Below the pieces are notes generated by a model. That model had not been told where the DNA came from. It did no database searches and saw only the letters and a program-made list of their open reading frames with translations. From contig CAMCUN010000008.1 in the NCBI GenBank assembly GCA_945878995.1, positions 1 through 64,000 of the forward strand: a DNA stretch of 64,000 nucleotides, given 5' to 3'. Below, piece by piece: positions 1 through 64,000 of the stretch (its first letter is position 1; each line of letters starts with the position of its first letter). This DNA comes from Polaromonas sp. YR568. GTDB taxonomy: Bacteria > Pseudomonadota > Gammaproteobacteria > Burkholderiales > Burkholderiaceae_C. A program made the translations under genes and the position numbers.

Positions 1-175
1 GCCCCCACCCCGGCCCTCCCCCAGAGGGGGAGGGAGGAAAACGGGGAATTCGTTTTTGCTCCCTCGCCCCTTTGGGGAGAGGGCTGGGGAGAGGGGCACG
101 CGTGAGGAAACGGCGGTGCCACGCGGTGCCCCCACCCCGGCCCTCCCCCAGCGGGGGAGGGAGCAAAGCAAGGAC
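1..175. repeat. G/C-rich intergenic repeat, about 1.5 copies of the 128-bp family also at 17359-17715
   Basis: Shared text 'ctcgcccctttggggagagggctggggagaggggcacgcgtgaggaaac' and 'gcccccaccccggccctcccccag' with 17359-17715. Confidence 0.9.
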
Positions 176-2221
176 TCAGCTGCGTTTTTGCACCAGCGTC
201 AAGATGTCGTAACTCGCCACCACCTCATCGTGCTGGTTGGTGACTTCCACGTCCCAGGCCACCACGCCCTGGCCCACGCCTTTGGCGTCCTTCTTCTGCC
301 GGTCTATCTTGCGCTTTGCGGTCAGGCGCGCGCGAATGGTGTCGCCGATGGCCACGGGCTTGACGAAGCGCAGCGTGTCCAGGCCGTAGTTGGCCAGCAC
401 CGGGCCGGGCGCGGGTGAGACAAACAGGCCTGCAGCGGCCGACAGCACAAAGTAGCCGTGCGCAATGCGCTGGCCGAAGGGCGAGTCCTTGGCCGCGATC
501 TCGTCAAAGTGCATGTAGAAGTAGTCGCCCGAGATGCCGCCAAAGGCCACGATGTCGGCCTCGCCGACAGTGCGGCGGTGGGTGAGCAGGCTCTCGCCGA
601 TCTGCAGGTCTTCAAAGTGGCGGCGAAAGGGGTGGACCTCGGTCTCGATGAGGTCCGCGCCGCGCATGTACTCGCCGGTGACGGCTGCGATCATGCGCGG
701 GCTGCCTTGCAAGGCGCTGCGCTGCATCAGGTGCTTGACGGCGCGGATGCCGCCCAGCTCCTCACCGCCGCCGGCGCGGCCCGGGCCGCCGTGCTTGAGC
801 GGCGGCAGCGGTGAGCCGTGGCCAGTGGACTCGACGGCAGATTCGCGGTCCAGCATGTGCAGCCTGCCGTGCAGCGCGGCGGCCACGGGGATGATGCGGG
901 CGGCCACCTGTGGGTCGCGGGTGACCAATGTGGCCACCAAGCTGCCCTGGCCGCGTGCGGCCAGGTGCAGGGCTTCGTCCACGCCGTCGTAAGGCATGAG
1001 CGTGCTGACCGGGCCAAAGGCTTCCACGTCGTGCACGCTGTCGGTGTGCAAAGGCTTTTGGCACAGCAGCAGTGTGGGCTGGAAGAAGGCACCGCCTGCC
1101 ACGCCATCACCCACAGGCGCAAAGCCCTCACCGCCCCCAAACACCAGCTCGGTGCTTTGGCGCAGCAGCGCCACACGCTCGGCCACGTCGGCCTGCTGCG
1201 CGTGCGACGCCAGCGCGCCCATCTTCACGCCCTCGGCTGAGGGGTCGCCCACCACCACCTTGGCCAGCCGCGCCTTGAGCTTTTCGGCCACGGCGTCCAG
1301 GTGCTGGCGCGGCACGATGGCACGGCGAATGGCCGTGCATTTTTGCCCTGCCTTGACCGTCATCTCGCGCGCCACTTCCTTCACGAACAAGTCGAACTCT
1401 TCGTCGTCCGGCGTCACATCGGGCGCCAAGATGGCGCAGTTGAGCGAGTCGGCCTCGGCGTTAAAGGGGATGCTGTGGCGCACCACGTTGGGGTGCACGC
1501 GCAGCTTGGCGGCGGTGTCGGCCGAACCGGTGAAGGTGACCACGTCCTGGCCGTTGAGGCGGTCCAGCAAATCGCCTGTGGAACCGATCACCAGCTGCAA
1601 GCTGCCCGCCGGCAAGATGCCCGATTGCTCCACCAGCCGCACCATGGCCTCGGTCAGGTAGCTGGTGGCTGTGGCGGGCTTGCCTATGCAGGGCATGCCG
1701 GCCAAAAAGCTGGGTGCGAATTTTTCGAGCAAGCCCCAGATGGGAAAGTTAAAGGCGTTGATGTGCACCGCCACGCCGCCCCGCGGCACCAAAATGTGCG
1801 TGCCGGCAAAGCCGCCTTTTTTGCCCAGGGCAAAGGCCGGGCCTTCGTGGATCAGGTTGCCGCTGGGCAGCTCGTTGCTGCCCATCCCGGCATAAGCGAA
1901 CAGCGTGCCCGCGCCGCCTTCAATGTCCACCCAGCTGTCGGCACGGGTGGCGCCGGTGTGGGCCGACACGGCATACAGCTGCTCTTTGTGCTCGCCCAAG
2001 TACTTGGCCAAAGCCTTGAGGCGCTGGGCACGTTCTTGAAAGTCCAGCTTGAGCAAGTTGGACAGGCCCACCGTGCGCGCGTAGTGCACCGCTTCGCCAA
2101 AGTCGATGGCGTCAAGGTGGGTCTGGGCGATGGCTTGGCCGTTGATGGCGCTGCGCAGAGTTTGGGCGGCTTGCGTGCCGATCCAGCGGCCGGCAATGTG
2201 GCTTTGAAGAATGTTTGTCAT
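176..2221 (-). CDS. paaZ: Bifunctional oxepin-CoA hydrolase / 3-oxo-5,6-dehydrosuberyl-CoA semialdehyde dehydrogenase (aldehyde dehydrogenase + MaoC domain)
   Basis: 681 aa; N-terminal ALDH fold (VTFTGSADTAAKLR, GQKCTAIRR) fused to C-terminal MaoC hydratase (GDYFYMHFDE); in paa cluster. Confidence 0.93.
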   Translation of the reverse strand: MTNILQSHIAGRWIGTQAAQTLRSAINGQAIAQTHLDAIDFGEAVHYARTVGLSNLLKLDFQERAQRLKALAKYLGEHKEQLYAVSAHTGATRADSWVDIEGGAGTLFAYAGMGSNELPSGNLIHEGPAFALGKKGGFAGTHILVPRGGVAVHINAFNFPIWGLLEKFAPSFLAGMPCIGKPATATSYLTEAMVRLVEQSGILPAGSLQLVIGSTGDLLDRLNGQDVVTFTGSADTAAKLRVHPNVVRHSIPFNAEADSLNCAILAPDVTPDDEEFDLFVKEVAREMTVKAGQKCTAIRRAIVPRQHLDAVAEKLKARLAKVVVGDPSAEGVKMGALASHAQQADVAERVALLRQSTELVFGGGEGFAPVGDGVAGGAFFQPTLLLCQKPLHTDSVHDVEAFGPVSTLMPYDGVDEALHLAARGQGSLVATLVTRDPQVAARIIPVAAALHGRLHMLDRESAVESTGHGSPLPPLKHGGPGRAGGGEELGGIRAVKHLMQRSALQGSPRMIAAVTGEYMRGADLIETEVHPFRRHFEDLQIGESLLTHRRTVGEADIVAFGGISGDYFYMHFDEIAAKDSPFGQRIAHGYFVLSAAAGLFVSPAPGPVLANYGLDTLRFVKPVAIGDTIRARLTAKRKIDRQKKDAKGVGQGVVAWDVEVTNQHDEVVASYDILTLVQKRS

Positions 2222-2226
2222 GTGAC

Positions 2227-2889
2227 TCAGGGGACGTTGGTGGCAGGTGCCACTGGGGGTCGATCGAGACCGGGAAAAGCCTTGGGCGAGGCCGGGATTT
2301 GCACGGCCGGCAGCCCGCCCATGAAGAGGTCGGCCACGATGGGGGCCATCTCGTCATAGCCGAGCTCGCCGTCGGGCTTCATCCAGGTGAACATCCAGTT
2401 GATCATGCCAAACAGCAGCATGGTCAGCGGCGTGGCCAGCAGCGCCTGTTGCAGGCGCGGATGCACCTCGCCCAGGGCGCGGGCGAAGCCAGCCACCACG
2501 GCGCGCTCGGTGCCCAGCACGCGCTCGCGGTCGGCGTCTTCCAAAAAGCGCACGTCCTCGGTGAGCACGCGGTGCGCGTCCTGCGCGCTGGCGTATTCCT
2601 GCAAGATGCGGCGTATCAATTCACGCAGCTGTTGCTCGGGCGCCAGCCCCAGGGCCTGCACCTCGATGACCAGTTGTTCGAGCACCGACACATGGCCCTC
2701 GGCAATGCTCACCAGCAGGCTGTATTTGTCTTTGTAGTAGTGATAAAGCGTGGCTTTCGACAGGCCGCAGGCCTCGGCCACCTGGTTCATGGACGTGCCG
2801 GGGTAGCCCCCCCGGGCGAACAGGTGCGCGGCACGCGCGAGGATCATCTCGCGCTGCTCGTCGTAACCGGAGGAGCGGGGTCTGGCCAT
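2227..2889 (-). CDS. paaR: TetR-family regulator, likely PaaR-type
   Basis: N-terminal HTH 'ILARAAHLFARGGYPGTSMNQVAEACGLSKATLYHYYKDKYSLL'; between paaZ and paaE. Confidence 0.85.
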   Translation of the reverse strand: MARPRSSGYDEQREMILARAAHLFARGGYPGTSMNQVAEACGLSKATLYHYYKDKYSLLVSIAEGHVSVLEQLVIEVQALGLAPEQQLRELIRRILQEYASAQDAHRVLTEDVRFLEDADRERVLGTERAVVAGFARALGEVHPRLQQALLATPLTMLLFGMINWMFTWMKPDGELGYDEMAPIVADLFMGGLPAVQIPASPKAFPGLDRPPVAPATNVP

Positions 2890-2908
2890 GGCTTAGGGTG
2901 TTTGCAGG

Positions 2909-4000
2909 TCAGCGTTCATCAAAGGACAGTACCACGCGCTCGCTCAAGGGGTGGGCCTGGCAGGTCAGCACAAAGCCGGCGGCCACCTCTTTTTTGTCGA
3001 GGGCAAAGTTGCGCTCCATGCGGACCTCGCCTTCCATGACCTTGGCGCGGCAGGTGCCGCACACGCCCGAGGTGCAGGAAAACGGCACTTCCAGGCCAGC
3101 GGCCGAGGCGCAGTCGAGGATGCTGGGTTGGTCCTTGCGGAACTCGATCTCGCGCTGGAGGCCGTCGCGGATGATGGTCACACGCGCCACCTCGGCGTCG
3201 CCCGGCTGGGCCTGGTGCACCACGGCGTCCACTGCCTTGCTGCCGCCTGCGGGCTGCGCTACGCCAAAGCGCTCAATGTGGATGCGGTCCTCGGGCACAC
3301 CGGCGGCCAGCAGCGCGGCCTCGGCCTCGTCGTTCATCTGGAAGGGGCCGCAGATGTAGGCGTGGGCGATCTGCTGCGGATTCACCAGGCCGCTGAGGAA
3401 CTCGCCAATCTTGTCCCGGTTCATCACGCCGCTGTTCAGCGGCGAGTCGGTGGGCTCGTCAGAAAACACATGGTGCAGCACCAGCCGCGTCATGTAGCGG
3501 TTTTTGAGGTCTTCCAGCTCTTCCTTGAACATGGTCGAGCGCAGCTGCCGGTTGCCATAGATCAGCGTGCAGCGCGAGAGCGGCTCGCGGCCCAGCACAG
3601 TCTTTAAGATGGACAGCACCGGTGTGATGCCACTGCCGCCGGCAATGCCCAGGTGGTGGCGCTGGGCCGTGGGCTGCAGTGGCACAAAAAAGCGACCCTG
3701 CGGCGCCATCACCTCCAGCTGCTGGCCGGGCCTGACCTGCTCGTGCACCCAGTTGGAGAACACGCCGCCCTTGACCCGGCGCACACCCACGCGCAGCTCG
3801 TCGTCGTCCACACCGGCGCAGATGGAATAAGAGCGGCGCAGGTCCTGCCCAGCAATCTGCTGGCGCAGCGTGAGGTACTGGCCCTGCGTGAAGCTGAAGG
3901 TCTCGCGCAACTCGGGCGGCACCTCAAAGGACACGACCACGGCGTCGGCCGTGTCGGGCCGCACGTCACGCACGGTGAGGGTGTGGAACAGGGTGCTCAT
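2909..4000 (-). CDS. paaE: Phenylacetyl-CoA 1,2-epoxidase reductase subunit PaaE
   Basis: FAD/NAD reductase plus C-terminal 2Fe-2S ferredoxin 'PFSCTSGVCGTCRAKVMEGEV'; start set at MSTLFHTL. Confidence 0.93.
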   Translation of the reverse strand: MSTLFHTLTVRDVRPDTADAVVVSFEVPPELRETFSFTQGQYLTLRQQIAGQDLRRSYSICAGVDDDELRVGVRRVKGGVFSNWVHEQVRPGQQLEVMAPQGRFFVPLQPTAQRHHLGIAGGSGITPVLSILKTVLGREPLSRCTLIYGNRQLRSTMFKEELEDLKNRYMTRLVLHHVFSDEPTDSPLNSGVMNRDKIGEFLSGLVNPQQIAHAYICGPFQMNDEAEAALLAAGVPEDRIHIERFGVAQPAGGSKAVDAVVHQAQPGDAEVARVTIIRDGLQREIEFRKDQPSILDCASAAGLEVPFSCTSGVCGTCRAKVMEGEVRMERNFALDKKEVAAGFVLTCQAHPLSERVVLSFDER

Positions 4001-4019
4001 GGGGGTGTCTTTACAGAAA

Positions 4020-4547
4020 TCAGATGGGCTTGAAATACTCAAACGGCTCCAGGCAGCTCAGGCATTTGTAGAGCGCCTTGCAGGCGGTGGAGCCAAAGGC
4101 CGACACACGCGTGGTCTGTGCGCTGCCGCAGTGCGGGCAGTCGACCGCCGGCTCGGCCAGGGCCTGCCGGTTCACAAAGCGCACGGGCTGCGTGTCGCTG
4201 GTGGCCAGGTGCGGCGGCGCAATGCCGTACTCGCGCAGCTTGCGCCGGCCTTCTTCGCTGATCCAGTCGCTGCTCCAGGCAGGCGCGCGCCGGAGTTCCA
4301 CGCGGGCCGGACCCAGGCCGGCCGCGTCAATGGCCTCGAGCACCTGGCGCTCTATCAGCTCGGTGGCTGGGCAGCCGGAATAAGTGGGGGTGAGCACCAC
4401 GGCCAGCGTGCCTGCGGCATCCACCTCGATGTCCCGCACCAGCCCCAGGTCGCACACCGACAGGGCAGGCACCTCCGGGTCCAGCACATGGGCCAGCACG
4501 GCCCAGGCTTGCTCGCACCGCTCGTGCACGGGCGCGGCCAGTGTCAC
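4020..4547 (-). CDS. paaD: Phenylacetyl-CoA epoxidase subunit PaaD
   Basis: DUF59-like N-terminus 'VLDPEVPALSVCDLGLVRDIEV' and C-terminal Cys-rich 'CPHCGSAQTTRVSAFGSTACKALYKCLSCLEPFEYFKPI'; GTG start overlapping paaC stop proposed. Confidence 0.9.
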   Translation of the reverse strand: MTLAAPVHERCEQAWAVLAHVLDPEVPALSVCDLGLVRDIEVDAAGTLAVVLTPTYSGCPATELIERQVLEAIDAAGLGPARVELRRAPAWSSDWISEEGRRKLREYGIAPPHLATSDTQPVRFVNRQALAEPAVDCPHCGSAQTTRVSAFGSTACKALYKCLSCLEPFEYFKPI

Positions 4548-5320
4548 CAGACGCCTCCGGGAAAGCTGCGCTGCAAGTGCTGCATCTCGGTGAGCAGGTG
4601 GCCCAGGTGCTCGCTGTGCACGCCGCGTTTGCCGGTGCTGCGAAAGGCGCTGTCCTTGGGCGCGCTCAGCTGCGCTTCGGTGAGCAACTGGCCCATGTCG
4701 GCCAGCCAATCCTCGCGCAGCTCGGACCAGCGTGGCCCCAGCCCGCTGGCGGCGGCTTGCTCGTCCACCGCGTCGTCCTCAAACAGCTCGGGCGTGTAGC
4801 GCCACAGCTGGGCCAGGGCGGCTTCGGTGCGTTGGCGCGACTCGGCCGTGCCGTCGGCCAGGCGCAGCACCCAGTCACCCGCATGCTGCTGGTGGTAGCG
4901 CGCTTCTTTGACGGCCTTGCCCGCAATGGCGGCGAGCTCGGCGTCGCTGGAGCGGGCCAGTCGCTGCCACAAGAGCTTCAAGAAGGTGGCGACCATCACG
5001 TTGCGCAGCACGGTGAAGGCAAAGTCCCCGCGCGGCAGCTCCACCAAGGTGACGTTCAGGTAGTGCCGTTCCTCGCGCAAAAAGGCCAGTTGGTCTTCAT
5101 CGAGGCTCAGGCCTGTCTCGCTGCGGCCAGCGTGCGTGAGCAGGGCGCGGGCCTGGCCGATGAGGTCCAGCGCGGTGTTGCTCAGGGCGATGTCTTCTTC
5201 AATGATGGGCGCATGGCCGCACCATTCAGAGAGGCGTTGGCCCAAGATCAGGCAGGTGTCGGCCACGCGCAGCAGGTACTGCGCGCTGGCGTCTTGGCGG
5301 GGGTGGACAGAGGCGGTCAT
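4544..5320 (-). CDS. paaC: Phenylacetyl-CoA epoxidase subunit PaaC
   Basis: 'QYLLRVADTCLILGQRLSEWCGHAPIIEEDIALSNTALDLIGQAR'; cluster position. Confidence 0.93.
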   Translation of the reverse strand: MTASVHPRQDASAQYLLRVADTCLILGQRLSEWCGHAPIIEEDIALSNTALDLIGQARALLTHAGRSETGLSLDEDQLAFLREERHYLNVTLVELPRGDFAFTVLRNVMVATFLKLLWQRLARSSDAELAAIAGKAVKEARYHQQHAGDWVLRLADGTAESRQRTEAALAQLWRYTPELFEDDAVDEQAAASGLGPRWSELREDWLADMGQLLTEAQLSAPKDSAFRSTGKRGVHSEHLGHLLTEMQHLQRSFPGGVW

Positions 5321-5327
5321 GCCGGGC

Positions 5328-5627
5328 TCACATGTGGTTGAGGGCGTCGGGCAGGGCGTAGAAGGTCGGGTGGCGGTACACCTTGTCTTCCATGGGGTCG
5401 AAGTAGCTGCTCTTGTCGCCGGGATCGCTCGCCACAATTTGGTTGGAGGGCACCACCCAAATGCTGATGCCTTCTTGGCGGCGGGCATACACGTCGCGCG
5501 CCAGTTGGATGGCCAGCTTGGCGTCGGCCGCGTGCAAGCTGCCGCAGTGCTTGTGGTCCAGGCCGGCCTTGCTGCGCACAAAAACTTCCCAAAGGGGCCA
5601 TTCGGTGGAGGGTTCGGGGGTGCTCAT
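5328..5627 (-). CDS. paaB: Phenylacetyl-CoA epoxidase subunit PaaB
   Basis: 99 aa 'EWPLWEVFVRSKAGLDHKHCGSLHAADAKLAIQLARDVYARR'; start MSTPEPS. Confidence 0.93.
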   Translation of the reverse strand: MSTPEPSTEWPLWEVFVRSKAGLDHKHCGSLHAADAKLAIQLARDVYARRQEGISIWVVPSNQIVASDPGDKSSYFDPMEDKVYRHPTFYALPDALNHM

Positions 5628-5643
5628 GGTGTTCCTTGGATGT

Positions 5644-6654
5644 TCAGGCCGCTTGCTGCTGAGGCGTGTGCTTGCGGGCATGGGCCAGCGCCGCCTCGCG
5701 CACCCAGGCGCCGTCGTCCCAGGCTTTGACGCGTGCGCCCAGGCGCTCTTGGTTGCAAGGGCCGTCGCCACCCACCACCGCCCAAAACTCGGCCCAGTCG
5801 ATGGGGCCGTGGTCGTGTTGCTGGCGCTCTTCGTTCCACTTCAGCTCGGGGTCGGGCAAGGTCACGCCCAGCAGCTTGGCCTGCTCGACGGTGGCGTCAA
5901 TGAACTTTTGGCGCAGCTCGTCGTTGCTCACGCGCTTGATGCCCCAGCGCATGGACTGCGCAGAGTTGGGCGACTCGGCGTCGGGCGGGCCAAACATCAT
6001 GAGGCACGGCCACCACCAGCGGTTGACGGCGTCTTGCACCATGGCGCGCTGGGCCTCGGTGCCCTGCTGCATCATGGTCAGCAGCGCTTCAAAGCCCTGG
6101 CGCTGGTGAAAGCTTTCTTCGCGGCAAATCCGGATCATGGCGCGCGCATAGGGCGCATAAGAGCAGCGGCAAATGGGCACCTGGTTCATGATGGCCGCGC
6201 CATCGACCAGCCAGCCCACGGTGCCCATGTCGGCCCAGGTCAGCGTGGGGTAGTTAAAGATGGAGCTGTACTTGGCCTTGCCGGTGTGCAGCGCGTTCAG
6301 CATCTGGTCGCGCGATGTCCCCAGGGTCTCGGCCGCCGAGTACAGGTACAGGCCGTGGCCGGCTTCGTCTTGAATTTTGGCCAGCAAAATCAGCTTGCGC
6401 TTGAGCGTGGGCGCGCGCGTGACCCAGTTGCCCTCGGGCAGCATGCCCACAATTTCAGAATGCGCGTGCTGGCTGATTTGGCGCAGCAAGGTCTTGCGGT
6501 AGTGCGCGGGCATCCAGTCCTTGGCCTCGATGAAGTCGCCCGCGTCAATGCGGGCGTCAAAGCGCTCTTCCAGCAGCTTTTCTTCAGTGCTGCGCACGGG
6601 CTTGAGGGCGTCGCCAGACTCGCGGGCCAGGGTGTCCATGGCTTGGGTGTACAT
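5644..6654 (-). CDS. paaA: Phenylacetyl-CoA epoxidase catalytic subunit PaaA
   Basis: 336 aa ferritin-like; '[23 protein letters not shown]', '[20 protein letters not shown]'. Confidence 0.95.
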
Positions 6655-6680
6655 AGGGTTTCCTTAGTGAAGAAGGGAAT

Positions 6681-8006
6681 TCAGGCGTTTTGACGCGGGC
6701 GCTTGTCCAGCACGCGGCGGGCCTTGCCCGTGAGCGTGCGTTCTATGCTGTCGGAGGGCAGCACCTGCACCTCGGTGGAGATGCCCACCAGGGTTTTGAT
6801 GCGGTGCGTCACCCAGCCGGCGACCTCGCGCACGCCGGCCTCGTCCATGTGGCTGGCGGCCGGCTGCAGCTCGCAGCGCACCTGCACTTGGTCGAGGTGG
6901 CCGTCGCGGTCCACCACGATTTGGTACTGGCCCGACAGCGCTTGGTGCGCCAGCACGATTTCTTCAATCTGCGTGGGGAACACATTGACGCCGCGGATGA
7001 TGAGCATGTCGTCGCTGCGGCCCACGATCTTGCCCATGCGCCTGAAGCTGCGCGAAGTCGGCGGCAACAGGCGTGTGAGATCTCGCGTGCGGTAGCGGAT
7101 GATGGGTAGGGCTTCTTTGGTGAGCGAGGTGAACACCAGCTCGCCTTCGCTGCCATCAGGCAACACCTCACCGGTCAGCGGGTCGATGATCTCGGGGTAG
7201 AAATGGTCCTCCCAAACCACCGGGCCGTCCTTGCTCTCAATGCATTCGCTGGCCACGCCTGGGCCCATCACTTCAGACAGGCCGTAGATGTCCACCGCGT
7301 CTATGTCCGCCTTGCCCTCGATCTCTCGGCGCATGGCTTCGGTCCAGGGCTCGGCGCCGAAAATGCCGACCTTGAGTGAGGAGGCCGCTGGGTCCAGCCC
7401 TTGGCGCACAAACTCTTCAATGATGACCTGCATGTAGCTGGGCGTGACCATGATGATCTCGGGCTTGAAGTCCTGGATCAGCTGCACCTGCTTTTCGGTC
7501 TGCCCGCCCGACATGGGGATGACGGTGCAGCCCAGGCGCTCGGCGCCGTAGTGCGCGCCCAGCCCGCCGGTGAACAACCCGTAGCCGTAGGCCACATGCA
7601 CGGTGTCGCCTGCCCGCCCGCCGGCCGCACGGATGGAGCGCGCCACCAGGTCGGCCCAGTGGCTGATGTCATTGGCCGTGTAGCCCACCACCGTGGGCTT
7701 GCCCGTGGTGCCTGAGGATGCATGGATGCGCGCCACCTGGCTTCTGGGCACGGCAAACAGGCCAAAAGGGTAGTTCTCGCGCAGGTCTTTTTTGACGGTG
7801 AAGGGAAAGCGCGAGAGATCGCTGAGCTGCTGGAGGTCGTCCGGGTGCACGCCTTTGGCGTCAAAGGCCTGGCGGTAATGCGGCACGTGCTCGTAGACAC
7901 GCTTGAGCGTGGCGCGCAGGCGGCTCAGTTGCAGGGCCTCTATCTCGTCGCGGCTGGCGCGCTCTATGGGCTCCAGGTCGCCCGGAGCTGGGCTTTTGAC
8001 GGGCAT
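6681..8006 (-). CDS. paaK: Phenylacetate-CoA ligase
   Basis: 'IHASSGTTGKPTVVGYT', 'DIYGLSEVMGPGVASEC'; start set at MPVKSPAPGDLEPIERAS. Confidence 0.94.
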   Translation of the reverse strand: MPVKSPAPGDLEPIERASRDEIEALQLSRLRATLKRVYEHVPHYRQAFDAKGVHPDDLQQLSDLSRFPFTVKKDLRENYPFGLFAVPRSQVARIHASSGTTGKPTVVGYTANDISHWADLVARSIRAAGGRAGDTVHVAYGYGLFTGGLGAHYGAERLGCTVIPMSGGQTEKQVQLIQDFKPEIIMVTPSYMQVIIEEFVRQGLDPAASSLKVGIFGAEPWTEAMRREIEGKADIDAVDIYGLSEVMGPGVASECIESKDGPVVWEDHFYPEIIDPLTGEVLPDGSEGELVFTSLTKEALPIIRYRTRDLTRLLPPTSRSFRRMGKIVGRSDDMLIIRGVNVFPTQIEEIVLAHQALSGQYQIVVDRDGHLDQVQVRCELQPAASHMDEAGVREVAGWVTHRIKTLVGISTEVQVLPSDSIERTLTGKARRVLDKRPRQNA

Positions 8007-8038
8007 GGTCGGGTCTCCTTGTTGTTGTTCTGTCGGAT

Positions 8039-8476
8039 TCAGGCGGCCACCACGGGCTTGCCTTTGAGGGTGTAGCTGCGGCCTCTGAAAATAGCGATGC
8101 GCTCGCCGCGCTGGTTGCGCACCTCCACGTCGTAGACGCCGGTGCGGCCGGACTTGGACATTTCGCTGGCGGTGGCGGTGAGCACATCGCCCTCGCGCGC
8201 GGGCGCCAGCAGGTCCACGGAAAAGCCCGAAGCCACGGTCAGCTCGTTGTAGGAGTTGCAGGCAAAGGCAAAGGCCGAATCCGCCAGCGTGGCGATCATG
8301 CCGCCATGGCAGGTCTGGTGGCCGTTGAGCATGTCGCGGCGCACGGTCATGGTCAGCACGGCCGTGCCTGGGCCTATGGCCTGCACGGCAATGCCCAGCG
8401 CCTTGGTGGCGTGGTCCTGGGGGTACATGCTGTCTCGCACCATCTCGGCGGTGGCTTGGGCGTCTTGCGTGTCCAT
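8039..8476 (-). CDS. paaI: Hydroxyphenylacetyl-CoA thioesterase PaaI
   Basis: 145 aa hotdog thioesterase, 'NGHQTCHGGMIATLADSAFAFACNSYNE'. Confidence 0.9.
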   Translation of the reverse strand: MDTQDAQATAEMVRDSMYPQDHATKALGIAVQAIGPGTAVLTMTVRRDMLNGHQTCHGGMIATLADSAFAFACNSYNELTVASGFSVDLLAPAREGDVLTATASEMSKSGRTGVYDVEVRNQRGERIAIFRGRSYTLKGKPVVAA

Positions 8477-8491
8477 GCGGGCTTCTCCGGT

Positions 8492-9292
8492 TCAGCGGTC
8501 GGTAAAGACGGGTGCGCGTTTTTGCATGAAGGCGCCCACGCCTTCGAGGTAGTCGTGCGCGCTGCCGAGCTGGCCCTGCAGCGTGGCCTCGGCCACCAGC
8601 GCCTGGTCCATGTTCATCTCGCCGCAGGCGTCCATCACCTGGCGGGTGGCCGCCAAGGCGCGCGTGGGCAGTCCGGCAAGGCGCTCGGCCAGGGCCTGGG
8701 CTTGCGCGGCCAACTCGGCGTCGGGCACGCATTGCCAGATCAGGCCCATCTGCTGCGCCTGCTCGGCCGGCAGCTTGTCGCCCAACATGGCCAGGCCCAA
8801 GGCGCGGGCGCGGCCCACCAGGCGGGGCAGCAGCCAGCTGCCGCCCGCGTCAGGGATCAGGCCAATCTTGGAAAAAGCTTGAATGAAATTGGCCGACTGT
8901 GCCGCTATCACCAGGTCGCAATTGAGCGCCACATTGGCGCCCGCACCCGCCGCCACGCCGTTGACGGCGGCCACCACCGGCACAGGCATGTTGCGCAGGC
9001 GCTGCACCAGGGGGCGGTAATAGCGGTCAATCAATGCGCCCAAGTCGGTGGCAGGGCCGCCGTCCAAGTTGGGCGCCGCGGCCGGGTCGGCCAGGTCTTG
9101 GCCGGCGCAAAATCCACGGCCGGCGCCGGTGAGCACCACGCAGCGCACGCTGGCATCGCTGGCGGCTTGGTTGAGCGCGGCCAGCAGTTCCACATGCATG
9201 GCCGTGGTGAAGCTGTTCAGCGCCTTGGGGCGGTTGAGCGTGAGGGTCAGCACCGCGTGGTGCGTGTGGCTGAGAATCAGTGCGTCAGACAT
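8492..9292 (-). CDS. paaG: 2-(1,2-epoxy-1,2-dihydrophenyl)acetyl-CoA isomerase PaaG
   Basis: Crotonase family 'VVLTGAGRGFCAGQDLADP', 'FIQAFSKIGLIPDAGGSWLLPRLVG'; first gene of paa operon. Confidence 0.88.
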   Translation of the reverse strand: MSDALILSHTHHAVLTLTLNRPKALNSFTTAMHVELLAALNQAASDASVRCVVLTGAGRGFCAGQDLADPAAAPNLDGGPATDLGALIDRYYRPLVQRLRNMPVPVVAAVNGVAAGAGANVALNCDLVIAAQSANFIQAFSKIGLIPDAGGSWLLPRLVGRARALGLAMLGDKLPAEQAQQMGLIWQCVPDAELAAQAQALAERLAGLPTRALAATRQVMDACGEMNMDQALVAEATLQGQLGSAHDYLEGVGAFMQKRAPVFTDR

Positions 9293-9351
9293 GGGGCTCC
9301 TGGGCGGCCAGGCCGCAAAATGAGTGGGAGGGAAAACGACGGGACAATGAA

Positions 9352-9375
9352 TTATCCGACCGATCGGTTGGATAA
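9352..9375. promoter_or_regulatory. Predicted PaaR (TetR-type) operator between paaG and paaY
   Basis: TTATCCGACCGATCGGTTGGATAA: 24-bp near-perfect palindrome (one mismatched pair) in divergent intergenic region. Confidence 0.8.
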
Positions 9376-9443
9376 TAAACTCCCGCCCTTGCCTGAATCA
9401 AGCGCTTTTAGTCAAGGGTAAACCCTATACCGAAGGACTCGCC

Positions 9444-10046
9444 ATGCCTTGCTACGCCATTGACAACGTTGTGCCTGTGGTCGATCCCACGGCCTATGTG
9501 CATCCCACCGCCGTGCTGATCGGCGATGTCATCATTGGCCCGCGCTGCTACGTCGGCCCAGCCGCCTGCCTGCGCGGCGACTTTGGCCGCATTGTGCTCA
9601 AGGAGGGCGCCAATGTGCAGGACACCTGCGTGCTGCACGGCTTTCCCAAGCAAGACACGGTGGTCGAGGAAAACGGCCACATCGGCCACGGCGCGGTACT
9701 GCACAGCTGCGTGGTGCGCCGAGACGCCCTGGTCGGCATGAACGCCGTGGTGATGGACGAGGCCGAGGTCGGCGCCGAGTCCATCGTGGCGGCCTGCGCC
9801 TTTGTGCCCGCCGGCATGAAGCTGCCCGCCCGCCACCTGATTGCCGGCATGCCGGCCAAGGTCAAGCGCCCACTCAGCGACCAAGAAGTGGCCTGGAAGG
9901 CCGAGGGCACACGCGTGTACCAAGACCTGGCCGTGCGCTCGCTGCAGACCATGCGCGAGGTCACGCCCTTGAGCGCCCTGGAAGCCGACCGCCCCCGGCT
10001 GCCCAGCCACGATGTTCAGCCGCTGATCGCCACCAAACGGGGTTGA
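9444..10046 (+). CDS. paaY: PaaY-like hexapeptide-repeat protein / gamma-carbonic-anhydrase family thioesterase
   Basis: Left-handed beta-helix repeats '[46 protein letters not shown]'; divergent from paaG. Confidence 0.85.
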
Positions 10047-10265
10047 AGAGGGCCTGCCAAGCCCTTCACGGGCTTAGCGGCCGGCAAGGGATGCGCGCCA
10101 GTTCAGCCGCGGGTCGCAAGCGGGCTCTTGCGCCACGATTGAGACTCAAAGTTCAATCCATCCACCAGATCATCGATTTAGGTCTGACTGGTGCTATTCC
10201 TTGATTGCAGGCGAGGCAGGCCCGCCTCAGCTCATTTCATACTACGTAGACGCTCAGCAGCACCC

Positions 10266-10538
10266 TTATGGTGAAGCGCGCTGATAGCGAGTGGCCGCTT
10301 CGATTTCTGCCTCCCCTTCAGCCATGGGCAGGCCCGCAAAACCCGCCGCCAAACGCCCACTCAAAGCATCAAAGCGGCTGCGCTTGCGGCAAATGCGCTC
10401 GTACAGCCTCATATCCACCAAGGCGGCCAGGGGCCTGCCGTTTTTACAGATCAGCACATGGTCCTGTCTGTGCTGGACTTGGTTGAGCATTTCGTCCAAA
10501 TTTTGTTGAAACGCAAGGGCCGAAATTTGAATCAGCAT
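10266..10538 (-). CDS. Phd/YefM-type antitoxin-like protein (orphan)
   Basis: 90 aa; 'LAFQQNLDEMLNQVQHRQDHVLICKNGRPLAALVDMRLYERI' resembles Phd/YefM fold; no adjacent toxin ORF recognised. Confidence 0.6.
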   Translation of the reverse strand: MLIQISALAFQQNLDEMLNQVQHRQDHVLICKNGRPLAALVDMRLYERICRKRSRFDALSGRLAAGFAGLPMAEGEAEIEAATRYQRASP

Positions 10539-10743
10539 GACAGTTCCTTGAAATCAAAATAATCAACAAGATCAACGCAATGGTATTGCTTCGTTTGCAC
10601 CCTGTGTATCTGTTCCGTGGTGTGCCATTCACTATTTGTGGCCGCCGACGACGACGGCCGCCCACCTGGCCGCTCGGGCTTCGAGCTTACCCCCTGTGTC
10701 CTGCATGCCTAAAATTTGCACTTTAGTCTCAAGGAGCCCGCGC

Positions 10744-11655
10744 ATGCCCGCCTTCAAGACCGTCTCTATTGAGCACGACGCACGCAACCCCCGCATCGCC
10801 CGCCTGCTGCTCAACCGGCCCCAGCGCCTGAACGCCATCAACGAGGACATGCCCGGCGAGATCCGCGCCGCCGTCGATTGGGCCAACGACGATGCGCAGG
10901 TGCACGTCATCGTGGTCGAGGGCGCAGGCAAGGGCTTTTGCGGCGGCTATGACCTCACGGACTACGCCGAGCAGCAGCAAGAGCACCCCTGTCAGCAAGA
11001 GTCCCAGCCCTGGGACCCCATGCTGGACTACCGCCACATGAAGCGCTTCACCGAGGACTTCATGAGTCTGTGGCGCAGCCCCAAGCCGACCATTGCCAAG
11101 GTGCACGGCGCGGCAGTCGCCGGCGGCAGCGACATTGCCCTGTGCTGCGACCTGCTGGTGATGGCCGAGGACGCGCGCATAGGCTACATGCCCACCCGCG
11201 TCTGGGGCTGCCCCACCACCGCCATGTGGACCTTTCGCTTAGGGCCCATGCGCGCCAAGCAGGTGATGTTCACGGGCAATGTGCTCTCAGGCAAAACCGC
11301 GGCCGAGTGGGGCCTGGCCACCGCCGCCGTGCCCTTGGACCAGTTGGAGGCGCACACCCACGAGTTGGCTGAGCGCATCGCCGGCGTGCCCTCGGGCCAC
11401 TTGGCCATGCACAAAATGGTGGTCAACCAAGTGCTGCAAAACATGGGGCTGGAGCAAACCCAGGCCATGGCCACGCTGTTTGATGGCATCACCCGCCACA
11501 ACCCCGAGGGCCTGTGGTTTCGCCGCCATGCGCAGACCGAAGGCTTCAAGTCGGCGGTGGAATGGCGCGACAGCGGCCGGCCGATTCCTGAAGGGGACGA
11601 GGCGCGGCAGCTCATTCGGGAGATGGAGCAGGGGCGGCGGGGACCTGGTTTGTAA
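10744..11655 (+). CDS. Enoyl-CoA hydratase/isomerase (crotonase family)
   Basis: '[14 protein letters not shown]', '[21 protein letters not shown]', '[21 protein letters not shown]'; start [11 protein letters not shown]. Confidence 0.85.
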
Positions 11656-11689
11656 GTGGGCGCAGCGGGTGTTGTGTCTGTGAATCACG

Positions 11690-11790
11690 CTGCCCGCCAC
11701 GAATCGCTTGCAGGCAAGCGCCTGCAAAAACAAGCCGCATGCCCTGTAGGAGCCGGCCTGCCGGCGAATGTTCGAGGGTTCCAACCCTCA
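11690..11790. repeat. Diverged single copy of the REP/BIME-like family
   Basis: 'acgaatcgcttgcaggcaagcgcctgcaaaaacaag...ccctgtaggagccggcctgccggcgaatgttcg' matches 15559-16079 unit. Confidence 0.85.
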
Positions 11791-11809
11791 CCCGAGGCGC
11801 CAGCCAATA

Positions 11810-11835
11810 AAAAAGCCCGCATTCAGCGGGCTTTT
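11810..11835. terminator. Bidirectional intrinsic terminator between convergent hydratase and ssb
   Basis: AAAAAGCCCGC-ATTC-AGCGGGCTTTTT stem-loop with A/T flanks. Confidence 0.88.
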
Positions 11836-11854
11836 TCAATCTGCAAAGCGGCGT

Positions 11855-12361
11855 TCAAAACGGAATGTCGTCGTCCATGTCGTCAAAGCCGCTGGAGGCC
11901 TTGCTGGGCGCCGGTGCCGGGCGGGCGGCGGGTGCTGCGGTTGGGCGTGCGGCAGGGGCGGGGCGGCTGTAGCCACCGCCACCACTGGCGCCGCCGCCTT
12001 CTTCACCGCCTGGGCCGCCCATGCCTTCGCGGCCGCCGAGCAGCTGCATTTCGCTGGCGATGATCTCGGTGGTGTATTTCTCAATGCCGTCTTTGTCGGC
12101 CCACTTGCGGGTCTTCAAGCGGCCTTCCACGTAAACAGGCCGGCCTTTTTTCAGGTACTCGCCAGCAATTTCAGCCAGGCGGTCGTAAAAAACCACGCGG
12201 TGCCATTCGGTTTCTTCGACCTTTTCGCCGGTGTTTTTGTCTTTCCAATTGCGCGTGGTGGCCAGGCTGACGTTGCAGATGGCCGCGCCGTTGGGGGTGT
12301 AGCGCACCTCGGGGTCGCGCCCGAGGTTGCCAATGATGATGACCTTGTTGATCGATGCCAT
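11855..12361 (-). CDS. ssb: Single-stranded DNA-binding protein
   Basis: '[38 protein letters not shown]' OB fold and acidic C-terminal tip DDDIPF. Confidence 0.97.
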
Positions 12362-12576
12362 GTGCGTGCTCTCCTGTTACAAGCGAGTTTAACTGGCTAC
12401 CTCGCCTGCGGCAAAGGCGCAGGCGCCTGAGCTGCCCGCCCAAGCAAAGCCCGTTTGTCTTCCTTCTTGCAAAGAGCTCCACGGCCGTGCGCGCAGCCCA
12501 AGCCGTGTCAAAACGGCCCGCCCCGTCTATCATGGTCGGTTCGCCGCGCTGCGCGGCCCTCCGAGATTGCATTGCC

Positions 12577-15531
12577 TTGAACCAACTGACCGACAGCAAA
12601 TACCTGGCCCAGGCCCTGGGCGCCCAGCGCATCAGCGTGCGCGGGGCGCGCACGCACAACCTCAAAAACATAGACCTCGACATTCCGCGCAACCAGCTGG
12701 TGGTCATCACAGGGCTGTCGGGCTCGGGCAAGTCCTCGCTCGCCTTTGACACGCTTTACGCCGAAGGCCAGCGCCGCTACGTGGAGAGCTTGTCGACCTA
12801 CGCCCGGCAGTTTTTGCAGCTCATGGACAAGCCCGATGTGGACTTGATCGAGGGCCTGTCGCCCGCCATTTCCATAGAACAAAAGGCCGCCTCGCACAAC
12901 CCGCGCTCCACCGTGGGCACGGTCACTGAAATTCACGACTACCTGCGGCTTTTGTACGCCCGCGCTGGCACGCCCTTTTGCCCCGAGCACGACCAGCCGC
13001 TGCAGGCCCAAAGCGTGGGCGAAATGGTGGACGCGGTGCTGGCCCTGCCCGAGGGCACCAAGCTCATGATCCTGGCGCCCGTGGCGCGCGAGCGCAAAGG
13101 CGAGTTTGTTGATGTGTTTGAGCAGATGCAGGCCCGCGGCTATGTGCGCTTTCGGGTGGACGGCCAAACTTACGAGACCGAGAACCTGCCCAAGCTCAAA
13201 AAGGCCGAAAAGCACAACATCGACGTGGTGATAGACCGCATCAAGGTGCGCCACGCCCCGGCTGACGGCGACCGCCAGGAGTTTGACCAGCTCAAGCAGC
13301 GCTTGGCCGAAAGCTTTGAAGCGGCTTTGCTGCTGGCCGAGGGCAAGGCCATGGCGCTGGACATGGACGCCGCGCCCGGCCAGGGCGAGCGCCTGTTCAG
13401 CGCCAAATTCGCCTGCCCGGTGTGCGACTACTCGCTGGCCGAGATGGAGCCGCGCCTGTTTTCTTTCAACTCGCCCATGGGCGCGTGCAGCTGCTGCGAC
13501 GGCCTGGGCCATCGCGACTACTTTGACCCGCAGCGCGTGGTGGCTTTCCCCACGCTGAGCCTGGCCAGCGGCGCCATCAAAGGCTGGGACAGGCGCAACG
13601 CCTCTTACTTTGCCCTGCTCGAAAGCCTGGCCAAGCACTACCAAGTGAGCATTGAAGAGCCTTTTGAGTCCTGGCCGCCCGCCGTGCAGCAGGTGGTTTT
13701 GCAAGGCTCTGGCAGCGAAGAAATCAAGTTCAGCTACGTGGTCGAGTCTGGCCAGTCGGCCGGCCGCAAGGTCACCAAAAAGCATGCCTTTGAGGGCGTG
13801 ATCCCCAACTTTGAGCGCCGCTGGCGCGACACCGATTCCAACGTGGTGCGCGAAGAGCTGGCCCGCTACCGCAGCGTGCAGCCCTGCCCCGACTGCCAGG
13901 GCACGCGGCTCAGGCGCGAGGCGCGGCATGTGTTTTTGGTCAACGGTCAAGACGGCGGCCGCAAAGCCATTTACGAGATCAGCGGCGCCACGCTGCGCGA
14001 GAGCTTGGCCTACTTCAGCGGCCTGAACATGAACGGCGCCAAGGCCGACATTGCGGCCAAGGTGGTGCGAGAGATTGGCCTGCGCCTGAAGTTCTTGAAC
14101 GACGTGGGTCTCAACTACCTCAGCCTGGACCGCAGCGCCGACACGCTCTCAGGCGGCGAGTCGCAGCGCATTCGCCTGGCCTCGCAAATTGGCTCTGGCC
14201 TCACCGGCGTGATGTACGTGCTCGACGAGCCCAGCATTGGCCTGCACCAGCGCGACAACGACCGCCTCATTGCCACCTTGCAACACCTGCGCGACATTGG
14301 CAACAGCGTGCTGGTGGTCGAGCACGACGAAGACATGATCCGCGCGGCCGACCACGTCATCGACATGGGGCCGGGCGCGGGCATCCACGGCGGGCGCGTC
14401 ATGGCCCAGGGCACTTACGCCGAGGTGGCCGCCCACCCTGAATCGCTCACCGGCCGCTACCTGTCGGGTGCGCTGCGCATTGAGGTGCCCTCCACCCGCA
14501 CACCCTGGCAGCCCGTCAAAAACGGTGCGCCCGGCGCACTGCAGGCCTTGCGCATCGTGGGCGCCAGCGGCCACAACCTGCAAAACGTGAGCGTCGACTT
14601 TCCGGTCGGGCTTTTCACCTGCGTCACCGGCGTGTCGGGCTCGGGCAAGTCCACCTTGGTCAATGACACGCTCTACGCCGCTGTGGCCCGCCACCTTTAC
14701 CGCGCCCACGAAGAGCCCGCCCCGCACGAGGCCATAGAGGGCCTGGAGTACTTCGACAAAGTCATCAACGTCGACCAGTCGCCCATTGGCCGCACGCCGC
14801 GCAGCAACCCGGCCACCTACACGGGTCTCTTCACCCCCATTCGCGAGCTGATGGCCGAGATGAACAGCGCCAAAGAACGCGGCTACGGCGCCGGTCGCTT
14901 TTCCTTTAACGTGGCCGGTGGCCGCTGCGAGGCCTGCCAGGGCGACGGCATGGTCAAGGTAGAAATGCACTTTCTGCCCGACGTTTATGTGCCCTGCGAC
15001 ATCTGCCACGGCCAGCGCTACAACCGCGAAACCCTGGAAGTGCTCTACAAAGGCAAAAACATCGCGCAAATCTTGGCCATGACGGTCGAAGACGCTGCCC
15101 ACTTTTTCAGCGCCGTGCCCGCCATCTCGCGCAAGCTGCAAACCTTGCTCGACGTGGGTCTGTCGTATGTCAAGCTCGGCCAAAGCGCCACCACGCTCTC
15201 AGGCGGCGAAGCCCAGCGCGTCAAGCTCGCGCTGGAACTGTCCAAGCGCGACACCGGCCGCACGCTCTACATCTTGGACGAGCCCACCACCGGCCTGCAC
15301 TTTGCCGACATCGCGCTCTTGCTCAAGGTGCTGCACCAGCTGCGCGACGCGGGCAACACCATTGTGGTCATCGAGCACAACCTGGACGTCATCAAAACCG
15401 CCGACTGGCTCATCGACATGGGCCCCGAAGGCGGCTCAGGCGGCGGCACCGTGGTGGGCGTGGGCACGCCGGAAGACCTGGCCACCCACGAGGCCAGCTT
15501 CACCGGGCGCTACCTGCAGCGGCTGCTGTAG
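12577..15531 (+). CDS. uvrA: Excinuclease ABC subunit A
   Basis: Two ABC domains ([44 protein letters not shown]), Zn motifs; TTG start [12 protein letters not shown] preferred over the extended ORF start at 12355. Confidence 0.96.
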
Positions 15532-15558
15532 GCGATGGTTTGGTGGGGTTGGGGCCCG

Positions 15559-16079
15559 TTGCCCGGCACGATTCGCTTGCAGGCAAGCTCCTACAAAAAC
15601 AAGACGGCTGCGGGCATGACGGTTTTCTCCCCTGTGGGAGCTGGCCTGCCAGCGAATGTTCGCCTGAGCTGATGTCCGTTGACTGACACGCATCGCTTGC
15701 AGACAAGCGCCTACAAAAACAGGGCGGCTGCGGGCACGACGGTTTTCTACCCTGTGAGAGCTGGCCTGCCAGCGAATGTTCGCCTGAGCTGATGTCCGTT
15801 GACTGACACGCATCGCTTGCAGGCAAGCTCCTACAAAAACAAGACGGCTGCGGGCACGACGGTTTTTTACCCTGTGGGAGCTGGCCTGCCAGCGAATGTT
15901 CGCCTGCGCTGATGTCCGTTGCCCGGCACGATTCGCTTGCAGGCAAGCTTCTGCAAAAACAGGGCGGCTGCGGGCATGACGGTTTTCTCCCCTGTGGGAG
16001 CTGGCCTGCCAGCGAATGTTCGCCTGCGCTGATGTCCGTTGCCTGGCACGATTCGCTTGCAGGCAAGCTCCTACAAATA
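15559..16079. repeat. Tandem REP/BIME-like array, four complete 120-bp units plus partial fifth
   Basis: Unit starts near 15559, 15679, 15799, 15919, 16039; each has inverted pair 'attcgcttgcaggcaagctcctaca'/'tgtgggagctggcctgccagcgaat'. Confidence 0.93.
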
Positions 16080-16143
16080 CGCATCTCCCAGCCGCACAGC
16101 TACCATCCCAACTTCAACAACCTTTCCCTCCATCGGAGACACC

Positions 16144-16437
16144 ATGCCCAAGGCTTACTGGATCAGCACCTACCACGCCATTCACGACGAGGCCGCCGTG
16201 GCCGCTTATGCCGCCTTGGCCGGTCCGGCCCTGGCGGCCGGTGGCGCCACTTTTCTGGCGCGCGGCATGCCGCAGCTGGTGAAAGAAGCGGGCAAATCCA
16301 TGCGCACCGTGCTGGCCGAGTTCCCCAGTGTGGCCGCAGCCCAGGCCGCTTATGAGAGCCCAGGCTATCAGCTGGCGCTGGCGGCCTTGGGCCAAAACGG
16401 TGCCGTGCGCGACATCCGCATCATCGAAGGCGTTTGA
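16144..16437 (+). CDS. DUF1330 family protein
   Basis: 97 aa 'MPKAYWISTYHAIHDEAAVAAYAALAGPALAAGGATFLARG'. Confidence 0.85.
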   Translation: MPKAYWISTYHAIHDEAAVAAYAALAGPALAAGGATFLARGMPQLVKEAGKSMRTVLAEFPSVAAAQAAYESPGYQLALAALGQNGAVRDIRIIEGV

Positions 16438-16626
16438 GCACCACAACGGCTGGGTCAGGGCGTCTGCCCCCAGCCGCGCAGTGTTTCATGGTGAAAGCGC
16501 GAGTGCCTCGCCTCGAAACGCAAAGAATCTTGTCTAAAGCCCCGCATTTGCAGGCGCCTGACACACAGCGGGGTCTGCAGCCCTTGGCCCATGGCATTCT
16601 CCTCGCTCCACCACCGAGGACGCCCC

Positions 16627-17331
16627 ATGAACCGACGCCACTTTCACCTCCACACAGCCCAACACCTGGGCCTGCTGACCCTGCTCACCTGGCAGCAGGC
16701 GCATGCCCTGAGCCTGGGCGATTTAAGCGCCAGCGACGCCAGTGGCGGGCTCAAAACCGCGCTTGAAAAAGCCACCCAAGCCGCCGTGGAGAGCTTGGGC
16801 AAGGCGGGTGGCTTCATGGCCAACGAGAAAGTGCGCATTGCCCTGCCCGGCTACCTTAACGACGGCGCCAAGCTGCTGCGCACCCTGGGCCAGGGCAAGC
16901 GTGTGGATGAGTTGGTCTCGGCCATGAACCAAGGCGCCGAGCAGGCCGTGCCCCAAGGCCGCCAGTTGCTCACCCAAAGCGTGCAGCAAATGACGGTGAC
17001 CGACGCCAAAGCCATTTTGAGCGGCGGCGACACCTCGGTCACCAAGTTCTTCTCTGAAAAAACCCGTCCCGGCCTGAGCCAAACCTTTTTGCCCCTCGTC
17101 ACCCAAGCCACCGACAAAGTGGGCTTGGCCGACAAGTACAACAAGGTCGCTGCCAAGGCCTCAGGCATGGGGCTGGTCAAAGCTGAGGACGCCAATATTC
17201 AAAAGTACGTCACCGGCAAAACGCTGGACGGGCTGTACCTGGTGATTGGCGAAGAAGAAAAAAAGATACGTCAAAACCCAGTGGCTTACGGCAGTGCGCT
17301 GCTCACCAAGGTGTTTGGGGCCTTGAAGTAA
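16627..17331 (+). CDS. DUF4197 family protein (signal peptide)
   Basis: 'MANEKVRIALPGYLNDGAKLLRTLGQGKRVDELVSAMNQGAEQAVPQ' typical DUF4197 text. Confidence 0.82.
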   Translation: MNRRHFHLHTAQHLGLLTLLTWQQAHALSLGDLSASDASGGLKTALEKATQAAVESLGKAGGFMANEKVRIALPGYLNDGAKLLRTLGQGKRVDELVSAMNQGAEQAVPQGRQLLTQSVQQMTVTDAKAILSGGDTSVTKFFSEKTRPGLSQTFLPLVTQATDKVGLADKYNKVAAKASGMGLVKAEDANIQKYVTGKTLDGLYLVIGEEEKKIRQNPVAYGSALLTKVFGALK

Positions 17332-17358
17332 AGCGGGGGCTTGTTTGTCTTAGCCCGC

Positions 17359-17715
17359 TCGCCCCTTTGGGGAGAGGGGCACGCGTGAGGAAACGGTGGT
17401 GCCACGCGATGCCCCCACCCCGGCCCTCCCCCAGAGGGGGAGGGAGGAATTCGGGGAGGGCTTGTCTTGCTCCCTCGCCCTTTTGGGGAGAGGGCTGGGG
17501 AGAGGGGCACGCATGAGGAAACGGTGGTGCCACGCGATGCCCCCACCCCGGCTCTCCCCCAGAGTGGGAGGGAGGAATTCGGGGAGGGCTAGTCTTGCTC
17601 CCTCGCCCCTTTGGGGAGAGGGCTGGGGAGAGGGGCACGCGTGAGGAAACAGTGGTGCCACGCGATGCCCCCACCCCGGCCCTCCCCAGAGGGGGAGGGA
17701 GGAATTCGGGGTCCG
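17359..17715. repeat. Tandem G/C-rich repeat, about three copies of 128 bp (first copy lacks about 13 bp)
   Basis: 'ctcgccc' unit starts at about 17359, 17474, 17602; same family as 1-175. Confidence 0.92.
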
Positions 17716-17718
17716 GGT

Positions 17719-18543
17719 TCAGCCCTTGGCCGCCTCCAGCGTGTCCCGCGTTTGCAAGGCCACCGCCCGTGCGGCCTGCGCATAGTCGTCGCCCTGCGAG
17801 GCATACAAAATCGCCCTCGAAGAATTCACGATGATGCTCGCCCCCTCGCGCCAGCCGGCCTTGACCGTGGCCACCGCATCGCCTCCTTGCGCGCCCACGC
17901 CCGGAATCAACAGCGGCATGTGTGGCGCCACCTGGCGCACGCGCTCAATCTCGTTCGGGTAGGTCGCACCCACCACCAGACCCAACTGGCCGTTGAGGTT
18001 CCAGGGACCTTGGGCCAGGCGTGCCACATGCTCGTACAGCAGGGGCTGGCCCTCCACCGAGGCCAGGCGCTGGTTTTGCAAATCGTCGCCGCCCGGGTTG
18101 GAGGTGCGGCACAGCAAAAAAGCGCCCTTGCCCTCGTACTGCAAATAAGGCTCTACAGAGTCCCAGCCCATGAAGGGCGACAGCGTCACCGCGTCTGCCC
18201 CGTAGCGCTCAAAAGCCTCGCGCGCATACTGCTGGGCGGTCGAGCCAATGTCGCCGCGCTTGGCATCCAAAATAATGGGAACCTGCGGGGCCACGCGCCG
18301 CATGTGCTCCATCAGCCGCTCCAGTTGCCCCTCGGCCCGGTGCGCGGCAAAGTAGGCAATTTGCGGCTTGAAGGCCGACACCAGGTCGGCCGTGGCGTCC
18401 ACGATGGCGGCGCAAAAGTCGTAAATCTTGTTGGCGTCGCCCTTGAGCCGACCCGGAAAGCGCGTGGGCTCCGGGTCCAGGCCCACGCACAACATTGATT
18501 GGTTCTGGCGCTCGGCGGCGGCCAGCATCTGGAGAAAGATCAT
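17719..18543 (-). CDS. pyrF: Orotidine 5'-phosphate decarboxylase
   Basis: '[14 protein letters not shown]', '[20 protein letters not shown]'. Confidence 0.95.
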
Positions 18544-18673
18544 GCGCAGATTGTAAGAAGCGCCCAGACCTGACCGCTGTTGGCAGAGCCCAGGCGACTC
18601 CTCCGTCTCAGACGCGGCGTGAATCAGCGAACAGAACGCGACCGGCCATGCGCTGGCAAGACCCTGTGATCCA

Positions 18674-18715
18674 AAGGCTTAAAGCCTTCAAACGAGAATA
18701 ATTCTCATTTATAAT
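18674..18715 (+). promoter_or_regulatory. Fur box (18691-18709) overlapping predicted promoter (-10 TATAAT 18710-18715), preceded by a 7-1-7 inverted repeat (18674-18688)
   Basis: AACGAGAATAATTCTCATT, palindromic core GAGAATAATTCTC; AAGGCTT-A-AAGCCTT upstream. Confidence 0.85.
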
Positions 18716-18744
18716 GAAAGTCCACCCCCTTTTCAGGAAGTCAT

Positions 18745-19023
18745 ATGGCGCAGTCACCCCCTTCATCAAGCTGCCAGCACACCTTGCTGGCCCAAAGCCC
18801 GGTCGGGCATGTGTCGGCCTGCTCCGATTGTGGGGTGGTGCATCTGAGCTTGGACTGCGTGACGGTTCGGCTGGAGTTGAGCGCTTTTGTGGCCCTCACA
18901 GAGATGCTGTCGCAAGCGCATAAACGCTTGAACTGCACGCAGACACCGGCAGCCCCCACCTTGCTAGAGCCGACCCATGCGGTCCATCGAGCAACAAGAC
19001 CGCACAAGCTGGAGGTCTCATGA
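18745..19023 (+). CDS. Small Cys-containing hypothetical protein, Fur-box-controlled
   Basis: 92 aa with 'VSACSDCGVVHLSLDCVTVRLELSAFVALTEMLSQAH'; stop overlaps DUF2325 start (ATGA). Confidence 0.8.
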   Translation: MAQSPPSSSCQHTLLAQSPVGHVSACSDCGVVHLSLDCVTVRLELSAFVALTEMLSQAHKRLNCTQTPAAPTLLEPTHAVHRATRPHKLEVS

Positions 19024-20246
19024 GTGATCAATGTGCCAGCCCGCCTGCGAGCACGACAGGGTCTCGCCGCAGACGGCTTTGGAACCTTCCCGCCTTATGC
19101 CATTGCCCCGTGGTGGGCGTGTGTTTTCCCCTGCCCGCCCTGCGACAGTTGGTCAACAAGGCCTTGGGTGGCAAAGCTGTCGCGGACGACTACGACGTGC
19201 ATGTCGGCGCGGTGGCGCAATGCACCCAGCGCAATCGGCTGTCCGAACTGCTGCAAAAGGATCTGGAATCACGCTACGCCAGCACGGTTCAGGGCTTTCG
19301 CGCCGCAAGAGACACTCCAGCGGTCGCCGACTTGTGGGCGGCTGCTCTCAGGAAGGCCGATGTGGCCGGGGCGTTCTGGGCCACGCTGACCCATCCGCGC
19401 TGCGACGATGCGCTGCAAGAGGCGGTATTGCGTGACATGCACATGCTGCAACATCAAGCGGGCGCGGCCGTGCGGGTCGATGCGGCTCGCGTCAACGAGC
19501 TGATCAAGGAAAACGGGGTTTTGGCGCGAGAGTTGGGCAAGGCGCAAGAGCGCTGCACCCGTGTGATCGCTGAAAAATCAGCGCAGATCAATGAGCTTCA
19601 TGCGCAGTTGATGCGGCAACGCGCCACAGCGATAGGCAAGGACACACAGATTGCGTTCCTGAGTCAGGATCTCGAGCAACTCAAGGCCTCGCTGCCGGAC
19701 TATGAGTACACCACCCCACTGCGCCAAAAGCTCGAACACATGCGCGCCCGACAGGCCGAACTGGAGGCGCAAAACGCGCTGCTGCGCCAGCGGCTCAGCC
19801 AAGCGCAACGCTCGCTGAGTCTTCCCAACAGGGAAGTGACCTGCGCACCTGCCACCGACGGTCACAAGCAGGCCCTCAAGGAAAGCCCAATCACGTTCCA
19901 CCTCAAAGAGAAGACGATCTTGTGCGTGGGCGGCCGCCATGGAAATGTGCCCAACTACCGCGATGTCATCGAGAAGGCGGGCGGGCAGTTCGCCCACCAT
20001 GACGGTGGAATGGAAGACAGCCAGGCTTCGCTCGACGCGGTCCTGGCCGCCGCAGATCTGGTGATTTGCCAAGCCGGCTGCATCAGTCACAACGCCTACT
20101 GGCGGGTCAAAGACCACTGCAAGCGCACAGGCAAACAATGTGTCTTTGTCGAAAACGCCAGCACATCGTCCCTGACCCGCACTTTGCAACGCATCGCCGC
20201 AGATGACACCGGCTGGGACCTGGCCGAAAACACCCTCGAAAAATAA
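19020..20246 (+). CDS. DUF2325 domain-containing protein with central coiled coil
   Basis: C-terminal 'KTILCVGGRHGNVPNYRDVIEKAGGQFAHHDGGMEDSQASLDAVLAAADLVICQAGCISHNAYWRVKDHCKRTGKQCVFVEN' typical DUF2325; coiled-coil-like middle; N-terminal 'LCHCPVVGVC'. Confidence 0.88.
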   Translation: MSDQCASPPASTTGSRRRRLWNLPALCHCPVVGVCFPLPALRQLVNKALGGKAVADDYDVHVGAVAQCTQRNRLSELLQKDLESRYASTVQGFRAARDTPAVADLWAAALRKADVAGAFWATLTHPRCDDALQEAVLRDMHMLQHQAGAAVRVDAARVNELIKENGVLARELGKAQERCTRVIAEKSAQINELHAQLMRQRATAIGKDTQIAFLSQDLEQLKASLPDYEYTTPLRQKLEHMRARQAELEAQNALLRQRLSQAQRSLSLPNREVTCAPATDGHKQALKESPITFHLKEKTILCVGGRHGNVPNYRDVIEKAGGQFAHHDGGMEDSQASLDAVLAAADLVICQAGCISHNAYWRVKDHCKRTGKQCVFVENASTSSLTRTLQRIAADDTGWDLAENTLEK

Positions 20247-20467
20247 AGACCCAGGCAGAAGGACCCACAGGCGTGAAAAGCCCCTGCTTTAGTTTTGCCA
20301 TGTGCAGGTCTGCACGCGCCCGCACCAACGCTTGCGCGCCAGGGCTGAACTGAGCGCCGCGTCACTTCTGCCCTGGCCCTGCGCACGGTGAGTGATTTCG
20401 CCACCGCCACCGCGCCATCAAGGTTAAGCTGCGCCCATCCCAGTCACCCACCACCGCAAAACTGCAC

Positions 20468-21085
20468 ATGCTCAAACTTCTCCGCCCAATGCTGTGGCTC
20501 CTCCTCGCCGCCATGACCGCACCCGCCCAAGCCACCGAAGAGCCCGACCACCAAGTGCTGCGCCAATGGGGCAAGGTGGAGCTGCGCCAGTACCAGCCCT
20601 ATGTGGTGGCCGAGGTGGTGCTCCAGGCCACGCCCGAAGACGCCGGCAACCAGGCCTTTCCCATCTTGGCGGGCTACATCTTTGGCAAGAACAAGGGCGA
20701 GCGAAAGCTGGAGATGACCGCCCCAGTGACCCAAACCGCCGTGCCCATGAAAATGGACATGACCGCCCCGGTCACGCAGACCGCCGCAGGCAGCGGCGCC
20801 ATGCGCGTGCAATTCGTGCTGCCCAAGGCCGTGACGCTGGAGACCGCCCCAGAACCGCTGGATGCGCGCGTTCAATTGCGCCAAGTGCCGGCCAGCAAGT
20901 GGGCCGTCATTCGCTACTCAGGCTCTTGGTCGCAGGCCAACTTCGCAGAACAGTTGGCGCTGCTCAAGGCCACGCTGGACAAAGAAGGCGTGGCCACCCA
21001 GGGCGAGCCCGTGCTGTCGCGCTACAACGCGCCCTTCACCCCGCCGTTTTTACGGCGCAACGAGATTTGGCTGGCGCTGCGCTGA
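20468..21085 (+). CDS. SOUL-family heme-binding protein (signal peptide)
   Basis: 'GKVELRQYQPYVVAEVVL', 'KLEMTAPVTQTAVPMKMDMTAPVTQT', 'YNAPFTPPFLRRNEIWLAL'. Confidence 0.9.
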   Translation: MLKLLRPMLWLLLAAMTAPAQATEEPDHQVLRQWGKVELRQYQPYVVAEVVLQATPEDAGNQAFPILAGYIFGKNKGERKLEMTAPVTQTAVPMKMDMTAPVTQTAAGSGAMRVQFVLPKAVTLETAPEPLDARVQLRQVPASKWAVIRYSGSWSQANFAEQLALLKATLDKEGVATQGEPVLSRYNAPFTPPFLRRNEIWLALR

Positions 21086-21106
21086 GGCGCAAGGGCTTTG
21101 GTGCGG

Positions 21107-21332
21107 AATCAGCCGCTCCAGCTGCCCCTCGGCCCGGTGCGCGGCAAAGTAGGCAATTTGCGGCTTGAAGGCCGAAACAGGTCGGCCGTGGCGTCGACGA
21201 TGGCGGCGCAAAAGTCGTAAATCTTGTTGGCGTCGCCCTTGAGCCGCCCCTGAAAGCGCGTGAGTCCAGGCCCACGCACAACATCAATTGGTTTTGGCGC
21301 TCGGCGGCGGCCAGCATGGCAAGAAAAGTCAT
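21107..21332 (-). pseudogene. Degraded duplicate of the 5' end of pyrF
   Basis: About 225 bp collinear with 18311-18543 ('agccgctccag.tgcccctcggcccggtgcgcggcaaagtaggcaatttgcggcttgaaggccga'), small indels, frame broken. Confidence 0.93.
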
Positions 21333-21423
21333 GCGGGAGTTGCAGGGAGCGGTCGAGCAGCTGAGGCTGCTTGTGTCACGCGGGTCCCGCCATGGGGATC
21401 AAACTGGCGCGCCGCGGCGGCGC

Positions 21424-22401
21424 TCACTCAGGCTGTATGCCCGCCTCGCGCATGAGTTCGAGCCACTGCACTTGGTCGCGCTGCATGCGCCTGCCCATCT
21501 CTTGGGCGCTCATGGGTTCCGGGTCGGTGGCCAGGGCCGCGAGCTGGCGCAATGTCTCGGGGGCGGCCAGCACTTTGGCTGCAGCTTGGCTCAATTTGTC
21601 GACCACCTGGGGGGATGTTCCCATGGGCGCCACCAGGCCTATCCAGGTGACCAATTGCGTGCCAGGGAACACTTCGGCCAAGGTTGGCACCTCGGGCGCT
21701 GCTGTGGCGCGCCGCGCCCCGGAGATGGCGAGCGCGAGCAGCTTGCCTGACTTGAGGTGGGGCACACCGTTGCTCACGTCCACGATGGCCGCAGGCACTT
21801 GCCCGCCCAACAGGTCGGTGAGGGCTTGAGGGGTGCCCTTGTAGGGAATGCCTGAAAACTTCAGCCCACTGACTTTGGCCAGTTGCGCCAGAGCCACCTG
21901 CGCGCTGGCTGAGCCGTAAGCCACGGCCAGCGGCTGTGTTTGTTTGGCGGCGTGGGCCAAAAATCCCTTGAGGTCTTGCGCTGCAAAGTCAGCCCGCACC
22001 ATGAACATCATGGAGGTGGCCGCCACCCCAGCTACTGGCGCAAAGTCCTTGATCGGGTCATAGGGCAGCGACTTGTACAGACCCACGTTGGCCGCCAGCG
22101 TGGTGCTCGAGCCTGCCAGCAAGGTGTAGCCGTCGGCCTTGGCGCGGGCGACAAACTGGGTGCCGATCACGCCATTGGCGCCTGCCCGGTTGTCGATCAC
22201 CACCGGCTGGCCCAGCTCTTTTTGCAGGGCCACTGCAATGGGCCGAATCACGTTATCCGTGTAACTGCCAGGCCCGTAAGGCACAACGATGCTGACAGCC
22301 CGCGCAGGGTAATCCTGGGCCGCGGCAAGATTGGCCAACAACATGGCCATGCCAGCGAGGATGCGCAGGGAAGATGCGACGCATAAATCAGTTGTCCTCA
22401 T
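21424..22401 (-). CDS. Bug/TctC-type tripartite tricarboxylate transporter substrate-binding protein
   Basis: 'YPARAVSIVVPYGPGSYTDNVIRPIAVALQKELGQPVVIDNRAGANGVIGTQFVARAKADGYTLL'. Confidence 0.92.
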   Translation of the reverse strand: MRTTDLCVASSLRILAGMAMLLANLAAAQDYPARAVSIVVPYGPGSYTDNVIRPIAVALQKELGQPVVIDNRAGANGVIGTQFVARAKADGYTLLAGSSTTLAANVGLYKSLPYDPIKDFAPVAGVAATSMMFMVRADFAAQDLKGFLAHAAKQTQPLAVAYGSASAQVALAQLAKVSGLKFSGIPYKGTPQALTDLLGGQVPAAIVDVSNGVPHLKSGKLLALAISGARRATAAPEVPTLAEVFPGTQLVTWIGLVAPMGTSPQVVDKLSQAAAKVLAAPETLRQLAALATDPEPMSAQEMGRRMQRDQVQWLELMREAGIQPE

Positions 22402-22565
22402 CTCAGCCTCCTGTGCGTGGGACCTGGGCCCCACAATCGAGCAAATAAAATTCATTGTGAGGCAATCTCAGGCAGTACAACAACTCACTTGAGTGGAACG
22501 ACTGTTCACGCCCACTGAACATCGAGGTCAGCGCCCTCTCTTTGTGCTCGCCGCACTGAAGAATC

Positions 22566-22611
22566 GCTCAGATTATTTGACTTGCGCCCGCCTGCTGTGC
22601 CGTCCTAGCAT
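22566..22611 (+). promoter_or_regulatory. Shared promoter/operator motif upstream of enoyl-CoA hydratase
   Basis: GCTCAGATTATTTGACTTG ... CCTAGCAT; 18/19 identical to 29849-29867. Confidence 0.6.
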
Positions 22612-22695
22612 GCGCTGTGCGCGCTCAGGCACCAGGCCCAAGCTTTGAGCCCCAGCGCCTTTGCAGCGACACGCGCCCAACCAGGAGTTTCGGGA

Positions 22696-23463
22696 ATGAT
22701 TCGATACGACGTGCAAGATGCGGTTGCGCAGATCTTGCTGGACCACCCGCCAGTCAACGGCCTGACGCCCGAGCTGCTGGACCTGCTGATGGCCCGCTTG
22801 CGGCAAGCCGGCAGCGACCCGCAGGTGCGCGCCATCGTGCTGGGCAGCGCCGTGCCCGGGCGCTTTTGCGGCGGGCTGGACCTGCCCAAATTCCACGCCG
22901 GCTCACCGGCCGACAAGCATGCGGTGGTCCACAAGCTGTACTTTGAGCTCTTTGACGTGCAGTCCAGCCTGCCCAAGCCCGTGATAGGCGCCATCACCGG
23001 TGCGGTGCGCGGCGGCGGCATGTCGGTGGCCATCACCTGCGACTTGCTGGTGGCCGCGCAGGACTCGACCTTTGGCTATCCGGAGCTTGAAGTCGGCCTG
23101 CTGCCCTCCATCCATTTCAATCATTTGCACCGCCTCGTCGGGCGCTACCGCGCTTTTGACCTGTTGTTCACTGGCCGCGTGTTCAGCGCGCAAGACGCGC
23201 TCGAGCTGGGTCTGCTCAGCCACACTGCGCCTGCCGACGCGGTACTGGCCAAGGCGCATGAACTGGCTGCGGTGCTGGCCGCCAAGTCGCCCCAGCTGAT
23301 GCGCCTGGGCAAAGCCGCTTTTGTGCGCGCCACCGACCAGGGCTACCGCCAGGCCGCAGGCAGCGCGGTGGACCTGGTCTCCACGGTGCTGGGCACCCCC
23401 GACAGCATCGAAGGCTTGGCCGCTTTTGCTGAAAAGCGCAAGCCCAAGTGGAGCAACACTTGA
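22696..23463 (+). CDS. Enoyl-CoA hydratase/isomerase
   Basis: 'VLGSAVPGRFCGGLDLPKF', 'AITGAVRGGGMSVAITCDLLVAAQD'. Confidence 0.87.
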   Translation: MIRYDVQDAVAQILLDHPPVNGLTPELLDLLMARLRQAGSDPQVRAIVLGSAVPGRFCGGLDLPKFHAGSPADKHAVVHKLYFELFDVQSSLPKPVIGAITGAVRGGGMSVAITCDLLVAAQDSTFGYPELEVGLLPSIHFNHLHRLVGRYRAFDLLFTGRVFSAQDALELGLLSHTAPADAVLAKAHELAAVLAAKSPQLMRLGKAAFVRATDQGYRQAAGSAVDLVSTVLGTPDSIEGLAAFAEKRKPKWSNT

Positions 23464-24656
23464 GCGGCCTGCCTGCGCTCCACGGGCTGCGCGTGCTCGA
23501 CCTGTCCCGGGTGCTCGCCGGTCCCATGGCCGCGCAGGTGCTGGCCGATCTGGGCGCCGATGTGATCAAGATCGAGCGGCCCGGCAGTGGCGACGACTCG
23601 CGCCAGTGGGTGCCGCCCACCATGGTGGACTCGCCGGCCACCCCGCACGACGAATCGGTCTATTTCTGGGCCAGCAACCGAGGCAAGCGCTCGGTGACCG
23701 CCGACATCGCCCAGTCTGAAGGCCAGGCCCTCATCAAGCGCCTGGCCGGCCAAGCCGACGTGCTGATTGAAAACTACAAAGTCGGCTCTTTGGCGCGCCA
23801 CGGGCTCGATGACCAGAGCCTGCGCGCGCTCAACCCCAAGCTGGTGTATTGCTCCATCACCGGCTTTGGCCAGACCGGGCCTTACCGCGAGCTGCCCGGC
23901 TACGACACCATCGCGCAGGCCATGGGCGGGCTGATGAGCGTCACCGGCAACGGCGAGGCGCAAGTGGGCGCGGGTCCGCGCAAGACCGGGGTGGCCGTGG
24001 TCGACCAGATGACCGCGCTCTACTCGGTGATCGCCATATTGGCGGCGCTGCGCGAGCGTGAGGCCTCAGGCCTGGGCCAATCCATTGACATGGGCTTGCT
24101 GGACGTGCAGGTGGCCTCGCTGACCAACATAGGCATGGGCTACCTGGCCACGGGCAAGGTGCCGCGCCGGCTGGGCAACCGTCTGGCGACGGTGTACCCC
24201 AGCGACAACTTTGCTTGCAGCGATGGCGAGCTCATGCTCATCGTGGGCAACGACGAGCAGTTCAGGCGTTTTTGCTCGGCCATGGAGTTGCCGGCCCTGG
24301 CGCAAGAACCCAGGTTTGCACGCAACGCCGACCGCCAGCAATATGTTGACGAGTTGGACCCGCTGCTGCGTGCGGCCTTTGCCAGCCGCACGGTGGCCGA
24401 CTGCAGGGCCAGGCTGGACGCCGCTGGCGTGCCGGCCGCGCCCATCAACGACATGGCGCAGGTGTTCAGCGACCCCCAGGTGCTTGCGCGCGGCATGGTG
24501 CAGCCGGTGAGCCGGCCCGACGGCAGCTCAGCGCGGGTGCTGGCCAGTCCCATCCGCCTGTCACGCTCTGCCTTGCGGCCGGTGCAGCGCCCTCCGCTGC
24601 TGGGCGAGCACAACGCCGACGTGGCGCAGGGCTGGCCGGCCGCCCCAACGGCTTAA
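23448..24656 (+). CDS. CaiB/BaiF (family III) CoA transferase
   Basis: 'LHGLRVLDLSRVLAGPMAAQVLADLGADVIKIERPGSGDDSRQW'. Confidence 0.93.
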   Translation: MEQHLSGLPALHGLRVLDLSRVLAGPMAAQVLADLGADVIKIERPGSGDDSRQWVPPTMVDSPATPHDESVYFWASNRGKRSVTADIAQSEGQALIKRLAGQADVLIENYKVGSLARHGLDDQSLRALNPKLVYCSITGFGQTGPYRELPGYDTIAQAMGGLMSVTGNGEAQVGAGPRKTGVAVVDQMTALYSVIAILAALREREASGLGQSIDMGLLDVQVASLTNIGMGYLATGKVPRRLGNRLATVYPSDNFACSDGELMLIVGNDEQFRRFCSAMELPALAQEPRFARNADRQQYVDELDPLLRAAFASRTVADCRARLDAAGVPAAPINDMAQVFSDPQVLARGMVQPVSRPDGSSARVLASPIRLSRSALRPVQRPPLLGEHNADVAQGWPAAPTA

Positions 24657-24697
24657 ATTGCGCTGCCTTTTTTTGTAAAGCGAGATTGGAGACCGCC

Positions 24698-25522
24698 ATG
24701 GAGATCAAACGAATTGCGGGCGCATTAGGCGCCACCCTCACCGGCATTGACCTGTTGGAGCCGCCTTCGCCTGAGAGCATCGCCGCCTTGCGCGCAGCCT
24801 GGCTGGCACACAAAGTGATTTTCCTGCCCCGCCAGCCCCTGAGCCCAGCGCAGTTCCTGCGCTTTGCCAAAGCGGTGGGCCAGCCCGTGGAGTACCCCTT
24901 TGTCAAAGGCATAGAGGGCTTTCCCGAGATCATCGAGGTCAAAAAGCTCGAGCACGAGCGCATCAACTTTGGCGGCGTCTGGCATTCCGACACCACTTAC
25001 CTAGAGGAGCCGCCCATGGGCACCATGCTGCTGTCCAAGGTCATCCCGCCCTATGGCGGCGACACGCTGTTTGCCAACCAGGTGGTCGCGTATGAGGCGC
25101 TGTCAGACACCATGAAGCGGCTGCTTGATGGCTTGGTGGGCGTGTCCAGCTCGGCCAAGGCCGATGTGTCTAAAACGCGCGAAGACCGCCTGCGCAGCGA
25201 CGGCAACGACACGGCGCCCAAGGAATTTAATGCGCGCCACCCGGTGGTGCGCACCCACCCTGAAACCGGTGAAAAAGCCTTGTACGTCAATGTGGCGCAC
25301 ACCGCTGGCATCGAAGGCCTGACCGACGCAGAGAGTGCACCGCTGCTGAGCTTTCTTTTTGCTCACCAGGTCAAGCCAGAGTTCACCTGCCGCTGGTCCT
25401 GGGAGCCGGACTGCATCGCGTTTTGGGACAACCGCAGCGCCATGCACAACCCCGTCAACGACTACCACGGCTTTCGCCGCTTGCTCCAGCGCATCACGCT
25501 GGCCGGCACGCGCCCTGTGTGA
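24698..25522 (+). CDS. TauD/TfdA-family Fe(II)/2-oxoglutarate dioxygenase
   Basis: HxD 'GVWHSDTTYLEEPPMGTML' and C-terminal 'FWDNRSAMHNPVNDYHGFRRLLQRITLAG'. Confidence 0.9.
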   Translation: MEIKRIAGALGATLTGIDLLEPPSPESIAALRAAWLAHKVIFLPRQPLSPAQFLRFAKAVGQPVEYPFVKGIEGFPEIIEVKKLEHERINFGGVWHSDTTYLEEPPMGTMLLSKVIPPYGGDTLFANQVVAYEALSDTMKRLLDGLVGVSSSAKADVSKTREDRLRSDGNDTAPKEFNARHPVVRTHPETGEKALYVNVAHTAGIEGLTDAESAPLLSFLFAHQVKPEFTCRWSWEPDCIAFWDNRSAMHNPVNDYHGFRRLLQRITLAGTRPV

Positions 25523-25577
25523 GAGGTCCGCCCAGCCCTGAGCTGGGCCCCAGACGGCCACACCCACCACCGCCAGA

Positions 25578-26069
25578 TCAAACCGGTCGCTTGCGAATCA
25601 GGTATTTCTGCAGCCCATCCATGACCAACTCGCCGCGCTGGTTGTGCATGGTCGATCGCAAGGTCAACACGCCGGTGGATCGGTTGGGCAGCAGCTCGCT
25701 CACTTCAAGCGCCGGATAAACCGTGTCACCCACAAACACCATGCCCAGGAAACGGCTGCTTTGCTCAATAAATCCTTTGAGCGAATCCTCCACGTAATAA
25801 GCGAACAAGCCAGCGCCGCCGCAGGTTTGCGCCAGCAGCTGAAAACCGTGGGCCAGCATGTGGGGCATGCCACGGGTCCGGCAATACTCCACGTCATAGT
25901 GCACAGGGTGGTTGTCGCCACTGGCCATTTGAAAGGCAGCGAACACACCATCGGTCATGGTCCGCGAGGGCAGCACAAAGCGCTCGCCTATGCTGAAGTC
26001 CTCGAACCACTTGGTTTCTACGAGGCGGTGCTTGCGGGGATCGAAGTTCGGGTCTGTGGTCATGTCCAA
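25578..26069 (-). CDS. MaoC-family dehydratase
   Basis: 'WFEDFSIGERFVLPSRTMTDGVFAAFQMASGDNHPVHYD'. Confidence 0.88.
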   Translation of the reverse strand: MDMTTDPNFDPRKHRLVETKWFEDFSIGERFVLPSRTMTDGVFAAFQMASGDNHPVHYDVEYCRTRGMPHMLAHGFQLLAQTCGGAGLFAYYVEDSLKGFIEQSSRFLGMVFVGDTVYPALEVSELLPNRSTGVLTLRSTMHNQRGELVMDGLQKYLIRKRPV

Positions 26070-26142
26070 GGGATTAATATGGTGATGAACGTGTGCGTGT
26101 GATTGCGCGCCAGGGCCAATTTGGGCTTGAGGGGTGGGCCCG

Positions 26143-27207
26143 TCAGGCCAGCTGATTGGGCGTCAGCACAATCCGGCCTATGGATTTGCCTTGCTCCAGA
26201 TCAGTCAGGGCCTCATTGACTTCGCTCATGGGCCGGCGCGTCAGGGGAATCCCCGGCAACTGCCCTTGGCGGGAATACTCGACCAGCTCCTTGAGCTCGT
26301 CCAGGGTGCCCACATGGGAGCCGCGCACCGTGAGGTTGCGCGGCGACAGCAGGGGCAGCGCAATCTCCAGGCTGCCGCCCATCAAACCCACGATCACGAT
26401 CACCGTGCCCTTGACGGCCACCGCCATGGCCAAGGAGGCGGTTTGACCGCTGCCCACAAAATCAATGACGCCGCGAATGGGACCGCCCGCCGCCGCCTTC
26501 AAGGCCGCCGCGGTGTCGGGGCTGCGGTTGTCAAAAATGACATCGGCCCCTTGCGCCTGGGCGGCCTGCAGTTTCACCGGATCGATGTCGGCCACCACCA
26601 AGCCGGCCCGGGTCACCAGGCGGGCGGCGGCCAGCGCCGACAGGCCCAGGCCGCCTGCGCCTATCAACAAAATGCGGTCCGTGGGCTTCATGGGCGGCAT
26701 TTTTTTCAAGGCGCCAAAGGCGGTCAGCCCCGAGCAAGCCAGCGTGGCGGCGGCATGCACATCGAGCGTGCCAATGTCGATCAGGTAGCGGGCGTCGGGC
26801 ACCAACACGTACTCGCTGAAACCGCCATCGGCTTTGGCGCCCAGGCTGCGCTGGGCTTCGCAATCGGTGTCGCGCAGGTCCTGGCAGGCCTCGCAGACGC
26901 CGCAGCCTATCCAGGGGTAGACCAGCACCTGGCGACCCGTCCAGGCGGGGTCCACGTCGGCGCCCACTTGGGCCACGCTGCCCGCGATTTCATGGCCCAA
27001 GGTCATGGGAATCTTGGCGCCATACTGCGCGGCGGTCAGGCGTTTGTTGCCGCCCAGGTCGAAATAGCCGTCGCGCAAATGGATGTCGCTGTGGCACAGC
27101 CCGGCCGCCTGCACCTTGACCAGCACCTGCTTGCCCTGGGGCACCGGCTGCGCCACCTGGCGCGCTTGCAGGGGCTGGCCCCAATCCACAATTTGATAGC
27201 TCTTCAT
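26143..27207 (-). CDS. Zinc-dependent alcohol dehydrogenase
   Basis: 'LCHSDIHLRDGYF', 'GHEIAGSVAQVG', 'WIGCGVCEACQDLRDTDC', 'LIGAGGLGLSAL'. Confidence 0.92.
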   Translation of the reverse strand: MKSYQIVDWGQPLQARQVAQPVPQGKQVLVKVQAAGLCHSDIHLRDGYFDLGGNKRLTAAQYGAKIPMTLGHEIAGSVAQVGADVDPAWTGRQVLVYPWIGCGVCEACQDLRDTDCEAQRSLGAKADGGFSEYVLVPDARYLIDIGTLDVHAAATLACSGLTAFGALKKMPPMKPTDRILLIGAGGLGLSALAAARLVTRAGLVVADIDPVKLQAAQAQGADVIFDNRSPDTAAALKAAAGGPIRGVIDFVGSGQTASLAMAVAVKGTVIVIVGLMGGSLEIALPLLSPRNLTVRGSHVGTLDELKELVEYSRQGQLPGIPLTRRPMSEVNEALTDLEQGKSIGRIVLTPNQLA

Positions 27208-27403
27208 GGTGTCTGCAAAAATCCAAAAACCCATCCTAGCCAGCCGGGCCCTGCGCCACAAGTGGGATTTGCTGAAGCCTTGTTCAGCTTTCCCATCCCG
27301 CCGCCCTGGGGCGCCGGCTGATGTGGGGCCGTGAACGATGCTTCAGTTAATGTGAATTCACGCTGGTGTTCAAAATTCAGAGAATGCCTTAGCCCAAGTT
27401 CTT

Positions 27404-28942
27404 GTGTCGCGCACTGCGATGGACCCCTTTTTTTCAGACCCAGCCACCATGCGAACAGACCCAGAACCCTTTGAGTTGGCCCACCCCAACAGCTTTTACA
27501 TCGGTGGGCAATGGACCCCTCCCTCAGGCTCTGGCCGGATCTTGGTGACCCATTCGGCCACCGAGGCGCATTTTTTGAGCGTGCCCGAGGCCCAAGAAGC
27601 CGACATGGACGCGGCCGTGGCCGCTGCCAGAGCCGCCTTTGACACCGGCCCCTGGCCGCGCATGACGCCCCACGAGCGTGCGTTTTACATGCGCGCCTTG
27701 GCCGATGAACTCGACCGCCGCAGCGACGACCTGGCCCGGGTCTGGACCACCGAGTCGGGCGTGGTTCACAGCGCTGCACGGGTCACCGCCAAGACCCTGG
27801 GCGATGCCTACCGTTTTTATGCCGGGCTGGCCGACACCTTCCCCTTCATTGAGCAGCATGTGCCCAAGGGCGGAGGCCATTTTGGCCTCTTGGTGCGCGA
27901 GCCGGTGGGCGTGGCGGCGGCCATCATTCCGTGGAACGGGCCTTTGCGGCTGATGACCTACAAGCTGGCGCCCGCGCTCATGGCCGGCTGCGCGGTGATT
28001 CTCAAAGCCTCGCCCGAGGCGCCCAGTGCGCCCTACATCATGGCCGAGGTCTGCCATGCGGCCGGCCTGCCACCGGGCGTGTTGAATGTGCTGACCGCCG
28101 ACCGCCAGGTCTCGGAGTACCTGGTGCGCCACCCCGGCGTGGACAAGGTGTCTTTCACCGGCTCCACCCAAGCGGGCAAGCGCATTGCCTCGGCCTGCGC
28201 GGAACGCATCGCACGCGTCACCCTGGAGTTGGGTGGCAAGTCGGCGGCCATTGTGCTGGACGACTACGACCTGGACCTGGTGGCCCAGTCGCTGTCCAAA
28301 AGCGCCACCTACCTGACCGGGCAGGCCTGCTCCTCACTGACGCGGGTCATCGTCTCTCGCCATCGCCAAGCGCAGTTGCTCGAAGCCATGGCGCATCACT
28401 TTGGCCAGATCCAGGTGGGCGACCCCTTCGATGCCGCCACCGGTATGGGCCCGCTGGCCACCGCCAAGCACCGCGAGCGGGTCGAGGGCTACATGGCCAG
28501 GGGCTGCGAGGGCGGTGCCAAGCTGGTCACCGGCGGCAAGCGCCCGGCCCATGCCCCGCGCGGCTACTTTGTGGAGCCCACGGTCTTCGGCGATGTGAGC
28601 AACGACGCCGTGATTGCGCGCGAAGAAATTTTCGGGCCCGTGCTGTCGGTGATTCCAGTGGACTCGGAGCAAGACGCCGTGCGCACCGCCAACGACTCGG
28701 TCTACGGCCTCAACGCCTCGGTGTTCACCCATGACGCCGAGCGGGCCTACGCCGTGGCGCGTGAACTGCGCACCGGCACGGTGGGGCACAACGCCTTTCG
28801 CAGCGATTTCAGCATCGCTTTCGGCGGCTTCAAGCAATCGGGTCTGGGCCGCGAAGGTGGCGTCGAAGGCTTGTTGCCCTACCTTGAAAGCAAGACCTTG
28901 GTCCTCGACGAGTTGCCCGCTTTCCTCAGGCCCGCCCGCTAA
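27404..28942 (+). CDS. Aldehyde dehydrogenase
   Basis: 'VSFTGSTQAGKRIASACAERIARVTLELGGKSAAIVLDD', 'TGQACSSLTRVIV'. Confidence 0.92.
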   Translation: MSRTAMDPFFSDPATMRTDPEPFELAHPNSFYIGGQWTPPSGSGRILVTHSATEAHFLSVPEAQEADMDAAVAAARAAFDTGPWPRMTPHERAFYMRALADELDRRSDDLARVWTTESGVVHSAARVTAKTLGDAYRFYAGLADTFPFIEQHVPKGGGHFGLLVREPVGVAAAIIPWNGPLRLMTYKLAPALMAGCAVILKASPEAPSAPYIMAEVCHAAGLPPGVLNVLTADRQVSEYLVRHPGVDKVSFTGSTQAGKRIASACAERIARVTLELGGKSAAIVLDDYDLDLVAQSLSKSATYLTGQACSSLTRVIVSRHRQAQLLEAMAHHFGQIQVGDPFDAATGMGPLATAKHRERVEGYMARGCEGGAKLVTGGKRPAHAPRGYFVEPTVFGDVSNDAVIAREEIFGPVLSVIPVDSEQDAVRTANDSVYGLNASVFTHDAERAYAVARELRTGTVGHNAFRSDFSIAFGGFKQSGLGREGGVEGLLPYLESKTLVLDELPAFLRPAR

Positions 28943-29826
28943 GCGCTCAGCACCTGCCGGCACATCTCCACAAAGCGCTGAGAGGCGGTGGACAGGGCGT
29001 GCCCCCGCAGTGAAATGACCGCCACCGTGCGCGACAAAATGGGCCGCACCAGGTGGACGACTTTGAGCGTGGTCTGCCTCGGCACAGCCACCTTGGGAAG
29101 AATGCCCACCCCCAGGCCCGCCTCCACCATGGCCGCCATGGTGCTGACATGGGTGAAGTCGTAGTTTCTGGCGATCTGCAGCCGGTTTTTTTGCAAGACC
29201 GCGTCCAACTGCTGCTGCAGCTGCGAGGAGCCCAGCATCAAGATGGACGGCGACAGCTTGACCAATTCGCGCAAGGACACCTCATTTTTCGCGCCCAGGG
29301 GATGGTTGTCGGGCACCAGCGCCACATACGGGTCTTCGAACAAGGAGATGCATTCAAACTCCCCGGGCTTGTCAGGCAGCGGGCCAATGCCAAAGTCCAC
29401 CTCGCGCTTGCGAATGGCTTCGAGCATCTCGGGCTGCGCCTTTTCTCGGATGCCCACAGAGATGCCCGGGTAGGTGTGGGCAAAGTCGGTCACCAAAGCC
29501 GGCAAGCGTGTGCTGGCCACGGTGGGCACGCAGGCAAAAATCAAGTTGCCTTGTTGGGCGTTGGCCGCCTGCTCGATGCTCAGCAGCGCCGCGTCAATTT
29601 CGGCCATGGCCTTGCGCGTGCTGACCATCAGCTTTTGGCCCTCGGGGGTCAGAATCACTTTGCGGGTGGTCCGCTGCAGCAAGGTCACGCCCAGGCGCTC
29701 TTCAAGCTGCTTGATTTGCATGCTGACGGCAGGAAGTGAAATATGGGTTTGATCGGCCGCTTTGCGAAAACTTTCATTTTCAGCGACCGCCAAAAAGGTG
29801 GATAAAACCTTGAGGTTCACCCGCAT
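28939..29826 (-). CDS. LysR-family regulator
   Basis: 'MRVNLKVLSTFLAVAENESFRKAADQTHISLPAVSMQIKQLEERLGVTLLQRTTRKVILTPEG'. Confidence 0.93.
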   Translation of the reverse strand: MRVNLKVLSTFLAVAENESFRKAADQTHISLPAVSMQIKQLEERLGVTLLQRTTRKVILTPEGQKLMVSTRKAMAEIDAALLSIEQAANAQQGNLIFACVPTVASTRLPALVTDFAHTYPGISVGIREKAQPEMLEAIRKREVDFGIGPLPDKPGEFECISLFEDPYVALVPDNHPLGAKNEVSLRELVKLSPSILMLGSSQLQQQLDAVLQKNRLQIARNYDFTHVSTMAAMVEAGLGVGILPKVAVPRQTTLKVVHLVRPILSRTVAVISLRGHALSTASQRFVEMCRQVLSA

Positions 29827-29848
29827 GTGCAGTTCCTTTGAACAATGG

Positions 29849-29892
29849 CTCAGATTATTTGGCTTGTGGTCTGGGCCTCCCACGCCTAGGAT
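29849..29892 (+). promoter_or_regulatory. Shared promoter/LysR operator motif upstream of citryl-CoA-lyase-like gene
   Basis: GCTCAGATTATTTGGCTTG ... CCTAGGAT, in the LysR divergent intergenic region. Confidence 0.65.
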
Positions 29893-29929
29893 GGATTGAG
29901 GCTTGGACAGTGCAACGACAGGAGCAACA

Positions 29930-30733
29930 ATGGCAACCCGCAAGCAAAAAAAGATCAAGACCGACATAGGCTGGAGCGACGCCAAAAGCATCACCCTCTT
30001 CGGCAAAGACTTTAGCAGTGAAATTTTGGGCCACCTCAACCTGGGGGACATGGGCTTTTTGGAGCTCACCGGCCGTTTTCCCAACCCGGCCGAATCCAGA
30101 ATGTTCAATGCCATGGTGGTCACGCTGGTCGAGCACGGCATCACCCCCAGCGCCTTGGTCGCCCGCCTGACCTACCTGGGCGCGCCCGAGTCCTTGCAAG
30201 GGGCTGTGGCCGCTGGCTTGAACGGCTTGGGCACGGTGTTTGTGGGCAGCGTCGAGGGCGCTGCCAAATTGCTCTATGAGGCCATGCCCGTGCGGCAAGA
30301 CCAGCCCGACCTGCAGGCCCTGGCCGCCAAGGTGGTCGACGACTTCAGAAGCCGCCGCGCCATCGTGCCCGGCATTGGCCATCCGTTTCACAAACCCATA
30401 GACCCGCGCACGCCGCGCCTCAAGCAAATTGCCGCCGAAACCGGCTTTGACGGCCCCTACTTTCAGCTCATGGATGCGGTGGCCACACGGGCCAGCGAGC
30501 TCACCGGCAAAGACATGCCCATGAACGCGACCGGCGCGGTCGGCGCGCTGTGCTGCGAGATGGGTTTTGACTGGAAAATTTGCCGAGGCCTGGGCGTGAT
30601 GGCCCGCGCCGTGGGCTTGGTCGGCCACATCCTGGAGGAGTCGCGCGACCCCATGGCCCAGGAAATCTGGTACCGCATTGAAGAGTCCGCCACCGAACAC
30701 CTGCGCCCTCCAACCCCAGGAGATAAGGCATGA
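29930..30733 (+). CDS. Citryl-CoA lyase-like / citrate synthase-family protein
   Basis: 'MGFLELTGRFPNPAESRMFNAMVVTLVEHGITPSALVARLTYLGAPESLQGAVAAGLNGLG', 'PGIGHPFHKPIDPRTPRL'. Confidence 0.82.
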   Translation: MATRKQKKIKTDIGWSDAKSITLFGKDFSSEILGHLNLGDMGFLELTGRFPNPAESRMFNAMVVTLVEHGITPSALVARLTYLGAPESLQGAVAAGLNGLGTVFVGSVEGAAKLLYEAMPVRQDQPDLQALAAKVVDDFRSRRAIVPGIGHPFHKPIDPRTPRLKQIAAETGFDGPYFQLMDAVATRASELTGKDMPMNATGAVGALCCEMGFDWKICRGLGVMARAVGLVGHILEESRDPMAQEIWYRIEESATEHLRPPTPGDKA

Positions 30734-31647
30734 AGCCCGGATTTGTCCAAGATAAAGTGGTGTTGGTGACAGGCGCCGGCGGCGGCATTGGCCGCGAGTT
30801 TGCGCTGGCGCTGGCGCGCGAGGGCGCCAAGGTGGTGGTCAACGACCTGGGCGCCTCGCTGGACGGCCAGGGCCGCGACAGCAAGCGGGCCCAGCAGGTG
30901 GTCGATGAAATCACCGCCACTGGCGGCCAGGCCATTGCCAACGGCGACAGCGTGGCCGACTGGGATGCCGCCGCGCGCATGGTGCAGCTGGCCGTGGACA
31001 CCTACGGCAGGCTCGATTGCGTGATCAACAACGCCGGCATCTTGCGCGACCGCTTTTTCTTCAACATGAGCAAGGACGATTGGCACCAGGTCATAGACGT
31101 GCATCTGCACGGCACGTTTTACGTCTCGCGGGCGGCAGCCACCCATTTCAAGGCCCAGCAGTCGGGCTCTTACATTCACATGGTCTCCACCTCCGGCCTG
31201 ATTGGCAATTTGGCCCAAGCCAACTACTCGGCGGCCAAGCTGGGCATGGTGGCGCTGTCCAAATCGATCGCCATGGACATGGCCAAATTCAATGTCCGCT
31301 CCAACTGCGTCTCGCCCTTTGCCTGGAGCCGAATGATCAGCTCCATCCCCACCGACACCCCCGAGCAGCAGGCCCGGGTGGAGCGTTTGCAGAAGATGGA
31401 GACTGCCAAGATCGCGCCCTTGGCGGTCTACCTGGCCAGCGACGCCGCAGCAGGCGTGAGCGGTCAGGTGTTTGCGGTGCGCGCCAACGAATTGTTTTTG
31501 ATGAGCCAAAGCCGGCCCGTACGCGCCATGCACACCGATCAAGGATGGACGCCCGAGTCCATTGCCAACCGGGCCATGCCGGCATTCAAGCCGTCCTTTT
31601 ACAAACTGGACCGCTCGCAAGACGTGTTTGACTGGGACCCGGTTTAA
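30730..31647 (+). CDS. SDR oxidoreductase, MFE-2-like
   Basis: 'KVVLVTGAGGGIGREFALALAREGAKVVVNDLGASLDGQGRDSKRAQQVVDEI', YSAAK catalytic motif; overlaps upstream stop. Confidence 0.9.
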   Translation: MKPGFVQDKVVLVTGAGGGIGREFALALAREGAKVVVNDLGASLDGQGRDSKRAQQVVDEITATGGQAIANGDSVADWDAAARMVQLAVDTYGRLDCVINNAGILRDRFFFNMSKDDWHQVIDVHLHGTFYVSRAAATHFKAQQSGSYIHMVSTSGLIGNLAQANYSAAKLGMVALSKSIAMDMAKFNVRSNCVSPFAWSRMISSIPTDTPEQQARVERLQKMETAKIAPLAVYLASDAAAGVSGQVFAVRANELFLMSQSRPVRAMHTDQGWTPESIANRAMPAFKPSFYKLDRSQDVFDWDPV

Positions 31648-31656
31648 GCGCTCGCC

Positions 31657-32538
31657 ATGATCAGTGCACAAGCCCTGCTGGCGCGCCAGTTTCCGGCCAT
31701 TGAGCAAAGCTACAGCTCCAAAGACGCCATCTTGTACGCGCTGTCGCTGGGCTATGGCTCAGACCCTGTGGACCCGCAGGAGCTGCCCTTTGTCTACGAA
31801 AAAAACCTGCGCGTGGTGCCCGCCATGGCCGCCGTGCTGTGCTCACCGGGCTTTTGGCTGGGCGAGCCCAGCCTGGGCGCCAAAACGGCCATGATCGTGC
31901 ACGCGCAGCACGCCATTGAGTTTTTGCAGCCCCTGGCCCCTGCAGCCAGCTTGCGCGGCACCACGTCTGTGCTGGAGGTGATAGACCGGGGTGTGGGCAA
32001 GGGCGCCATGGTCATCACCGAGCGGCTCCTGACAGACCTGGCCACCGAGCAGGTGATGGCCCGCATTGTTCAGCACACGCTGTGCCGGGGCGACGGCGGC
32101 TTTTCTGGCGTGGCGCCTGCGCTGGGGCCACCCAGGCAGCGGGCGGCTGACGAGAGCACCGCGCCCGATTGGAGCGTCAGCCTGCCCACCTTGCCGCAAG
32201 CGGCTTTGCTCTACCGTTTGCATGCAGACCTCAACCCCCTGCATGTGGACCCCGAGGTGGCCCGCCAAGCAGGTTTTGAAAGGCCCATATTGCATGGTTT
32301 ATGCACCTACGGCATGGTGTGCCGGGCGGTGGTGCAGGCCTGCCTGGGCGGTGATGCCGCGCGCATGCACAGCCTGGCGGGCCAATTCACCGCGCCCGTG
32401 GTGCCTGGCGACACCTTGCAGATCGATATTTGGAAGGGCCCTACCCAAGGCGGCCGTTGCACCTTGAAGATTCGCTGTTCGGTGCCGGCCCGGCAGGTGG
32501 TGGCCTTCGCCAATGGGGCCGCCGTGGTCAGCCAGTGA
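31657..32538 (+). CDS. MaoC/MFE-2-type enoyl-CoA hydratase (double hotdog)
   Basis: 'KDAILYALSLGYGSDPVDPQELPFVYEKNLRVVPAMAAVL', 'LYRLHADLNPLHVDPEVARQAGFERPILHGLCTYG'. Confidence 0.92.
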   Translation: MISAQALLARQFPAIEQSYSSKDAILYALSLGYGSDPVDPQELPFVYEKNLRVVPAMAAVLCSPGFWLGEPSLGAKTAMIVHAQHAIEFLQPLAPAASLRGTTSVLEVIDRGVGKGAMVITERLLTDLATEQVMARIVQHTLCRGDGGFSGVAPALGPPRQRAADESTAPDWSVSLPTLPQAALLYRLHADLNPLHVDPEVARQAGFERPILHGLCTYGMVCRAVVQACLGGDAARMHSLAGQFTAPVVPGDTLQIDIWKGPTQGGRCTLKIRCSVPARQVVAFANGAAVVSQ

Positions 32539-32602
32539 GCCTGGCCTGGCAGCGCCACCCCAAAGCGCAGCGCAGGCCGTGACCTCTGCGCCCACCGTGC
32601 GT

Positions 32603-33568
32603 TTACTGCGGCGCGATGCCCGCTTGCACCATCAATTGCAACCAGCGGGGGTTGTCAGCGCGCATGCGCTCTTGCAGCTGCTTGCTCGAGAGCGACAACA
32701 CCGAGGTGTTGAGGGTCTGAAACTGCGCCCTCACTTCTGGGCTGGCCATGGCCTTTTGAAAGGCCGCATCTAGCCTGTCCACCACGGCCGCCGGCGTGCC
32801 GGCAGGCGCTTGCACGGCAATGATGGTCTCCAGCGCCCCTGTGGGCAGGGAGAAGGTTTCTTGCAAGGTGGGCACCTGCGGCGCGCTGGGCGAACGGCTG
32901 CTCGCGGAGATGGCCAGGGCGCGAGCCTTTTGTGCGTTGACCTGCGCCATGCCGCTGCCAATATCGACCACGGCCACCTGCACCTGGCCGCCCAGCAGGT
33001 CGGTGATGGCCTGCGGAATGCCCCGGTAACTGACTGCCACCGGCTCGCTTTGGGTCACCGACGCAAAAAGCGCCACCGCCACCTGGCCGCTGGGCGAGCC
33101 ATAGGCCATGCTGACGGCCTGCTTGGCCGCTTTGGCCTGAGCGGCCAACTCGGCCATGCTTTTGAGTGGGGACGCTTGCGGGACCAAAAACATCATGGCC
33201 GTGGACCCCAGCCCCGCCACCGGCACAAAGCTGTCCATGGGGTCATAGCTCAGGGTCTTGAACAAGCCCTTGGCCACAAACATCACCGACGAGCCCATCA
33301 GCAAGGTGTAGCCGTCGGGTTTGGCATTGGCCACATGGGCCGCGCCTATCGTGCCTTGCGCGCCCGCCCGGTTGTCCACCAGCACCGGCTGGCCTATGGA
33401 CTCCGACAAGGCCTTGGCCACGGCGCGCGTGACGTTGTCGGTCACCGAGCCGGCCGGAAAGGGCGCGACCAAGGTGATGGGCCGCGATGGAAAGTCCTGC
33501 GCAGCGCCAGGCAGGGCCCACAGCAGCGTGAGGGCAGGCAACAAAGCGCGCAAAAAGGGCTTGAACAT
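32603..33568 (-). CDS. Bug/TctC-type substrate-binding protein
   Basis: 'FPSRPITLVAPFPAGSVTDNVTRAVAKALSESIGQPVLVDNRAGAQGTIGAAHVANAKPDGYTLLMG'. Confidence 0.92.
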   Translation of the reverse strand: MFKPFLRALLPALTLLWALPGAAQDFPSRPITLVAPFPAGSVTDNVTRAVAKALSESIGQPVLVDNRAGAQGTIGAAHVANAKPDGYTLLMGSSVMFVAKGLFKTLSYDPMDSFVPVAGLGSTAMMFLVPQASPLKSMAELAAQAKAAKQAVSMAYGSPSGQVAVALFASVTQSEPVAVSYRGIPQAITDLLGGQVQVAVVDIGSGMAQVNAQKARALAISASSRSPSAPQVPTLQETFSLPTGALETIIAVQAPAGTPAAVVDRLDAAFQKAMASPEVRAQFQTLNTSVLSLSSKQLQERMRADNPRWLQLMVQAGIAPQ

Positions 33569-33602
33569 GGGGCAAAGTCTCCAAAAACGGTGGCCTCTTA
33601 GC

Positions 33603-33643
33603 CTAGCGCAAACACCTGCGGGCCATTCATTGAATTTTCTGAA
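33603..33643 (-). promoter_or_regulatory. Third, weaker copy of the TCAGA-N31-CTAG promoter motif
   Basis: Reverse strand GGTTCAGAAAATTCAATGAATGGCCCGCAGGTGTTTGCGCTAG; TCAGA-to-CTAG distance 36 bp as at 29850. Confidence 0.4.
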
Positions 33644-33684
33644 CCACTGTTTCGCGCTGCCTGGCCCTTGTGCGCTGCTCCCGC

Positions 33685-34599
33685 TCAGGCGATGGTGGTC
33701 ACCAGTGTGCCGATTTGCTCAATGCTCACTTCAATCCGGTCCTGGGCCGACAGCCACAGCGGCGGCGTGCGAAAAGCGCCTATGCCTGCGGGCGTGCCGG
33801 TGGCCAGCACATCGCCGGGCTCCAGCGTCATGTACTGGCTCAGGTAGGCCATCAACGTGGCCACCGGAAACAGCATGTCGGCGGTGGTCGCCGACTGCAT
33901 CAGTTGGCCGTTGAGCCGGGTGGTCAACTGCAGCGCCTGGGGATTGGCAATGTCGTCCGGGGTCACCAGGCTGGGACCCAGCGGGCAAAAACCGTCCATG
34001 CTTTTGGCAAAAGTGGTTTGCGGCGGCGTGATGTCAAACTGGAACTCGCGGGCGCTCAAATCGTTGAGCAAGGTGTAGCCGGCCACATGCGACAAAGCCT
34101 GCTCGGCGCTCACCTGATGAACAAAGCTGCCCACGACCACGGCCAACTCGCCTTCGAAGTCAAACTTGTGCACCGCCTCAGGCTTGGCCACGGTGGCCCC
34201 AGGTGCGGTCACCGAGGAAGGCATTTTGAAGATGATGCGCGGCTTTTCAAACGGGGCCACCCCGGTTTCTTTGGCATGGTCGGCGTAGTTGCGGCCGACG
34301 CCCACAATTTTTCCCGGCCGCGCAATCGGCGCGAGCAGCCGCAAGCCAGCCAGCGGCAGGCGCTCGGTCTGCGGCGCGGCCAGCCGCTCGCGCACCTGCG
34401 TGGCCAGCCGCTCGCGCGCGGGCGCGCCAGCCTGTGCCCAGCGCATCAAGCCTGTGCTGGCAGGCTCTATGCCGCGCGCGTACAGAGCGGCGGTGTCCAC
34501 CGGCAGTTGCTGGACCAAGTCGCTGACATCCACCACCGACCCTCCATCCGCCACACCGGTATGGCGGCGACCCGCCAGGTCAAAAGCCAGGAATTTCAT
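33685..34599 (-). CDS. Fumarylacetoacetate hydrolase family protein
   Basis: 'GKIVGVGRNYADHAKETG', 'FDFEGELAVVVGSFVHQVS', 'GTPAGIGAFRTPPLWLSAQD'. Confidence 0.9.
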   Translation of the reverse strand: MKFLAFDLAGRRHTGVADGGSVVDVSDLVQQLPVDTAALYARGIEPASTGLMRWAQAGAPARERLATQVRERLAAPQTERLPLAGLRLLAPIARPGKIVGVGRNYADHAKETGVAPFEKPRIIFKMPSSVTAPGATVAKPEAVHKFDFEGELAVVVGSFVHQVSAEQALSHVAGYTLLNDLSAREFQFDITPPQTTFAKSMDGFCPLGPSLVTPDDIANPQALQLTTRLNGQLMQSATTADMLFPVATLMAYLSQYMTLEPGDVLATGTPAGIGAFRTPPLWLSAQDRIEVSIEQIGTLVTTIA

Positions 34600-34606
34600 A
34601 CCGTCC

Positions 34607-35515
34607 TCAAGCCGCGAGCGCCGCGCTGCGGGGCTGGCCCGTGCGGTCAAAAAACCGGCTCGCCGCCACTTGGCAGCGCTGAATGTAGCGGTGCTCGGTG
34701 GGCAGGTAGTCGGCCACGGCGTTGTGGATGGTGCCCATGTTGTCCCACATCAGCACATCATGCTCTTCCCATTGGTTGGCAAAGCGAAACTCCGGGCGCA
34801 GCTGGTGCTCAAACAAAAAGGCCAAGACCTCGTCGCTGTCTTGCTGCGCCAGCTGATCAATGCGCATCGCGTAGCCGGGGTTGGCGTAAAGCACCGTCTT
34901 GCCGGTGATGGGGTGGGTCAGGAACAGCGGGTGTGAGACGGGCGGCTTGGCCAGGCGCTGCGCCTCGGTCAGCGGTGGGCGCTGGCTGCCGCGCTCGCGG
35001 CGCATCTTCTCCCAGAACTTGTTGAAGTCGTGGGTCGCCGTCATGCCTTGCAGCCTGACTTTGAGCTCACCTGGCAAAGCCTCGTAGGCCGCATGCATGT
35101 TGGAAAACTCGGTGTTGCCCAAGGATTGGCCATCGCGCCTGGGGATGCGGGTGCCGTAGAGCACATTGGTGAATGCAATCTGGCGGCTGTAGGACATGTC
35201 GGTGTGCCAGTCCTGGCCGGCGTCGGCCAGGCCCAGCGGCTTGCCGCCCTCGACCATGTTCGACAGGATCATCACGTCCGGCAGGCCAGGGGCCTGGTAG
35301 GCATTGGCCACGTTGATCTCCAGCTCACCAAAGCGCGCCGAAAAGTCTCGCAGCTGCTGGGCCGTGAGCGCTTGCTTGGGGTACTTCAACACCCCATGGC
35401 GGCCCAAGGCTTGCAGCAAGGTGTGCAGGGTAGGCTCATTGAGCGGCTGGGCCAGGTCCAGGCCTTCCACCCTGGCGCCCAGCGTGGCGCCTGTGGGGAT
35501 GATGCGCAATGTCAT
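34607..35515 (-). CDS. TauD/TfdA-family dioxygenase
   Basis: 'DAGQDWHTDMSYSRQ' and 'MWDNMGTIHNAVADYLPTEHRYIQRCQV'. Confidence 0.9.
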   Translation of the reverse strand: MTLRIIPTGATLGARVEGLDLAQPLNEPTLHTLLQALGRHGVLKYPKQALTAQQLRDFSARFGELEINVANAYQAPGLPDVMILSNMVEGGKPLGLADAGQDWHTDMSYSRQIAFTNVLYGTRIPRRDGQSLGNTEFSNMHAAYEALPGELKVRLQGMTATHDFNKFWEKMRRERGSQRPPLTEAQRLAKPPVSHPLFLTHPITGKTVLYANPGYAMRIDQLAQQDSDEVLAFLFEHQLRPEFRFANQWEEHDVLMWDNMGTIHNAVADYLPTEHRYIQRCQVAASRFFDRTGQPRSAALAA

Positions 35516-35540
35516 GGTCGGGTCTCCGTGAAAAACAAAT

Positions 35541-36692
35541 TCAGTAGGCCTGCTGCAGCAGCGCCAGGATTTCGCTGGCGTGCGAGACAGGTCGAGGGTT
35601 GAAATACAGGCCGCGCTCGCCCATGGTTTTTTGCGCGATCACGGCCAGCGCGTCCTGCGCCACGCCGATGTCGCGCAAGCGGGTGGGCACGCCCAGGGCC
35701 GCGCTGGTGTGCGCCACCCAGGCCACGACGTCTTGCCCACCGGGCAGCACGGCCGAGGCTCGCTGCAGCGCCTGCGCCACGTGGAGCCGGTTAAAGGCCA
35801 GGGCGTGGGGCAGCAGCACGGCATTGGCCTGGCCGTGCGGCGCGCCCGTGACCGAGCCGATGGCGTGGCACACCGCGTGGTGCAGCGCGGTGCGTGCATT
35901 GACCAGCACCAGCCCTGACAGGTGAGCCGCATACAGCAGCTGCGCGCGGGCGTCCAGGTCCAGCGGGTTGGCGTGCACCGCGGGCAGGGCCTGCGCGAAG
36001 CGCTGCAGCGCATCCAGGGCCACCAGCTCCGCCAGCGGCGAGCGCTCTAAGGAGTACAGCCCCTCTATGCAATGCGCCACCCCGTTCATGCCGGTGGACA
36101 GCATCAGGCTGGCAGGCACTTGCAGGTTGGCCTGTGGATCGAGCAGCACCACCCGGCTGGCCAGTTGCGGGTCGGTGAACAAAAGTTTGGCGCCGTTGGC
36201 ATCGCGCACGCCCAGGCCGGGTGTGACTTCGGCGCCGGAGGCGGTGCAGGGCACCGACACAATGGGCAGCTTGGGCCGCAGCAGTGTGGGCACATGCAGC
36301 TGGCGCGGCGGCGTGAAGCGGCTGGCGTGGTCGGCCAGGCAGCCGCCTTCGGCCATCAACAGGGCCACCGCCTTGGCGGTGTCGGAGCAGCTGCCGCCGC
36401 CCACTGCAACCAGGCACTGCACGCCAAACTCAAGGCTGCGCTCGGCCAGTGCTTGGACCAGCGGCACCGAAGAGTGCGCCGGAATGTCGGGCGCCTGCAG
36501 CACCTGCAAGCCATCGAGCTGCCGCATCACCTGCGCATGCAAAGCGCTGGCGCGCACACTGGCGCTGCATACCAGCAGCACGCGCTGGGCGCCCAAAAGC
36601 GCCAATTCGGCGCGCAGCCCCTCAACCGCGCCCGCGCGAAGAATCGTTTTCATCGCCGGTGTGCGCTGCACAAAGGAGGGCCATTGGCTCAT
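35541..36692 (-). CDS. Iron-containing alcohol dehydrogenase (maleylacetate-reductase-like)
   Basis: 'CLVAVGGGSCSDTAKAVALL', 'HHAVCHAIGSVTGAPHGQANAVLLPHALAFN'. Confidence 0.87.
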   Translation of the reverse strand: MSQWPSFVQRTPAMKTILRAGAVEGLRAELALLGAQRVLLVCSASVRASALHAQVMRQLDGLQVLQAPDIPAHSSVPLVQALAERSLEFGVQCLVAVGGGSCSDTAKAVALLMAEGGCLADHASRFTPPRQLHVPTLLRPKLPIVSVPCTASGAEVTPGLGVRDANGAKLLFTDPQLASRVVLLDPQANLQVPASLMLSTGMNGVAHCIEGLYSLERSPLAELVALDALQRFAQALPAVHANPLDLDARAQLLYAAHLSGLVLVNARTALHHAVCHAIGSVTGAPHGQANAVLLPHALAFNRLHVAQALQRASAVLPGGQDVVAWVAHTSAALGVPTRLRDIGVAQDALAVIAQKTMGERGLYFNPRPVSHASEILALLQQAY

Positions 36693-37105
36693 GGGGCTGA
36701 AAACTCCATTTGGCGCACCATCTGCTGCTCGGCGATCAGCCAGAGTGTGGACTCGCGCACAAAGGTGGTACTCACCGTGTTCAGGCTGAACAGTTCAGGG
36801 CGCTGGCCCTCTAGCTGGCGGTAGGCCGTCATGTAGGCCTCGACCACGGCTTGCTCTGGGCCGCACTCGAGCACCAGAATGTTGCTCAGCGTATGGAACA
36901 CCCGCATGCCCTGGGGCCGCGCCTGCAGCGCCTGAACGATGGCCTCGTGCCCTTGCAGCCACTGGCCTTGCCGCAGCCAGCGCCCTTGGGGCGTGAACAG
37001 CTGGGCCAAGGCCTCGTAGCGACGCGCATCGAGGTGGCTGATGAGGGCATACAGGCATTGGCTCCAATGCCCCAGGTCTTGCGGGGAGGCGGTGACATGA
37101 CTCAT
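36689..37105 (-). CDS. NTF2/SnoaL-like protein
   Basis: About 138 aa; 'YALISHLDARRYEALAQLFTPQGRWLRQGQWLQGHEAIVQAL'. Confidence 0.75.
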   Translation of the reverse strand: MSHVTASPQDLGHWSQCLYALISHLDARRYEALAQLFTPQGRWLRQGQWLQGHEAIVQALQARPQGMRVFHTLSNILVLECGPEQAVVEAYMTAYRQLEGQRPELFSLNTVSTTFVRESTLWLIAEQQMVRQMEFSAP

Positions 37106-37189
37106 GGCCCCAGTGTAGGAATCGCCGGCGCCCCTTAAGGCCGAGGTTTGATAATCCAAGGTTTCGCAGCAAGAAACAAAGGGGAGCCC

Positions 37190-38164
37190 ATGGACAGACT
37201 GCGCTGCTTGCAGGTGTTTGCCGAAGTGGCGCGCTCACAAAGCTTTGTGCGCGCCGCCTGGAAGTTGTCCGTCTCCAAGGCGACGGTCACCAAAAACGTG
37301 GCTTGGCTGGAAAACAGCATGGGCTCGCAATTGCTCAACCGCAGCAGCAAACAGGTCACGCTGACCGACGCCGGCCTGCGGGTGCTCGAGAGTGCGCAGG
37401 AGCTGCTCGATCGCTACGAGCGCCTGGAGGCCGATGTGCGCGACTCGGTGCACCTGCCGCGCGGCAGCATCCGGGTGGGCACGCCGCCAGCGTTTGGCAT
37501 CCATCACCTGATGCCTGTGGTGGCTGGCTTTGGCGAGCGCTACCCGGACATCGAAACCACCGTGGTGCTCGACGACGGCCGCATGGACTTGCTGGCCGAA
37601 GGGCTGGACTTGTCCATCCGCATCGCGCCGCAGCTCCAAGATGCCTCCTACATTGCCATTCCGCTGATGAAAGCCCCGCAAGTGCTGGTGGCATCCCCTG
37701 CCTACCTGGCGCGGGCCGGCCAGCCCAAGGACATCCAGGACCTCAAACGCCACAACTGCCTGGTGCACACGCTCAAGTCCTCGGCGGGCTATTGGCGCTT
37801 TGAAGGCTCGCCCCGGCAAGAGGTGCGGGTGCGAGGCACGGTGCGCTCCAACCTTGGCGAGGCGCTCAAAATGAGCGCACTTTTTGGGGCCGGTATTGCG
37901 CTGCACCCCTACTACATGGTTTCCGACGAGCTGAGAAGCGGCGCCCTGCAAGTGGTCTTGCCCGAGCACATCCCTGAAGAGTTGGACATTTACGTGGTGT
38001 TTTCAACCCGCCGCAACATGCCGGTGCGGGTGCGGGCCTTGCTGGAATTCCTCAAAGCCTGGGCCACCAAGCCCCCGCCCTGGGCGCTGGCGCAGCCAGT
38101 GGCTGCCCCAGCGGCGGTGCGCCCGCCCCCTGGCCGGCGCAAGGCGCCTGTCAAGCGCGCTTGA
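37190..38164 (+). CDS. LysR-family regulator
   Basis: 'MDRLRCLQVFAEVARSQSFVRAAWKLSVSKATVTKNVAWLENSMGSQLLNRSSKQVTLTDAG'. Confidence 0.92.
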   Translation: MDRLRCLQVFAEVARSQSFVRAAWKLSVSKATVTKNVAWLENSMGSQLLNRSSKQVTLTDAGLRVLESAQELLDRYERLEADVRDSVHLPRGSIRVGTPPAFGIHHLMPVVAGFGERYPDIETTVVLDDGRMDLLAEGLDLSIRIAPQLQDASYIAIPLMKAPQVLVASPAYLARAGQPKDIQDLKRHNCLVHTLKSSAGYWRFEGSPRQEVRVRGTVRSNLGEALKMSALFGAGIALHPYYMVSDELRSGALQVVLPEHIPEELDIYVVFSTRRNMPVRVRALLEFLKAWATKPPPWALAQPVAAPAAVRPPPGRRKAPVKRA

Positions 38165-38180
38165 TCACTCTGAGCCGCGC

Positions 38181-39155
38181 TCAGTCCCCCTTGATCTGGG
38201 CCGCTGCGATCAGCTGGCCCCAGCGCTGGGCATCGCCCTTGAGCCATTCGCGGTACTCGTCGGGGGAGGAGCCCACCACCACCGCCCCCAGGCCGCGCAG
38301 CCGGTCACGCACCTCAGGCTTGGTCAGGGCAGCGCGTATGGCCGTGCTCAGCTTTTGCAGCGCGGGCGCGGGCGTGCCTGCTGGGGCCATGAAGCCCACA
38401 GGGCCGACATAGGACTCAAAGCCGGGAAAGCCGGCTTCTGCCATGGTGGGTGCACCAGGAAAGTCGGGGTGGCGCTTTTCGGTGGTCACGCCCAGGATGC
38501 GCAGCTTTTTGTCGGCCACATGGCTGGCCACGCCAATCATGGGATAAAACATATAGCTCACCCGCCCGGCCATGACTTCCGTCAGCGCAGGACCATTGCC
38601 CTTGAAGGGAATGTGCGTCATCTTGGCGCCGGCGCGCTGAGCCAGCAACTCGGCCGACAGGTGCGCCGAGCCGCCATTGCCGGCCGAGCCGTAGCTCACT
38701 TTGCCCGCGTCGGCCTTGGCCGCTTTGAGCAAGTCAGCCAATGTTTGAAAGGGTGAGTCGTGGCTGACCACCAGCAGTTGCGGCAGTACCACGGCCAGGC
38801 TCACAGGCGCAAAGTCTTTGGCCGGGTCGTACTTGACCATCCCGGGGTTGAGCAGGGGGTTGACGTTGTGCGAAAGCGTGTTGACGATCAGCGTGTAGCC
38901 GTCGGGGGCAGAACGCGCCACCGCCTCGGTGCCAATGTTGCCGTTGGCGCCTGCGCGGTTTTCCACCACCACAGGCTGGCCCAGGGTGGCCGACACCTCT
39001 TGCCCCACGATGCGGGCGATCACGTCGGTCGGCCCGCCTGCGGCGTACCCCACCATGAACTTGATGGGCTTGCTCGGAAAGTCCTGGGCCGTGGCGGCCA
39101 AGGGCAGCAGGGCCAGCAGGGCGGCCATCAGGCGGGTGCGCAGCGTCAAAGTCAT
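38181..39155 (-). CDS. Bug/TctC-type substrate-binding protein
   Basis: 'DFPSKPIKFMVGYAAGGPTDVIARIVGQEVSATLGQPVVVENRAGANGNIGTEAVARSAPDGYTLI'. Confidence 0.92.
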   Translation of the reverse strand: MTLTLRTRLMAALLALLPLAATAQDFPSKPIKFMVGYAAGGPTDVIARIVGQEVSATLGQPVVVENRAGANGNIGTEAVARSAPDGYTLIVNTLSHNVNPLLNPGMVKYDPAKDFAPVSLAVVLPQLLVVSHDSPFQTLADLLKAAKADAGKVSYGSAGNGGSAHLSAELLAQRAGAKMTHIPFKGNGPALTEVMAGRVSYMFYPMIGVASHVADKKLRILGVTTEKRHPDFPGAPTMAEAGFPGFESYVGPVGFMAPAGTPAPALQKLSTAIRAALTKPEVRDRLRGLGAVVVGSSPDEYREWLKGDAQRWGQLIAAAQIKGD

Positions 39156-39179
39156 GCTTGAGTCTCCTTGTTGTATTGA

Positions 39180-40343
39180 TCAGGGGGTGCGAATGAGGTC
39201 GGCGCTCAGCGCGCCAGGATGGGGGGCGCCACACAGTTGTTGGGTGCGCAAAAATTCATCTTTCAAAAGGTCCAGGGCCCGCAGCGCCCCCGCAGCGCCG
39301 CCGGCGGCCACACCAAAGAGCGTGGCGCGGCCCAGCAGCACGGCGCTGGCGCCCAAGGCCAAGGCCTTGGCCGCGTCCACCCCACGGCGAATGCCGCCGT
39401 CGAGCAGCACCGGGATGCGGCCAGCCACCGCCGCCACCACCTCGGGCAGCGCGTCCAGTGTGGCCTGGGCCCCATCGAGCTGGCGCCCGCCGTGGTTGGA
39501 GACCACAATGGCATCGCAGCCCAGGGCGACGGCCCGCTGCGCGTCTTCGGCCCGGCATATGCCTTTGACAATGAGTTTGCGCGGCCAACGCTCGCGCACC
39601 TGGGCCAAGCGGTCCCAGTCAAAGCTGGGGTCGTAGCTGCGGCCCACGGAGGAAGCGATGTCGGTCGAGCTTTTGGCCGCCAGTTCCATTCCGCGCAGGT
39701 TTTCAAAGGCGGGGATGCCTCGTCGCAGCAAGTCCAGCGTCCAGCGCGGGTGCAGCGCAAAGTCGAGCGCATTGCGGCGCGTGAAGCGAAAAGGCACTGA
39801 AAAATCATTGCGGAAATCGCGTTCGCGCTTGCCGCCCACGGGCAGGTCCACGGTGATCATCAGGGCTTCAAAGCCGGCGTGCTCGGCGCGCTCAATCATG
39901 CGCCAGAAAAAAGCCTGGTTGCGCAGCACATAGGCCTGAAACCACAGGCGCCCCGAGGAGGCCTTGGCCACCGCCTCGATGGAGGCTGTGCCGCTGCTCG
40001 AGAGGGTGAACGCAATGCCGTGCTGCTGCGCGGCGCGCGCCAGATGCAGGTCGGCGTCGCGCCAGCCAAAGCCCAGCGCACCGGTGGGCCCAATCGACAT
40101 GGGCATGCCCAGGGGCTGCCCCCACAGCTCGGTGGCGGTGCTCGCTTGCGCCACATTGACCAGCACGCGCGGGGCCAGGCGGTGCCGCGCGAAGGCGCTG
40201 CGGTTGTGCGCCAAGGTGGACTCGTCTTCGGCGCCGCCGTCGTAAAAATCAAAAATGCTGCGCGGCAGACGACGCCTGGCCAAGCTGCGCAGGTCGTTGA
40301 TGCTGTGGCAAGCGCGCAGGTCTGGAGAAGCGCTGAAAAACAT
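39180..40343 (-). CDS. FMN-dependent alpha-hydroxy-acid dehydrogenase (LldD-like)
   Basis: 'CHSINDLRSLARRRLPRSIFDFYDGGAEDESTL', 'CDAIVVSNHGGRQLDGAQATLDALPEV'. Confidence 0.92.
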   Translation of the reverse strand: MFFSASPDLRACHSINDLRSLARRRLPRSIFDFYDGGAEDESTLAHNRSAFARHRLAPRVLVNVAQASTATELWGQPLGMPMSIGPTGALGFGWRDADLHLARAAQQHGIAFTLSSSGTASIEAVAKASSGRLWFQAYVLRNQAFFWRMIERAEHAGFEALMITVDLPVGGKRERDFRNDFSVPFRFTRRNALDFALHPRWTLDLLRRGIPAFENLRGMELAAKSSTDIASSVGRSYDPSFDWDRLAQVRERWPRKLIVKGICRAEDAQRAVALGCDAIVVSNHGGRQLDGAQATLDALPEVVAAVAGRIPVLLDGGIRRGVDAAKALALGASAVLLGRATLFGVAAGGAAGALRALDLLKDEFLRTQQLCGAPHPGALSADLIRTP

Positions 40344-40475
40344 TGCTCGATTATGGAAACCCCGCTGCAGCTGCAGCTCAAGGCGCAAGAAATAGAACGT
40401 TTCCCAATCGCGAACGCTGAAGGCCTTTGTCCAGGCCTTCAGCCAGCGTCTGTGAGCCGCTGGCCCCAGTCAGGC

Positions 40476-40940
40476 TCAGGCCGGCTGGTCGGGTTTTCGC
40501 AGCATCAAGGCCGAGCGCTTGCAACTGGCCACCAATTCCTGGCGCTGGTTGTAGCCCCGGTGTTCAAAAATCACGATGCCGTTGTGGGGGCGGGATTGGC
40601 TGGCGCGGACCTCAAGCACCTGAGACTCGACGCGCAAGGTGTCGCCATGGAACACCGGCTTGGGAAAACGCACCTCGTCCCAGCCCAGGTTGCCGACGGT
40701 GGTGCCCAAGGTGGTCTCGCCCACCGACAGCCCCACCAGCAGGCCCAGGGTGAAGGCGCTGTTGACGATGCGCTGGCCAAACTCGGTGTGCTCCCGGCAG
40801 TACTCCTCGTCGAGGTGCAGGGCGGCGGGGTTGTGCGTCATGGCGGAAAAAAGCACATTGTCCATTTCAGTGACCGTGCGGCGCACCGGGTGCTTGAACA
40901 CTTGGCCTACCGAAAATTCTTCAAAGTACAGACCGGCCAT
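40476..40940 (-). CDS. MaoC-family dehydratase
   Basis: '[43 protein letters not shown]'. Confidence 0.9.
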
Positions 40941-41005
40941 GACCGCTTCCTATTTTTGTGGGCCGCTGCATCTCGCACACGCGGCGTTGACGTCGGCTGG
41001 TGTTT

Positions 41006-41031
41006 GATATGGTTCCATACTATACGCTAAA
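41006..41031. promoter_or_regulatory. Candidate shared (MarR) operator, copy A
   Basis: GATATGGTTCCATACTATACGCTAAA; divergent MaoC/MarR region. Confidence 0.5.
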
Positions 41032-41110
41032 TTACAGTTCATGAGACTAGAATGTATTCCATGCAGACTCTTTGTTGCCCTTTGCCCTCATCTTGCCCAC
41101 CTTCTGACTC

Positions 41111-41647
41111 ATGACATCCACCGCCGCCAGTCAAGCCCGCCGATCGGCCAAGTCGCCAGTCTTCCAAGAGGAGAACTGGGATGCGCGATTGGGGTTTTTG
41201 ATGCACGACGTCTCGCGCCTGCGCCGCAGCGTGTTTGATGAATTCATGAAGCCGCTGGGCGTGACGCGTTCTCAGTGGTGGGTCTTGGCCTACCTCTCGC
41301 GGCACGACGGGATGATCCAGAGCGACCTGGCCGGCATGCTGGAACTGGGCAAAGCGGCCCTGGGCGGGCTGATCGACAGGCTTGAAGCCAGTGGCTTCAT
41401 CATGCGCAGGCCCGACGAGACGGACCGCCGCGTCAAGCGCATCTTTTTGTCGGCCAGTGGAACGCAACTCATCAAAGAAATGGTCAAGCGCAACCACGAC
41501 ATGAGCGAGCGCATGTTCAAGGACTTGTCCACCGAGGACAGGTACCGTTTGGCCGACATGTTGATGCATGTCAAGCGCAACTTGGTCAGCATTCGCGGCC
41601 AGTCGGCCGTGGCCGACCCTGCAGATGGTGAGCTCCAAGACAGCTGA
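41111..41647 (+). CDS. MarR-family regulator
   Basis: 'GVTRSQWWVLAYLSRHDGMIQSDLAGMLELGKAALGGLIDRLEASGFIMRRPDETDRRVKRIFLSASG'. Confidence 0.94.
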   Translation: MTSTAASQARRSAKSPVFQEENWDARLGFLMHDVSRLRRSVFDEFMKPLGVTRSQWWVLAYLSRHDGMIQSDLAGMLELGKAALGGLIDRLEASGFIMRRPDETDRRVKRIFLSASGTQLIKEMVKRNHDMSERMFKDLSTEDRYRLADMLMHVKRNLVSIRGQSAVADPADGELQDS

Positions 41648-41682
41648 GCTCCCTTTTTGCGCCAGCCCAGCCGCGCACCCGC

Positions 41683-42660
41683 TTACTCGGGCTGTATGCC
41701 CGCTTCTTGCACCTTGCGGCCCCACACGCTGAGCTGCGCCGTCATGTAAGCGCCGAAGTCGGCCGCGCCTGCAGGGGCGACGTCGGCCCCCATGGCGGTG
41801 AGTTTGTCCACCACATCTTTGCGAGCCAGCATCTGGTTGATGCGGGCGCTGACCTGGGCCACGATGGCCGGCGGCATGCCCGTTGGCCCCACCACACCCA
41901 CCCAGGCGGCCAGGTCAAAGCCAGGCAGTTGAGCGGCCGCCCCCACCGAGGGCAGGTCCTGCGTGAGTGGTCCTTTTTGCTCGACCGTCACACCCAGCGC
42001 CCGAATGCGGCCAGACTGCAAGTGCGGCCGGCTCGACGCCAGGTCGACGAACAAAAAGCTGACCTGACCGCCAATCAGGTCGGTCAGGGCCTGCGGCGTG
42101 CTCTTGTAGGGCACAGCCACCGCTCCGAGCTTGGTGAGGTTGCTGAAAGCGGCCCCTGCAATTTGGCCCGTGCTGTTGCCGTAAGCGTAGCTGGTCTTGT
42201 TGGCGGGGTTCTTTCCGTAGGCGATCAGCTCAGGAATGGTTTTGACAGGCAGTTGCGCATTGACCGCCAAGATGAATGGAAAGTAGCAGACCCGGGCGAT
42301 GGGCGTGAAGTCCTTGATCGGGTCGTAAGGCAGGGTCTTGAACAAATACGGGTTGACCGAGTGCGCCGTGTTGGTGGTCAAGAACAAGGTGTAGCCGTCG
42401 GGGGCCGATTTGGCCACCATGTCGGCCGCCAACATGCCCGAGGCGCCGGGTTTGTTGTCGACCACAAAAGACTGCTTGAAGGCGGTTTGCAGGTCTTCGG
42501 CAATCATGCGGGCGACGATGTCGCTGGCGCTGCCCGCGCCAAAGGCAGTGACGATGCGCACCGGCTTGCTGGGCCAGGGCGTCGAAGAGGGCGCTTGCGC
42601 TTGGCTGGCCACGGCGGCCAGCGTCAAGCCCAGTGCGGTGGCGATGCGTTTGATGTTCAT
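41683..42660 (-). CDS. Bug/TctC-type substrate-binding protein
   Basis: 'WPSKPVRIVTAFGAGSASDIVARMIAEDLQTAFKQSFVVDNKPGASGMLAADMVAKSAPDGYTLFL'. Confidence 0.92.
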   Translation of the reverse strand: MNIKRIATALGLTLAAVASQAQAPSSTPWPSKPVRIVTAFGAGSASDIVARMIAEDLQTAFKQSFVVDNKPGASGMLAADMVAKSAPDGYTLFLTTNTAHSVNPYLFKTLPYDPIKDFTPIARVCYFPFILAVNAQLPVKTIPELIAYGKNPANKTSYAYGNSTGQIAGAAFSNLTKLGAVAVPYKSTPQALTDLIGGQVSFLFVDLASSRPHLQSGRIRALGVTVEQKGPLTQDLPSVGAAAQLPGFDLAAWVGVVGPTGMPPAIVAQVSARINQMLARKDVVDKLTAMGADVAPAGAADFGAYMTAQLSVWGRKVQEAGIQPE

Positions 42661-42744
42661 GTCTTGTCTCCTTGGATGGTGTGAGCCTGTTCGAGCGGGG
42701 TGAATGAAATCGATGCCATCAAAAGCGGGCAGGTATGCAAGGCC

Positions 42745-43785
42745 TCAAGGCACAGACCGTGCGCCAGGCGCGCCCGTGCCCAGCTGCAAAATCACCCGGC
42801 GGGTAGACCGCCGGCCCTCGACCTCTTCGAAGGCCTGCGCGTAGTCGGCCAGCGCGTGGCAAGCCCCTGGCGCTGGCCGCAAGCGGCCCTCGCCGACCTG
42901 GGTGAACAAGGTCTGCATCATCTCGCGCAGCTGCTGCGCGTAGCGGCGGCGGGCATCGACTGGGCTCCAGCCCAAGTACCAGCCAAAATTAAAGCCTATC
43001 ACCTCGACGTTTTTCACCAGCAGCAAGTTCGCCGGAATTTGCGGCACGTCGCCACTGGCAAAACCGATCAGGACAATCTTGCCTTCGGGGCGAACGGCGT
43101 GCAGGGCCTGCTCGAATTGCGCGCCGCCCACGGGGTCAAACACCAAGTCGGCGCCTTGGCCATCGGTCAGGGCCTTGATCTGCGCGGCCAGGGAGTGTGT
43201 CTGGTCAGCGTCGCAAACCAAGGCATGGTGGGCGCCGTGGGCCCGCACCAGTTCGCTGCGCTCGGCCGTGCGCGTGACCGCAATCACGCGGGCACCCGCC
43301 AGCCGGGCAATCTCCACGGCGGCCACGCCCACACCACCGGCGGCGCCCAGCACCACCACGGTTTGTCCAGCGGTCAGGCCTGCGCGCCAGTGCAGCGACG
43401 CATGGGCCGTGCCGTAGGTGGTGGGCATGAGGGTGGCGGCATCCAAGGGCATGGCCGCTGGCACATGCCACACAGTTTCAGCGGTGGCCACCGCCTCTTC
43501 ACCAAAGCCGCCCCAGTCCAGGGCAGCCACCACCCGGTCACCGGGCTCAAAGCCAGACACGTCGGGCGCCACCTCCAGCACGGTGCCGCTGACCTCGGTG
43601 CCAGGCACAAAAGGCAAAGGAGGCTTGCGCTGGTAGCGACCGCTGGTTTGCAAAAGCAGCGCGTAGCCCACGCTGGCGTAGGCCACGGCAATGCGCACAC
43701 CACCTGGCCGCAGCGGCGGGGGCGCCACGTCCGTCAGGCGCAGACCCCGCCAGCCGGCCCAGGATTCGCACAGCAGCGCCCTCAC
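42745..43785 (-). CDS. NADPH:quinone oxidoreductase-like (zinc-free MDR family)
   Basis: 'PFVPGTEVSGTVLEVAPDVSGFEPGDRVVA', 'VVLGAAGGVGVAAVEIARLAGARVIAVTRT'. Confidence 0.9.
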   Translation of the reverse strand: MRALLCESWAGWRGLRLTDVAPPPLRPGGVRIAVAYASVGYALLLQTSGRYQRKPPLPFVPGTEVSGTVLEVAPDVSGFEPGDRVVAALDWGGFGEEAVATAETVWHVPAAMPLDAATLMPTTYGTAHASLHWRAGLTAGQTVVVLGAAGGVGVAAVEIARLAGARVIAVTRTAERSELVRAHGAHHALVCDADQTHSLAAQIKALTDGQGADLVFDPVGGAQFEQALHAVRPEGKIVLIGFASGDVPQIPANLLLVKNVEVIGFNFGWYLGWSPVDARRRYAQQLREMMQTLFTQVGEGRLRPAPGACHALADYAQAFEEVEGRRSTRRVILQLGTGAPGARSVP

Positions 43786-44804
43786 GGTGCACCGTGCAAA
43801 CGGATCAAGCGCTTGCCCATGTTGCTGCCTGCGTAAAGGTCGGCAATCGAGCCGGGCGCACGCGCGATGCCCTCGACGATGTCCTCGCGGTACTTCAGCT
43901 GGCCCTGCCGCACCCAGCCGGCCAGCCGGGCCACGGCTTCTTCGTAGCGGTGCTCATAGTCCCAAATCAAAAAGCCATGCATGGAGGCTGATTTGTTGAG
44001 CAGGTGGCGCTCGACCCGGGGGCCTTGAGGCCAATCGTCCCAGTTGGCCACCGAGGCGGTGCCACACACCACCACGCGGGCGTTTTTGTTGAGCAAGCGC
44101 ATCACCGCGTCGCTGATGGCGCCGCTGGTGTTGTCGTGGTAGACGTCCACCCCGGCCGGGCAAGCCTGGGCCAGGCGCTGCTCAAAGTCGCTCGCCTTGT
44201 AGTCCAGTGCGGCGTCGTAGCCAAACTCGCTCAGGCACTGTTCGCATTTGGCTGGCCCACCGGCAATGCCCACGGTGCGGCAGCCCGCCAGCTTGGCAAT
44301 TTGGCCCACCGCCGAGCCCACGCCGCCCGCAGCCGTGGAGACCACCACGGTGTCGCCCGGCATGGCGCGGGCCAATTCCTTGAAGGAAAACCAGGCCGTC
44401 ACGCCATTGATGCCGAGCACCCCCAAGGAGAGCGACAGCGGCAGATCGTGCTCGCGGATCTTTCGGCGTATGCCTTGGCCGTCCGACAGCGCGTACTCCT
44501 GCCAGCCCAGCATGCCCATGACGGCGTCACCCGCTTGGTACAAAGGGTGGCGTGAGGCCACCACTCGGCCGGCAGCAAAGCTGCGCATGACCTCGCCCAG
44601 GCCCACGGCCGCTGCGTAGTTGGCCGTGGCATTGACCCAGCCGCGCATGGCCGGCTCCACCGACAAAAATTCATTGCGCACCAGGAATTGACCCGGCTCG
44701 GGCACGGGCACGGGCGCATCTTCCAGCCGAAAATGCTCGGGCTGCGGAATCCCAGAGGGGCGCGCAGCCAGGACCACGCGCCTGGCGGTGAGGGGAAGAG
44801 TCAT
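43782..44804 (-). CDS. NADP-dependent oxidoreductase, MDR family (CurA-like)
   Basis: 'FLVRNEFLSVEPAMRGWVNATANYAAAVGLGEVMRSFAAGRVVAS', 'STAAGGVGSAVGQIAKLAGCRTVGIAGG'. Confidence 0.9.
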   Translation of the reverse strand: MTLPLTARRVVLAARPSGIPQPEHFRLEDAPVPVPEPGQFLVRNEFLSVEPAMRGWVNATANYAAAVGLGEVMRSFAAGRVVASRHPLYQAGDAVMGMLGWQEYALSDGQGIRRKIREHDLPLSLSLGVLGINGVTAWFSFKELARAMPGDTVVVSTAAGGVGSAVGQIAKLAGCRTVGIAGGPAKCEQCLSEFGYDAALDYKASDFEQRLAQACPAGVDVYHDNTSGAISDAVMRLLNKNARVVVCGTASVANWDDWPQGPRVERHLLNKSASMHGFLIWDYEHRYEEAVARLAGWVRQGQLKYREDIVEGIARAPGSIADLYAGSNMGKRLIRLHGAP

Positions 44805-44849
44805 CGGTGGGGTCTCTGAGGCTTGACGGCGTACCGTTTAAGCATTTAT

Positions 44850-44875
44850 TGTATGCCTCCTTACGATATGCAACC
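44850..44875. promoter_or_regulatory. Candidate shared (MarR) operator, copy B
   Basis: TGTATGCCTCCTTACGATATGCAACC; overlaps candidate start codons of the downstream ligase. Confidence 0.45.
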
Positions 44876-46898
44876 GTCTAAAAACCACACCCCCGCCAAC
44901 ACCCAGGCCTTTCGCGAATGGGTCAATTCGCGCCATGGCCTGTCTTTGTCCAACTACGAGCAATTGAGGCAGTGGTCGGTCGACCATCTTGAGGATTTTT
45001 GGCAGGCCGTGTGGGACTGCTTTGGCGTTCACTCGCCCACAGCGCATGCCCGTGTTTTGCAGGCCAGCGGCATGCCGGGGGCGCGCTGGTTCGAGGGGGC
45101 CCAGCTCAATTACACCGCGCACCTGCACCAGCACGCGGCCGCAGCCGATGCGGCGGGCGTGCCGGCCTTGCTCTTTCGCAATGAGCGCATGCAGCGCGAA
45201 GGCCACACCGAGCGCTGGACCTGGGCCGAGCTCTTGCGCCAGGCCGGCGCCTTGGCCGCCACCCTGAGTGATCACGGCGTGGGCAGGGGCGACCGGGTGG
45301 CCGCTTACCTGCCCAACATTCCCCAAGCGGTGGTGGGCCTGCTGGCCTGCGCCAGCCTGGGCGCCGTGTGGAGCTTGTGCGCCCCCGACATGGGCGTGGG
45401 CACGGTGCGCGACCGCTTTGCACAAATTGGCCCCAAGGTGCTGATCGCCTGCGACGGCGCGGTCTACGGTGGCAAGGTCATGGACCGCCGCCTGGTGGTG
45501 GCCGAGTTGCTCCAGAGCTTGCCCACCGTGGCGCTGTGGTTGCAGGTCGAGGTGATGCAAGCGGCCGGTGGGCAGGCCGATGACCTTGCCCTGGAGCCTC
45601 AGGCCTGGCCTGGCCGCTGTGTGGCCTGGGCCGAGGCGGTGGCCCACGGCAGGCCGCTCAAGCCCCAAGACTTGCCTTTTGACCATCCCTTGTGGATTTT
45701 GTATTCCAGCGGCACCACGGGCCTGCCCAAACCCATCGTGCATGGCCATGGCGGCGTGATGCTGGAGATGCTCAAGCTGCACGCCCTGCACCTGAACCTG
45801 CACCCCAGCACGGAGCAACAAGAGCGCCTGCTCTGGTATTGCAGCTCAGGCTGGGTGATGTGGAACCTGTCGGTCAGCGCCTTGCTCTTGGGCACCACCG
45901 TGTGCATTTACGACGGTCACCCCTCTTACCCCCAGCCCGATACCTTGTGGCGGTTGGCCGACGAGATGGGCTTGACCTTCATGGGCGCCGGCGCGGCCTA
46001 CTACAGCGCCTGCCTGAAGGCGGGCGTGCACCCGGCGGGTAAGCTGGCACTGAGCAGCCTGCGCTCGCTGGGCTCCACCGGCTCGCCCCTGTCGCCGCAG
46101 GCCTATGCCTGGGGATTAGAGGCGGTAGACCCAGGTATCTGGTGGTGCGTGATTTGTGGCGGCACCGACCTGGCCAGCGCCTTTTTGGGCGGCACCCCTG
46201 AGCTGCCCACCGTGCTGGGGCAAATGCAGTCGCGCTGCCTGGGCGCCGATGTGCAAGCCTGGGACGAGGCCGGCCGGGCGTTGCATGACGAGGTGGGCGA
46301 GTTGGTGGTGGTGCAGCCCATGCCCTCGATGCCGCTTTATTTTTGGGGCGACGAGGACCAGCGGCGCTACCGCGACAGCTACTTTGACACCTACCCCGGG
46401 GTCTGGCGCCAGGGCGACTGGCTGCGCATCACGCCCAGCGGGGGCACGGTGGTGTATGGCCGCAGCGACGCCACACTCAACCGCCATGGCCACCGCTTGG
46501 GCACCAGCGAGCTGTACCGCGTGGTCGAAGACTTGCCCGAGGTGGTCGACAGCCTGGTGGTTGACCTGGAGTACCTGGGCCGGCCGGCCTGGATGCCGCT
46601 GTTTGTGATGCTGCGCCCTGGGCTCACGCTGGACGATGCGCTGCGCACGCGCCTGGTTCAGCGCATTCGCCAAGACCTGTCCCCGCGATTTTTACCCGAC
46701 GAGATCGTGCAGGTGCAAGACATCCCGCGCACCCTGACGGGCAAAAAGCAGGAGTTGCCGGTGAAAAAGCTGATGCTCGGGCGCCTTTTGCACGAGGTGG
46801 TGAATCCGGATGCCTGCGCCAACCCTGAGGCTTTTGCGTGGTACGCGCAGTACGCGCAGCGCAGGCTGGCGGCGGATGCGCCCGCCCAAGCGGGCTGA
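44868..46898 (+). CDS. Acetoacetate-CoA ligase (acetoacetyl-CoA synthetase family)
   Basis: 'WILYSSGTTGLPKPIVHGHGGVMLEMLKLHALHLNLHP', 'WVMWNLSVSALLLGTTVCIYDG'; start uncertain (44823/44853/44868). Confidence 0.9.
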   Translation: MQPSKNHTPANTQAFREWVNSRHGLSLSNYEQLRQWSVDHLEDFWQAVWDCFGVHSPTAHARVLQASGMPGARWFEGAQLNYTAHLHQHAAAADAAGVPALLFRNERMQREGHTERWTWAELLRQAGALAATLSDHGVGRGDRVAAYLPNIPQAVVGLLACASLGAVWSLCAPDMGVGTVRDRFAQIGPKVLIACDGAVYGGKVMDRRLVVAELLQSLPTVALWLQVEVMQAAGGQADDLALEPQAWPGRCVAWAEAVAHGRPLKPQDLPFDHPLWILYSSGTTGLPKPIVHGHGGVMLEMLKLHALHLNLHPSTEQQERLLWYCSSGWVMWNLSVSALLLGTTVCIYDGHPSYPQPDTLWRLADEMGLTFMGAGAAYYSACLKAGVHPAGKLALSSLRSLGSTGSPLSPQAYAWGLEAVDPGIWWCVICGGTDLASAFLGGTPELPTVLGQMQSRCLGADVQAWDEAGRALHDEVGELVVVQPMPSMPLYFWGDEDQRRYRDSYFDTYPGVWRQGDWLRITPSGGTVVYGRSDATLNRHGHRLGTSELYRVVEDLPEVVDSLVVDLEYLGRPAWMPLFVMLRPGLTLDDALRTRLVQRIRQDLSPRFLPDEIVQVQDIPRTLTGKKQELPVKKLMLGRLLHEVVNPDACANPEAFAWYAQYAQRRLAADAPAQAG

Positions 46899-46922
46899 GC
46901 CTGCCAGGCCCGCGCCTGGGTA

Positions 46923-47861
46923 CTACTTCACCTGCGCGGGCTGCACCTTGAACACGCGGGCCATGAACTCGCCCACCACGCCCTTGGGCAGCAGCATCAC
47001 CATGACCACAAAGACCAGGCCCTGGATCACCGGCACCCACTGCGCATAGCCTTGCAAATAGCTTTGCATGGTCAAGATGAAGCCGGCGCCCACCAGCGGG
47101 CCAAACACCGTGCCTATGCCGCCGACCAGCGTCATCAAAATCACTTCGCCCGAGGTGCTCCAGCCCACGTCCACCAAGGAGGCCAGGCGAAACACCAGCA
47201 CCTTGAGCGAGCCGGCCAGCCCTGCCAGCGCGGCCGAAATGACAAAGGCGATCAGCTTGTAGCGGTCTACCGCGTAGCCCAGCGAGACCGCCCGCGCCTC
47301 GTTGTCCCGGATGGCCCGCAGCACCTGGCCGTAGGGCGAATAAATGATGCGGTAGATCAGGGCAAAAGCCACAAAAAAGGTCACTGCCACCACGTAGTAA
47401 AGCGTGCGGTCGTCGGTGATGTCGATCACGCCAAACACCGGCCGGCGTGGAATGGCCGAGATGCCATCGTCACCGCCCGTGAAGGGCGCACCGACGCAGA
47501 AATAGTAAAACATCTGAGCCAAGGCCAAGGTGATCATGGCAAAGTAAATCCCCTGGCGCCGGATCGACAACACACCGACCACCACGCCCGCCAAGGTGGC
47601 AAACACCACCCCCAGCAGCACCGCCCATTCGGTGTTCCAGCCCCAAGTTTTAAGCGCATAGCCGGTGCAGTAGGCCGCGCCGCCAAAAAACAGCGCATGC
47701 CCGAAAGACAGCAGCCCAGCCTGGCCGAACAGCAGGTTGAAGGCCGCCGCGAACAAGGCAAAGCACAGCAGCTTGGTGGCAAAAATCGGGTACACCAGCA
47801 GCGGCGCCACCAGCAGCACCAAGGCCAAGGCGGCAAAGATCAGTTTGGAATATTGGCGCAT
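46923..47861 (-). CDS. livM: Branched-chain amino acid-type ABC transporter permease LivM
   Basis: 'FALFAAAFNLLFGQAGLLSFGHALFFGGAAYCTGYAL'. Confidence 0.92.
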   Translation of the reverse strand: MRQYSKLIFAALALVLLVAPLLVYPIFATKLLCFALFAAAFNLLFGQAGLLSFGHALFFGGAAYCTGYALKTWGWNTEWAVLLGVVFATLAGVVVGVLSIRRQGIYFAMITLALAQMFYYFCVGAPFTGGDDGISAIPRRPVFGVIDITDDRTLYYVVAVTFFVAFALIYRIIYSPYGQVLRAIRDNEARAVSLGYAVDRYKLIAFVISAALAGLAGSLKVLVFRLASLVDVGWSTSGEVILMTLVGGIGTVFGPLVGAGFILTMQSYLQGYAQWVPVIQGLVFVVMVMLLPKGVVGEFMARVFKVQPAQVK

Positions 47862-47882
47862 GTCTGCCTCTCAGTTAAACGC

Positions 47883-48764
47883 TCAAGGCTGTCGGCCAAA
47901 CAGCCCAGCGGGCTTGACCAAAATCACAGCCGCCATCACCAGAAAAATCACCACGCTGGACGCAGGCGGGTAGTAGACCTTGGTCAAGGCTTCGAGCAGA
48001 CCCAGGGTGAAGCCGGTGACGATGGAGCCCATGATGGAGCCCATGCCGCCTATCACCACCACCGCGAACACGGTGATGATCAGTCCCGAGCCCATGGACG
48101 GTTTGACCTGGTCGATCGGGCCGGCCAGCACGCCAGCGAGTGCCGCCAGCCCCACGCCAAAGGCATAGGTCAGCGTCATCAGGCGCGGCACGGGAATGCC
48201 AAAGGTGCGCACCAGGTCTGGGTTGTCGGTCGATGCCCGCAGGTAAGCGCCCAAGCGGGTGCGCTCAATGGCCCACCACGTGCCCAGGCACACCACCAGC
48301 GAGGCCACCACCACCCAAGCGCGGTAGTAGGGCATGAACATAAAGCCCAGGTCCATGCCGCCCGGCATGGGGTTGTCAAAGGGCTTGCCAGAGGAGCCAT
48401 ACAGAACCGCCAGCGTGCCCTCGATCATCTGCGCCAGCCCAAAGGTCAGCAGCAACTGGAACAGGTGGTTCATCTCATACAAGCGCTTGAGCAGCAGGCG
48501 CTCGACCAAGCCACCGAGCAGCGCCATGACCAGTGGCACGATCACCAAGCTGGCCCAGTAGGGCACCTTCAGGTAATGGAGCAGCATCCAGGCGCCAAAA
48601 GCGCCCAGCGTGAATTGCGCACCGTGCGTGAAGTTGATCACCCGCAGCATGCCAAAAATCACCGTCAGCCCCAAGCTCAAGACGGCATAAAACGCGCCAT
48701 TGATCAGGCCCAGGGTGAGCTGGCCCATGAAGGCAGGCAGAGGAATTCCAAAAATATCAGTCAT
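47883..48764 (-). CDS. livH: Branched-chain amino acid-type ABC transporter permease LivH
   Basis: 'LGLINGAFYAVLSLGLTVIFGMLRVINFTHGAQFTLGAFGAW'. Confidence 0.93.
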   Translation of the reverse strand: MTDIFGIPLPAFMGQLTLGLINGAFYAVLSLGLTVIFGMLRVINFTHGAQFTLGAFGAWMLLHYLKVPYWASLVIVPLVMALLGGLVERLLLKRLYEMNHLFQLLLTFGLAQMIEGTLAVLYGSSGKPFDNPMPGGMDLGFMFMPYYRAWVVVASLVVCLGTWWAIERTRLGAYLRASTDNPDLVRTFGIPVPRLMTLTYAFGVGLAALAGVLAGPIDQVKPSMGSGLIITVFAVVVIGGMGSIMGSIVTGFTLGLLEALTKVYYPPASSVVIFLVMAAVILVKPAGLFGRQP

Positions 48765-48775
48765 GAGAACACGCC

Positions 48776-49486
48776 CTACACCCCCAGGTATTTCTGCAGC
48801 CGATCCGGCTGAGCGCGCAGATCGTCGTTGGAGAGTTGGTCCACCACCTGACCGTGTTCGACCACGCAGTGCAGGTCGGCCACCGACATGGCAAAGTCCA
48901 GGCTTTGCTCGACCAGCAGCACGGTGTAGCCGCGCCGTTTGAGCTCCTGCAGCACATCGCCAATCTGCTGCACGATCACAGGCGCCAGGCCCTCGGTGGG
49001 CTCGTCGAGCAACAAAATTCGGCAGCCGGTGCGCAAGATGCGGGCAATCGCCAGCATTTGCTGCTCTCCTCCCGAGAGTTTGGTGCCAGGGCTGTTGTAG
49101 CGCTCGGCCAGGCGGGGAAACAGCGCCACCACCTCCTCGGTGCTGAAGCCCCCAGGCGCCAGCACCGGCGGCAGCAGCAGGTTTTCACGCACATTGAGCG
49201 AGGGAAAAATCCCCCGCTCTTCCGGGCAATAGGCCACGCCCAGAGGGGCAATCTGCTCGGGCGGCTGGCCCATTGTTTGCGTGCCGTTGACCACAATGGA
49301 GCCTGTGCGCTTGCGCAGCAGCCCCATGATGGCGCGCAGCGTGGTGGTTTTGCCGGCGCCATTGCGCCCCAGCAAGGTGACCACCTGCCCCGTGGGCACA
49401 TTGAAGTTCATGCCGTGCAGCACATGCGAGGGGCCGTAGTGGCCTTGCAGGTCCCGCACCTCGATGGCGTTGGCCTGTCCGCTCAT
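48776..49486 (-). CDS. livF: ABC transporter ATP-binding protein LivF
   Basis: Walker A 'LLGRNGAGKTTTLRAIMGLL', signature 'LSGGEQQMLAIARIL'. Confidence 0.94.
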   Translation of the reverse strand: MSGQANAIEVRDLQGHYGPSHVLHGMNFNVPTGQVVTLLGRNGAGKTTTLRAIMGLLRKRTGSIVVNGTQTMGQPPEQIAPLGVAYCPEERGIFPSLNVRENLLLPPVLAPGGFSTEEVVALFPRLAERYNSPGTKLSGGEQQMLAIARILRTGCRILLLDEPTEGLAPVIVQQIGDVLQELKRRGYTVLLVEQSLDFAMSVADLHCVVEHGQVVDQLSNDDLRAQPDRLQKYLGV

Positions 49487-50256
49487 GCGGCCACCTTTCG
49501 TCCAATGTAGGCGGCCATCACGCGCTCATCGCGCGAGACCTCCTGGTAGCTTCCTTCGGTCAGCACCTCACCGGCGGCCAGCACCGTGATGCGGTCGGCC
49601 AGGTCGGCCACCACGCCCAGGTTGTGCTCGACCATCAAAATGGTGCGCGTGAGCGAGACGCGGCGTATCAAGGCAGACGTGGCTTTGACGTCTTCCAGCC
49701 CCATGCCGGAGGTGGGCTCGTCGAGCAGCAGCATTTCAGGGTCCAGGGCCAGCGTGGTGGCAATTTCCAGCGCCCGCTTGCGCCCGTAAGACAAATCACC
49801 AGCCACAGTGGATGCGGCGTCTTGCAGGCCCACATCGGCCAGCAGCGCCATGGCCGCTTCGTCGAGTTCGGCGAGCGTGCGGTCTGAGCGCCAAAAATGC
49901 AGCGAGCTGCCCTGCTTGCGCTGCAGCGCCACCCGAACGTTGTCCAGCACGCTGAGGGTGGGAAAGATGGCCGAAATCTGGAAGCTGCGCACCATGCCCA
50001 ACTGCGCCACCTTGGCGGCCGACAAGCGCGTGATGTCCCGGCCCTTGAACAAGATGCGGCCCGAGGTGGGCTCTAGCATCTTGGTGAGCAGGTTGAAACA
50101 CGTGGTCTTGCCGGCCCCGTTGGGGCCAATGAGTGCGTGAATATGCCCCCGACGCACGCTCAAGTCCACGTCGTTGACCGCGGTGAAGCCCGCGAACTGC
50201 TTGCGCAGTCCACGCACTTCGACCAGCACTTCCGGGTTGTCGGCCATCTGCGTCAC
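49483..50256 (-). CDS. livG: ABC transporter ATP-binding protein LivG
   Basis: Walker A 'LIGPNGAGKTTCFNLLTKMLEPTSG', signature 'LSYGRKRALEIATTLALDPEMLLLDEP'. Confidence 0.94.
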   Translation of the reverse strand: MTQMADNPEVLVEVRGLRKQFAGFTAVNDVDLSVRRGHIHALIGPNGAGKTTCFNLLTKMLEPTSGRILFKGRDITRLSAAKVAQLGMVRSFQISAIFPTLSVLDNVRVALQRKQGSSLHFWRSDRTLAELDEAAMALLADVGLQDAASTVAGDLSYGRKRALEIATTLALDPEMLLLDEPTSGMGLEDVKATSALIRRVSLTRTILMVEHNLGVVADLADRITVLAAGEVLTEGSYQEVSRDERVMAAYIGRKVAA

Positions 50257-50263
50257 ATGCGCC

Positions 50264-51505
50264 TTACTTGATCAGTGGGCAAGCTTTGTCAGCGGGTCCA
50301 AAAGCCACGTTGGCCGGGATGGTGGTGACCGGTGCGTACAGGTCCCACTCGCCTTTGGATTCCGATGGCTTTTTCACGCGGAAGACATAGCCTTCGCGGA
50401 TCACCCGGCCGTCTTCGCGGATGGTGCCGTTTCTGGTCATCATGTCGTTGATGGGGGTGGCCTTCATTCTGGCCAACACGGCGGCCGTGTCATCGGTACC
50501 GGCCGCGGCCACCGCTTTGAGGTAGTGCTGAATCGAGCCATAGACCGAGGCCTGCACGAAGTTGGGCATCTTGCCAAAGCGCGCCCTGAAGCGGTTGGCA
50601 AACGCGCGGGTCTGCTCGTTTTGGTCCCAGTAGTAGGGCTCGGTCACAAACAGGTCTTGCGCGTTGTTCAGGCCCAAGGCCTTGACGTCATGCAGCGTCA
50701 AAGCCAGGGCAGCCAGGCGCTGGCCGCGCTTGCGCAGGCCAAACTCCTCGGCCTGCTTGATCATGGCGGCGGCGTGCGAGGTGGTGGTGGCCATGGCCAC
50801 CACATCGGCCTTGGAAGCCTGGGCCTGCAGCAGCTGCGAGGAAAACTCAAACGAGCTGAGCGCGTGGGTGGTCGAGCCCACCACCTTGCCGCCACCCGCC
50901 TCGATCATGCCGGTGGCGTCGCGCTGCACGTTCCTGCCATAGGTGTAGTCGATGGTCACAAAATAAAAGTTCTTGGCGCCTGACTCCAAGTTGGCTTTGA
51001 TGGCGCCCAAGCTCTGTGAATAGGAGTTGTAAGTCCAGTGGATGCCGTTGGGCGAGCAGTTCTTGCCCGTCAGGTCCGAGCTGGCCGAGCTGTTGAAGAT
51101 GGCGATGCGGTTTTTTTCCTTGGCCAGGTCTTGCACGCCCAGCGCCACGGTGGTGATGCCGATGTCAAAAATGGTGCGCACGCCGGAGTCGTACCACTGG
51201 CGGGCAATGGTCAGGCCGGTGTCGGGCTTGTTCAGGTGGTCGCCTTCGAGCAACTCAATCGGGCGGTTGAGCACACGGCCGCCGAAATCTTCAATCGCCA
51301 TCTTGGCCGCCACCACCGAGCCTGGCCCGGAGAGGTCGGCCACAAAGCCCGACATGTCACTGAGCAGGCCTATCTTCAAAGGATTGGCCGCTTGTGCCCA
51401 AACGCCTGGCGCGCTCAGCGCCAAGCTGGCCGCCGCACAAGCGGCCAAGGTAAAGCGCCGCGTCGTGCGGCCGAGAGCGAGGGAGGGGGCTTTTTTCATG
51501 GTCAT
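50264..51505 (-). CDS. LIV-type ABC transporter periplasmic substrate-binding protein
   Basis: Signal peptide plus 'LKIGLLSDMSGFVADLSGPGSVVAAKMAIEDFGG'. Confidence 0.92.
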   Translation of the reverse strand: MTMKKAPSLALGRTTRRFTLAACAAASLALSAPGVWAQAANPLKIGLLSDMSGFVADLSGPGSVVAAKMAIEDFGGRVLNRPIELLEGDHLNKPDTGLTIARQWYDSGVRTIFDIGITTVALGVQDLAKEKNRIAIFNSSASSDLTGKNCSPNGIHWTYNSYSQSLGAIKANLESGAKNFYFVTIDYTYGRNVQRDATGMIEAGGGKVVGSTTHALSSFEFSSQLLQAQASKADVVAMATTTSHAAAMIKQAEEFGLRKRGQRLAALALTLHDVKALGLNNAQDLFVTEPYYWDQNEQTRAFANRFRARFGKMPNFVQASVYGSIQHYLKAVAAAGTDDTAAVLARMKATPINDMMTRNGTIREDGRVIREGYVFRVKKPSESKGEWDLYAPVTTIPANVAFGPADKACPLIK

Positions 51506-51569
51506 GTCTCCGTGGTGAGGGTGAGAAAGGGAAGCAAAAAATATCAGGCGAAACAGCTGGTGACTGGGC

Positions 51570-53018
51570 TCAGGCGTGGTGCACATACTTCATGTGCAAG
51601 TAACTGTGCAGGCCCTCGGGGCCGCCTTCTTGACCGTAGCCGCTGTCTTTGAGGCCGCCAAAGGGCGCCTCAATGGCAGAGACGGCAAAGGTGTTGATGC
51701 CTATGCCGCCGGCCTGCAGCTCGTCGCTGACCGTCACGGCGGTGGCCGCAGACTGCGTGAAGGCGTAAGCGGCCAGGCCGTAGGGCGTGTCGTTGGCCAT
51801 GGCCAAGCCTTGATCCAGGCTGGAAAAGCGGCGCACCAGGGCCAAGGGGCCAAAGGGTTCTATCTTCAGGGCCTGTGCGGTCTCGGGCGTGTCGACCACC
51901 AGCGTGGGGCGGAAAAAATAGCCCTGCCCGCCCATGCGCTGGCCACCGGCCACCACCCTGCCTCCACCGGCCACGGCGTCGGCCACCAGGGCCTCGATGG
52001 CATCGACACGGCGGACATTGGCCAGCGCGCCCATTTGATGGGATGCATCGAGACCGGGGCCGACTTTGAGCGCGTCCAGCGCCTGGCCGTAGCGGCTCAC
52101 AAAAGCGTCGTGTATGCCCTCTTGCACCATGAAGCGGGTGGGCGAGGTGCACACCTGGCCCGCGTTGCGGCTTTTGCCCTGCACGCAGGTGGCTACCGTG
52201 CGCTCCAGGTCGGCGTCATCAAAAATAAGCACAGGGGCATGGCCGCCCAACTCCAGCGTGCACGGCTTGGGGCCAATGCTGGCCAGCCGGGCCAACTCTC
52301 GGCCCACGCCGGTGGAGCCGGTGAAGGTTACCTTGCGAATCAGGGGCGAGCTGATCAAGTGGGTGGACACCTCCGAGGGCACGCCAAACACCACATTGAG
52401 CACGCCTGCGGGCAGGCCCGCATCGGCCAAGGCCTGCGCCAGCACCAGCGAGGACATGGGTGTTTCCTCGGAGGGCTTGAGCACCATGGTGCAGCCCGCA
52501 GCCAGGGCGGGCGCGATCTTGCGCGCCGGCAAAATGGCAGGAAAGTTCCAGGGCGTGAAGGCTGCCACCGGGCCCAGCGGCTGCGGCACCACCAGCTGGC
52601 GCGTGCCACGCACACGCGGTGGAATCACCCGGCCATAAGAGCGCAGCGCTTCCTGCGCATACCACTCAAAGGTCTCGGCACTGAGCATGAACTCCATGCG
52701 CGATTCGGCCAAGGTTTTGCCCTGCTCCAGCGTCATCAGCCTGGCCATGTCCTCGACCCGCTCGCGCACCAGCACAGCGGTGCGCATGAGCACGGCGGCG
52801 CGCTCTTGCGGCGACTTCAGGCGCCACACGTCAAAGGCCGATGCGGCGGCCGCCAAGGCGTCGTCCAGGTCTTGCGTGCTGGCGCGCGGCACCTCGGCCA
52901 GCACCTGACCGGTGGCCGGGTTGCGCACTTCAGCGGCCACGCCCTGGCCGCCAGCGCGCCACTGGCCGGCAATGTACTGCCTGACGGTGGGATAGGCACT
53001 GGCGTCTGACGCGTTCAT
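51570..53018 (-). CDS. NAD(P)-dependent succinate-semialdehyde-type aldehyde dehydrogenase
   Basis: 'VTFTGSTGVGRELARLASIGPKPCTLELGGHAPVLIFDDADLERTV', 'NAGQVCTSPTRFMV'. Confidence 0.9.
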   Translation of the reverse strand: MNASDASAYPTVRQYIAGQWRAGGQGVAAEVRNPATGQVLAEVPRASTQDLDDALAAAASAFDVWRLKSPQERAAVLMRTAVLVRERVEDMARLMTLEQGKTLAESRMEFMLSAETFEWYAQEALRSYGRVIPPRVRGTRQLVVPQPLGPVAAFTPWNFPAILPARKIAPALAAGCTMVLKPSEETPMSSLVLAQALADAGLPAGVLNVVFGVPSEVSTHLISSPLIRKVTFTGSTGVGRELARLASIGPKPCTLELGGHAPVLIFDDADLERTVATCVQGKSRNAGQVCTSPTRFMVQEGIHDAFVSRYGQALDALKVGPGLDASHQMGALANVRRVDAIEALVADAVAGGGRVVAGGQRMGGQGYFFRPTLVVDTPETAQALKIEPFGPLALVRRFSSLDQGLAMANDTPYGLAAYAFTQSAATAVTVSDELQAGGIGINTFAVSAIEAPFGGLKDSGYGQEGGPEGLHSYLHMKYVHHA

Positions 53019-53101
53019 GAAAGCTCCTCTGTTTAAATTGGTCAGCGGAGCATATCGAACGCATCAGTACGGCTTATCGGGTGTTTCCCTTAATTTGAAC
53101 A

Positions 53102-53127
53102 CTTGCATACCGTTGACAAGCATACGA
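53102..53127. promoter_or_regulatory. Candidate shared (MarR) operator, copy C
   Basis: CTTGCATACCGTTGACAAGCATACGA; reverse complement aligns to copy B (GTATGC-N8/9-TATGCAA). Confidence 0.5.
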
Positions 53128-53200
53128 TTTATTTGTAGGATGACTTCTCAAATTGACGCGTCGGGCCGCTGGGTTCCCGACCTTCCTCCCGGACATTCCC

Positions 53201-54136
53201 ATGGCGCTTCATCCTGTCATTCAAAAAATGCTCATCGCCATGCGCGCGGCCGGTCGACCCGCGCTGTCGGCGGGCAGCCCCGCGCAGGCCCGCGAAGTCG
53301 TCAGCGCCAGCCGCAGCGCCCTGGGCCCAGGGCCGCAAGTGGGCCAAGTCAGTGACTTGCAGGTTCCCACGCGCGCAGGCCATCTGGCTGCCAGGCTGTA
53401 CCGCGCCTCAGGCGGTCAAGAGCCAGGCCTCGTGGTGTACCTGCACGGCGGCGGCTGGGTGTGCGGCTCGGTCGATGACTTTGACGTGCTCGCGCGCGCG
53501 CTGGTGCACAAATCGGGCTGCGCGGTCTTGTCTGTGGATTACCGCTTGGCGCCCGAATTCCCGTTTCCGGCGGGCTTGGAAGACGCGCAAGATGCCCTGG
53601 TCTGGGCCCATGGTCACATGGCCCAATTGCTGGGCCATGGCGCGCGCTTGGTGGTCGCTGGCGACAGCGCTGGCGCCAACTTGGCCACCGTGGCGGCCAC
53701 GCTGCTGCGCCAGCGCATCAGCTTGGCTTTGCAGTGTCTGTTCTACCCCGTCACCGACGCCGACTTCAGCCGGCCCAGCTACCATGCCCATGGCCAGGGC
53801 TTGCCGCTCACGCAAGCCGACATGGAATGGTTTTTTGGCCTGTACGCCCCCCCAGCGCTGTGGCGGGAGGCCGACATTTCACCTGTGCACAGGACGGACC
53901 TGGCCGGCAGTCCGCCGGTCTGGATGGCGGCGGCCGAATACGACGTGCTGCACGATGAAGCGCTGGACTACGCGGCCCGCCTGCGCGAGGCAGGTGTGCC
54001 GGTCACCGTGCAGCGCATCTTGGGCTTGCCCCATGGCTTTGCCCGCATGATCAATTTGATTCCCGAGGCCGATGCCGCGGTGAGCGACGCGGCTGCCCAC
54101 ATCCGCCTAGCCTGCAGCCAGCCTGCGCCACAGTGA
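53201..54136 (+). CDS. Alpha/beta hydrolase (HSL-family esterase)
   Basis: 'VVYLHGGGWVCGSVDDFD', nucleophile 'VVAGDSAGANLATVAA'. Confidence 0.93.
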   Translation: MALHPVIQKMLIAMRAAGRPALSAGSPAQAREVVSASRSALGPGPQVGQVSDLQVPTRAGHLAARLYRASGGQEPGLVVYLHGGGWVCGSVDDFDVLARALVHKSGCAVLSVDYRLAPEFPFPAGLEDAQDALVWAHGHMAQLLGHGARLVVAGDSAGANLATVAATLLRQRISLALQCLFYPVTDADFSRPSYHAHGQGLPLTQADMEWFFGLYAPPALWREADISPVHRTDLAGSPPVWMAAAEYDVLHDEALDYAARLREAGVPVTVQRILGLPHGFARMINLIPEADAAVSDAAAHIRLACSQPAPQ

Positions 54137-54170
54137 ACACCTCACCCACCCGAATTCAGGAGAGACTGCT

Positions 54171-55793
54171 TTGACGACACCCCAGCGCGAACACTTTGAC
54201 GCCGTGGTCGTGGGCGCCGGCTTTGCCGGCATGTACATGTTGCACCGCCTGCGCCAGCAAGGCCTGAAGGTGGTGGTGCTGGAAGCCGGCGACGACGTGG
54301 GTGGCACCTGGTACTGGAACCGCTACCCCGGCGCGCGTTGCGATGTCGAAAGCATGGAGTACTCCTTTTCCTTCGACGAGGATTTGCAGCAGGCCTGGCG
54401 CTGGAGCGAGCGCTACGCCGGTCAGCCCGAGATCTTGCGCTACATCAACCATGTGGCCGACCGCTTGGACCTGCGCCGCGACATCCGCATGAACACCCGC
54501 GCCACCGACGCCGAGTTCGACCCCCAGACCAACCGCTGGACGGTGCTCACCCAGAGCGGTCAGAGCCTGCAAGCGCGCTTTTGCATCATGGCCACCGGCT
54601 GCCTGTCCAACGCCCAGGTGCCCCAAATCCCGGGGTTGGCCGACTTCAAAGGGCGCTGGTTTCACACCGGGTTTTGGCCCAAGGAAGGCGTGGACTTCAC
54701 CGGCAAGCGGGTGGGCATCATAGGCACCGGCTCCACCGGTATTCAGGCCATTCCCCTCGTGGCCAAACAGGCGGCCCACCTGAGCGTGTTTCAGCGCACC
54801 GCGAACTACAGCATTCCCCTGCGCAATGGCCCGCTGACTGCCGAGGCCGAGCAAGCGGTCAAGCAACGCTACGCTGCCCTGCGCGAGCAAGCACGCCACA
54901 GCCCTTCTGGCGTGGCCGGCTTTAATGTACCCACCCGTGGCGTGCTGCAAACCGACCCGCAGGAGGTGGAGCAAGCCTTTCAGAGCCGCTGGGATTTTGG
55001 CGGCATCGGCTTTACCCGCTCCTTCAACGATGTGCTGCTCAAAACCGAGGCCAACACCATCGCGCGCGAGTTTGTGGTTAAGCGCATGTTGGCGCCCGTC
55101 AATGACCCGGCGCTGCGGGCCAAGCTCACCCCCACTTACCCCATAGGCACCAAGCGCTTGTGCGCCGACACCGGCTACTTTGAGATCTACAACCGCAGCA
55201 ACGTGAGCTTGGTGGACATCAAGGCCGACCCGATCGAGTCCATCACAGCCACTGGCCTGCGCACCCAGCAGGCCCACCACGATCTGGACATCCTTATTTT
55301 TGCCACCGGCTTTGACGCCATCACCGGCGCGCTGCTGTCGGTGAACATGCGCGTCAAGGGCGGCAGCGACCTTAAAACCGCCTGGGCCGACGGTCCGCGC
55401 GCCTACCTGGGCCTGATGACCGCGGGCATTGCCAACTTGTTCATGATCACCGGCCCGGGCAGCCCCTCGGTGCTGAGCAACGTGGTGGTGTCCGTTGAGC
55501 AGCACGTTGAATGGATCGCCGATTGCATGGCCCACATGCGGGCCCAAGGCATCAACCGCATTGAAGCCAGCGCCCACGCGCAGCAGGACTGGGGCCGCCA
55601 AGTCGACGCCTTGGCCAACGCCTCCTTGCTGCCGCACACGGCCTCTTGGTATGTGGGCGCCAACATCCCCGGCAAGCCCCGCGTGTTCATGCCCTACATG
55701 GGCGGCGTGGGCGTGTTTCGCCGCACCTGCGACGAGATTGCGCGCCAAGGCTACACCGGCTTTGAATTGACCACCGTGCCCGAGGCGGCTTGA
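54171..55793 (+). CDS. Flavin-containing Baeyer-Villiger monooxygenase (cyclohexanone-monooxygenase-like)
   Basis: 'VVVGAGFAGMYMLHRLRQQGLKVVVLEAGDDVGGTWYWNRYPGARCDVES', BVMO fingerprint 'FKGRWFHTGFWP', 'GIIGTGSTGIQ'; TTG start. Confidence 0.94.
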   Translation: MTTPQREHFDAVVVGAGFAGMYMLHRLRQQGLKVVVLEAGDDVGGTWYWNRYPGARCDVESMEYSFSFDEDLQQAWRWSERYAGQPEILRYINHVADRLDLRRDIRMNTRATDAEFDPQTNRWTVLTQSGQSLQARFCIMATGCLSNAQVPQIPGLADFKGRWFHTGFWPKEGVDFTGKRVGIIGTGSTGIQAIPLVAKQAAHLSVFQRTANYSIPLRNGPLTAEAEQAVKQRYAALREQARHSPSGVAGFNVPTRGVLQTDPQEVEQAFQSRWDFGGIGFTRSFNDVLLKTEANTIAREFVVKRMLAPVNDPALRAKLTPTYPIGTKRLCADTGYFEIYNRSNVSLVDIKADPIESITATGLRTQQAHHDLDILIFATGFDAITGALLSVNMRVKGGSDLKTAWADGPRAYLGLMTAGIANLFMITGPGSPSVLSNVVVSVEQHVEWIADCMAHMRAQGINRIEASAHAQQDWGRQVDALANASLLPHTASWYVGANIPGKPRVFMPYMGGVGVFRRTCDEIARQGYTGFELTTVPEAA

Positions 55794-55821
55794 CTTTTAT
55801 TTCCTTACTGGACCCCCACTC

Positions 55822-56988
55822 ATGAATTTTGCCGAGACCGAAGACCAAACCGCCATCCGCACGGCGGTTGCAGATGTGTGCAAGTCTTTCCCCGACGATT
55901 ACTGGCTTGAAAAAGACCGCGAAGGCGGCTTTCCCATGGACTTTTACCGTGCCATGGCCAGCGCGGGCTGGCTGGGCATTGCCATGCCGCAAGCCTACGG
56001 CGGTGCGGGCCTGGGCATTTTGGAGGCCTGCATCATGATGGAGGCGGTCTCCGGATCGGGCGCGGGCCTGTCTGGGGCCTCGGCCATTCACATGAATGTG
56101 TTTGGCCTGCACCCGGTGGTGGTGTACGGCTCTGAAGAGCAAAAGCAGCGCTGGCTGCCTCCCATCATTCGGGGCGAGGTGCAGGCCTGCTTTGGCGTGA
56201 CCGAGCCCAACACCGGCTTGAACACCCTCAAGCTCAAGACCTTTGCCGAGCGCCGGGGCGACCACTATGTGGTCAAGGGCCAAAAAATCTGGATTTCTAC
56301 CGCCCAGGTGGCGCACAAAATCTTGCTGCTGGCCCGCACCACGCGCTTGGAAGATGTCAAGAACCCCAAGCACGGCCTGAGCCTGTTTTACACCGACTTG
56401 GACCGCAGCAAAGTGCAGGTGCGCGAGATCGAAAAAATGGGCCGCAAGGCGGTGGACTCCAACGAGCTGTTCATCGACGGTCTGGAAATCCCGGTGGAAG
56501 ACCGCATTGGAGAAGAAGGCCGTGGCTTTGAATACATCTTGGACGGCCTCAACCCCGAGCGCGTGCTGCTGGCCGCCGAAGCCGTGGGCCTGGGCGAGGT
56601 CGCCCTGCGGCGTGCAACCCGCTACGCCGGCGAGCGCGTGGTGTTCGACCGCCCCATAGGCATGAACCAAGGCGTGCAGCATCCACTGGCCCAGCGCTGG
56701 GTGGAGTTGCAGGCCGGGCGCCTGATGTACCAGCGCGCCGCTTGGCTGTATGACCAGGGCCTGCCTTGCGGTCCCGAGTCTAATGCGGCCAAGTTCTTGT
56801 GTGCTGAAGCTGGCTTTAGCGCCTGCGAAACCGCTGTGCTCACGCATGGCGGCTTTGGCTACGCCAAGGAATACCACGTCGAGCGCTACTTTCGCGAGTC
56901 CATGCTGCCGCGCATTGCGCCCATCTCGCCGCAGCTCATTTTGTGCAACATCGCTGAAAAGGCGCTGGGCCTGCCCAAGTCCTACTGA
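55822..56988 (+). CDS. Acyl-CoA dehydrogenase
   Basis: 'FGVTEPNTGLNTLKLKTFAERRGDHYVVKGQKIWISTAQVA', 'THGGFGYAKEYHVERYFRE'. Confidence 0.94.
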   Translation: MNFAETEDQTAIRTAVADVCKSFPDDYWLEKDREGGFPMDFYRAMASAGWLGIAMPQAYGGAGLGILEACIMMEAVSGSGAGLSGASAIHMNVFGLHPVVVYGSEEQKQRWLPPIIRGEVQACFGVTEPNTGLNTLKLKTFAERRGDHYVVKGQKIWISTAQVAHKILLLARTTRLEDVKNPKHGLSLFYTDLDRSKVQVREIEKMGRKAVDSNELFIDGLEIPVEDRIGEEGRGFEYILDGLNPERVLLAAEAVGLGEVALRRATRYAGERVVFDRPIGMNQGVQHPLAQRWVELQAGRLMYQRAAWLYDQGLPCGPESNAAKFLCAEAGFSACETAVLTHGGFGYAKEYHVERYFRESMLPRIAPISPQLILCNIAEKALGLPKSY

Positions 56989-57023
56989 GCGCTTGAAGGA
57001 GCCTGCCCGGCTCCCTCCCATCT

Positions 57024-58235
57024 TCAGCCCAACTTGACCGCGCCCGCCTGGGCCATGGCCTCAATCTGTGCCGCGTCAAAGCCCAACTGGCCCAGCACCT
57101 CGGCGGTGTGCTGGCCCAGCATGGGCGGCGGCTGGCGCAAGGCCGTGCGCTCGCCATTGAAGCGCACCGGTTGAGCCACCGAGCGAAACGCCCCCAGTCG
57201 GGGATGCTCATACTCATAAATCATGCCGCTGGCCTGGGTGTGCGGGTGCGCCGACAACTCGCCCAAGGTGTGCAGCGGTGAACAAGGAATGCCGCGCTCT
57301 GCCAGCAGTGCGATCCACTCGTCCCGGGAGCGCGTGAGCATGACCGCCCTGACCCGTGCCACGGTTTCTTCCCGGTGCGCCACCCGGTCGGGGTTGGTGC
57401 GAAAGCGCGGGTCATCGACCATGTCTTGCAGATTTGCCACATCGCAAAAGGCCCGCCACAAGACTTCATTGGCGACGCCCAAAATCAAAGGCGCGTCCAG
57501 CGTTTGAAAGGCCTCGTAAGGGCACAGCGATTCATGGCCAGAGCCTGGGCGCTCAGGCTCGGTGCCGCGTTCCCAAAAGTTTTGCAAGAAGTAGCCCAAA
57601 AAGCCGGTGGCCGTGTCAAACAGCGACACTTCCACGCGCCCACCCAGACCCGTGCGAGCGCGCTCCAAAAGAGCGGCCTGAATGCCAATGAGCGCATGCA
57701 AGCCGGTGGCCTGGTCCACGGGCGAAAATGGGCTGCGCACCGCCGGTCCACCCCGCTCGCCGGTGATCGACAGCATGCCGCAAAAGGCCTGCAAGATCAC
57801 GTCGTAGCCTTTGCCGTCTTTCATGGGGCCCACGGTGCCAAAGCCGCTGATGCTGCAGCACACGGCGCGCGGATTCAGTTCGGCCAGGCGCTGCGGGCCC
57901 ACGCCCAGTCGGTCGGCCACGCCAGGGCCATAGCTTTCAATCACCACGTCCACCTCGCGCACCAGGCGCTCGACCACCTCCAGCCCCTCAGGGCTGCGCA
58001 GGTCCACCGCAATGCTGCGCTTGTTGCGGTTGGCGCTCAGGAAAATCGCCCCGGTGGGCGCAGCTTCCTCGTGCTTGCGCAGCGGTGGCCATTGGCGGGT
58101 GTCGTCGCCGCCCTTGATGGGCTCGAGCTTGATCACATCGGCGCCCATGTCACCCAGGTACTGGGCGCACAAAGGGCCGGCCAGCACCTTGGACATGTCC
58201 AGCACTTTCAGCCCTGCCAAAGGGGTGGCGTTCAT
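57024..58235 (-). CDS. CaiB/BaiF (family III) CoA transferase
   Basis: 'LAGLKVLDMSKVLAGPLCAQYLGDMGADVIKLEPIKGGDDTRQW'. Confidence 0.94.
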   Translation of the reverse strand: MNATPLAGLKVLDMSKVLAGPLCAQYLGDMGADVIKLEPIKGGDDTRQWPPLRKHEEAAPTGAIFLSANRNKRSIAVDLRSPEGLEVVERLVREVDVVIESYGPGVADRLGVGPQRLAELNPRAVCCSISGFGTVGPMKDGKGYDVILQAFCGMLSITGERGGPAVRSPFSPVDQATGLHALIGIQAALLERARTGLGGRVEVSLFDTATGFLGYFLQNFWERGTEPERPGSGHESLCPYEAFQTLDAPLILGVANEVLWRAFCDVANLQDMVDDPRFRTNPDRVAHREETVARVRAVMLTRSRDEWIALLAERGIPCSPLHTLGELSAHPHTQASGMIYEYEHPRLGAFRSVAQPVRFNGERTALRQPPPMLGQHTAEVLGQLGFDAAQIEAMAQAGAVKLG

Positions 58236-58276
58236 CGCATCTCCGGGAAATTTGGGGTATTGTTTTATTTGTTCGC

Positions 58277-58291
58277 TAGCATATCATATGG
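58277..58291. promoter_or_regulatory. Candidate shared (MarR) operator, copy D
   Basis: Reverse complement CCATATGATATGCTA aligns to CCATACTATACGCTA of copy A. Confidence 0.5.
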
Positions 58292-58342
58292 ACTATTTTC
58301 AATGGGCTCATACGGCCCTACCGACCACCAAGGAGACAGAAC

Positions 58343-59392
58343 ATGAGTGCCTGGGCCATCGTCGCCAACAACGAACCCCTGCAAGCCATTGAGCAAGCGC
58401 CCCTGCACCCGCAGGGCACAGAGGTGGTGCTGCAGGTCACGCATGCGGGCGTGTGCCACTCCGACCTGCACCTCTGGCACGGCTACTACAACATGGGCAG
58501 CGGCCAAAAAATGATGCTGGCCGACCGCGGCGTCACCCTGCCCCGGGCGCCTGGCCATGAAATTGTGGGCCGCGTCGTTCGCGTGGGCCCCGACGCCCAG
58601 GGCGTCAAGGTGGGCGACGAGCGCATCGTTTTCCCCTGGCTGGGCTGCGGCCAGTGCGAGGTGTGCCTGGCCGGTCAAGACAACCTGTGCAACGCGATCT
58701 GCGCCTTGGGCGTGCGCCAAGATGGCGGCTACGGCAACGAGGTCAAGGTGCCGCACCCGCGCTTTTTGGTGGATTACGGCGACGTGGACCCGGCCTTTGC
58801 CGCCACCTTGGCCTGCTCGGGCATCACCGTGTACTCGGCCATTCGCAAGCTCTTGCCCATGTCGCCCGACACGCCCGTGGTCTTGATAGGCGCGGGGGGT
58901 CTGGGGCTGGCCGCCATAGGCATGCTGCTGGCCTTGGGCCACAAACGCATTGTCTCGGTCGACATCAGCGCCGACAAACGCCAGGCGGCCCTGGAGATGG
59001 GTGCCACCGATGTGGTGGACGGCAGCGCCCCTGAACTGGTGCAAGCCATTCACGCCGTCACCGGCGGCCCCGTCAAGGCCGCCATGGACTTTGTCAACAT
59101 TTCTTCCACCTCGGCCACCGGGCTGGAAATTCTGGCCAAAGACGGCCGCTTGGTGCTGGTGGGGGTGGGCGGCGGCGAGTTGGTCTTGTCGCTGGCCGGC
59201 ATGATTTTCAGGCCCCGATCGGTCATGGGCAGCATGACCGGCAACCCGCAAGACCTGCGCGATGTCACCGCCCTGGCCAAGGCCGGCAAACTCAAATCCC
59301 TGCCCATCACCCGCATGCCCAAAGACCAGGCCAACACCGCGCTGATGACCTTGAACGAAGGCCGGGCGGTGGGCCGCATTGTGTTGGTTTGA
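58343..59392 (+). CDS. Zinc-dependent alcohol dehydrogenase
   Basis: 'GVCHSDLHLWHGYYNMG', 'GHEIVGRVVRVG', 'WLGCGQCEVCLAGQDNLC'. Confidence 0.93.
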   Translation: MSAWAIVANNEPLQAIEQAPLHPQGTEVVLQVTHAGVCHSDLHLWHGYYNMGSGQKMMLADRGVTLPRAPGHEIVGRVVRVGPDAQGVKVGDERIVFPWLGCGQCEVCLAGQDNLCNAICALGVRQDGGYGNEVKVPHPRFLVDYGDVDPAFAATLACSGITVYSAIRKLLPMSPDTPVVLIGAGGLGLAAIGMLLALGHKRIVSVDISADKRQAALEMGATDVVDGSAPELVQAIHAVTGGPVKAAMDFVNISSTSATGLEILAKDGRLVLVGVGGGELVLSLAGMIFRPRSVMGSMTGNPQDLRDVTALAKAGKLKSLPITRMPKDQANTALMTLNEGRAVGRIVLV

Positions 59393-59397
59393 CGCCC

Positions 59398-60162
59398 ATG
59401 CAGCGCTTTGCCGGCAAAACCGTCTTGATCACCGGATCGACAGGCGGCATTGGCCTGGAGACCGCCCGCCGCTTCCATGCGGAGGGCGCCCAACTCGTGC
59501 TGGTGGATCTGGACGCCTCACTGCTGCAGGCCCAGGCCCAAGCGCTGGGCCCCGGTGTCAGCGTGTTCCTGGCCGACGTGGCCGATGAAGCCGCCGCCCA
59601 CAGCGTCTTCAGCGAGCTGGCCAGGCGCCAAATGCGCATCGACGTGGGCGTGCTCAACGCCGGCACCGAAGGCAAGATCGCCCTCATTGAAGAGCAAGCC
59701 CTCGCCGACTTTGACCGCGTCATGGCCGTCAATGTGCGCGGTGTGTTCATCTGGATGGCTGGCCTGATGCGGCTCATGCGGGCACAAGGCAGCGGCGCCA
59801 TCACCGTCACCTCATCGACGGCAGGGCTGCAAGGCGCACGCATGCTGGCCCCCTACTCGGCCAGCAAACACGCCGTCTTGGGCCTGGTGAAATCGGCCGC
59901 CATCGAAGGCGCCCCAGAGGGCATACGGGTCAACGCCGTCAACCCCGGGCCGGTGTCCACCCGCATGATGGACGCCATCGATGCAGGCCGAGGCGAGCTC
60001 AGAGAGGTGCAAACCCGCAGCGCCCAAGCCGTGCCCATGCGCCGCTACGGCACGCCTGCCGAAGTGGCCGCCATGATCGCCTTCATCAGCAGCGACGATG
60101 CCAGCTTCACCACCGGCAGCACACTGTGCTTGGACGGGGGGCTGGTGGCAGGCCGAGGCTGA
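59398..60162 (+). CDS. SDR-family oxidoreductase
   Basis: 'KTVLITGSTGGIGLETARRFHAEGAQLVLVDLD', YSASKHA, 'NAVNPGPVSTRMMD'. Confidence 0.93.
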   Translation: MQRFAGKTVLITGSTGGIGLETARRFHAEGAQLVLVDLDASLLQAQAQALGPGVSVFLADVADEAAAHSVFSELARRQMRIDVGVLNAGTEGKIALIEEQALADFDRVMAVNVRGVFIWMAGLMRLMRAQGSGAITVTSSTAGLQGARMLAPYSASKHAVLGLVKSAAIEGAPEGIRVNAVNPGPVSTRMMDAIDAGRGELREVQTRSAQAVPMRRYGTPAEVAAMIAFISSDDASFTTGSTLCLDGGLVAGRG

Positions 60163-60360
60163 GGGGAGGCGGCCGTCAGCGGTGCCTGTGATGGGCCCGC
60201 AAGCTGCCTCCACCAGACCGAGCAGACGCTCAAAATCGCCGGGCCGGCTGCCTGCGGGTTGGGCACCACTGTGTCCGAGTGGCGTTGAAGGCAGACCGCC
60301 AAGCGCCGTATTTTTTCAGGTGCGCGCCAGGCTCATGGGTTCAGTGCGCGGCTGCCCGGA

Positions 60361-61179
60361 TCAGTTGCCCTTGAAAACGGGTGGACGCTTATCGAAAAAT
60401 GCCGCCACTGCTTCAGCATGGTCAGCCGTGTGGTGGGCCTGGCCTTGCCACAGTCCGGCGCTGTCGAGTGCCTCGTCGAGCGTGGCAGTGCGTGCTTGCA
60501 GCAGCAACTGCTTGGTCCAGCGCAGCACTTGCGGCGGGTTGGCGGCAATCCGCTGAGCCAGGGACATGGCCTCGGCAAGCAACTGGTCGGGCTCCACCAG
60601 CTTGGACACCAGCCCTATCCGCAGCGCTTCATCGGCGTCTATGGTCTCGCCCGTCAAGGCCATTTCGGCTGCCCGGGAGAATCCCACCAAGCGCGGCAGG
60701 AACCAGCAGCCCCCATCGCCCGGCACGATGCCCACTTTGACAAAGCTTTCTGCAAACCGAGCCGTGCGGGATGCGATGCGGATGTCACACATGCAGGCCA
60801 AGTCATTGCCAGCGCCTATGGCCGGTCCATTGATGGCCGCAATGATGGGCACCTGCAGCTTTTGGAATGCCCGAGGGATGCGCTGTATGCCATTGCGGTA
60901 ATTTTGAGCAATTTCCTCGGGTGAGCCTTCAAACATGCCAGCTCGATCACGCATCTCGGCCACATTGCCGCCCGAGCAAAACGCAGAGCCGGCCCCAGTC
61001 AGAATGGCGGCGCGTATGTTTTGGTCCTGATTGAGCTTTTCAAACAAGCTTTCGAAGGCCGCAAACATGGCCTCGCCACTCAGCGCGTTGCGCGTCTCGG
61101 GCCGGTTCAGGGTGAGCAGGGCCACATGGCCGCGCACTTCAAAAAGAATGGAGTCGTCGGTGGGTGTATTGAGCATCAT
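60361..61179 (-). CDS. Enoyl-CoA hydratase/isomerase
   Basis: 'LLTLNRPETRNALSGEAM', 'ILTGAGSAFCSGGNVAEM', 'AAINGPAIGAGNDLACMCDIRIAS'. Confidence 0.92.
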   Translation of the reverse strand: MMLNTPTDDSILFEVRGHVALLTLNRPETRNALSGEAMFAAFESLFEKLNQDQNIRAAILTGAGSAFCSGGNVAEMRDRAGMFEGSPEEIAQNYRNGIQRIPRAFQKLQVPIIAAINGPAIGAGNDLACMCDIRIASRTARFAESFVKVGIVPGDGGCWFLPRLVGFSRAAEMALTGETIDADEALRIGLVSKLVEPDQLLAEAMSLAQRIAANPPQVLRWTKQLLLQARTATLDEALDSAGLWQGQAHHTADHAEAVAAFFDKRPPVFKGN

Positions 61180-61226
61180 GGCAATGATTAGATCAGTTCA
61201 AGGGCCGGGTCTGGGCTGGCATCAGT

Positions 61227-61247
61227 CCAGACCGTGACACGGTCTGG
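61227..61247. promoter_or_regulatory. Perfect 10-1-10 inverted repeat upstream of divergent hydratase and EamA genes
   Basis: CCAGACCGTG-A-CACGGTCTGG. Confidence 0.55.
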
Positions 61248-61468
61248 CCCGCAGTTGATTACTTGCAATGGTTGTCAGGCGGCTGGGGCCAAGGGTGTGT
61301 GTTCATGTGCAGTTAGCGACCCAAGGCCATGGCTGGTGATGGAGGACCTGGCGAGCCTTCAAAAGATCCAATGGCCCCAAAGCTGAGGCTGGCAACGCTC
61401 CAGCCTTGGCGACAGGACAATCGGCCTTTCCCGTTTAGCATCCAAAGCTTTCCCGTCCGACCTTCCCC

Positions 61469-62359
61469 ATGCAACTCAACCGCCGCCAACTCATCCTGCT
61501 GGTTCTGCTCACGCTGGTGTGGGGCTTCAATTGGCCGGTGATGAAACTGGGGGTGACGGACTTTCCGCCGCTGGCGTTTCGCGCGCTGTGCATGTGGCTG
61601 GGGCTGCCGGTGATGGCGCTGTCCATCGTGGTGCTGCGGCATTCGTTTGTGGTGCCGCGTGCGCATTGGCGCGAGCTGTTTTGGCTGGGCGTGACCAATT
61701 CGCTGGTGTGGCAGGTGCTGATCATGGTGGCGCTGGCCAACTTGAGCAGCGGGCGGGCGGCCATCTTGGCTTACAGCATGCCTATTTTTTCGGCGCTGCT
61801 GAGCGTGATGTTTTATGGCGAGCGGCTGGGCCTGCGGTCCTTGCTGGGGGTGCTGGCGGCCACGGGTGGCATGGTTCTGCTGCTCTGGCACGAGGTGGCG
61901 GTGCTCTCGGGCACGCCCTGGGGGGTGCTGTGCGCGCTGCTGGCCGCAGCCACCTGGGCGCTGGGTATGCGCCAGATGCGGGCCACGCGCATTCCGGCCA
62001 CCACGCTCACGCTGTCGTTTTGGATGGCGTGCATGACGGTGCTGGCGCTGACCCTGCTGAGCTGGCTGTTTGAGCGCGATGACTGGGTTTGGCCCACGCC
62101 CACGGTGTGGGGCTCGGTGGGCTACAACGCGGTGCTGGCGTTTGGCTTTGCGGCCACCACACAGATGTACCTGGCGCGCACGCTGCCGCCCTTGGCCGCC
62201 TCACTGAGCGTGATGCTGATCCCTATTTTGGGCGTGTTCTCGGGCGCCACTTTGCTGGGCGAGGTGCTGCACTGGCAGGACTGGGCCGCGGTGGTGCTGA
62301 TGGTGGGGGCCATGGGTTCGGTGCTGATGCCGCAGCGCACGCCGCCCAAGCCGGATTGA
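61469..62359 (+). CDS. DMT/EamA-family transporter
   Basis: Ten-TM-like pattern; 'LVWGFNWPVMKLGVTDFPPLAFRALC', second repeat 'AALSVMLIPILGVFSGATLLGEVLHWQDWAAVVLMVGAM'. Confidence 0.92.
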   Translation: MQLNRRQLILLVLLTLVWGFNWPVMKLGVTDFPPLAFRALCMWLGLPVMALSIVVLRHSFVVPRAHWRELFWLGVTNSLVWQVLIMVALANLSSGRAAILAYSMPIFSALLSVMFYGERLGLRSLLGVLAATGGMVLLLWHEVAVLSGTPWGVLCALLAAATWALGMRQMRATRIPATTLTLSFWMACMTVLALTLLSWLFERDDWVWPTPTVWGSVGYNAVLAFGFAATTQMYLARTLPPLAASLSVMLIPILGVFSGATLLGEVLHWQDWAAVVLMVGAMGSVLMPQRTPPKPD

Positions 62360-62419
62360 CGAGCCGATTGATACGTCGGGTTGATGCGTCGGATCGTGGC
62401 GCAGAGGTAATGCGCCTGG

Positions 62420-63250
62420 CTACTCGGCGGCCAGCCGCTCGGCGTGCTGGGCCTGCGCCACCTGCAGGGCCAGGCAGAGGTCGTCCCAGGCCTTGGCTTT
62501 GTCCAGGGGTGTGCGCATGAGGGCGCCCAGGTCGTAGCTGACCACGGCGGGCATGCCCCAGAGGTCGTGCACCTGGCCACGCAGCCGACCCAGGGGCTCG
62601 TCGGTTTCCAGCAGGGCTTGCGCGCCCAGGCGGCTCATGATGAAGACCACATCGGGCTCAGTGCGCTCCAGCACCTCGTCCAGGCCGTGCACCTCGGCAG
62701 GGCCGGCGCTGCGCTGCAGCGGGGCCAGCCAGACCATGGCGCCTTGGTGCAGGCGGGCAGCGCGCAGCATGTGTTGTAGCAGCTGGCCTGCGCTGTCGTT
62801 CAATTCATCGGGCCGGCCTTCGGCAAGCAGCAACCAGCGCTGCCCGGCGGCGGCGCTGGCATCGTCTTTGCCGGCCACGAGTTGGGCGGCATCGACGCGC
62901 CAGCTGGCGCCTGTGGATGCTGCTTCAGCGGCTGGGGCTGTGGGCAGCGGTGAGGCAGCGGGCATCGGTGAGGCGGCGGGGGGGCGGGCAGCAGGGGCCG
63001 AAGGCGGCGCTGGCATGGCCGCATCTGGAGGCGCTGACCTGGCGCTTGCAGTCTGCGCTGGGTTTGGGCGGGCGGTCTGCGCAGGCGACAAAGTTGTTGG
63101 CGAAGGAGCTGGCGAAGGTGCAGCAGCGGCGGCAGTCACAGGTGTCGCCTTCGATGACGCAGGCTGGTCCGCTTCAGGCAGCGGCGACCACACCTGCACA
63201 CCCATTTCTTTGAGCATGGCCCGTTGGCGTTTGTCCAGGTCCAGGCTCAT
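62420..63250 (-). CDS. Uracil-DNA-glycosylase-like family protein with Pro/Ala-rich linker
   Basis: Located after rimI; 'SAGQLLQHMLRAARL', 'PDVVFIMSRLGAQALLETDEPLGRLRGQVHDLWGMPAVVSYDLGALMRTPLDKAKAWDDL'. Confidence 0.6.
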   Translation of the reverse strand: MSLDLDKRQRAMLKEMGVQVWSPLPEADQPASSKATPVTAAAAAPSPAPSPTTLSPAQTARPNPAQTASARSAPPDAAMPAPPSAPAARPPAASPMPAASPLPTAPAAEAASTGASWRVDAAQLVAGKDDASAAAGQRWLLLAEGRPDELNDSAGQLLQHMLRAARLHQGAMVWLAPLQRSAGPAEVHGLDEVLERTEPDVVFIMSRLGAQALLETDEPLGRLRGQVHDLWGMPAVVSYDLGALMRTPLDKAKAWDDLCLALQVAQAQHAERLAAE

Positions 63251-63750
63251 GGTGGGGGGCTGGTGGTTGTGCCCAGGGGCAGGTTCATGACCACAGCGTC
63301 TTCGCGCTTGAACGCGGCCAGGGGGTAGTAGTTGCGGCGCACGCCCATTTCTTTGAATCCGTAGCGTTCATAAATACGGCGGGCGCGGGTGTTGCTCACG
63401 CGCACTTCCAGCCACAGCCATTGTGCGCCCTGGCCTGCAGACCAGATGGCCACCTCGTTGAGCATGTGCCGGGCATGGCCTTGGCCTTGTGCGTCGGGCG
63501 TGACTGTGATGTTGAGCAGGTGGGTTTCATCCAGCCCTTTCATGAGCACAAAATAGCCCAGCAGCTGCTCGCGCTGCAGCAGCACGCAGGCGTGGTAGCC
63601 GGCACGCAGCGAGTCTGCAAAATTACCGCTGGACCACGGGTGGGCGTAGGCCAGCTTTTCAATGTGGGCCACCTCGTTCAACCAGGCCGCCGTCATGGGC
63701 GCCAAGCTCAGAGCTTCTGGGCGATAGGCGGGGCGGGGCACGGCGTTCAT
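63247..63750 (-). CDS. rimI: Ribosomal-protein-alanine N-acetyltransferase
   Basis: GNAT fold 'LLNITVTPDAQGQGHARHMLNEV', 'WLEVRVSNTRARRIYERYGFKEMGVRRNYYP'. Confidence 0.93.
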   Translation of the reverse strand: MNAVPRPAYRPEALSLAPMTAAWLNEVAHIEKLAYAHPWSSGNFADSLRAGYHACVLLQREQLLGYFVLMKGLDETHLLNITVTPDAQGQGHARHMLNEVAIWSAGQGAQWLWLEVRVSNTRARRIYERYGFKEMGVRRNYYPLAAFKREDAVVMNLPLGTTTSPPP

Positions 63751-64000
63751 GGGCTCAAGCTTGGCAAGGCCGCTTGGGCCGCGGCTTTGGCGGCCAGGCG
63801 CTCGTCGGTGGTTTGGGCCACTTTGTCGCGCACGTAAAGCGGCAGGGCTTGCGCAGCGGGCACGGCCAGGCCCTGGGCCATGAGGCCGGGGGCCAGGCGC
63901 AGCAAGGCGGCCGCCGTGGGCCAGGCGGGCAGCACCAGGGCCGTGGTCGGCAGGGCGGGCAGGCGAGCGCCATAGACCTCAAACACATTGCCGGCCAACA
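63747..64000 (-). CDS. tsaB: tRNA threonylcarbamoyladenosine biosynthesis protein TsaB, C-terminal part (runs off window)
   Basis: C-terminal 'AQALPLYVRDKVAQTTDERLAAKA' typical of TsaB; adjacent to rimI. Confidence 0.8.
   Translation of the reverse strand, partial: LAGNVFEVYGARLPALPTTALVLPAWPTAAALLRLAPGLMAQGLAVPAAQALPLYVRDKVAQTTDERLAAKAAAQAALPSLSP

Follow-up and report, generated by a model that had tools for sequence, protein, structure and literature searches.

A putative Fur-controlled operon encoding a small CxxC protein and a long DUF2325 protein in Polaromonas sp. YR568, and iron- and molybdenum-linked branches of the family

Organization of the locus and its promoter

The window, by which we mean the whole 64,000-nucleotide stretch of Polaromonas sp. 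YR568 DNA that was analysed, contains two overlapping genes on the forward strand, preceded by a promoter with a Fur-box-like palindrome and followed by a SOUL-family gene. The features are listed below, with the evidence in brackets.

18674-18688, no strand: inverted repeat AAGGCTT-A-AAGCCTT, perfect 7-1-7, overlapping the -35 (sequence)
18687-18715, forward strand: sigma-70-like promoter TTCAAA-17-TATAAT (promoter scan, 10/12; 0.2 expected from shuffles)
18691-18709, no strand: Fur-box-like palindrome AACGAGAATAATTCTCATT (sequence, score, footprint in relatives)
18745-19023, forward strand: ORF of a 92-aa CxxC protein, presumed cytoplasmic (ORF list, profile search, alignment)
19020-20246, forward strand: ORF of a 408-aa long-form DUF2325 protein of the iron branch (ORF list, Pfam, tree)
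19077-19469, forward strand: N-terminal all-helical domain, residues 20-150 (alignment, AlphaFold2)
19407-19820, forward strand: long helix and return helix, coiled-coil-like, residues 130-224 and 228-267 (AlphaFold2 model)
19917-20192, forward strand: C-terminal alpha/beta DUF2325 domain, residues 300-391 (Pfam, model, fold search)
20468-21085, same strand as the DUF2325 gene: SOUL-family gene (Pfam SOUL, E=1.2e-45)

The first-pass annotation of this DNA had described a Fur-box-like palindrome touching a TATAAT -10 and a perfect 7-1-7 inverted repeat just upstream, and both are found: the palindrome abuts the -10 (18710-18715) and the repeat precedes it. The palindrome occupies the whole spacer of TTCAAA-17-TATAAT, exactly between the -35 and the -10, which is a usual position for a repressor. 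The Fur-box-like operator overlaps the promoter, as expected of a member of a Fur regulon, and is footprinted in relatives. If one mismatch at most is allowed, this palindrome is the only occurrence of the pattern AATGAGAATNATTNTCATT in the 4.1-Mb assembly. When the upstream region was compared with the Fur consensus GATAATGATnATCATTATC (PMC545781), the top score was 13/19, a value that 2 of 60 shuffles also reached; taken alone, the site is only moderately significant. From Acidovorax to Malikia, relatives keep the Fur-like core and the adjoining -10 in register but not the flanks, and it is this conservation, which outweighs the score of the site alone, that makes the case for a Fur site. 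A Fur protein is encoded in the genome (one FUR match, E=2.2e-44). A search of the four TonB receptors of the genome gave no comparable Fur box, and hemP was not detected either, so that the local motif finds no internal confirmation. The 7-1-7 repeat, considered as a second operator, was discarded because the two closest relatives (loci L129 and L130) do not contain it, and from this comparison it is probably incidental.

The 92-aa protein, noticed at first for its CSDCG...C motif, is a real ORF and, as judged from sequence comparison, belongs to a genuine family. A Pfam scan of the ORF gave no match above the cut-off; a profile built on it recovers proteins with a CxxC and a terminal His, whose motif is C..C[GN] plus a conserved His. 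The matches of all three scanned members fall on the same first ~50 positions of the DUF6686 (PF20391) profile, with 11.4 bits for the protein studied here and 17.6 and 14.7 for its relatives, below the cut-off of 23.9 bits. The ORF is under purifying selection (pN/pS 0.45 with respect to the Acidovorax homologue). In the relatives the conserved His is C-terminal; here it is H81 and is followed by an extension of 11 residues, which derives from the loss of the ancestral stop. In fact, in the nearest relative the ORF ends with ...VVH-TGA, 29 nt ahead of the next ATG, and this ancestral TGA is CGA in the present genome. In addition, the ATGTGT of the relatives has become ATGAGT, which gives the overlapping stop and changes Cys2 of the DUF2325 protein into Ser. 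The ATGA junction on which the first-pass annotation remarked is therefore present, whereas stop/start coupling as an ancestral trait of the family was rejected, since the relatives that were checked have a spacer; on this comparison the overlap arose locally by loss of a stop codon, and no other genome in the comparison has it.

The second ORF encodes, as first proposed, a 408-aa protein with a C-terminal DUF2325 domain. The PF10087 match covers residues 300-391 (E=9.8e-27) with 93.4 bits, against a gathering cut-off of 33.6, and pN/pS with respect to the Acidovorax homologue is 0.22, which indicates purifying selection. In the N-terminal domain, modelled alone by AlphaFold2 as eight helices with a pLDDT of 95, H28, C29, H61, H125, H141 and H145 are invariant in 32/32 aligned homologues and C35 is nearly so. 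The DUF2325 domain carries HDGG, C354, H357 and C367, together with three branch-specific cysteines, C302, C350 and C374, whose codons are at 19923, 20067 and 20139, respectively. Given these invariant His/Cys sets, metal binding by the protein is plausible. Sequence searches of the PDB gave only coiled-coil matches with the whole protein and nothing significant with either the N-terminal or the DUF2325 domain alone, and NCBIfam gave only SMC-like coiled-coil matches. Foldseek found no fold match for the N-terminal domain (best E 0.52) and a weak likeness of the DUF2325 domain to receiver, PTS-IIB and Rossmann folds (best E 7e-3). No known anti-phage defence model was matched in PADLOC, and there were no phage matches. 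The same three-part layout is present in many Burkholderiales families, in another gammaproteobacterial order and in Alphaproteobacteria; within the genus the gene is patchy, being present in 3 of the 37 genomes searched, its own included.

The SOUL heme protein gene that had been pointed out next to the pair is indeed downstream. Its role as a partner in the module was rejected, since a SOUL gene adjoins DUF2325 in 0/80 named loci and the adjacency occurs only in the window itself. Just beyond it lies a pyrF fragment (21108-21333, reverse strand), 92% identical to the intact pyrF at 17719-18543 on the same reverse strand, so that pyrF sequence stands on both sides of the CxxC-DUF2325-SOUL block. 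This block is missing from four relatives in the genus that do carry pyrF, and the neighbours of pyrF differ in relatives. Repeat-like stretches, recognisable by peptides that recur in several reading frames of the list of ORFs, were also seen in the window at ~15436-16084 and ~17290-17670.

Iron genes around the homologues

The upstream regions of homologues were searched for the Fur consensus. A score of at least 14/19 was found at 15/41 homologue loci as compared to 5/214 control ORFs. In the set of 80 named loci, which is closer and partly redundant, with many close Duganella and Janthinobacterium copies, the values were 7/80 and 6/391 (Fisher p=0.002); this weaker enrichment is probably due to the many genes that sit downstream in hemP operons. 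As a raw count, an iron gene lies no more than 4 kb away in 65 of the 80 loci, and hemP is upstream in 45. Chance is an unlikely explanation for these neighbours, because in most of the 45 loci hemP lies directly upstream and on the same strand. The usual iron neighbours are hemP, ferritin or bacterioferritin, chaN, fecCD, imelysin and a TonB receptor; Pfam confirmed hemP, TonB_C, ExbB, ExbD, receptors, ferritin, Bfd, P19, FUR, ChaN, FecCD and imelysin. In Duganella and Janthinobacterium the order is hemP, a small helical protein, DUF2325.

The locus can be compared with Fur-repressed hemP/hmuP operons such as chuPRSTUV of C. violaceum, which likewise have a Fur box at the promoter, a small first gene and iron genes, and in which many relatives of this DUF2325 gene directly reside. 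The difference is that here, hemP being absent from what was found in the genome, the 92-aa CxxC protein fills the slot of the small gene. The first-pass annotation had asked whether this protein is conserved beside DUF2325, and it is, in a minority of cases (13/80 named loci). Elsewhere, its relatives sit in hemP - CxxC - tonB - exbB - exbD operons, an order that at locus L106 was fully confirmed by Pfam, receptor included; others follow piuC-type genes or precede a fur-like gene and ferritin.

Several further arrangements were observed. An unnamed family of helical proteins of ~70-110 aa is encoded upstream of DUF2325 in 48/80 named loci, or else precedes the CxxC protein (L176:3605-3928, L149:3342-3653, L102:4019-4297 and others), and is apparently an interchangeable small partner. 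Shorter Burkholderiales DUF2325 proteins (L008, L009, L011, L012 and L006) were seen by eye, either with Fur-box-like sites just upstream or with iron genes as neighbours, namely Bfr and Bfd, a Fur-like gene and a hemP-like end. At L067:6387-8105 a 573-aa protein with a weak match to CbiX (chelatase-like) is flanked by a DUF2325 gene on one side and a TonB receptor on the other.

DUF2325 had been called uncharacterised, and it is indeed without an assigned function; expression data do exist. Iron represses the short DUF2325 gene cj1384c of Campylobacter jejuni, which has a Fur motif, and expression of cj1383c-cj1384c is raised when fur is mutated (PMC4491227, PMC3815106). Cj1384c shares the Pfam domain PF10087 and is Cys-rich (PMC9426514), but it is a 104-aa protein encoded next to katA, while the 408-aa protein has long helices and an additional helical domain with His/Cys residues, and the neighbours of its relatives serve iron uptake or storage. 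Box enrichment, footprint, iron neighbours and the published repression of cj1384c all support the expression pattern first suggested for this operon, which is probably under Fur control and induced by iron starvation.

Iron and molybdenum branches of the long DUF2325 family

A subset of the long homologues has no Fur box and carries instead a palindrome like CGCTATATTCACACGAATATAGCG, which matches the ModE consensus ATCGNTATATA-N6-TATATANCGAT (PMC545781). Palindromes of this type lie close upstream of 7/11 genes of this Mo branch, as compared to 0 in 705 kb of iron-branch loci. The neighbours of these genes encode a ModE-type regulator, Mop, modABC, nifQ, glp, molybdopterin oxidoreductases and xdhC. 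The 11 Mo-linked sequences form one clade (support 97/93), recovered in 98% of bootstrap trees.

The two groups were labelled by neighbourhood and operator prior to the comparison of residues. In the alignment, the iron branch has C302 in 28/29, C350 in 29/29 and C374 in 28/29 sequences, whereas the Mo branch has Tyr at 302, Phe at 350 and Tyr, Phe or Trp at 374, each in 11/11. Common to both are H327, C354 (mostly), H357 and C367 in the DUF2325 domain and, in the N-terminal domain, H28, C29, C35 (27/29 in the iron branch), H61, H125, H141 and H145. Since the N-terminal set is the same in both branches, the choice of metal is not explained by this domain itself. C302, C350 and C374 are on, or at the start of, the predicted strands 299-303, 347-351 and 373-377, and from this predicted secondary structure it is plausible that they form one site. 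At the level of sequence, then, the long DUF2325 family has two branches, one linked to iron and one to molybdenum, with a residue switch between them. The gene of the window has Cys at all three positions and falls outside the Mo clade, on the iron side of the tree; it shows neither the Mo-linked grouping nor the aromatic residues. ModE-linked proteins (Caballeronia, Methylorubrum, Aureimonas) have the same three-part architecture and N-domain ligands, but lack C302/C350/C374 and have a ModE-type operator and Mo genes in place of the Fur box and iron genes.

Three sequences outside both groups have Y302, C350 and F374 (3/3). In Azospirillum, just outside the Mo clade, the combination is Y302/C350/F374, yet a Fur-box-like site and exbBD-tonB are nearby; the residue switch is therefore imperfectly tied to the metal. 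An alphaproteobacterial homologue at L122:7071-8309 (reverse strand) is split into ORFs of 291 and 96 aa, near modABC and ferritin-like fragments and with a Fur-like box, and is a possible mixed iron/Mo case.

A proposed metal-handling role and its alternatives

As an explanation of the whole locus, we give a probability of roughly 50% to a Fur-repressed operon with a metal-handling DUF2325 protein, whose family would be specialised in iron and molybdenum branches. In this Comamonadaceae-type bacterium, when iron is scarce, apo-Fur would leave the operator between the -35 and the -10, and both proteins, the small CxxC and the long DUF2325 one, would be made in the cytoplasm, as suggested by sequence and comparison. 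The long helical hairpin may serve oligomerisation and the DUF2325 domain may be the metal-specific part, in the iron branch binding iron, an Fe-S cluster or heme iron via C302/C350/C374 with H327/C354/H357/C367; the N-terminal His/Cys domain, common to both branches, would serve as sensor or as transfer site. The long protein would capture and hand over scarce iron, or sense it, with the CxxC protein as metal-binding partner, and in the sister branch it would have the same role for molybdenum under ModE. We infer that the long protein is a cytoplasmic metal-scarcity sensor or chaperone, and the same holds for its mechanism, its metal binding and the direction in which it acts.

A different function for the cysteines is suggested by the literature on cj1384c, which adjoins katA, is induced 352-fold by violet-blue light and is reported to be under PerR control, and for whose product quenching of ROS or metal binding was proposed (PMC9426514; an attempted purification of a DUF2325 protein failed in the same work). 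Accordingly, the protein might belong to redox or peroxide defence, being made in iron shortage since the Fur and PerR regulons overlap with oxidative stress; its cysteines would quench or sense oxidants instead of handling metal. An msrB gene directly follows the Rhizobium homologue. This reading is unlikely, considering that the Burkholderiales neighbours serve iron uptake and storage and include no catalase or peroxidase, that His prevails among the conserved ligands, above all in the N-domain, and that the Mo clade and its ModE-type operators are left unexplained. About as improbable is that the protein is a heme or iron sensor that regulates uptake genes with HemP as partner, rather than a carrier. 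The gene order in Duganella and Janthinobacterium, the published C. violaceum work (PMC9131926) and the domain-helix-domain anatomy of the AlphaFold2 model, which resembles that of signalling proteins, speak for such a sensor, whereas no DNA- or RNA-binding family was detected, this genome gave no HemP and the Mo branch is without heme context.

It could also be asked whether the block between pyrF and its 92%-identical fragment is a horizontally acquired passenger, with a chance Fur-like promoter. The patchy occurrence in the genus (3/37), the different pyrF neighbours in relatives, the lost stop of the 92-aa ORF and the Cys2 to Ser change would fit such a remnant. On the other hand, the ORFs are intact with pN/pS well below 1, the ligands are kept, and the box and the -10 are in register with relatives; because of this selection and of the conserved ligands, a passenger remnant is very improbable.

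Returning to the metal-handling reading, its extension to the family is tentative, at slightly less than even odds: long DUF2325 proteins would constitute an undescribed trace-metal scarcity class, with a Fur/iron form (Cys302/Cys350/Cys374) and a ModE/Mo form (aromatics), in which a shared His/Cys domain of new fold senses the metal or feeds it, and the small partners encoded just upstream (CxxC or ~100-aa helical) are interchangeable. The small CxxC family tied to hemP-tonB operons is now named. DUF2325 is widespread, and the two-branch pattern offers a first testable idea of its role, as the matched operators, the neighbours and the three residue switches lead to paired, direct predictions on iron and molybdenum. 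The iron/molybdenum split is the new result, and the part worth pursuing.
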